Below are positions 1-36,374 of a DNA stretch of 36,374 nt, piece by piece. The notes beneath the pieces were generated by a model. It did no database searches, was not told the origin of the DNA, and was given only the letters and a program-made list of their open reading frames with translations. A program made the position numbers and the translations under genes. The stretch comes from Verrucomicrobiota bacterium (GTDB taxonomy: Bacteria > Verrucomicrobiota > Verrucomicrobiia > Opitutales > Oceanipulchritudinaceae), in the NCBI GenBank assembly GCA_021208135.1, contig JAJOKB010000119.1, positions 1-36,374 of the forward strand. Reading direction: 5' to 3'. Numbering within the stretch: the first letter of the stretch is position 1; each line of letters opens with the position of its first letter.

Positions 1-1040
1 TCGAAGAGAAACCCTGCCGTATAAATACCGTTGTAGTAATCAAACAAATCGGCCGAATCTAACAGAATGCTGAGCACAGGCAAATCTCCGGCAAAAACAT
101 CGTTTACTGGGTCCAAAAATAGCGTGGCGCTGGCAATTGGTCCAGGTTCGGCTCCTTCCCGAACTGCTCTTGCGCGCAAGACCACAGCCGTATAAGGCGG
201 CACCAACGGGGAATGCACTTCTGGACTCCTTTGATTAGTAGTCGCCCGAAAGGACAACTGTGCCTGGATAGACTCGGGCGTTAATCTCAGCGAGTCTTCA
301 GGATCAAAGATGAAGGTCTGCATTACACCCCATAAAAATTCGCCAAACGGATCTCCGGGTTGCTCAGGAAAATTGTTCTTGTACCAGTAGAACTGTCCGC
401 CAACTCGATCCGATCTCGGCTCTGAACCGTCAAGAGTGTAGAGTATTGTTACCGTCGGATCTTCGTGCCACAGTGATAAAAGAAGTGGCGATGTATGGAA
501 ACCACTCGCTACTGAAATCTCAGGTGGAAGGTCGATTTTGGAAAGAAAGCCGACATTTGCTGATCCGGGTGTGGCATCGAATGTCGTGACCCATACTTCG
601 CTACCATCCGGAATTCGTGCATAAGCCTCATCGCGAGCCAAACCAATAGGCGGAATATAATCTACCACCGACCCATCAGGTGCGACCAATGTTAAGGGTT
701 CCCCAGCAGCACTTATAGCAAAATTGGTATGCAAAGGGCTTCCGGAAACTCTGCGATCTTTGTTTGATGCCCAAACCAAAAGATAGTCTCCCGGTGCAAT
801 TTCAACCTGCGGAAAAACCCACTTGAATGGACGCTGCACGTTATCACTCAACCCATAACCACTCAAATCGATTGCCGACTCCCCCGTATTGAACAATTCA
901 ATCCAGTCGGAAAATTCGCCATCTTCATCAGCCAGTACGGTACCATTCGAACTGACGAACTCATTGATAACAACACGCGCATTGGAATGGCTGATGGAAA
1001 TCAAGCCAATCCAAACAATAACTACAATTCGGTACAACAT
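1..1040 (-). CDS. Lamin-tail-domain / CotH-like exported protein, C-terminus cut off by window edge
   Basis: Read on the minus strand from an ATG at 1040, the frame stays open to base 1 (about 346 residues) and continues outside the window. The N-terminus is a Sec signal peptide (MLYRIVVIVWIGLISIS), followed at once by a lamin-tail domain with its usual start (RVVINEFVSSNG), the core WIELFNTG and the turn DLSGYGLSDN. A chitobiase-like C-terminal module follows (TILYTLDGSEP), then the opening of a CotH-type domain (PVLSILLDSADLFDYYNGIY). This order of lamin tail, chitobiase-like module and CotH kinase-like domain is known from large secreted proteins of Verrucomicrobiota and Planctomycetota. 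CotH-family domains in spore coats are protein kinases, but the catalytic part is not in the window, so kinase activity is inference. No clear Shine-Dalgarno site precedes the ATG. Confidence 0.8.
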   Translation of the reverse strand, partial: MLYRIVVIVWIGLISISHSNARVVINEFVSSNGTVLADEDGEFSDWIELFNTGESAIDLSGYGLSDNVQRPFKWVFPQVEIAPGDYLLVWASNKDRRVSGSPLHTNFAISAAGEPLTLVAPDGSVVDYIPPIGLARDEAYARIPDGSEVWVTTFDATPGSANVGFLSKIDLPPEISVASGFHTSPLLLSLWHEDPTVTILYTLDGSEPRSDRVGGQFYWYKNNFPEQPGDPFGEFLWGVMQTFIFDPEDSLRLTPESIQAQLSFRATTNQRSPEVHSPLVPPYTAVVLRARAVREGAEPGPIASATLFLDPVNDVFAGDLPVLSILLDSADLFDYYNGIYTAGFLF

Positions 1041-1064
1041 GGCCTTAGGGGGAGTGATAAGTGC

Positions 1065-1094
1065 AAAAAAAAAACCGATACAAGTATCGGTTTT
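1065..1094 (-). terminator. Rho-independent terminator of the exported protein gene at 1121-1890
   Basis: A perfect 10-bp inverted repeat (AAAACCGATA at 1071-1080, TATCGGTTTT at 1085-1094) with a 4-base loop. On the minus strand it is followed by a run of ten T (A run at 1065-1074). It lies just past the stop at 1121 and before the start of the next minus-strand gene at 1040, so it separates the two transcription units. Confidence 0.8.
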
Positions 1095-1120
1095 AAAATC
1101 AACTGATTGAATCAAAATTC

Positions 1121-1890
1121 TCAGCGTGGCCAAACTTGGGTGAAGTTATTTGTGCCAAACGGAGCGATGAATGCAGATGTACGGGCGCTGTTCTCCAAGA
1201 AGGTGTAGAGACCGGGATCGCCAGCTGCTCCAGGAGTGTTGATGAAGATGAAGCTGCCTTCCAAACGCTTGGCGGAATTGCTTTCGCCAGGGATGTCGCG
1301 CAAATCAACCAAGAAACCGCCGCTCGCCTGGAGGTAAATCCAGGAATCGTTGCCAGCAGCTGGGAAATCAAAGCCATGAACCCAGGAACCGTCTACGATA
1401 GAAGGACCGTCAAATGGAATGTAGAAAATCGAGCCGAGCGTTCGATGTACACATAATCAGGAGCTGATTCACCGTAGTGAAATACGAAACGAAGATTGTA
1501 GCTGAAATACCAACCATCGATTTCACCAGGATTTGGGTGATTGAGGTAATTGCTCAAAGTATCACCGAAGATGGCATCAAGGATGTTGCCGCTGGGAGGA
1601 AGAGTGGTTGGTGCTGGTATGCGCTCGCCGCCGACGATGAGATCACCGGTTTCGGAATCAACGGTTGCATCTGGACGGGCAATGGTTTGGCCGCCTACAA
1701 CGAGAGCGCCGTCATTGTTGACGGTAGCTTGGGGGATCTCGAAACGACCAGTTTCATTGCCCTGGGCGTCGAGCAGAATCAAAGCACCGGTATTAGGATC
1801 GATGCTGAAATTCGGGGGTGTAGCTGCTGACGCAACGGCAACTGAGCCGGCTAGCAGAACGGACGTAGTGATTATTTTGAACAGGTTCAT
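1121..1890 (-). CDS. Small exported protein of unknown family with N-terminal tandem repeats; frameshifted
   Basis: The start is the ATG at 1890, giving MNLFKIITTSVLLAG and a signal peptide cleaved near SAAT. Residues about 25-85 hold three degenerate copies of a short unit with the pattern x(N/D/E)TGALIL, NDGALVVGG and ETGDLIVGG, separated by IPQATV or IARPDATV. The C-terminal half (GEIDGWYFSYNLRFVFHYG onward) has no recognised domain. The frame breaks near 1440, after DYVYIE: one missing base there (probably an A) joins it to a second frame reading TLGSIFYIPFDGPSIVDGSW and ending TQVWPR at 1121. The restored protein is about 256 residues. Both sides of the break read as coherent protein, so a sequencing error is likelier than a pseudogene. 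The family was not recognised. The gene has its own promoter candidate and a strong terminator, so it is probably monocistronic. Confidence 0.65.
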
Positions 1891-1926
1891 AGTGATAAAT
1901 TGAATTCTGAAATCTAAGTTGAACAC

Positions 1927-1956
1927 AATATTCCAAAATAAAGCGACTCTTGTCAA
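1927..1956 (-). promoter_or_regulatory. Candidate sigma-70 promoter of the 1121-1890 gene
   Basis: On the minus strand there is a perfect TTGACA (1951-1956), an 18-base spacer and AATATT (1927-1932) as a weak -10. The -10 lies about 37 bases upstream of the ATG at 1890. The -35 is convincing and the -10 is poor. Confidence 0.4.
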
Positions 1957-2027
1957 CTCTCTAAAATGAATCGTGCCCTGACAATGCAATCAAACCGTTG
2001 AATGCGGCGATTTATCTACGGAAAGCC

Positions 2028-2750
2028 TCACCAATCGAATAGAGTTTGCTGAGGTGAGCGGGCCATTTTTTCGAAATTACTGTTGGGAATGATCAGTTCC
2101 GGGCTATCGACCCGTACATTGCCTACAGTGCTACTGACCTGATGGCGAAGGAGGGTACCGTCAGGAGCGCTGTTGAGTAGCGGTGTGACAGCGGAGGGAT
2201 CCTGAATATGGGGATCTAGCCATGCATCCCAATGTTGTGGTGGCAGGATAACAGGCATGCGCTGATGAATTGGGTTACAGTCACCGTTGGCAGTGATGGT
2301 GAGGATGGCGGTGGAGAGAATCTGCGAACCACTCTCGTGCAACCAGTCGTCCCAAATGCCAGCGAAGGCCAGTGGCTGATGATTGGGGCTAAAAAAATAC
2401 CAGACATCGCCTTTGGCGCGCCATTCGAAATAGCCATCGGCAGGAATCAGGCAGCGCCGGTAGCGCACGGGATCCTTAAATGCGGCTTTGGAAGTGATGG
2501 TTTCGCTGCGTGCGTTGATAAATCCTGACTGCTGCAGGGGAGTTTTGCTCCAATGCGGAATCAGGCCCCAAGTGAAAATGTCCAGCACTCTGCGTGCCTT
2601 GTCTGCATCCTCGCGCACGACTAGCACACCTTGAGTAGGGGCAATATTGTAGCGTGGTTGGATGGCAGAAGGATCGATATCTTCAATTTCAGCTTTGAAG
2701 TGTTTCGCTAAAGCTTCTATTCGGGTGTGAAGACTGTATCTGCCGCACAT
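2028..2750 (-). CDS. SRAP-family protein (YedK/HMCES-like abasic-site DNA-protein crosslinker)
   Basis: The start is placed at the ATG at 2750 so that the protein begins MCGRYSLHT. Cys2 becomes N-terminal after methionine removal and is the residue that forms a thiazolidine crosslink with abasic sites in single-stranded DNA in this family. A longer reading from 2786 would bury the cysteine. Other family marks are PRYNIAPTQ, FINARSETITSKAAFKD, RRCLIPADGYFEWR and MPVILPPQHWDAWLD. The length of 240 residues is normal. It is divergent from the histidine kinase gene starting at 2918, with a 167-base gap between them. The role in protecting abasic sites at replication forks is known for the family. 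No SOS box could be confirmed by eye. Confidence 0.93.
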   Translation of the reverse strand: MCGRYSLHTRIEALAKHFKAEIEDIDPSAIQPRYNIAPTQGVLVVREDADKARRVLDIFTWGLIPHWSKTPLQQSGFINARSETITSKAAFKDPVRYRRCLIPADGYFEWRAKGDVWYFFSPNHQPLAFAGIWDDWLHESGSQILSTAILTITANGDCNPIHQRMPVILPPQHWDAWLDPHIQDPSAVTPLLNSAPDGTLLRHQVSSTVGNVRVDSPELIIPNSNFEKMARSPQQTLFDW

Positions 2751-2917
2751 GCAGATCAACTCTGTGTGCACGCGCAAGAGGCGCAACCGTTAAAATGACA
2801 GCTATCCATAGCCATGTTTAACCGTCACAAAAGAGGCACTAGTGCATCCGGCAGCCTGATCCTAAGTAATTTACCAGCTTGCAGCCACTTGATGCTTTCG
2901 CTACCCATAGAATAAGA

Positions 2918-4960
2918 ATGTTAATGGGATTACAGCACGAACACTTATTAGCGGAGGTCGCCAAAAACACGCGCAACTCCGTTATCGTTACCGATGCTGC
3001 CAGGCGCATTTTGTGGGTAAACGAAGCCTTTACCAAACTCACCGGCTACACTCTGGAAGAAGCAGTGGGCAAGTCCCCAAGAGATTTGCTGCAAACGCCG
3101 TTCACCGACCGCGCGGAAATTGAGAAAATGAAAGTGGCTCTGGACCAGGGTCTGCCAGTGGAGGCATTGGTGCTCAACAAGAGCAAGGACGGCTCGGAGT
3201 ATTGGATTGAACTGGATATACAACCAGTGTTTGACGCAGGCAATCAGCTGGTTGCCTTTGTCTCGGTACAAGTGGATGTGACGGAAAAAGTTGCCGCTAA
3301 AGCAAGGCTGCTCAGGAATGAACAATTTCTGAAAAAGCTCAGTGAGGTCAGTGGCGTGGGAGGATGGAGCTATGAATTCGATTCGGATACAGTGCAATGG
3401 ACCGAGGAAACCTGCCGCATTCACGACCGTCCGGTCGGTTACAAAGTTTCGCTGCAAGAGGGCTTGCAATACTATCTTCCAGAATACCGGACCCTCCTGG
3501 AGCAAACAGTGCGCAAATGTCTTCAAGACGGTCAACCGTGGGCGCTGGAACTCCAGCTTAAGTCAGCCAAAGGCGTCATAAAATGGGTGCATGCCAGAGG
3601 CGAAGCCGAGAAAGTCGAGGGGCGGCCTGTCCGCTTGCTGGGCACGATTCAGGACATTTCCAAAAGAAAAGAATACGAGCAACAGCTATTGACCCTGAAT
3701 CAAGAGTTGCGTGAGCGGACTCAACTCTCGAGCGAATTGCGCGCCAAGGCGGATGCGGCTAATCAAGCCAAGAGTGAGTTTCTCGCCAACATGAGCCACG
3801 AGATCCGCACCCCCATGAATGGCATTTTGGGTATGGCGCAACTGCTGCAAGACATGGCCGAAGACCCCGAACAGAAGGAATACATTCAGGTCATTGTGGA
3901 AAGCGGGAACTCTCTGCTGGCACTGATTAATGATATTCTGGACTTTTCCCGCATCGAGGCTGGCAAATTGCATTTTGCCGAGGAAACTTTTGATCCGTTG
4001 ACCTTGGCGAGATCCACTCTGGAGGCAAATCGTGTCCTGGCAGAGGGCAAGGGTTTGCAGATCGGTATCGTAGCACTGGGCTTCAGAGACCAAGGGTTGA
4101 GTATCGTTGCCGACCCTCACAGAGTGCGCCAGATACTGAACAACCTGTTGCACAATGCGATTAAATTTACCGATTCAGGAGCGGTGGGCATCATCGTTCG
4201 GATGCTTCAGTTGACAGACACCAAGGTAACCCTGTCCTTTACTGTTGCTGACACTGGTCTGGGCATCCCTGCCGAGAGTCAGCATCGGCTATTCGACCGA
4301 TTCAGTCAGCTCGACAACACCAAAACGCGGAGACATGGAGGCTCAGGGCTTGGACTGGCCATCTGTCAGCAACTCACTGAATTAATGGGCGGCAGCATTT
4401 CAGTCGACAGCCCAAGTGCCAAGGCCAAGCTGTTGTTCCCGGACATACGCAATCCCGGTCCGGGAGCAGCATTTGAACTCCGCATCGGTTTCCGCTTGGC
4501 GAAACCTGCTCAACCACCCTCCCCTGCAGCGACTAGTGAAGCTAATTCCCCCAAACAGGAAGGCAACCAACCAACGGTGCTTCTGGTAGAGGACAACGAA
4601 ATCAACCGTTTGGTGGCAGAGGGAATGTTAGCGAAATTTGGGATCAAGACTGCATCCGCTCCCAATGGTCTGGAGGCTTTGCAAATGCTCAAATCTTCCA
4701 GCTACGATTTGGTTTTCATGGATATTCAAATGCCAGTGCTGGACGGCTTGGAAGCTACCAAACAATTCCGCCAACAGGCCGATGAGACCTGGGCATCCGC
4801 TGCTTCGGTTCCAATTGTAGCGATGACTGCCCACGCGATGCGAGGCGATCGCGATGCCTGCATTGAGGCGGGCATGAATGACTACGTGTCCAAACCCATT
4901 GAGAAGGAGCGCATCGCGGAAGTGTTGCAGCGATGGCTTCATCCAAAGGTCGGCCAATAG
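2918..4960 (+). CDS. Cytoplasmic PAS-PAS hybrid sensor histidine kinase with C-terminal receiver domain
   Basis: The start is the ATG at 2918 ([11 protein letters not shown]); a TTG at 2879 in the same frame would add 13 residues with no support. The order is: PAS domain about residues 10-125 ([32 protein letters not shown]), a second PAS/PAC about 145-255 (ending [15 protein letters not shown]), a short coiled coil, a HisKA dimerisation helix with the phosphoacceptor in [11 protein letters not shown], a HATPase_c domain (N box [25 protein letters not shown]), and a receiver domain in the last 125 residues (LLVEDNEIN, phosphoacceptor Asp in VFMDIQMP, Lys in YVSKPIE). No membrane segment is present, so it senses a cytoplasmic signal through PAS. 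The receiver suggests a phosphorelay, but no phosphotransfer protein or DNA-binding regulator is adjacent, so the target is unknown. Confidence 0.93.
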
Positions 4961-5157
4961 GCGCAGACGGCAGCACCCAACAGCCTCCCAACATGCCTGA
5001 CAAGCAGACCGTACCAGGCCTTGAAGGCATCGACTGCGGTGGCAAAGTATAGGCACTGCACACGGCGCATGAGGTGACCCAACTCTCTGAGGCGCTCTAA
5101 TGTCTTTGCATTTCAGGCAAAATGCCCTACTGTGAGCGCTATTTATCGAAATTTGAC

Positions 5158-8100
5158 ATGATCGCCCGACTGCTAAAAAAATTCTCTGGAGGCCACTACC
5201 GCAAGTTTTACCGGCAGTGCCAACCCTTGGTGGCACGCATCAACGAGCTTGAGCTGCAATACCAAAAACTAAGCGACGAAGAACTTCGCGCGCATACCGA
5301 GCAGTTCCGCGAACGCTTCCGCAAAGGCGAATCCTTGGACGATTTGCTGCCCGAAGCGTTTGCCACCGTCAAAAACGCTGCGCGCCGCTTGTGCGGGCAG
5401 GAAATCACCTATGTCGGGGTTCAGGACACCTGGAACATGGTCCACTACGATGTGCAGCTGATCGGCGGCATGGCCTTGCATAGACACATGATCGCAGAAA
5501 TGGCCACCGGGGAAGGTAAAACCTTGGTTGCGACCTGTCCGCTTTATTTGAATGCACTGGCGGGCCGGGGTGCGCAGTTGGTCACGGTGAATGAATACTT
5601 GGCCCAGCGTGACGCCGAATGGATGGGGCACGTGTATAAATTCCTCGGTATGACCGTTGGTGTGATTCGCAATCAACAACCACCTGAAGAGAAACGGGCA
5701 GCCTACAACTGCGATATCACCTATGGCACCGCAAGCGAATTTGGGTTTGACTACCTGCGCGACAACGGCATGGCGATGTCCAAGGAAACTCAAGTTCAAC
5801 GCGACTACTTTTATTGTATCGTGGACGAAGTGGACTCGATTCTGATCGACGAGGCTCGCACCCCCTTGATTATTTCCGGCCCGGTTCAAGACGATACTGT
5901 GGGGCCTTATCTCGAGTACAAAAAACCGATTGAACAACTGGTCAAAGCGCAGACCAATTTATGCAATCAATTCATTAGCGAAGCCAAAGCTGAATTCGAC
6001 AAGGGCGCGCAGGGCAACGAACAACAGGCTCTCTACCGCATGTTGCAGGTAAAGCTGGGTATGCCACGCAACAAAATTTTCATGCGCATGATGGAGGAAG
6101 GTTCCATTCGCAAAAAGTTCGACGCCTACGACCTCGAGATGGCAGGCGACTTTAACAAGACCAAGAAGTATCAACTCAAGGAGGAGTTGTACTACTCCAT
6201 CGACGAAAAACAAAGACAAAGCGACTTGGGTGAAATGGGGCGTGAATTCCTCATGCCCGACCAACCGGATGCATTCGTGCTGCCGGATTTGCCGACTCTG
6301 TACATGGAGATCGATGCGCTGAGGGATAAGTCTCCGGAAGAAAAAGCCTCACTAAAGGCAGAATGGCAGACTAAATTCGAACGCACCAGTGAAACGATCC
6401 ATGTCATCAGTCAACTGCTGAGAGCCTACAGCCTGTACGATAAAGACGTGGAGTATGTGGTTCAGGATGGTAAAGTCATGATCGTGGACGAAAATACCGG
6501 CCGTGTCATGCCCGGCAGGCGTTGGTCCGACGGACTGCACCAGGCGGTTGAAGCCAAGGAAGGTGTCCAAATCGAAAAAGAATCGAAGACCTACGCCACC
6601 ATTACCCTGCAGAACTATTTCCGTCTGTACGAAAAACTGGCTGGTATGACTGGCACTGCCGAGACTGAGGCCAACGAATTCAAAGACATTTACAAACTCG
6701 ACGTTATGGTCATTCCGACCAATAAGCCGAGTATCCGCATCGACCAGAACGACATCATCTACAAGACACGCAGGGAAAAATATAAGGCTGTTATTGAAGA
6801 GATCCGCAGCGCACACCAGCGCGGTCAACCTTGCCTGGTCGGCACCGTATCCGTGGATTCTTCTGAAGTTCTCAGCCGTATGCTCAAGCGGGAGATGATT
6901 CCGCACAATGTGTTGAATGCCAAGTATCACGCGCAGGAAGCTGAAATCGTTCCCGGGCCGGGCAAAAGGGCGCGGTCACAATCGCCACCAACATGGCGGG
7001 TCGCGGTACCGATATTAAGTTGGGGGCAGGTGTATCCGACCTCGGCGGCTTGTACGTTTTAGGGACTGAACGCCATACTTCGCGCCGGATCGACCGCCAG
7101 TTGCGCGGGCGTTGCGCACGTCAGGGAGACCCGGGCACCACACGCTTTTTCCTGTCGCTCGAGGACGAACTGATGCGCCTGTACAGTCAGGGTAGCGCTG
7201 GCAAGCTTTTGGAAAGCTCCTTTGAAGAGGGACAACCTTTGGAGCACCGTTGGTTGAATCCAATGATCGAGCGCGCACAAAAAACCGTCGAGCAACATCA
7301 CTACTCGGTACGTCGCAGATTGCTTCAATACGATGATGTGGGTTCCAAGCAACGCGAAGTCATTTATGGGCTGCGCAATGATGCCCTGCTCAGCGATGAA
7401 CCAAAGGAAATCATCTTCGAACTGATCCGCGAGGAGGTGCAGCACAGGATTGAGGAATTCGCTGTCAGCGACCCCAAAGCAGCTTCGGAAAAGGATTACC
7501 AAGACTACTTGAACTGGGTGTGCCAGACATTCCCGGTCAGCCTGAAAGAGCAGGAATTGACCGGAAAATCAGGGGCCGACATTGAAAAGTTGACCCTGTC
7601 GCGCATCGAAGAAGCTTATCAGGTCAAGGAAGCAGCGGAAGACCCGCAGATGCTGCGGCAACTGGAGCGCATGGTCGTTATCAGCAATGTGGATCGCAAC
7701 TGGCAAACACACTTGACCGAGATGGAGGATCTCAGACAAAGCGTTGGTTTGCGCGGTTATGGTCAAAAAGATCCATTGGTGGAGTATAAAAGCGAGGCCT
7801 TTGGATTCTTTGAACAGATGATGAACCAAGTGCGCACCGATATCTGCAGTGGCATTTTCCGCAGTGTGACCAACATGCGCGCCTACCAAAACATGATTGC
7901 TCACTTGCAAAGAACAGCCCGCACAACGGGTCCAGCTGGTCCTGATGGAGCTGCGGCAGGTGCCGTTGCAGCTCAACCTGCGGTTGCCGGAGCAGACTCC
8001 GGCGCGCACACTTCAGCTGCCGCTGGTAAACCTTTGCCATCTGTCAAACGCACCCCCGTACGCATCGCCAACGAACCTGCCCGAAATGATGTTGTCACCA

Positions 8101-8192
8101 TTCGCAAGGGCGTCGAAACCCAAAAACTAAAGTGGAAAAAAGCGGAAAAGATGGTGAAGGAAGAGGGTTGGTTGCTGGTGGAAGAGAAATAA
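5158..8192 (+). CDS. secA: Preprotein translocase ATPase SecA, frameshifted at about 6951
   Basis: SecA is the ATPase motor of the Sec translocon. The start is set at the ATG at 5158 (MIARLLKKF), which matches the usual SecA N-terminus; an in-frame ATG at 5122 would add 12 residues. Visible parts are Walker A MATGEGKT, the DEVD box in [15 protein letters not shown], a long insertion between the GPVQDD segment and the [20 protein letters not shown] region, the MTGTAETEA motif, and the helicase motif [12 protein letters not shown]. The frame breaks after QEAEIV at 6951: restoring one G before CCCGGG gives [17 protein letters not shown] and one protein of about 1011 residues. An essential gene is unlikely to be truly broken, so this is probably a sequence error. 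The C-terminus ends [11 protein letters not shown] and has no cysteine-rich zinc motif. Confidence 0.93.
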
Positions 8193-9763
8193 TTCTCCAC
8201 TTCAAACCCTGGCTGCTGGCCACAGCCATGGCGGTGGCAACCATCCTTGGTCATTGGTGGGCGATGCCTCCCGGCGATATGCCCGAGGCTGCCTGGCTGA
8301 TGTTGGTGCCCTTCCTCCTTTGGCTGAATTCCAATCCAGGCAACCGCTTGTTTTGGTTCTCGACCGCAGCCACAGGTTGGATCACTTGGTTTGGCCTGCT
8401 TTTCTGGCTGCGCAATTTCACCCACCATCTGGAATTTTTCGGTGCCACCGCAGTCGGTTGGTTATTAACGGCCACCCTGGCGGCTGTGGTAGCCGCATTT
8501 TGGGTAGTATGGTGTTGGTTGGCTCGCTTACTGTGGCGCGATAGTATAGCACTTGGTTTTGCCTCCAGGATGGCTGGCGTTTGCGCAATCGCCGGGGCAT
8601 GGGTGGTACTGGAATGGGTGCGCTCCTGGATTTTCACCGGCTTTCCCTGGCTGCCATTGGCAGCTTCACAATGGCAACGTCCCATCATGTTGCAGATCCT
8701 GGCCTACACAGGTAGCTGGGGTCTATCCTGGGCACTGGTGGTTTTCAATACCACGCTGGCACTCTATATCGTCCATTTACTAACACCGAAACCTGGATTC
8801 AAGGCATGGTATCAAAAGTTATGCCCGGATTTATATTTTGGCTTGGCTGTCATGGCGACAGTGGTAGCTGCCGGCTGGTGGAGCCCCAAAGCGGCAACAC
8901 CCCAAAATCTTGGGCGTGTAGGTTTTGTTCAGCCTTACGTACAACCGGCTGAAAAATGGGATTTTGACTCATCAGCATCCGTTCTTCATGACCTCGCGGA
9001 AGTCACCCGATTCGCCCGAATTCTTGGAGCACAGCTGATTCTATGGCCCGAAGCACCCACGCCCTTTCCAGTAACTGGACCGGGCAGTCTGGAGGCCTGG
9101 CTGCACAACCTTGCGCTGGAAGTGGATGTGCCCATTCTCGGCGGTGGCCTGATGCATTCAAGTTCCGGGGATAACGCCGATGGTGTCTGGTATAATGCCG
9201 TTGTTCTGGTAACCCCGGAAACAGGCGTACACCACGACACCATTTACGCCAAACGGAGACTGGTTCCCTTTGGTGAATATGTGCCACTCGCGCGTTGGTT
9301 CAAATTTCTCAACACCGTGGTACCCATCGAAGGCAGTTTACATCCGGGTTCTTCACCCGCGTTGATTCCGGTTCGATTACAAAATCTGACCACCCTCCAG
9401 ATAGGTTCCCTGATATGCTATGAGGATATTTTCAGTTCATTGGCCCGGGCAACCGTGAAGGCCGGAGCCGATGTCCTGTTTGTTGCCACTAACAATGCCT
9501 GGTACGGGGAAGAGGGCGGCGCGTGGCAACATGCAGCGCATTCAGTTTTACGTGCCGCCGAAACTCGTCGGCCTCTGGTTCGCAGCGGTAATGCCGGATG
9601 GAGCGGCTGGATTGATGAACGTGGACGCATTCGCCATGTCGTCTTAAACGAACAAGGCAGCATCTACTTCGCCGGAGCAGATACTGCCATGTTACAAAGA
9701 GATCCCGCTCTGGCCCGCTCCCTCACTGTTTACGTGCGGTTTGGGCATGGTGGGTCCTGGTGA
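8168..9763 (+). CDS. lnt: Apolipoprotein N-acyltransferase Lnt
   Basis: Lnt adds the third acyl chain to the N-terminal cysteine of lipoproteins in the inner membrane. The first half is hydrophobic with six or more membrane segments. The second half is a nitrilase-type domain with the catalytic Glu in [10 protein letters not shown], the Lys in [14 protein letters not shown] and the Cys in SLICYEDIF, followed by [10 protein letters not shown] and RSGNAGWSG. The length of about 530 residues is normal. The start is uncertain: a TTG at 8168 is preceded by a GGAAGAG-like ribosome site and overlaps the secA end by 25 bases; a GTG at 8132 and an ATG at 8228 share the frame. The overlap suggests translational coupling to secA. 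Its 3' end lies 21 bases from the convergent nrdA stop. Confidence 0.93.
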
Positions 9764-9784
9764 GCGCGCTGTTTGTTGCTTTAT

Positions 9785-12700
9785 CTATTGGCAGGCTTCA
9801 CACTCTTCGCCGCGCAGCATAGCCTCGATCGAACAGGCTTTGATCTCCGCTTCTGTTGCCACTTTTTTCTGCGCGGGGGCTGCTGATTCCTGTTTGAGAG
9901 ACACCGTCGCTTTTTCGATATTCGACGCTCCCAATGTGCGCAAATAGTAGGTGGTCTTCAGCCCCTTGCGCCAAGCGGCACGATACATATGCGACAAGGT
10001 CTTCATGTCCGGGGCCGCCAGCCACAGGTTAACTGATTGGCTTTGATCAATCCATTTTTGACGCCGCGCCGCAGCTTCAATTACCCAATCATAAGGAACC
10101 TCAAAGGCAGTCAGGTACCGCAGGCGCAAATCTTCAGGGATATCGGCAATCTTGCTCAGATCTCCGTCAAAATACTTCAGCTGGTCACGAATAGTATCAG
10201 TCCACAAGCCGCGGACTTTCAAGTCGCGCACCAACCAAGCATTCAACACAATGAACTCACCCGAGAGATTGCTTTTCACAAACAGGTTTTTGTAGTTCGG
10301 CTCGATACATGGACTCGATCCCATGATGTTGGAAATCGTCGCAGTGGGAGCAATGGCCAGCACATTGGAATTGCGCATCCCGTGCCGTGCGATTTTGTCC
10401 CGTACCACTGACCAATCCATCTTGCTACCGCGCGGCACTTCAATCGCGACACCACGTTCCTGCTCCAGAATTTCAATCGAATCCTGCGGCAGTAAACCCC
10501 GGCTCCACTTGGAACCGGCATAAGTAGAGTATGTGCCGCGCTCTGAAGCCAGATCGCTGGAAGCTTCGTAGGCATAGTAGGCAATTGCCTCCATAAACTC
10601 GTCGTTAAACTCGACAGCCTCTTGGGAGGCAAAACTCAAACCCTTCAGGAACAAGGCATTCTGCAAGCCCATGACTCCCAAACCAACAGGTCTATGCCTG
10701 CTGTTGGCGGTGCGGGCCGCATCGGTCGGATAAAAGTTGATGTCGATCACATTGTCCAACGCACGCACAGCAACCTGAATGGTATCGCGCAACTTTTCGT
10801 GATCCAGTGAACCATCCGCCAACAGGTGACTCTCAAGAATCACCGACCCAAGATTACAAACCGCAGTCTCGTCTGCACCGGTATTCAGCGTGATCTCTGT
10901 ACACAAGTTTGAACTGTGAATGACACCCGTGTGGTCCTGCGGGTTGCGCAGGTTACAGGGATCCTTGAACGTGATCCATGGGTGCCCGGTCTCGAACAGC
11001 ATTTTCAGCATCTGCTTCCACAGGTCAATGGCAGGCATTTTCTGAGACCAGATTTTGCCTTCATCCGCCAGACGCTCGTAATGCTGGTAACGCTCTTCAA
11101 AAGCTTTGCCATAAAGATCGTGCAAATCAGGGGTCTCGTTGGCCCGGAACAACGACCAATCCTGACGGGATTCCATCCGCTTCATGAATAAATCCGGAAT
11201 CCAGTTGGCGGTATTCATGTCGTGTGTACGCCGACGATCATCACCGGTGTTGCGGCGCAGTTCCAAAAAGTCCAATACATCGTTATGCCAACTCTCCAGA
11301 TAGGCACAGCCCGAACCACGGCGCTTACCGCCTTGGTTGACCGCCACCAATTGGTCATTGTGCATCTTCAAAAAGGGAATGACTCCCTGGCTTTCGCCAT
11401 TGGTGCCTTTAATGTACGATCCGGTACCGCGCACCGACGTCCAGGAACCTCCAAGCCCCCCAGCCCACTTCGACAAAAATGCATTCTCTGCAATGCCGCG
11501 AATCATGATCGATTCAATGCTATCATCCACTTTGTAGAGATAGCAGCTGGAAAGCTGACTGTGCAGGGTTCCCGAATTGAACAAGGTAGGCGTGCTGGAG
11601 CAAAATCTACGACTCTTGTAGAGGTTGTAGAGCCGGGTTACCCAATCATCGCGCTGCTCCTTTTCACGAATAAACAGACCCATGGAAACCCGCATCCAGA
11701 AAAACTGCGGCACTTCCATCCGTCGCACTGGCTTACAGGTTTTGTCTATCAACAGATAGCGATCGTACAGGGTCTGAATGCCCAGATAATCAAAGTCCAG
11801 GTCCGCACTGGGATCCAACGCAGCTGCCAGACGATCCAAATCATAAACTTTCAAAAGTTCAGGGTTCAGTCGTTCGATGCTGACCGCGTGGCGCAAATAT
11901 TGTTTAAAGGCTTTTTGGTGCGCTTCTTTCAAGGCACCTATACCATCTCTCACAATATTCCAGTTGAGCACTTCCTCATAGATAAAGGTCAGCAAAATAC
12001 GACCGGCGAATTTTGCGAAATCGGCATCGCGCTCAATCAATGTCTTGGCGTTGAGAATGATGGTCTTGCGCAGATCCTCCAGCTTCATTTCCGAGTAAAG
12101 AGAACGACGTAATTCAACCTCAATCTCATCCTTGGTCATGCTCAATTCGAGGCCGATCACCGCGTACTCAATGCGCCGGCGCAAATCCACGCCATCCCAG
12201 AACTCGGTCAGTCCATCGGGCATGGTCACCACAATCAGACTGTTTTGCCGATCATCTTCAGTCACCTCGACTTTGCTCTCCTGCTCGCGCAGGTGGCGAC
12301 GGTGGGCACGGTAAAGAATATACGCCTCGGCGACCTTGAAGTGTCCATGACGCATCAGCTCTTCCTGCACAATGTCCTGCACTTCCTCGATGTGAATACG
12401 CGCATGATTGATCCGGCGTACCCGGTCAGCCACACTCTCGGCAACCGCAACCGCAGGCTCGGAATCCAATCCAAGCGTCAGAAATGCCTTGCGCACCGCT
12501 ATCTCCACCTTGTTCGTGTCCCAGGCGACTTCCTGATTATTTCTGCGGATAACCAGTGTTTGGATCGGCAACTCTTCGGTCATATCCCCACCGGCATTTC
12601 GCATCAATAACAAACTCTTGGCCACATCCGGCGCATTGTTCTCAATCAGAGTCTTTTCGATGAGCAAATGTACCTCGCGTTCACTGAGAGTGAGCGCCTT

Positions 12701-13039
12701 GCCAGCCTTGGCCAGCTCAACCATCCGGCGCGCTACCGCACGCGCCACCAAAGCCACGAAAGCCCGATTCTTTTCAGTGAAAATTTTGGACTCCTCTTCG
12801 TCCCTCGACAACAGAAGATTGGTGAGTGCAGCACCAACAGTTTCAGCCACCTGCGCCAAATCAAAATCAACAACGCCAGTATCCATCTGCACCTTAATAG
12901 GTGTTTCATGGGTGGATTCAGGAAAAAGTACGTCGTTTTGTACCAATTCGCGCCAGTTAAACCGGGGAGCACCCAGAGTTCTTTGCGCACTGATGCGCTT
13001 TAAGGCCAGATCAGCCTCGTAGACAGAGTGAGATATCAT
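9785..13039 (-). CDS. nrdA: Class I ribonucleotide reductase large subunit NrdA with multiple N-terminal ATP-cones
   Basis: The large subunit reduces ribonucleoside diphosphates using a radical delivered by NrdB. At 1084 residues it is much longer than E. coli NrdA (about 760) and close to chlamydial NrdA. About 370 N-terminal residues hold cone-like units: one near residues 50-150, a clear one at about 160-255 (LVIRRNNQEVAWDTNKVEIA) and a third at about 270-370. The catalytic core has the redox cysteines in QLSSCYLYKV and ETAVCNLGS, the radical cysteine with its Asn and Glu in SSNLCTEITLNT, the PTATISNIMG loop, the radical-transfer tyrosine pair in TTYYLRT, and a C-terminal thioredoxin-reactive pair in EECEACQ. 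It lies 30 bases after nrdB on the same strand and is surely cotranscribed. Confidence 0.96.
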   Translation of the reverse strand: MISHSVYEADLALKRISAQRTLGAPRFNWRELVQNDVLFPESTHETPIKVQMDTGVVDFDLAQVAETVGAALTNLLLSRDEEESKIFTEKNRAFVALVARAVARRMVELAKAGKALTLSEREVHLLIEKTLIENNAPDVAKSLLLMRNAGGDMTEELPIQTLVIRRNNQEVAWDTNKVEIAVRKAFLTLGLDSEPAVAVAESVADRVRRINHARIHIEEVQDIVQEELMRHGHFKVAEAYILYRAHRRHLREQESKVEVTEDDRQNSLIVVTMPDGLTEFWDGVDLRRRIEYAVIGLELSMTKDEIEVELRRSLYSEMKLEDLRKTIILNAKTLIERDADFAKFAGRILLTFIYEEVLNWNIVRDGIGALKEAHQKAFKQYLRHAVSIERLNPELLKVYDLDRLAAALDPSADLDFDYLGIQTLYDRYLLIDKTCKPVRRMEVPQFFWMRVSMGLFIREKEQRDDWVTRLYNLYKSRRFCSSTPTLFNSGTLHSQLSSCYLYKVDDSIESIMIRGIAENAFLSKWAGGLGGSWTSVRGTGSYIKGTNGESQGVIPFLKMHNDQLVAVNQGGKRRGSGCAYLESWHNDVLDFLELRRNTGDDRRRTHDMNTANWIPDLFMKRMESRQDWSLFRANETPDLHDLYGKAFEERYQHYERLADEGKIWSQKMPAIDLWKQMLKMLFETGHPWITFKDPCNLRNPQDHTGVIHSSNLCTEITLNTGADETAVCNLGSVILESHLLADGSLDHEKLRDTIQVAVRALDNVIDINFYPTDAARTANSRHRPVGLGVMGLQNALFLKGLSFASQEAVEFNDEFMEAIAYYAYEASSDLASERGTYSTYAGSKWSRGLLPQDSIEILEQERGVAIEVPRGSKMDWSVVRDKIARHGMRNSNVLAIAPTATISNIMGSSPCIEPNYKNLFVKSNLSGEFIVLNAWLVRDLKVRGLWTDTIRDQLKYFDGDLSKIADIPEDLRLRYLTAFEVPYDWVIEAAARRQKWIDQSQSVNLWLAAPDMKTLSHMYRAAWRKGLKTTYYLRTLGASNIEKATVSLKQESAAPAQKKVATEAEIKACSIEAMLRGEECEACQ

Positions 13040-13069
13040 AGTTTGGTTCGTTTGGAGTTAGCGATGGGG

Positions 13070-14163
13070 TCAAAGTTCATCATCATCCACCACGCCCAGA
13101 GCACTGGACTTTTGGTATTCGGTAACCCGGCCTTCAAAAAAGTTTTGTTCCTTTTTAATATCCATCATCTCCGCCAACCAGGGAAGAGGATTCTGGACTC
13201 CGGGATGGAGGTGTGGCAATCCGACGCCTTCAAGACGACGATCGGCAATATAGTCGATGTATTGGGTAAATTCCTGCGCACTCAAGCCAACGGCATTCAC
13301 CGGCAGACAATCCAAAATGAATTCCTTCTCCAGCTGAATGGCTTCTTTCATCAACTCCAATAACTCAGCCTGGAATGCTTCCGTCCAGATTTCCGGATTC
13401 TCGTCCACCAGATCAAGGAACAGGTGCTTGAACAAGGCAATATGATTGGATTCGTCGCGCAGGGTGTAACGGAACATCTGTCCAATACCAGGGAATTTAT
13501 TTTGGCGGTACAAACTGAGAACCATGCCAAACAAACCATAGAATTGCGTGCCCTCCATGCACTGCCCAAACAAAAAATATGTTTTTGGCCAGCGCCTGCT
13601 TGTTTTTCCAAAGTGGTCAGATCCAAATCACGACGCAATCCACGGCTGTTGTTCACCACCAACGAATTTTTGCGCTTGATAGTCGGAATATCCTCAAACA
13701 TCGCCTCACATTCGTGAGGATTCAATCCAAGTGAACTGATCATGTACACCAGACTGTCGGCATGAATGTTTTCCTCATGCGCATGCCGCCCTAACACCAA
13801 CTTCAATTCGGGCGCAGTGACCAACTCACGGGTAACGTGCATGATGTTGTCTCCCACTATCCCTTCCGCTGCACTGAAGTATCCAATGGCCATTTTGATG
13901 ATCCAACGATCGATTTCGGTGATGGCTCCACTCGTGTCCCGCCATTGCTCCACATCCTTCTGCATGGGCACGTCTTCCGGCTCCCAATGATTGGCCTTCA
14001 TCGTCTTGTACAACTCATAGGCCCATTGATACTTCAAGGGCAGAATATTGAAAAACATGGTATCGCGACCATTGATGATCCGCTTTGCAGCATAGGCTTC
14101 CTCAGCCTTGCTGCGGTCAAGAGTGAAGGACTTGTTGCCAATCGTGTAGACTTTGGTTTCCAT
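13070..14163 (-). CDS. nrdB: Class Ic-like ribonucleotide reductase small subunit NrdB (Leu at the radical-Tyr position), frameshifted
   Basis: NrdB makes and stores the oxidant that starts catalysis in NrdA. The metal ligands visible are Glu100 (FSAAEGIVGDN), Glu131 and His134 (HEENIH), the Glu in CMEGTQFYG, and Glu and His in RDESNHIALF. Four residues after His134, where E. coli has the radical Tyr122, there is Leu138 (codon 13750-13752). The first ligand is Glu rather than Asp, and the stretch resembles the chlamydial Mn/Fe protein, which has Phe at this position. The frame breaks between 13565 and 13612, after TTLEKQA; the continuation reads FGQCMEGTQFYGLFG. One missing base, or two extra bases (for example one in GGCG and one in a six-T run, giving LAKNIFLFGQ), would repair it to about 364 residues. 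The break is downstream of Leu138, so that call is not affected. Confidence 0.93.
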
Positions 14164-14239
14164 TGGATAAAGTTGAATTAAGACAAGTGTTAGATACTCA
14201 ACGGCATACGCACGTTGTGTGAGAAAAAATCAGCAGACA

Positions 14240-14255
14240 CCACAAGATGTAGTGG
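14240..14255. promoter_or_regulatory. NrdR box, downstream member of a tandem pair
   Basis: The 16 bases CCACAAGATGTAGTGG match the NrdR consensus acaCwAtATaTwGtgt at 12 positions, keep the central AT, and sit inside the inverted repeat ACCAC/GTGGT. The box lies just downstream of the proposed -10 of the nrdBA promoter. Its centre is 32 bp, about three helical turns, from the second box. Confidence 0.8.
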
Positions 14256-14260
14256 TATCT

Positions 14261-14290
14261 ATAACAGAGGCACACAATATCTGGTGTCAA
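14261..14290 (-). promoter_or_regulatory. Sigma-70 promoter of nrdB-nrdA
   Basis: On the minus strand there is a perfect TTGACA (14285-14290), an 18-base spacer and TGTTAT (14261-14266). Transcription would start near 14254, leaving a leader of about 90 bases before nrdB. One NrdR box overlaps the -35 and spacer and the other covers the start site, so NrdR binding should block RNA polymerase. Confidence 0.65.
14272..14287. promoter_or_regulatory. NrdR box, upstream member of a tandem pair
   Basis: The 16 bases ACACAATATCTGGTGT match the NrdR consensus acaCwAtATaTwGtgt at 14 positions. The box overlaps the -35 hexamer and spacer of the nrdBA promoter. NrdR, a zinc-finger/ATP-cone repressor of ribonucleotide reductase genes, typically binds two boxes about three turns apart, as here. 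Confidence 0.87.
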
Positions 14291-14355
14291 CGGCTAAGAA
14301 CAATTCAGGCAAACTTTGTTTTCACTTAGCAGTTTTTTTAGCGTTTCAGGCACCC

Positions 14356-15330
14356 TCAGAATTCACGCAACTGACCACGGTATTGCTGTACCAATCGCCG
14401 CACTTGGCCCCGATCCCGCTCCTCCATGCCAAAGGCCACGAAGTGGATTCGTGGCGTCGGACGCCCGCGACTCAAACGCTCCACCAACGAAAAAACCTCT
14501 GCCCACGGAACATCCTCGCCTCCCCTGCCCCGACTGCGCTGAAAACTCCCGTCCGACAGGATCACCACAACATCTGGCGCGGGATCCAATCGCATCGCCT
14601 GACTCAATACCGCTTCTATGCCATCCGGGTGATCCTGACGCCAACCAGAGCCCGACCGACCATCCGTACGGAAGGAGCGCAGCAACCATTCATTTGCCGC
14701 TCGCTTGTTAGAGACCGTTGCCGGTACCAGGTAATCCCGAAAGGTGTCATACCTCCGCGAAAATTGAATCAGTCCAAATAACGTATTCGCGTTCAGACCT
14801 TCTATCAGCCTCTGCGTCTCTGCCCGCATCTGCAGCATGCCGCCACCGCTGCTCTCAACTTTCCGCACCACGGATGCAGATACATCAAAGGCAATCACAA
14901 TGCGCGTTGCCTGATCACGAATGCCATAAAATTGAATATCGGATGTTCCCCCCAGGCCTCCTTGCATGCCTCCCAACAAACCAGATTGACCCAACAGCGT
15001 CGTCATCTGACTCATGTGCAGGCTGTCACCAAAAGAATCGATCGCATCCATCCCTTCCGGTAATGCCACACTCCCAGGCATCAAAACTTCACTCAAAATA
15101 GGTCGACTGGAACTCGCTCCACCAGCAGCCCTGTTAAACTCCATCTGCGCCGCTCTTTTCTCCAACCTTTGCTCCGGCAAGGCTATTCCCACCGGCGCCT
15201 TGAACTCGACTTCGCTCCGCAGCGCCGGACCCACCACCCCAATCCATAACGAAACAAGCACTATACAAACCTGCATCACGCCGGCACAGACTAATGCTTT
15301 CCCATATCGCACAAAAAATAACTTAAACAT
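14356..15330 (-). CDS. Membrane-anchored von Willebrand factor A-domain protein
   Basis: The protein has 324 residues. A single N-terminal hydrophobic segment (about residues 10-34, VCAGVMQVCIVLVSLWIGVV) acts as an uncleaved anchor or signal. Next come a low-complexity linker of about 100 residues, rich in Gly, Ser and Met (LLGGMQGGLGG), and a VWA domain from about residue 140. The metal-binding MIDAS motif is visible as FDVSASV (Asp149, Ser151, Ser153), with a later VVILSDGS. This fold binds protein partners through a divalent metal. No AAA ATPase, TonB/ExbBD or batABCD partner is adjacent, so the role is unknown. It lies downstream of the small exported proteins on the same strand, but a terminator at 15378-15406 separates it from them. 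Confidence 0.8.
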   Translation of the reverse strand: MFKLFFVRYGKALVCAGVMQVCIVLVSLWIGVVGPALRSEVEFKAPVGIALPEQRLEKRAAQMEFNRAAGGASSSRPILSEVLMPGSVALPEGMDAIDSFGDSLHMSQMTTLLGQSGLLGGMQGGLGGTSDIQFYGIRDQATRIVIAFDVSASVVRKVESSGGGMLQMRAETQRLIEGLNANTLFGLIQFSRRYDTFRDYLVPATVSNKRAANEWLLRSFRTDGRSGSGWRQDHPDGIEAVLSQAMRLDPAPDVVVILSDGSFQRSRGRGGEDVPWAEVFSLVERLSRGRPTPRIHFVAFGMEERDRGQVRRLVQQYRGQLREF

Positions 15331-15377
15331 GGTAAGCTAAAAAACAATCAAAACCCGCCCCGTCAAGGCTGAGTGCA

Positions 15378-15406
15378 CAAAAAAGCACCTGCTTTACGGC
15401 AGGTGC
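15378..15406 (-). terminator. Rho-independent terminator after the 15436-15897 gene
   Basis: An 8-bp perfect stem GCACCTGC/GCAGGTGC (15385-15392 with 15399-15406), a 6-base loop, and a T run on the minus strand (A run at 15379-15384). The stem core CACCTGC/GCAGGTG is the same as in the terminator at 15989-16018, as expected from duplication of a gene together with its terminator. Confidence 0.85.
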
Positions 15407-15435
15407 CTGAAAACGAATAATCTCTCAAAAGCTGT

Positions 15436-15897
15436 TTAATTTGGACTAATCGGCTGAAAATCAGCGTGATTTTCAGTGATTATAACAGGAGGAAGTAAAC
15501 TAGAGCCTCTTCTGGTTTGCAATATCGTCACAGAGGATCTCGCTGTTGGCGGTATTAACTCAATAGAGGTAATGGATGCTGCTGTACTACGCAGTTGAGC
15601 AGCCAACTGAGGTGAACCAGTCATGTCGGATAATGTCGGTGAACGAAGCGTCAAACTACTGGCTGAAACAGTGGCAGTACTTTGGTAAATGCGATTGGGT
15701 GCAAGGCTGTAAGGATTTCCCACAACCACGGCAAGAACCTCACCACTCTCGCTCATCAATACGGTCGCAAAACCATTGAATACAAGGAAGACAGGGACGT
15801 CCTCGGCTTCCACTTCTTCAGCAGCAAGAACTTGTGCGGTGAAGGCAGGAAGCAAAAAGAAAGCTGACAGAAGAAGCAATATCTTTTGGAATTTCAT
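15436..15897 (-). CDS. Small exported protein, paralogue of the 16053-16517 gene
   Basis: The protein has 153 residues, beginning MKFQKILLLLSAFFLLPAF, a strong Sec signal peptide cleaved near LAAEE. The mature form starts with an acidic stretch (EEVEAEDVP), then a hydrophobic stretch with VFLVFNGFATVLM and VLAVVVGNPYSLAP, and a Ser/Thr-rich C-terminal part (RSTAASITSIELIPPTARSS). It aligns with its upstream neighbour almost end to end, including the xxFNG, LAVV(V/T)GNPY and IPxTAR(S/A)SV signatures. I do not recognise the family. No lipobox, cysteine pair or catalytic motif is visible. The protein could be a cell-surface or periplasmic component (inference). Confidence 0.72.
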   Translation of the reverse strand: MKFQKILLLLSAFFLLPAFTAQVLAAEEVEAEDVPVFLVFNGFATVLMSESGEVLAVVVGNPYSLAPNRIYQSTATVSASSLTLRSPTLSDMTGSPQLAAQLRSTAASITSIELIPPTARSSVTILQTRRGSSLLPPVIITENHADFQPISPN

Positions 15898-15988
15898 AGA
15901 TTTACCTTAATTGAGGTCTCCAACAAAGCACTAATCCTGTTCCAAGTCAACGGCGAATTCGTGGTCGCAAAACCACCACACTACATGA

Positions 15989-16018
15989 CAAAAAAAACAC
16001 CTGCAATGACGCAGGTGT
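15989..16018 (-). terminator. Rho-independent terminator after the 16053-16517 gene
   Basis: An 8-bp perfect stem ACACCTGC/GCAGGTGT (15997-16004 with 16011-16018), loop AATGAC, and a T run on the minus strand (A run at 15989-15997). It is a near copy of the terminator after the paralogous gene. Confidence 0.85.
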
Positions 16019-16052
16019 CGTAGGCTGGGTTACCAGCGGTGAAAGGCAGTAC

Positions 16053-16517
16053 TCAGTTAGGGCTGGGCACCGGCGCGAGAACATCAGCAGTAGTTGTGCT
16101 GGTGACAATCGCTGCAGGCAGGAGCAATCCATCCTGGCGCGTAACAATGACAGATGCCCGGGCGGTAGCCGGAATAGCGGCTTGTGTAGTAATGCTGGCT
16201 GCCAATTGTACCGCTTGCGCAACTACCGAGGGAGCCGGAAGCACAGCTGCGGAAGAAGGTGGACGTAAAACCAGACTGTTAGCGGAAATCGAAGCGACTG
16301 CTGCAGCAGGTTGACCCTGAGTCAGACCGTAAGGATTGCCGGTCACCACAGCAAGAACAACGAGATCGTTGTCCATGACGACAGTGTAAGTGCCGTTGAA
16401 CACCATAATAACGGCGACTTCTTCGGCTTCTTCCTCTTCAGCGGCAACTGCCTGAGCAGCAAAGGCTGGAAGTAGGAAACAAGCTGACAATAAGAGGAAT
16501 AATTTTTTAATTTTCAT
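16053..16517 (-). CDS. Small exported protein, paralogue of the 15436-15897 gene
   Basis: The start is the ATG at 16517 (MKIKKLFLLLSACFLLPAF), chosen because it matches the start of the paralogue; an ATG at 16526 would add MSH. A Sec signal peptide ends near VAAEE. The mature form is acidic at first (EEEEAEEVA), then VIMVFNGTYTVVM, VVLAVVTGNPYGLT and an Ala/Val-rich C-terminal region. It has 154 residues with no known domain. The shared layout with the next gene (signal, acidic patch, FNG, GNPY, IPATARASV) and the near-identical terminators show a tandem duplication. The copies have diverged widely at residue level, so the duplication is not recent. Confidence 0.72.
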   Translation of the reverse strand: MKIKKLFLLLSACFLLPAFAAQAVAAEEEEAEEVAVIMVFNGTYTVVMDNDLVVLAVVTGNPYGLTQGQPAAAVASISANSLVLRPPSSAAVLPAPSVVAQAVQLAASITTQAAIPATARASVIVTRQDGLLLPAAIVTSTTTADVLAPVPSPN

Positions 16518-16609
16518 ATGAGACATCGTTGAAAGGAATTTAGGAAACCCTCATTTGGGGAGCAAGTCAATGGATAATTCTTGTTAAAGAGTATATTTAT
16601 GCAAACTGT

Positions 16610-17134
16610 TCAGTTGGAGTTTCCACGAAAGGAGTTCCAGGCTGCGAGGGCATCCTGACTTTGACTGCTTGGCTGCGCATTCAAATCGCGCCAGACAACG
16701 CGCCCTTCGTAAACAAGGAAAGTTTGCCGTCTGAAACCCATCCCCAGAATGGTGCCCACCCCAAAAGCATTGCCCAACTCCCGCTGGCGATCGGAAATCA
16801 GGTCGAAAGGCAGCTCCTCCTCTTCCTTAAATCTGCGCAAGGCATCCAGGTCATCAGTGCTAACGCCCAGAATGGTCATTCCGACCTTTTGCACAGCATC
16901 AAAATTATCGCGCAAATTACACGCCTGAATCGTGCAACCACGGGTACTGGCACGCGGATAAAAATACAAGAGCACAGGCCCCCGAGCATAGATTTCGCCC
17001 AACTGAACCCGCTGTCCAGTCTGCAAGGTCACACTCAAATCAGGTGCCTCAGCACCGACCTCCAGGGCGTTGCTGCCAAAAAGTGGAAAGGTAAATGCAC
17101 TCATAATAACGAACAGTAAGAATTTCATATTCAA
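16610..17134 (-). CDS. Exported BCP/PrxQ-type peroxiredoxin
   Basis: The family reduces peroxides with a thiol. The motif YFYPRASTRGCTIQAC carries the peroxidatic Cys67 and, five residues later, the resolving Cys72, the spacing of BCP-type atypical 2-Cys enzymes. The rest of the thioredoxin-like fold is present (GAEAPDLSVTL, ILGVSTDDLDALRRF, LPFDLISDRQREL, RQTFLVYEGRVVWRDL). Unlike usual cytoplasmic BCP, it starts with a signal peptide (MKFLLFVIMSAFTFPLFGSNA), so it should act outside the cytoplasm. Two start codons lie close together (17134 and 17128). The length of 174 residues is normal once the signal is allowed for. It stands alone, with no thioredoxin gene adjacent. Confidence 0.9.
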   Translation of the reverse strand: MNMKFLLFVIMSAFTFPLFGSNALEVGAEAPDLSVTLQTGQRVQLGEIYARGPVLLYFYPRASTRGCTIQACNLRDNFDAVQKVGMTILGVSTDDLDALRRFKEEEELPFDLISDRQRELGNAFGVGTILGMGFRRQTFLVYEGRVVWRDLNAQPSSQSQDALAAWNSFRGNSN

Positions 17135-17418
17135 TCCAACCTAGATCAAACTTTGCCCCAACGCAAATCACAACAAACCATGAACCTGATGCACCGCGTC
17201 GAATCCTAAGCATCACGCGGACACAACCCAAGTTCCAATCGCAATTCCAAACGGGAAGCCCCGGCCGGGACATCCGTTTGAGAGGGAAGCAAACTGTTTA
17301 GCCAGAATTCATTTAGATCACCATCCCGCACCAAAAGCCCGTGATTCAGGAATAGCATCAACGCATGAATTTGTGATTGACGGCAACGATCACCCGTCCT
17401 TTAGTCCCATCCCTTTAA

Positions 17419-17509
17419 GGAGAGGTGACAGAGTGGCCGAATGTGCACGATTGGAAATCGTGTGTACCCCACAAGGGTACCGAGGGTTCGAATCCCTCTC
17501 TCTCCGCCA
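17419..17509 (+). tRNA. tRNA-Ser(GGA)
   Basis: A class II tRNA of 91 bases including an encoded CCA (17507-17509). The acceptor stem GGAGAGG pairs with TCTCTCC (one G-U), the anticodon stem CACGA/TCGTG encloses the loop TTGGAAA with anticodon GGA, there is a long variable arm, and the T arm carries GGTTCGAATCC. It reads serine codons UCC and UCU. Confidence 0.95.
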
Positions 17510-17530
17510 TTTTTATGTCAAGAACCCGAA

Positions 17531-17872
17531 ATGGCACAGTTTCTAATTCTCGTGTTACGTCCTGCTGGTTATGACCACGCTACGTCCCTAGACAAAGGCG
17601 CCTACCGTGATATCGACGCCTTGAACGACGAGATGGAAGCTGCTGGTATTCGGGTTTTCGTGGGCGGACTTCGCCCGCTGCGCGAGGCCCAAACCCTGCA
17701 TATACAAATCGACGGAAGCATCTCTTTAAGCGGGGCCTTCTCTGCATCCGAGATGAATTACATAGATGGGTTGTGGATACTTGAGTGCGAGAATATGGAC
17801 GACGCATTGAACTGGGGACGAAAAGCTTCATTGGCTTGTCGAGCCTCCACAGAAGTTCGCCCATTTTATTAA
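17531..17872 (+). CDS. YCII/DGPF-like small protein, probable integron cassette gene
   Basis: The protein has 113 residues. The start is the ATG at 17531, 21 bases after the tRNA-Ser CCA. The fold signature is that of the YCII-related dimeric alpha-beta barrel family: an N-terminal beta strand (MAQFLILVLRP), a helix (DIDALNDEMEAAGIRVFVGGL), then IDGLWILECENMDDALNWGRKA, which corresponds to the usual DGPF...GGYYILEVDSLDEALEWAKR, and VRPF near the end. Functions in the family are mostly unknown. The stop is followed nine bases later by an attC-like site, the normal order inside an integron gene cassette, so the gene was probably acquired as a cassette. It has no partner gene and only a weak ribosome site. 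Confidence 0.72.
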   Translation: MAQFLILVLRPAGYDHATSLDKGAYRDIDALNDEMEAAGIRVFVGGLRPLREAQTLHIQIDGSISLSGAFSASEMNYIDGLWILECENMDDALNWGRKASLACRASTEVRPFY

Positions 17873-17881
17873 ATATAATGA

Positions 17882-17936
17882 ACCTAACAATGCGGTGGAG
17901 CCAACTCCGGCATGTGTCTCACCTTGAACGTTGAGC
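17882..17936 (+). other. Integron attC recombination site (lone)
   Basis: The 55-base site begins with R'' ACCTAAC (17882-17888, consensus RYYYAAC) and ends with R' GTTGAGC (17930-17936, consensus GTTRRRY). Inside, L'' GGTGGAG (17894-17900) pairs with L' CTCACC (17918-17923) with one unpaired G, as expected for the extrahelical base of attC sites. The spacers are 5 and 6 bases. The end CTTGAACGTTGAGC resembles common environmental attC ends. It lies directly downstream of the YCII-like gene. No integrase gene and no second attC were seen in the window. Confidence 0.75.
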
Positions 17937-17944
17937 AAAAAAAA

Positions 17945-18073
17945 ATGAATCTCACGCCAGCTTACGCTCAAGACCCTAAGAACCAAAGATTTATCAATTG
18001 CGATGGCAATGGTAATGAGTTCGAACGAGGTTCTATCGAGATTGCTGGCCCCAGTTTTGGGACAGGCTCTTAA
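17945..18073 (+). CDS. Tiny hypothetical ORF directly after attC
   Basis: ATG at 17945, nine bases after the attC end, opens 42 codons (MNLTPAYAQDPKNQRF to GPSFGTGS) closed by TAA at 18071. The preceding sequence is a run of A with no Shine-Dalgarno site. It has no recognised domain. It could be the remnant of a second cassette whose attC was lost, or chance. From 18074 to 18278 I see no gene, only the leader of the next operon. Confidence 0.25.
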   Translation: MNLTPAYAQDPKNQRFINCDGNGNEFERGSIEIAGPSFGTGS

Positions 18074-18278
18074 AAAGGTTCACTTTATCGTTGTGGATAG
18101 TGCACATTGTCTAAAGTAGATGAGACGAATCCATGGGAGTATCCGCGCAACGCTTGTATCTGGGGCTTGGCGGGTTCGCTGGATCAGTCTGATTTGGTGT
18201 CGGATAAAGCGGACCTGAGGAGCGAAAAGGTGCGATATCCAGTTGACCGGGTGATGAGGACAATTGCATGATGCGAGA

Positions 18279-18911
18279 ATGGAAATACGCTGCTACACGC
18301 TGCCTCCGATTGGAACGAACAGTTATCTGTTGATACCACCGGAGAGTGAAGGTGCCATACTGGTGGATGCGCCACTGAACTCATTTGCAACGGTGGAAAA
18401 AGTTCTGGTTCAAACCGGGCGAAAATTGAGTGCGTTATTGCTGACCCACGGACACTGGGATCACACCTTGGACGGTTGGCGTTTCAATCAAGCAGGCATA
18501 CCGGTGTACGCACATCGAGGGGACGACCTGTTGTTGTCTCAACCGGAGGCGATGAGTGCATTTTCCATTCCTGGTCTGAAAATGCAACCGGTGCATGTCG
18601 ATCATTGGGTCAAGGGCGATGACCGCATCGCGATTGCCGGGATGGATTGGGAAGTGCGAGCGGTTCCTGGTCACAGTCCGGGCAGCGTTTTGTTCTGGTG
18701 TGAACAAGCGCAATTGGCCTTCGTGGGAGATGCTCTGTTTGCAGGCAGCGTTGGCCGTACGGATCTACCCGGAGGCGATTTTGCTGAGTTGGAGACCTCA
18801 ATCCGCACCCAAATCTATACTCTGCCACCTGCCACACGGGTTTTCCCAGGTCACGGACCGGAAACCAGCGTTGGCACTGAAATGCAATCCAATCCCTACG
18901 TGCACGCATGA
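18279..18911 (+). CDS. Metallo-beta-lactamase-fold hydrolase (glyoxalase II-like)
   Basis: The protein has 210 residues. The start is the ATG at 18279 (MEIRCYTLPP); the frame is open to a TTG at 18264. The metal-binding motif THGHWDHTLDG is intact, followed by GHSPGSVLFW (third His), the bridging Asp in FVGDALFAGSVGRTDLPGGD, and the last His in VFPGHGPET. This is the YcbL/glyoxalase II-like subgroup. The family hydrolyses thioesters such as lactoylglutathione, but the substrate here cannot be read from sequence. Its stop overlaps the ribD start by four bases (ATGA at 18908-18911), so it is translationally coupled to ribD. Confidence 0.9.
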   Translation: MEIRCYTLPPIGTNSYLLIPPESEGAILVDAPLNSFATVEKVLVQTGRKLSALLLTHGHWDHTLDGWRFNQAGIPVYAHRGDDLLLSQPEAMSAFSIPGLKMQPVHVDHWVKGDDRIAIAGMDWEVRAVPGHSPGSVLFWCEQAQLAFVGDALFAGSVGRTDLPGGDFAELETSIRTQIYTLPPATRVFPGHGPETSVGTEMQSNPYVHA

Positions 18912-20050
18912 AAGATTTTTATGAACCATGGATGCGGGCAGCGATAACTGAGGCGTGCCACGCCACGGGCAGAGTTTATCCTAATCCGGCGGTTGGCGCG
19001 GTGATTGTGCAGGGAGAGACCGTGGTCGCGCGCGGGCATACTCAGGCACCGGGTTGCGCGCACGCGGAAGTGGAGGCGATCAGGCATTGGCGCGCGGCAG
19101 GCTTAAACGCCGATGCCGCGACTACATTGGTGGTGACCATGGAGCCCTGCAGCACCTTTGGCCGGACGCCACCCTGCACCCAGGCGATTTTGGAGTCCGG
19201 CATCAAGCGCGTGGTGGTTGGCACTGTAGATCCCAATCCAAAGCACCGCGGTAGGGGTATTGAAATTCTGCGCGCAGCGGGCGTAGAAATAACTTGCGGG
19301 ATTCTGGAAAAAGAATGTGCAGATTTAAACATGCCTTTTCATTTCAATGCAGAAAGCGGCAAAGTCCTGATTGCTGGAAAGATTGCCACTACACTCGACG
19401 GAAAAATTGCCACTAGTACAGGCCATTCGCGATGGATTACCGGCGAAGAAGCCCGGCTGGACGTGATGCGTTGGCGCGATACCTTTCCGGCGATTGCGGC
19501 CGGTGCAGGCACCATCTTGGCAGACAACCCAAAACTGACCGTGCGCTTGCCTGGCAAAGAAGAGCGGAGCCCCATTCGCATCATCTTCGACCGGCGCCTG
19601 CTCACCCTGATTCAACCTTTACCTACGGTGTACACCGATCAGTGGAGAAGCCAAACCATTTTGGTCACAGAGCTGGAACACGCACACAAAGCGGAAAAGA
19701 CTGCGCAGCAGCATGGATTCAAAGTATGGGGCTTGCGCGGATGCGGACGTGCCCAAGGTTTTAAGGAATTTCGTGAACGCTGCGCCAGCGAAGGCATTTT
19801 AGGCGTTTATGTGGAAGGCGGCAGAAACCTCTTGAGTAAACTGTTGCGCTGTAGAGAGCTGGACTATCTGTTCGCTTACCGCGCACCTATCTGGTTGGGC
19901 GATGAGGCGGCACCGGGACCGTTCAGCGGTTTTATGCCGGAATCCCTCGAACAAGCTTTCAGAATCGAATCTCCTCGTACCGCCACTTTCGGGCCCGACC
20001 AATTGATGCATGGCCCCATCAAATATCCCTTGATCGACAGTCAATCGTGA
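18908..20050 (+). CDS. ribD: Bifunctional riboflavin deaminase/reductase RibD
   Basis: RibD carries out steps two and three of riboflavin synthesis: deamination of the pyrimidine from GTP cyclohydrolase II, then NADPH reduction of its ribose. The deaminase domain (about residues 1-145) has the zinc site His52-Ala-Glu54 (CAHAEVEAI) and Cys81/Cys90 (MEPCSTFGRTPPC). The reductase domain (about 150-365) has KIATTLDGKIAT, SRWITG, AGAGTILADNPKLTVR and VEGGRNLLSKLL. The length of 380 residues is normal. Other rib genes are not adjacent. The stop overlaps the next start by four bases (GTGA). Confidence 0.96.
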   Translation: MKDFYEPWMRAAITEACHATGRVYPNPAVGAVIVQGETVVARGHTQAPGCAHAEVEAIRHWRAAGLNADAATTLVVTMEPCSTFGRTPPCTQAILESGIKRVVVGTVDPNPKHRGRGIEILRAAGVEITCGILEKECADLNMPFHFNAESGKVLIAGKIATTLDGKIATSTGHSRWITGEEARLDVMRWRDTFPAIAAGAGTILADNPKLTVRLPGKEERSPIRIIFDRRLLTLIQPLPTVYTDQWRSQTILVTELEHAHKAEKTAQQHGFKVWGLRGCGRAQGFKEFRERCASEGILGVYVEGGRNLLSKLLRCRELDYLFAYRAPIWLGDEAAPGPFSGFMPESLEQAFRIESPRTATFGPDQLMHGPIKYPLIDSQS

Positions 20051-20754
20051 TAGAATACAGTCAGGAATATGCGGTTGACTATGTCAATTACCGCTTTGCC
20101 TATTGCCGCTTCCGCGAGCTGGAACACCTGTCGGAACTGGACGATGCCTATGCTGCGGGATTTTTACCCGCCTCGGGCGAACCCTTCCCTGAACCCTTGT
20201 TGTTTTATCAGGCACGCAGCGTGCGCGTGGATCTGAGAAACTTTTCATTCAACAAAAAGCGTCGCTACCATCAGCGTCAACTGGATGAAACGGGCGTTGA
20301 GTTCGATGTGATGTCCAAAGCAGAATTCCGCAGTGAAGCAGCCCTGATGGAAGAACTGCGGGGGGAAGCGTTGGAGTGGGTCAAGGCCCGGTATCCGCAC
20401 AGTTATCTGCCACCAGCGCGGCTGGAATTCATTCTCGAGCGCCCTTTTCTAACGCACGTGGCCCGTGCGCGGCATGGTGCGCATACACTGGGATACGCCT
20501 TAATTTGCAGGGGAACCCATAGCGTTCATTATTGGTTTGCCCTGTATCGACCACAGGTCTCAAGCAGCCTGTCGGCTGGCAAATGGCTCATGGGGAGATT
20601 TTTGCAATGGGCTGCAACCCAGGAATTGAGTTATGCCTATCTGGGTACCTTATACGGCAGCAAAAGCGCGTATAAAATACAGGGCATCAACGGCTGCAGT
20701 TATTTTAACGGCAGGGGATGGAGCACGGATTTTAGCACCCTGCAGCTTGATTGA
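20047..20754 (+). CDS. Arginyl-tRNA-protein transferase-like (GNAT-fold) protein
   Basis: The protein has 235 residues, with a GTG start at 20047 overlapping the ribD stop. The C-terminal half resembles the C-terminal domain of arginyl/leucyl-tRNA-protein transferases (ATE1/Bpt): VHYWFALYRPQ, SLSAGKWLMGRFLQWAA, then LSYAYLGTLYGSKSAYKIQG, comparable to the family's YYYLGYYI...MxYK stretch. The N-terminal half (FYQARSVRVDLRNFSFNKKRRYHQRQ) resembles the basic tRNA-facing part. The usual Bpt N-terminal CxYLP-type cysteine motif is not present. It may be an N-degron transferase or a GNAT protein with another substrate; the sequence alone does not decide. Confidence 0.5.
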   Translation: MIEYSQEYAVDYVNYRFAYCRFRELEHLSELDDAYAAGFLPASGEPFPEPLLFYQARSVRVDLRNFSFNKKRRYHQRQLDETGVEFDVMSKAEFRSEAALMEELRGEALEWVKARYPHSYLPPARLEFILERPFLTHVARARHGAHTLGYALICRGTHSVHYWFALYRPQVSSSLSAGKWLMGRFLQWAATQELSYAYLGTLYGSKSAYKIQGINGCSYFNGRGWSTDFSTLQLD

Positions 20755-21040
20755 GATTACAAGGTTTTCGCCACTACCTGATTGCGCAATCCACCGGATC
20801 AAATGAGGAATTCAGTGGATTATGCGGTCCCCGGCACGTCACCCGATCCTTACCTTGAAAATGAAAGGGCCGGACGAAACCCCAAACGTCCGGCCCCATC
20901 AGGCTTAATCCCGAGCACAATCAATCGAGATTAATAATAACTTGTGTGTACCCCAATATGTTAACCAAACCACAGTGTAGACACGCATAACAAATAGCCA
21001 ATTGCATGCCAATTGCGCTGCCAGGATAAATTTAGCCATA
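20755..21040. other. Intergenic stretch, no gene seen
   Basis: Between the convergent arginyltransferase-like gene and glnB. Apart from the hairpins at 20867-20896 and 21041-21068 I see no ORF of substance, RNA gene or repeat. Confidence 0.6.
20867..20896. terminator. GC-rich hairpin, possible terminator of the 18279-20754 operon
   Basis: A perfect 10-bp stem GGGCCGGACG/CGTCCGGCCC (20867-20876 with 20887-20896) and a 10-base loop, about 110 bases after the operon's last stop. No T run follows on either strand, so it may be a Rho-dependent or mRNA-stabilising structure instead. Confidence 0.45.
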
Positions 21041-21068
21041 AAAAAAAGCCCTTCCATTGGAAGGGCTT
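21041..21068 (-). terminator. Rho-independent terminator of amt-glnB
   Basis: A perfect 10-bp stem AAGCCCTTCC/GGAAGGGCTT (21046-21055 with 21059-21068), loop ATT, followed on the minus strand by a T run (A run at 21041-21047). It lies 21 bases after the glnB stop. Confidence 0.88.
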
Positions 21069-21089
21069 AAGAAAGCAAAGGCAACTGGA

Positions 21090-21434
<345 letters not shown>

Positions 21435-21485
21435 TCAATCTTTCTGTTTTATAGGATTCACATTAAACAATTTAGATCAAGTGAT

Positions 21486-23020
21486 TTAGTCAGATGAATC
21501 CTGATAATTACTTGGTTGCAGACTGAATCGGGGATAAGCTTCCTGGCCGTGCTCGCCGATGTCGAGACCTTGGATCTCTTCTTCAGCGCTTACGCGGACC
21601 CCGATGGTCACCTTGAGAATGGTGAAGATGATGAAGGCGGCCACGAATGCGAACGCGCAGATAGCGAGTGTACCGATCAACTGAGTAACGAAGCTGACTT
21701 CAACGCCTTCCTTGGCGAAGATAGCGACAGCGAGGGTACCCCAAATTCCGCAAACACCGTGTACCGAGATGGCACCGACCGGGTCATCAATCTTGATCTT
21801 GTCGAAGAACAGGATGGAGAACACTACGATCACACCAGAGATCACACCGATGAGTAGAGAACCGTACAGAGTTACTGCATCGGCACCGGCAGTGATGCCC
21901 ACCAGACCGGCCAAAATACCATTCAAAGCCATGGTCAAATCGGGCTTTTTCACCACAAACCAGGAGACGAACAGAGCGGCCAGAGCGCCAGCAGCGGCGG
22001 CGACACCTGTTGTTACGAAGACGTAAGAAACTTCGCCCGGATCAGCGCTGAGCACGGAACCGCCGTTGAAGCCGAACCAACCCAACCAGAGGAGGAACAC
22101 ACCGATAGTGGCCAGAGGCATGCTGTGACCGAGGATCGGGCGGATTTTGCCACCGGCGAGATACTTGCCAGCACGAGGTCCGAGAACGATGACGCAAGCA
22201 AGGGCAGCGAAACCGCCAAAGCCGTGTACCAAGGACGAACCAGCGAAATCATAGAAGCCCATGGCATCGAGGAAACCTTCACCCCACTGCCAGGAACCAG
22301 TGATCGGGTAAACAAACATCACCAAAACAGCGGCAAAAATCATGAATGAACCGAGCTTGACGCGCTCTGCGACCGCACCGGAAACGATGGTGGCAGCGGT
22401 AGCGGCAAACATGGCCTGGAAGATGAAATCGGTCCAGGCAGTCATGGCGAGGCCAGTGCCGCCGTAAGTGATATCGATTTCACCACCGTAGTCCGCCATA
22501 GTGACTGGAGAGCCGAAAGCGAAGAAGCCGTTAAAATCACCGGGATACATGGCGTTGAAGCCATAGATGAGGTAAGTAATGATACCAACCGAGATGATGA
22601 AAACGTTCTTCACCAGAATGTTAACCGTATTCTTGGCCTGGGTCATCCCCGCCTCGAGCGTGGCGAAGCCCAGGTGCATGGTGAATACCAGAGCGGCCGC
22701 GATCAGGATCCAGAGATTACTGACAGTAAAGAATGGAGTTGTCAGGTAGCGGTCATAGTATCCTCGACAGCGGACTGTTGCTCGGGGGTCAAGGCCTCCC
22801 AGGAACCGCCGAGCTGGAGGAAACGGAACAGTTGGGCACCGATATAGTCGACGGCACCTTCGTCATAATCTTCATAGTCCTCATCGAGCATGTCGGCGGA
22901 GACTTGCCACTCATCGGCAGTTGGATCGATCGTTGCCTGAAGAGTAGCAGGAAGCAGAAGTGCGCCTAACATACCCAGCAGCATGAGGAGCTGCTTTAAT
23001 TTATTGGTCATTTGCATCAT
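21486..23020 (-). CDS. amt: Ammonium transporter Amt with signal peptide and acidic N-terminal extension; frameshifted near 22740
   Basis: Amt is a trimeric ammonium channel of the inner membrane. From about 22735 down to 21486 one frame encodes the transporter: NLWILIAAALVFTMHLGFAT, FQAMFAATAATIVSGAVAER, the pore histidines in SLVHGFGGFAAL and SVHGVCGIWGTL, and GFNGGS. This frame has no good start, because the first membrane helix begins upstream of its first ATG at 22679. The frame just upstream (23020-22742) holds a signal peptide (MTNKLKQLLMLLGMLGALLLPA) and an acidic, glutamine-rich segment ending AVEDTMTAT, with a stop exactly where the transporter frame begins. One lost base near 22740 would fuse them into about 511 residues, in keeping with Amt proteins having signal peptides. 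The alternative is a separate small exported protein overlapping amt. Confidence 0.88.
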
Positions 23021-23089
23021 GGGTTGGTCTAAGTTAATACGATTGATGATAATGTTTCAGGACAAGCAACTGAAACAGCAGGGCACAAT

Positions 23090-23107
23090 AAGCAGCCGTC
23101 ATGCCAA
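23090..23107 (-). promoter_or_regulatory. Sigma-54 (RpoN) promoter of amt-glnB
   Basis: On the minus strand the sequence TTGGCATGACGGCTGCTT matches the -24/-12 consensus yTGGCACGrnnnTTGCw except at two positions, and the invariant GG and GC are separated by exactly ten bases. Transcription would start near 23080, about 60 bases before the amt start. In bacteria where it has been studied, amt-glnK is a classic NtrC/sigma-54 target under nitrogen limitation. Confidence 0.78.
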
Positions 23108-23214
23108 TTTGCAGAGTCAAACAAACTGCAACTGAAATTACTTAGGTTAGATGGGCATGAAAAATCAGTGATCTGCGCTTGCGAACGGCTGCCAAGCTTG
23201 GTTGATTGGCACTA

Positions 23215-24680
23215 ATGCAAGCTAATCGCACAATTACAGTCGCCCGTGGAGATGGAATCGGGCCGGAAATAATGGACGCTACCCTGCGCATATTGAAAGC
23301 GGCGGGGGCTCGCTTGAATTATGAAGAGATCGAGATTGGGGAACAGCAATACCTTGCAGGGCATTCTTCGGGAATCACGCCGACCGACTGGAAGACATTA
23401 CTGCGCAATAAAATTTTGTTGAAGGCCCCGATCACCACGGCCGCTGGGAGGGGGCTACAAGAGCCTCAACGTGACCATTCGCAAGAGCCTGCGATTATTT
23501 TCCAACGTGCGCCCGTGCAAGGCGTACTCTCCCTACGTGGCGACTAATTTTCCGAATATCGACATGGTGATCATTCGCGAAAACGAAGAGGATTTGTACG
23601 CTGGCATTGAGCACCAGCAAACGGACGAAGTGGTGCAGACGCTAAAGCTGGTGAGCAGACCCGGCTGTGAAGCCATCTGCCGCTATGCGATGGAGTATGC
23701 CCGCGCCTACGGCAGACGCAAAGTTACCTGCTTGACCAAGAGCAACATTATGAAGCATTCCGATGGCTTGTTTCAGAAGACCTTCGAGCGCATTGCAGCT
23801 GAGCCTCAATACAGTGATATCGTCACTGAACACAGGATTATAGACATCGGAGCGGCTCTGGTTGCCGCCCACCCTGAAGAGCTGGATGTCATTGTAACCT
23901 TGAATCTGTACGGCGATATTGTGAGTGACATCGCAGCGCTGGTAGCTGGTTCGGTGGGCTTGGCAGGATCCGCCAACATAGGCTTCGACGCGGCCATGTT
24001 TGAAGCAGTGCACGGATCGGCGCCGGATATCGCAGGCAAAGACATTGCCAATCCATCGGGGTTACTGAATGCAGCCGTGATGATGTTGGTGCATCTGGAT
24101 CAGGGCGACATCGCATCAGTCATTCACAACGCCTGGATGAAAGCCTGGAAGACGGTTTTCATACCGCTGATATATACAAGGCAGGCAGTTCAGCGCGCAA
24201 AGTGGGCACCAAAGCGTTCGCTGACGCGGTCATTGAAAGGTTGGGCCAAACTCCCGCCAACTTCAGGCCCAGTTCATTTGATAACAAAAGGCATCAAGGG
24301 TGGAAATGCCCAATCATCCGCGCCGCAAAAAGAAGTTGGTCGGCGTGGATGTCTTCATCGACTGGAATGGCGTCAACAATGAAGGCAATCGCGACGCCGA
24401 TCAGATCGGCAAGCTGCTGGAGGCGGTCAACGGTGACGGCTTGCAGCTGCGCGTCATCACCAACCGCGGGGTGAAAGTTTATCCTGAGGGACTGAAGGAA
24501 ACATTTTGCACCGACCATTGGCGCTGCCGTTTTATGGCAACCAATGAAAGCGGAGCCACCCATGGACAAATCTCCAGTCTTCTGTTGAGAGTTGCAAACG
24601 CCGGTTTGGATTTTATCAAAACAGAACACCTGTACTATTTTGACCAAGAGCGCGGGTTCTCATTGGCGCAAGGCGAATAA
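23215..24680 (+). CDS. icd: Isocitrate dehydrogenase, Thermus-type with C-terminal extra domain; three frameshifts
   Basis: Icd oxidises isocitrate to 2-oxoglutarate in the TCA cycle. The start is the ATG at 23215 (MQANRTITVARGDGIGPEI). Family marks are the substrate loop (LGGGYKSLNVTIRK after repair), VIIRENEEDLYAGIEH, VTCLTKSNIMKHSDGLF, NLYGDIVSDIAA and FEAVHGSAPDIAGK. After the core comes an extra domain of about 130 residues (KKLVGVDVFIDWNGVNN to FSLAQGE), known from Thermus and Rickettsia enzymes of about 490 residues. Three single-base errors break the frame: an extra G near 23440, a missing A near 24138 (restoring KSLEDGFHTADIYK) and a missing G near 24299 (joining HQGVEMPNHPRRKKK). 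The repaired length is about 488 residues. Coenzyme choice (NADP expected) is from the family, not read directly. Confidence 0.92.
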
Positions 24681-24683
24681 CGC

Positions 24684-25541
24684 ATGGTCTGGCTGCTAGT
24701 TGTTTCTCTTATCTGGGGACTGTCGTTCGGGCTGATCAAGGTGAGCTTCGGCGGAGTACCGCCCGGCTTTCTAACCGCGGCCCGCCTGGCATTGGCACTG
24801 CTGGTATTTTTGCCCTTTCTGCGGTGGCGTGGACTGGGATCGAAAACAGTTGCTCGGTTGATGCTGCTGGGGGCATTGCAGTATGGCATGATGTACTACC
24901 TGCTGTTCAATGGGTTCCGCTATTTGCAAGCGCATGAAGCAGCGCTGTACACTATCACTACCCCACTGTTTATCGCTGCCTGGTACAGTTGGCGACACAG
25001 GTATTGGCACAGTCGATTGGCATTGGCAGCAGCAGTGGCTGTGATTGGGGCTGCGGTCATTCAATTTCAGCCGGACAAGGCATTTTCGGGATGGACCGGA
25101 TTTTGGCTGCTGCAAGGTTCCAATCTCTGTTTTGCCATAGGTCAACTGTACTATCGCGAGCTGCGCAACAGCATTTCACAGGCTCTGACAGACGCGCAAT
25201 TGTTTACCTGGATCTACGTGGGTGCCACGGTCATGGGAGTTGGCTTCACGACCTGGGAAGGTTCCTGGAATACCTGGCAGTCACTCAGTCAAACCCAATG
25301 GCTGGCGTTGCTGTATCTGGGTACGGTCGCCTCTGGTTTGGCGTTTTTCCTGTGGAATTATGGTGCCGCCCGTACGGCTCCGGGGCCGCTTGCAGTGATG
25401 AACAACGTGAAAATACCGATGGCGATTGCCCTGGCCGTGACTCTTTTTGGCGAGCAGGCGCATTGGGAGCGCTTCATACCCGGCTGTCTGCTCCTGGGTG
25501 TAGCCCTTTGGCTCGGCAACCGGCACAACCGCACCTGCTGA
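24684..25541 (+). CDS. EamA/DMT-superfamily permease
   Basis: The protein has 285 residues with ten predicted membrane segments in two EamA repeats. The first opens with the typical WGLSFGLIKVSFGGVPPGF and AARLALALLVFLP; the second covers FLWNYGAARTAPGPLAVMNN and IPMAIALAVTLFGEQ. This superfamily exports or imports amino acids, nucleosides and other metabolites. The substrate cannot be told from sequence. It begins four bases after the icd stop, so it is probably cotranscribed with icd. The next gene, dgkA, starts 138 bases later. Confidence 0.9.
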   Translation: MVWLLVVSLIWGLSFGLIKVSFGGVPPGFLTAARLALALLVFLPFLRWRGLGSKTVARLMLLGALQYGMMYYLLFNGFRYLQAHEAALYTITTPLFIAAWYSWRHRYWHSRLALAAAVAVIGAAVIQFQPDKAFSGWTGFWLLQGSNLCFAIGQLYYRELRNSISQALTDAQLFTWIYVGATVMGVGFTTWEGSWNTWQSLSQTQWLALLYLGTVASGLAFFLWNYGAARTAPGPLAVMNNVKIPMAIALAVTLFGEQAHWERFIPGCLLLGVALWLGNRHNRTC

Positions 25542-25679
25542 AAAACAGCCAAGGTACCCTCAGCCGACGCGCACAACTGCAGTGAAAAGGCGCGTTGGTT
25601 GTCTCTCAATGGTTGATCGCAACGATTTGAGATCAGCGTTGATTTGTGCAACGCAAGTGACCATGGTCGTTGTTCAATT

Positions 25680-26114
25680 ATGCAACAACAGCAACAGCCG
25701 CCACCGCCAGAAGCTGCAACGGAGCCGCAAAAAGCCACCGGTCTTATCCGTATTGTGCGGGCTGCCGGCTATTCACTGGAAGGACTGGGTTCTGCCTACA
25801 AACATGAAGCTGCATTTCGGCAGGAAGTTTGGCTGGCGATTCCACTCATCCTGTTGGCGTTGCTTTTTCCCATCAGTGGCATTGCCAAGGCGCTGCTCAT
25901 TGGCAGTGTCGCGTTGGTCCTGGTGACAGAGTTACTGAACTCTGCAGTGGAATGGGTGGTTGATTATATATCGCAACAAAAGCACCCGTTCGCCAAGCGC
26001 GCCAAGGATATGGGAAGTGCTGCGGTCATGATCAGTCTGTGCAATTGTGCTGCAGTGTGGATCCTCGTGGTGGGCAGTGAACTCGCGGTGATCCGTCAGT
26101 GGCTGGGAATTTGA
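25680..26114 (+). CDS. dgkA: Diacylglycerol kinase DgkA
   Basis: DgkA phosphorylates diacylglycerol in the inner membrane and recycles lipid by-products. The ATG at 25680 gives 144 residues. An unusual soluble N-terminal tail (MQQQQQPPPPEAATEP) precedes the family core: an amphipathic helix with EAAFRQE, then three membrane helices. The active-site signature ELLNSAVEWVVD is intact (Glu84, Asn87, Ser88, Glu91, Asp95), followed by HPFAKRAKDMGSAAV. pyrB starts four bases after the stop, so they are cotranscribed. Confidence 0.93.
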   Translation: MQQQQQPPPPEAATEPQKATGLIRIVRAAGYSLEGLGSAYKHEAAFRQEVWLAIPLILLALLFPISGIAKALLIGSVALVLVTELLNSAVEWVVDYISQQKHPFAKRAKDMGSAAVMISLCNCAAVWILVVGSELAVIRQWLGI

Positions 26115-26118
26115 AATT

Positions 26119-27084
26119 ATGTTGGAGCCATTACCGAACTGGACACGCAAAGACCTGTTGTCGACCGAAGGGCTGACGCGGTCTGAAATTGAAACCATCC
26201 ATACCCTGGCGCGTTCCTTCAAAACCGCGATCACCAACGGGGTGGGCAAGCTTCCCTATCTGGAGGGCAAGACTCTGATCAACCTGTTTTTGGAGCCCAG
26301 CACACGAACCCGTGTGGCCTTTGAACTGGCGGCGAAACGGTTGGGCGCGGATTGCACCACGATTACGGATTCTGCCAGCAGCTTGTTAAAGGGCGAAACC
26401 TTGCGCGACACGGCTCAGGTGATCCAGGCCCTGCAGGCGGATATGATCGTTATCCGGCACAGTGCTGCCGGCGCGGCGCATTATCTGGCAGACAGGTTGC
26501 AAATTCCGGTCATCAATGCGGGCGATGGCTGCCACGAGCATCCGACCCAGGCGCTGCTGGACTCTTTTACGATGCTGGAACACTTTGGTTCATTGGAAGG
26601 GCGCAAAGTAACCATACTGGGCGACATTTTATTCAGCAGGGTTGCGCGCTCCAACATCTGGATGTTGACGCAACTGGGTGCCAAAGTGACGGTAGCCGGG
26701 CCGAGAACACTGGTGCCTGAAACCTTTAGGGATCTGGGCGTTGAAGTCTGCCACGATCTGAAAACCGCGTTGGCGGATGCGGACGTAGTTATGCTGTTGC
26801 GCATCCAGAAAGAGCGGCAAACTTCGTCGCACTTTCCGGGACTGGGGGAGTACCGCAGCATGTTCGGACTTACCGTGGACCGGGCATCCTGGTTAAAGCC
26901 TGAAGCGCTGATCATGCATCCAGGGCCCATCAACCGTGGCGTCGAGATTGATTCGCCGCTGGCCGATCATCCGCGATCGGTGATTTTACAACAGGTAACC
27001 AACGGTGTCGTTAATCGCATGGCAGTCCTGTGTCTGTGTTGCCAGGCGCTTAACCCCCAGCCAGGAGTTGAAAGCAATGTCTGA
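26119..27084 (+). CDS. pyrB: Aspartate carbamoyltransferase catalytic subunit PyrB
   Basis: PyrB joins carbamoyl phosphate and aspartate, the first committed step of pyrimidine synthesis. It has 321 residues. The carbamoyl phosphate site STRTR (61-65, within FLEPSTRTRVAFE), the loop with SLLKGET, HPTQALLD at about 140-147 and the HPGPINRGVEI segment are all present. It overlaps the pyrC start by eight bases. No pyrI regulatory subunit is adjacent, so it probably belongs to the unregulated or PyrC-associated class. Confidence 0.96.
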   Translation: MLEPLPNWTRKDLLSTEGLTRSEIETIHTLARSFKTAITNGVGKLPYLEGKTLINLFLEPSTRTRVAFELAAKRLGADCTTITDSASSLLKGETLRDTAQVIQALQADMIVIRHSAAGAAHYLADRLQIPVINAGDGCHEHPTQALLDSFTMLEHFGSLEGRKVTILGDILFSRVARSNIWMLTQLGAKVTVAGPRTLVPETFRDLGVEVCHDLKTALADADVVMLLRIQKERQTSSHFPGLGEYRSMFGLTVDRASWLKPEALIMHPGPINRGVEIDSPLADHPRSVILQQVTNGVVNRMAVLCLCCQALNPQPGVESNV

Positions 27085-28380
27085 ACTACTTTGGATACGC
27101 AACGGTCGGGTGATCGATCCGGCCTCAAAGCGCGATGAAAGAGGCGAAGTATGTGTGCGCCATGGCAAAATTGTCGCCAACTTGACCGAGGAGGAAAAAG
27201 CCGCCGCAACAATATTTGATGCCGCTGGCAAGATTGTGGCTCCCGGCCTGGTTGACATTCACGTGCATTTTCGCGAGCCGGGACAAACACACAAGGAGGA
27301 CATTGGCAGCGGTAGTAGGGCCGCAGCTGCGGGTGGTTTCACCACCGTAGTGTGCATGCCGAACACCTCACCGGTTGCCGACAATCCCGGCACCATCCAA
27401 CGCATCAAGGATGCAGCGCAAAGAAACGCAGTGGTGAATGTATATCCAACCGGGTGCTTGACGATCGGCATGAAGGGAGAGGAACTGGCTCCTATCGGTT
27501 CGTTAAGGCGGCCGGGGTAGTGGCTGTGACTGATGATGGTCTGTGCGTTCAAAACAACGAGGTTATGCGCCGGGCAGTCGAATACGCACGCATGTTTGGA
27601 CTGGTGGTGATGGACCACTGCCAGGATGCCTCCATGACCAAAGGTGCGGTGATGAATGACGGTTACTGGTCGTTGAAGTTGGGACTGAAGGGATGGCCGG
27701 CGGCAGCGGAAGATTTGATCATTGCGCGCAATATCGTGTTGGCCGAGTTCCTGGATGCCCACATCCACATGCAGCACGTCAGCAGCGCAGGCGGAGTTGA
27801 ACTATTGCGCAGAGCCAAAAAACGCGGGGTGAAAGTTTCCGGCGAAGCTGCGCCTCATCATTTTTTCTTCACCGATGCGTGCTGCCGCAACTATGACACC
27901 AATTTCAAAATGAACCCGCCCTTGCGCACAGAGCGCGACCGGCTGGCGATTATTGATGGATTGCTGGACGGCACTCTGGATATCATTGCCACCGATCACG
28001 CTCCGCATACCGAAGACGAAAAGGACTGCGAATTTGATTATGCTCCCTTCGGAATCATTGGCTTGGAAACCGCATTGGGAGCCTCGCTGGAAACACTGTA
28101 TCACAGCGGCAAGATGACTTTGCCGGAGCTATTGAGCTTGATGACCAACAAGCCTGCGGCTATTGTGAATCTTCCCAAAGGCACACTGACACCGGGTGCG
28201 GACGCTGACATCGTGGTCTTTGATCCGGATTGTCCGGTGCAGGTTGATGCCCGCCAATTGCAAAGCAAGTCGAGCAATTGCCCATGGCATGGGCACACGC
28301 TGCGCGGCAAGGTCAACGCCACCTTTGTAGCAGGCAAACTCGTCTGGGACGGCGAGACTGGGCGCATCATCCACCATTGA
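27077..28380 (+). CDS. pyrC: Dihydroorotase PyrC (class I), frameshifted at about 27505
   Basis: PyrC cyclises carbamoyl aspartate to dihydroorotate, the step after PyrB. The ATG at 27077 overlaps the pyrB end by eight bases. Metal ligands are His62 and His64 (DIHVHFREPG), later His residues in MDHCQD and HIHMQHVSSAG, and Asp in ATDHAPHTEDEK. The frame breaks after APIGSL: one missing A in TTAAGG near 27505 restores KAAGVVAVTDDG and a protein of about 434 residues, the length of long class I dihydroorotases. It is part of the dgkA-pyrB-pyrC run. Confidence 0.95.
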
Positions 28381-28387
28381 CGGCACC

Positions 28388-29250
28388 ATGTCTATAAACA
28401 TCGCGGCGTCCATTTACACCTTGATTCTGTTCGGTTGTTCGTTGATCGCCTTCGGGTGGGTGGTAAAACGCTGGCTCAGCGAACGCGAAACCGGGGAAAT
28501 TCACCCTTTGTTACCTCCCTGGTGGCTGCGTCCGATAGATTTTGGGCTGTGGATTGCTGCCATGATGTTGTGGTTTGTATTGGCATCGGCTCTGGCCGAA
28601 CCCCTGAGTGCATTCATCCAAAACTTCAAAGAGGCCGAAGCAGCAGGCATACTGGCGACACTACTTTCCGGTATTCTGATGCAATTGGGGATGTTGGCGA
28701 GTTTCCTGTATGTTCGCCACCACTTCGCCAGCGAAGCCCACCTGGATCTCAACCCAACGACCAGAACTACCAAACAAATCATCGGCTTAGGGTTTTTATC
28801 CTTTCTGGCTGCTTATCCGGTCATTGTAGTGGTCAATCTCGTTTGGACCTTCATCACCATGGTGCTGAACTCCATCGGATTGGGACTGCCGGAGGGTCCG
28901 CAACCGGTGGTAACCATGCTAATGGAGAGGGAGGAAGTGTGGATCTGGCCCTGGTGTTTTTGCTCGCGGTCATTATTGCCCCAATTGTTGAGGAAATGGT
29001 TTTTCGGGCGGGTATTTTCCGCTTCTTGCAAGGCCGGTTTTCCCTGGTTTTCTCCGTTGCTGTCAGCAGCGTATTGTTCGGACTGGTGCATGGGCATTTT
29101 CTCAGTCTGCCCGGACTGACCATGGTGGGTGTCGCATTGGCCATCGCCTACCACCGTACCCGCGACATCAGAGTCCCTATCGTATTCCACGCCCTGTTTA
29201 ATCTCAATTCACTGCTACTGCTGAAACTGTGGCCTGAAATCGCCATCTAG
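28388..29250 (+). CDS. CPBP-family intramembrane metalloprotease, frameshifted at about 28933
   Basis: The family (CAAX prenyl protease 2 / bacteriocin-processing, Abi-type) are glutamate-dependent membrane proteases. The repaired protein has about 287 residues with roughly eight membrane segments. The catalytic motifs are in the second half: IVEEMVFRAGIF (EExxxR), LFGLVHG and the final VFHALFNLNS. The frame breaks after MLMEREG: one missing G in GAGGAAGTG near 28933 restores SVDLALVFLLAVIIAP. It starts eight bases after the pyrC stop and lies 18 bases before tsaE, so it sits inside a long same-strand run. Its substrate is unknown. Confidence 0.87.
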
Positions 29251-29268
29251 CAGCCGCCCAATAAGAGC

Positions 29269-29733
29269 ATGAATGACTTCAATCCAGTCGATCTGTTGGA
29301 AAAGCTCCGATCTGGTATGGAGTGCAAAACGGCGGAACATACCGAAAGGCTTGGCTATGCGTTGGCGCAACAACTACCGGCTGATACCTGGCTGGCACTG
29401 CGCGGCGATCTGGGAGCGGGCAAAACAACGCTCGTGCGCGGAACTGCGAAAGCGCTGGGTATAACGTCGGCGATTACAAGTCCAACCTATACCATTTTCA
29501 ACCTGTATCAGGGCTCCCGGCAACTCATGCATATGGATGCCTACAGATTGGAGAATGCGCACGGCATGGACGCACTCATGGTGGAGGAATTTTTATCCAG
29601 CCCATATTTGGCCATTGTTGAGTGGCCGGATCGAATTGCCGACTGGTTACCCAGCAACACGGTTTGGCTGGATATCACCATTCAAGCTGATGGTGTATCC
29701 CGCTCGGTGCGCAGAGTTTCCCTACCCTGTTAA
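29269..29733 (+). CDS. tsaE: tRNA threonylcarbamoyladenosine synthesis ATPase TsaE
   Basis: TsaE is the ATPase that supports the TsaB-TsaD complex making t6A at position 37 of ANN-decoding tRNAs. It has 154 residues. Walker A is GDLGAGKTTLVRG (about residues 46-58), followed by the family motifs SPTYTIFNLY, HMDAYRLE and VEWPDRIADWLP. Start and length are normal. tsaB and tsaD are not in the window. murJ starts 11 bases after the stop. Confidence 0.95.
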   Translation: MNDFNPVDLLEKLRSGMECKTAEHTERLGYALAQQLPADTWLALRGDLGAGKTTLVRGTAKALGITSAITSPTYTIFNLYQGSRQLMHMDAYRLENAHGMDALMVEEFLSSPYLAIVEWPDRIADWLPSNTVWLDITIQADGVSRSVRRVSLPC

Positions 29734-29744
29734 TCCAGATTGCG

Positions 29745-31319
29745 ATGCTTCATCATCTCCGCGCAATAACATCGGTATCCGCCGCCACGATTCTATCCCG
29801 TATTCTAGGATTAATACGGGATGTGCTGCTGTTTGCGATGTTAGGTTTAAGCAGTTTGAATTCAGCCTTTATTTTTGGGTTCACCCTGCCCAACCTGTTT
29901 CGTCGCTTGCTGGGTGAAGGGGCCTTAACCTCTTCCTCGGTCCCGTTGCTAACGGATGCCCTGGCACAAGAAGGAAAGATCAGCGCCTTCAAACTGCTGA
30001 ATCAAATACTGACACGCCTCGTCATTGCATTGCTGGTTTTGACTATGGCAGGCATCGCTGCCCTTTCCAGCATTCACCATTTTGACGGATTGCCAGAGCG
30101 CTGGCATACCGGAGCCAACTTTGCCGTAGTGCTTTTGCCATACATGATCCTGATTTGCCTGGCGGCGCTGATTTCGGCGAGTTTGAATACCTTAGGCAAG
30201 TTCACTTGGCCCGCACTTTCAGCAGTGTGGCTCAATCTGACCATGATCGCTGCTTTGATTATTGGGCTTTGTTTGACCGCATTACCGGAGGAAACCAAGG
30301 TCTGGATTCTGTGTGCGGGAGTGTTGGCAGGGGGGGTGTTACAACTGGGGATTCCTGCGCTCTGTTTGATTCGCGAGGGTTGGCGTCCTGGTTGGGATTT
30401 ATCGACTGGCACCCGTTTGCAACAAATGCAGCAACTGTTGATTCCCGGACTGGTTGCCGCAGCAATATTCCAAATCAACGTACTCGTCTCAAGAGTTTTG
30501 GCGTTTGCATTGAATGACAGTGCGGCAGCTATCCTGTATCTGGCAAACCGTCTGATAGAGCTGCCGTTGGGAGTGTTTGCCATCGCTGTGACCACAGTTT
30601 TGTTTCCCAGCCTGTCACGTTTGGCCGCGGAGAACAAGCTGCAGGAGTTTGCCCGTTCGTACAGAGATGGGGTCGCCTTGATCATGAGTATCACGGTTCC
30701 CGCAGGCATGGGATTGATGGTTCTAGCCGATCCAATTCTGACCGTGCTTTTTCAGTGGGGAAATTTCGCCAAGGCAGATGTCCAGGCTACACGACTGCCG
30801 CTGATGCTGTTTGCCGCAGCAGTGCCATTTTATGCTTGGGCGACGTTATTGACCCGTTGTTTTCATGCGCGCAAAGACATGCGCACTCCGCTCAAACTCG
30901 CCGGGGCAAACTTTGTGCTGAACTTAGTCTTGAGTGTGATCTTGATGCGAAGTTTTGGAACTGCAGGACTGGCAGCCGCCAACCTGCTGGTATCGATAAT
31001 CCATTGCATTCTTCTAAACCATTGGAAACCCCTGGGTGAACACCCTGCCATGATTACCGAGCGTCGAAGGATCTTTCGGACATACACGGCTATTTTCACA
31101 GCCACTGGAGTCATGGGAATCACCATTCATGGGGTACATGTCCTGGCGGCAGTCCTCATCCGTAACCACTTTGCCATGCATCCAAATCTGGAGGCAGCGC
31201 TGGTGGTAACCATTGGGGTGAGTACAGGGGTTGCTATTTATGGCATCGCGGTGCTCGTGATGGTGCCGGACATCGCACGTAGCCTGAAGCAATTGATAAC
31301 CCGGAAGCTGGGGCGCTGA
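29745..31319 (+). CDS. murJ: Lipid II flippase MurJ
   Basis: MurJ flips lipid II across the inner membrane for peptidoglycan synthesis. It has 524 residues and about 14 membrane helices of the MOP exporter fold. Family marks are the N-terminal ITSVSAATILSRILGLIRD, FRRLLGEGALTSSSVPL, a long hydrophobic core, and the central segment ILYLANRLIELPLGVFAIAV followed by TVLFPSLSRLA. It is the last gene of the plus-strand run and converges with the GH94-like gene. Confidence 0.95.
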   Translation: MLHHLRAITSVSAATILSRILGLIRDVLLFAMLGLSSLNSAFIFGFTLPNLFRRLLGEGALTSSSVPLLTDALAQEGKISAFKLLNQILTRLVIALLVLTMAGIAALSSIHHFDGLPERWHTGANFAVVLLPYMILICLAALISASLNTLGKFTWPALSAVWLNLTMIAALIIGLCLTALPEETKVWILCAGVLAGGVLQLGIPALCLIREGWRPGWDLSTGTRLQQMQQLLIPGLVAAAIFQINVLVSRVLAFALNDSAAAILYLANRLIELPLGVFAIAVTTVLFPSLSRLAAENKLQEFARSYRDGVALIMSITVPAGMGLMVLADPILTVLFQWGNFAKADVQATRLPLMLFAAAVPFYAWATLLTRCFHARKDMRTPLKLAGANFVLNLVLSVILMRSFGTAGLAAANLLVSIIHCILLNHWKPLGEHPAMITERRRIFRTYTAIFTATGVMGITIHGVHVLAAVLIRNHFAMHPNLEAALVVTIGVSTGVAIYGIAVLVMVPDIARSLKQLITRKLGR

Positions 31320-31330
31320 CATAGACAGCC

Positions 31331-31381
31331 ATTCAGGGCTCCCTCTGGCAAGATCCCTGTCGGGGCAGCATTCAGGGCTCC
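31331..31381. repeat. Short direct repeat between murJ and the GH94-like gene
   Basis: The 12-mer ATTCAGGGCTCC occurs at 31331-31342 and 31370-31381, spaced 39 bases, with related flanks (CAGC before each, allowing one base). It could be a remnant of a small repeat or part of a termination structure; no strong hairpin was found. Confidence 0.35.
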
Positions 31382-31382
31382 A

Positions 31383-33687
31383 TTAAATCCTTACCCTAAG
31401 TCTGTGCGTGGTTCCGGCAATCGGCAGAGGCAACTTGTTGCCAGACATTACCTCACCATCCAACACCAGCGCCGGGGATTCCCTGCGTCCGCCCGCACAA
31501 CCTGAATTTCGTAAGTAGCACCCCGGAACCGACGAACCGCAGTCATACCAGGCCAGTCCGATGGCAATTGCGGATCTACGGTCAGACCATCCAGCTCTGC
31601 ACGGCAACCGAGCAAACCATCCACAACGGTACGAAGGTACCAGGCACTGGTTCCTGTGTTCGGCGAATGACTGCTTTTTCCGGCAATTTCAGGGTAAGTC
31701 GGTCCACGATAAAAATTGGGGATGTAAACTGGCAACTGATCGGCATCCCTGATAGCGCGTCCCTGTTCGCCGCCGGGCACCAGGCACCTCAAATACCGCC
31801 AGGCACTGTCGGCATCGCGATACAAAAACAAGCCGTACGCCCAAAACACCACAGCGTGACAATACACAGAACCATTTTCTCCGGTTCCAGGAGTTTTGAG
31901 TGTGATCTTCCCAACGTTACGGCGCATGCCCTCGTAGGCAGGCAACAGGATGGCCGGTCCTGCAGGTGTGTCCAACAACTCGCGCACTGCAGTACGCAAG
32001 GAGGCAAAACGTTGTTCATCCGCGACCTTCCCGATGAGCGCCCAGCTTTGCGCATTAATGAAAATACGGCCCTCAGCACAGGTTGAGGAACCTAAAATCG
32101 ACCCATCGTCAGAAGTGGCGCGCTGATACCATTGCCCATCCCACGCTTGTTCATTGACGGCCTTGCGACAAGCCTCGGCTTCTTTGATGAAGCGCTTCGC
32201 ATCCTCTGTTTTGCCAATAAAACCGGCTACTTCAGCCCATTGTTCCAAGGCATAAGCCAAGGCTTCGGTCAGCCAGATTGATTCACCTTTGCCATCCGGG
32301 CCAGCCATATTAAGAGGGTCATTCCAATCCCCCTGTCCGATGCGCGATAGGCCTCGCGCTGTGCGATCAGCCAGCAACCACTCCAAATTGCGCACAACGT
32401 GGCCATAGATCGAATCTTCGCCACCATCAACATAAGGGACTGACAGATTGAGCAGATCAAAATCGCCGGTTTCCGCCAGATAACAGCGCAGAGCAGGCGG
32501 ACCCCACACTCCACTGTCTTTGTGCGGAATCGTAGTGATAGGCATCACATCCGCACGCGGATCCATGCGCAAACCATGGGGCATGAAACCATCTTTGTGC
32601 TGAAAATCCAGATTCTGGAGAACCACCGTCTGGCGGTGCCAGGATCCATTAAGGTGGCCGCCATTGCGTCCTGGATGGCATTTCGCGCCTGGGGTGCATA
32701 GTTGAATCTCAACGTACGCCCCACCCTCAAAACACGATCCTGCAGCCAGACATTGACGTAGTGATTGAAGGTCTCATCCGGGGTGTGAACTTGCACACCG
32801 GCAGGAAACTGCGCCCTGAATTCTCTCCGGCGGACAAGAATTTGTTCAACAGCGTCCGACCGTTGGTAGCGTTGGCGAATAGTGGCAATTTCAGCATCAT
32901 CGGCGGCAGGTCCCATCAGCAACTGCAACGAGAATGACGAATCCGCAGCCAAATCCACATCATAACGCATTGCCGCAATGGTTTCCTGGTAGCGACTGCG
33001 CACATTCGGCCAATGGGATTCAATCACTGCCTGCGGACGTCCGAAATCACCGTGACCCAAAAATACTTCCTGGCGGGATTCCCAGGCTGAGGGGGTTTTA
33101 TCAGCTAAAACGTAGGTGATATTTTTGCCAGCAGCCAAGCGGTCGTAGTCATCAATCTTCACGTAATACGGGAAGTAACGCATGATGAAACCGGAATGTC
33201 CGGATTCCCAGCCCGCCTGTTGGTCAAGCCGACCAGGGAATCCCAAAGGGAATGCTGGAATGACCTCCAGCGACCGCGCGGATCCGCACACATTGCTGAC
33301 TTTGATCGACCAACATTCGACTGCGTCGTCCTGGGGCAATACGACCTGAACCCTTACTTCTATGCCATCCCTGCGCACCCGCCATTCCAAACTGTCCAAA
33401 CTGACGGTAAAGCTGAAGGAATCGGGATCGGCATAGACCGGACCCCAAGGGGCACTCCACAGCTTACCGCTTTGTTTGTCGCGAATGTAAAACCAACGCC
33501 CCTCCCCGGCGTAGGCATGAGGGTTGGGCTGCATGAAAGCCCCGCGCCCTCTACCGCGGTGGTCCAGATGCAAAAACATCTGGTCATTCCAAAGATCGTA
33601 ATCCGCGCGCTCCAACAACTTAGGATCGCGCAGCACAAAGCGGCTGCCATCTGACTGGAAGCCTGCCACGGTAGCAGGTACGGACAT
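31383..33687 (-). CDS. GH94-like glycoside phosphorylase/hydrolase, two frameshifts
   Basis: The family of cellobiose-phosphorylase-like enzymes splits beta-linked disaccharides with phosphate. The start is the ATG at 33687. The N-terminal domain (residues about 1-270) is the beta-sandwich typical of the family (RDPKLLERADYDLWNDQMF, GRWFYIRDKQSGKLWS). The (alpha/alpha)6 catalytic part has LRFNYAPQARNAIQDAMA, HKDSGVWGPPALRCYL, and the acid-site region RIGQGDWNDPLNM with the family's DWND. Two missing bases break the frame: a C near 32632 (joining GTAQTVVLQNLDFQHK) and a G near 31489 (joining VVRAGRRESPALVLDGEVM). The repaired length is about 768 residues. No signal peptide is seen, so it should be cytoplasmic, as phosphorylases are. 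It lies 45 bases after tpiA on the same strand, so sugar phosphate from it could feed glycolysis (inference). The exact substrate is not readable. Confidence 0.8.
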
Positions 33688-33732
33688 GGTCGTGTAGTGT
33701 AGGAAAGTGAGGGTCGTGACAACTGCCGGGCC

Positions 33733-34509
33733 CTAGGATCGGGACTTGGCAATTTCCACCAATTCGACGAAAGACTTGGCTTGCAAGGAAGCGCCACCAA
33801 TCAGACCACCGTCAATATCGGGTTGGTCGAGCAGCTCTGCTGCGTTGCCCGGCTTCATGGAACCGCCATAGAGAATCCTGATCTTTGCGGCGGCAGCGGC
33901 ACCCAACAATGCACTCAGCTCACTGCGAATCATGGCATGCACTTCCTGCGCCATTTCCGGGGTAGCAGTTTTGCCTGTACCGATTGCCCAGACGGGTTCA
34001 TAGGCAATCACCAAATTGTCAGCATGTTCAGCAGTCACACCCTGCAGACCATTGACCAACTGAGATTTGACCACGTCGAAGGTTTTCTCAGCTTCACGCT
34101 CGGCGAGGGTTTCACCTACGCAAAGAATCGGCTTGAGAGAACTTTCCAGCGCGGCGAGCACCTTGGTATTGATGAAGGCATCGCTTTCACTGAAATATTC
34201 CCGGCGCTCGCTGTGTCCCAGAATGACATAGGTGCAAAACAAAGAACGCAACATGACGGGCGAAACTTCACCGGTGTAGGCACCCTCTGCCTTGGGATAC
34301 ATATTTTGTGCGCCCAGCTGAACATTGGAACCCTCCAATGCTTTGGCAGCGGACTCAATTGCCGTGAAAGGCGGGCAAACAACTGCGGTGACTTCAGTCT
34401 GCGTACCGATGAGTTGATCGATCTCTTTGATCAATTCAACGCCCTCGGCGGCAGTTTTGTTCATCTTCCAGTTACCTGCGATCAGATATTTGCGTGGATT
34501 GGTAGCCAT
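33733..34509 (-). CDS. tpiA: Triosephosphate isomerase
   Basis: TpiA interconverts dihydroxyacetone phosphate and glyceraldehyde-3-phosphate. It has 258 residues with catalytic Lys in GNWKMN, His in ILGHSERRE and Glu in [16 protein letters not shown]; the phosphate loop [12 protein letters not shown] and GGLIGGASL complete the barrel. It lies 33 bases after pgk on the same strand in the order gap-pgk-tpiA, a common glycolytic operon. Confidence 0.97.
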
Positions 34510-34542
34510 AAAATTAGTGGATTATCGTGATGGTATGAGAGA

Positions 34543-35739
34543 TTACTTGCTATCCAGCGCAACTACGCCCGGCAATGCTTTGCCCTCAAGAAATTCGAGA
34601 CTGGCACCACCACCGGTGCTCATGAAAGACACTTTATCGCCATGACCGCTCTTCTTAATCGCCTTGACTGAATCGCCTCCGCCAATGATGGAAGTGCAAT
34701 CGGCATTGGCAACTGCTTCAGCAACCGCGAAAGTACCTTTGGATGACTCCTTGATTTCAAAAATACCCATAGGACCGTTCCAAAGTACGGTTTTGGCACC
34801 CGCCACTTCCTTGCGATAAAGTTCAATGGTTTCCGGGCCGATATCAACGCCCTCCCAGCCATCGGGAATATCCCCACTGACAAATCGGGTGTTACCCAAT
34901 GTACCGCCGCCGAAATCGAGCGCATCGCAGATCATATTATCCACTGGCAACAGGAATTTAACGCCCTTGGCAGCAGCCTTTTCCAACGCGGAGCGAGCGA
35001 CATCCACCTTATCCGGTTCAGCGAGGCTATTGCCCACTTTGCCACCTTGGGCGAGGCGGAAGGTGTAGGCCATGGCTCCACCAATCAGAATTGCATCCGC
35101 CTTTTCAAGCAGGGCATCGATAACCGTAATCTTGTCGCTGACCTTGGCACCACCTAGAATCACAACGAAGGGACGGTCAGGGTTGGCAGTCTTGTCCCCG
35201 AGATAGGCCAACTCTTTTTCAATCAGATAGCCACAAACATTGGTGGGCAAAAAGCGGGTAACGCCTTCTGTGGAGGCGTGGGCTCTGTGGGCGGTACCGA
35301 AGGCATCGTTCACGTAAACATCGCCCAATTTAGCCAACTTCTGGGCAAAGGCTGCGTCGTTATCCGTCTCCTCCTTGTAATAACGCACATTTTCCAACAA
35401 CAGTATGTCCCCATCCTTCATAGCAGCAACAGCAGCTTCAGCATCGGGTCCGATGCAGTCCTTGGCAAAACCAACCGGCTTGCCAATCAGCTTTGCCAGC
35501 GCCTCGCCAACAGGTGCCAGACTGAATTCAGGATTGCGCTCGCCACCCTTGGGACGCCCCAAATGGCTCATAAGGATTACGCGCCCTCCGTCACCGGTAA
35601 GTTTGCGCAAAGTGGGCAGAGCTGCGACGATCCGGGAATCATCGGAAATCTTACCACCCTTGATGGGTACGTTAAAGTCAACCCGAACAAGCACTTTTTT
35701 GCCTGATACGGAGATATCATCAATGGTTTTGATAGCCAT
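34543..35739 (-). CDS. pgk: Phosphoglycerate kinase
   Basis: Pgk makes ATP from 1,3-bisphosphoglycerate. It has 398 residues with the family's [46 protein letters not shown] and [11 protein letters not shown] motifs. It follows gap on the same strand, but a strong terminator at 35765-35811 lies between them, so its level may be set by read-through or by its own promoter. Confidence 0.97.
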
Positions 35740-35764
35740 AATTTGAAATAGTTTGAAGTGGTAT

Positions 35765-35811
35765 AAAAAAGCCGCCCGAAGATCTTCGAATGAATCGAGG
35801 CTTCGGGCGGC
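35765..35811 (-). terminator. Terminator or attenuator between gap and pgk
   Basis: An 11-bp stem GCCGCCCGAAG/CTTCGGGCGGC (35771-35781 with 35801-35811), a 19-base loop and a T run on the minus strand (A run at 35765-35770), about 30 bases after the gap stop and about 25 bases before the pgk start codon at 35739. The loop also contains a short self-complementary segment. Confidence 0.8.
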
Positions 35812-35840
35812 CTAAAGAGTTCTCAGCTTAGAGGTGGAGC

Positions 35841-36374
<534 letters not shown>

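Follow-up and report, generated by a model that had tools for sequence, protein, structure and literature searches.

The window, meaning the whole stretch of 36,374 nucleotides that was analysed, carries on its minus strand nrdB followed by nrdA. Together the two genes are predicted to encode a ribonucleotide reductase of class I in which the small subunit (R2, NrdB) lacks a radical tyrosine. The features of the locus are listed below, with the equivalent residues of the C. trachomatis and E. coli R2 proteins.

14163 to about 13070, minus strand: NrdB as a whole, with the reading frame broken near 13.6 kb.
14163..13351, minus strand: first open reading frame of NrdB, which begins METKVYTIGNKSF and includes FSAAEGIVGDN and HAHEENIHADSLVYM.
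13609..14163, minus strand: first part of NrdB, residues 1-185 (PF00268, E 2e-29; PDB alignments; codon positions).
13070..13573, minus strand: second part of NrdB, in another frame, with the acidic tail (PF00268, E 8e-33; PDB alignments).
13570..13612, minus strand: break in the nrdB reading frame; the gene is intact in close relatives.
13864-13866, minus strand: Glu100, metal ligand 1, equivalent by alignment to C. trachomatis Glu89 and E. coli Asp84.
13771-13773, minus strand: Glu131, metal ligand, from codon position.
13762-13764, minus strand: His134, metal ligand, from codon position.
13750-13752, minus strand: Leu138 (codon CTG), the radical site, equivalent by alignments to C. trachomatis Phe127 and E. 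coli Tyr122.
13553-13555, 13451-13453 and 13442-13444, minus strand: metal ligands 4-6 (Glu, Glu and His), in the second open reading frame.
13466-13468, minus strand: equivalent of C. trachomatis Tyr222, in the second part.
13454-13456, minus strand: equivalent of C. trachomatis Asp226, in the second part.
13115-13117, minus strand: C-terminal Tyr, equivalent of C. trachomatis Tyr338, in the second part.
9785..13039, minus strand: NrdA, 1084 residues, the catalytic partner (Pfam and NCBIfam PRK07207 above cut-off).

The two parts of NrdB cover complementary halves of the Pfam profile Ribonuc_red_sm (PF00268), and intact relatives comprise about 363 residues with an acidic tail. At least four other genes of the window are also split into two overlapping frames: secA (at 6993-7062), an Iso_dh gene (at 23471-23547), a dihydroorotase-like gene (at 27352-27520) and a GH94 gene (at 32545-32626). 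The same is true of nrdJ, on another contig of the genome. Because these genes are broken alike and the assembly is a draft (119 contigs, 74.5% complete), the break in nrdB is most likely a sequencing or assembly (indel) error; a true pseudogene is unlikely, with several further genes in the window also broken. The metal ligands and the radical site are untouched. A preliminary description of this DNA had regarded the frameshift as lying downstream and harmless to the class assignment; harmless it is, but it falls inside the interval cited for the gene, at about 13.57-13.61 kb.

In phmmer alignments the HADSL segment of NrdB is paired with HTHTF in 1syy, the C. trachomatis R2, and with HTHTY in the F127Y mutant (2ani), with Leu138 aligned to Phe127 and Tyr127, respectively, and the segment FSAAEG pairs with C. 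trachomatis FSTAES, which contains Glu89. In the multiple alignment E. coli Asp84, Glu115, His118 and Tyr122 fall on Glu100, Glu131, His134 and Leu138, and E. coli Glu204, Glu238 and His241 are in register with ligands 4-6. Comparison with the C. trachomatis and E. coli proteins, which the preliminary description had proposed as a check, thus bears out its two central readings, that Leu138 replaces the radical Tyr, with no Tyr at the site, and that the first ligand, in FSAAEGIVGDN, is Glu. All six metal ligands (four Glu and two His) are kept, together with the equivalents of C. trachomatis Trp51, Phe197, Tyr222, Asp226 and Tyr338; the first of these is Trp60 in the first part of NrdB, which corresponds to E. 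coli Trp48.

The best sequence match in the PDB was the C. trachomatis R2c, followed by 6y2n, which we take to come from Saccharopolyspora erythraea; with the N-terminal part alone 6y2n was narrowly ahead. The structure was modelled with AlphaFold2 for the closest intact relative (L004), which is 88% identical to the window protein over 350 columns (mean pLDDT 82). Its best fold match was C. trachomatis Mn(II)Fe(II)-NrdB (TM 0.82-0.83 by query length, E about 1e-21), with 6y2n second and weaker matches to the Aquifex, Clostridium, human, E. coli and class Id L. blandensis proteins. The C. trachomatis class Ic NrdB (1syy, 4d8f, 4m1i), which is 36-38% identical to L004 in the fold alignment, has in common with the window protein the lack of a radical Tyr, Glu as ligand 1, the six ligands, the residues equivalent to Trp51, Tyr222, Asp226 and Tyr338, and the fold. 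It differs in having Phe127 where Leu is found here, in belonging to a sister clade, and in its residues at positions 116, 118, 121, 125, 196 and 223. The 6y2n R2, of class Ic type, likewise shares the Glu ligand, the absence of Tyr and the fold, but has Phe at the radical site and sits on the branch in which Asp/Tyr enzymes are nested. Where solved structures of class Ic-type proteins were found, they were of the Phe type.

NrdA retains the catalytic residues Cys499, Asn711, Cys713, Glu715 and Cys728, as judged from an active-site alignment with E. coli NrdA, and has a Tyr1031-Tyr1032 dyad and a C-terminal CEAC motif with its Cys pair. It had been described as having several ATP-cones; one clear cone (residues 162-248) lies above the Pfam cut-off, whereas the two weaker cone-like stretches that flank it are both below. 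The nrdA and nrdB genes are on the same strand in 73 of the 80 loci with flanks, and most of the others are on short contigs. The same genome has a class II (vitamin B12-dependent) nrdJ-like gene on contig C105 (L208). Neither a class III NrdD nor an NrdI was found in the genome, absences that are weak evidence because it is only 74.5% complete. A partial gene for an Nramp-type transporter is also present and lends weak support to manganese uptake.

One Verrucomicrobiota clade combines Leu at the radical site with Glu in the ligand 1 position throughout its 149 NrdB sequences, and the 112 loci of the first round all have Glu, Glu, His and Leu at the four sites. Over 140 relatives have an open reading frame, all ligands conserved and Leu fixed. 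Cultured relatives in which the gene is intact include Cerasicoccus arenae (L042), Geminisphaera colitermitum TAV2 (L102) and Haloferula luteola (L087). An R2 is present in 77 of the 241 verrucomicrobial genomes sampled, of the Glu/Leu type in 51, the chlamydial Glu/Phe type in 8 and the Asp/Tyr type in 19, one genome having two types. Because it recurs in 149/149 sequences of the clade and in 51 of 77 R2-bearing genomes, Leu138 is neither a sequencing error or chance occurrence nor specific to this genome. Compared with C. trachomatis, the Leu clade also has fixed second-shell replacements: Gln116 by His, Phe118 by His, Ala121 by Asn, His125 by Asp, Phe196 by Gln and Ile223 by Thr. Tyr95 is fixed in the clade, whereas the chlamydial Phe group has Phe there; Tyr140 is fixed in both groups as well as in related radical-Tyr enzymes. 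Two Opitutales genomes (L170 in G165 and L174 in G250) have a second, diverged NrdB beside a normal Leu-type copy; this second protein keeps the ligands and Leu and has Asn at the position of C. trachomatis Tyr222.

A tree, also suggested in the preliminary description, recovered the Glu/Leu proteins as one clade (support 100/98, or 100/99 with the two trait columns omitted), in which the window NrdB groups with Opitutales relatives. This clade is sister to, and not within, the chlamydial Phe group, which comprises the C. trachomatis R2, 6y2n, a haloarchaeal R2 and verrucomicrobial Glu/Phe proteins. The chlamydial group also holds Asp/Tyr enzymes of Legionella, Paraburkholderia and Teredinibacter plasmids and of viral contigs. 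These class Ia-like proteins are L195, L196 and L203 and, on viral contigs, L220-L223, L231, L246-L249, L253 and L260. Their nested position may mean that Tyr was regained or that it was lost several times. An AU test did not reject a single Leu plus Phe clade (p-AU 0.35 and 0.27), although in the free tree the Phe group encloses the Asp/Tyr enzymes. The results are compatible with one loss of Tyr in common with Chlamydia as well as with repeated losses. The deep joins are provisional, as these trees bring some long branches together. Because the sister group includes Asp/Tyr enzymes, descent alone is no guarantee of a Mn/Fe cofactor.

The pairing of ligand 1 with the radical site was analysed in 246 aligned R2 proteins, which include plasmid, E. 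coli and viral-contig relatives. Glu as ligand 1 is paired with Leu, Ile, Val or Phe in 201 of 202 proteins, and Asp with Tyr in 44 of 44. The sole exception, with Glu and Tyr, is the R2 of a 3.4 kb Blattabacterium plasmid (L199, pBGIBA); this protein has the Trp characteristic of class Id but Gly at the class Id Lys position. A Fisher test was made over the 246 sequences, and its value, uncorrected for relatedness, is not a true probability because the sequences are related. On the tree both sites change jointly in 2/2 well-supported independent pairs, too small a number for a test of coupled evolution to reach significance. Environmental viral contigs (within L211-L263) encode R2 proteins that share with the window protein the Glu ligand and an aliphatic radical-site residue but have Ile (28) or Val (10) in place of Leu; they form a separate, well-supported clade.

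The C. trachomatis enzyme served to define class Ic. Glu as ligand 1 marks this class, whereas Asp marks classes Ia and Ib (PMC4118035), and according to a 2011 review the radical site of class Ic holds Phe, Leu or Val (PMC3267527). The window NrdB has the marks of class Ic in the broad sense: Leu138 for the radical Tyr, Glu as ligand 1, the Tyr222 and Trp51 relay residues and the C-terminal Tyr. The mark of the chlamydial subgroup, Phe at the site in a Phe/Glu pairing (PMC8463856), is absent, Leu being present. Class Ia is ruled out, both an Asp ligand 1 and the radical Tyr being absent, and so is class Ib, without the radical Tyr and with no NrdI found in the 74.5% complete genome. Class Id is marked by a Tyr/Glu pair with Lys four and Trp seven residues past the first Glu (PMC6754362, PMC5794259, PMC8463856); NrdB has Leu, Gly and Ile/Val in place of Tyr, Lys and Trp, which rules it out. 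The six ligands rule out the metal-free class Ie, in which ligands are replaced. Class O membership is ruled out on the marks tested; its ferritin-like subunits also have Phe or Leu at the radical site, but they comprise about 240 residues with a short C-terminus (PMC9531940), against about 363 residues and an acidic tail in relatives of the window protein.

The signature, the nearest solved structures and the nearest fold make a tyrosine-less, Glu-ligand R2 of class Ic type a well supported assignment. As judged from sequence, NrdB is probably class Ic in the broad sense, with a Glu ligand, a redox-inert residue at the radical site and an oxidant stored in the metals, most likely as Mn(IV)/Fe(III). 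The preliminary description had proposed a Mn/Fe class Ic enzyme; the class Ic type stands, and Mn/Fe, although the most likely identity by analogy, stays a prediction, as the metal is not readable from sequence or deducible from the ligand set (PMC4118035). That description was fair in calling the Leu variant under-studied. Leu at the site is nonetheless not new, because class Ic is described in reviews as having Phe, Leu or Val (PMC3267527), and Leu, Ile and Val are credited to Hogbom 2010 as cited by a 2013 paper (PMC3824934). Its occurrence outside Chlamydiae is also unremarkable, Phe-type class Ic proteins being known in haloarchaea and other bacteria (PMC3019208). A literature search yielded no paper joining Verrucomicrobia with NrdB, and the one joining Verrucomicrobia with class Ic concerns Chlamydiae. 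The present analysis adds, at the level of sequence, a large verrucomicrobial clade next to the chlamydial group in which Leu is fixed and which has a second shell of its own.

In the C. trachomatis R2, Mn(II)Fe(II) reacts with O2 to give Mn(IV)/Fe(IV), and the uptake of one electron yields the stored oxidant, Mn(IV)/Fe(III) (PMC4118035, PMC8463856). The electron for assembly is relayed by Tyr222, which is conserved in R2c but not in R2lox, with Trp51, and high activity of the protein requires the mixed-metal cofactor (PMC4118035). By analogy, NrdB would bind two metals through its four Glu and two His, and O2 (or H2O2) would oxidize the pair from its reduced form. An electron passed along the Tyr222 and Trp51 equivalents would then bring the cluster to a high-valent state that is stable, most likely Mn(IV)/Fe(III), with Mn occupying site 1. 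In each turnover the metal cluster, rather than a tyrosyl radical, would draw an electron from the catalytic Cys of NrdA by way of the NrdA Tyr-Tyr dyad, the C-terminal Tyr of NrdB and Trp, and the oxidized Cys would start nucleotide reduction. The metal identity, the oxidation states and the electron route are carried over from C. trachomatis, whereas the residues, their conservation, the operon and the clade were established directly.

A different choice of metal is possible because several second-shell residues that are fixed in the clade depart from those of C. trachomatis. The oxidant might be stored in metals other than Mn/Fe, as homodinuclear Mn2(IV,III), as in class Id, or as high-valent Fe2; Glu as ligand 1 is common to class Id, and the ligand set is silent on the metal. 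We nevertheless consider such a cofactor rather unlikely, as the Tyr, Lys and Trp of class Id are absent, class Id NrdA proteins have no ATP-cones whereas the window NrdA has one, and the C. trachomatis enzyme depends on mixed metals for high activity. It is improbable, on the sequences compared, that the Leu clade is a distinct biochemical subclass in which Leu and the altered second shell select a non-chlamydial cofactor or a different assembly route. A stable radical could alternatively have moved to a nearby Tyr, and Tyr140, two residues past Leu138, and Tyr95, fixed in the clade where the chlamydial group has Phe, are the candidates. Tyr140 does not represent compensation, because it is equally fixed in the chlamydial Phe group and in related enzymes that have retained the radical Tyr; Tyr95 aligns with Tyr79 of E. 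coli, where another residue carries the radical. This relocation is very unlikely.

Decay of NrdB, with loss of both Tyr and frame and with the class II NrdJ supplying dNTPs, would fit the broken frame in the assembly and the nrdJ-like gene on another contig. The similar breaks in secA, the Iso_dh, dihydroorotase-like and GH94 genes and nrdJ itself, however, point to sequencing error, and the more than 140 relatives with open frames, all ligands and Leu make decay highly improbable. R2-like ligand-binding oxidases also pair Glu as ligand 1 with Mn/Fe (PMC4118035), but that NrdB is such an oxidase and not a reductase subunit is scarcely credible: it has the C-terminal Tyr, the acidic tail and the nrdA partner, keeps Phe at the Phe197 position, where R2lox has Ala (PMC4118035), and the R2lox models score far below their cut-offs. 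On the C-terminal Tyr, this Phe and nrdA, R2lox, which lacks a C-terminal Tyr and an NrdA partner, is ruled out. A metal-stored oxidant of class Ic type, probably Mn/Fe, is the reading that we prefer.

Within one bacterial phylum Leu is the usual residue at the radical site, and Ile and Val are found in viral relatives. Proteins with Phe, Leu, Ile or Val at this position, together with the nested Tyr enzymes and with ligand 1 being Glu or Asp accordingly, form a natural experiment on oxidant storage, and this set serves the question of what makes a diiron-type protein use metals as opposed to a tyrosine for its oxidant.
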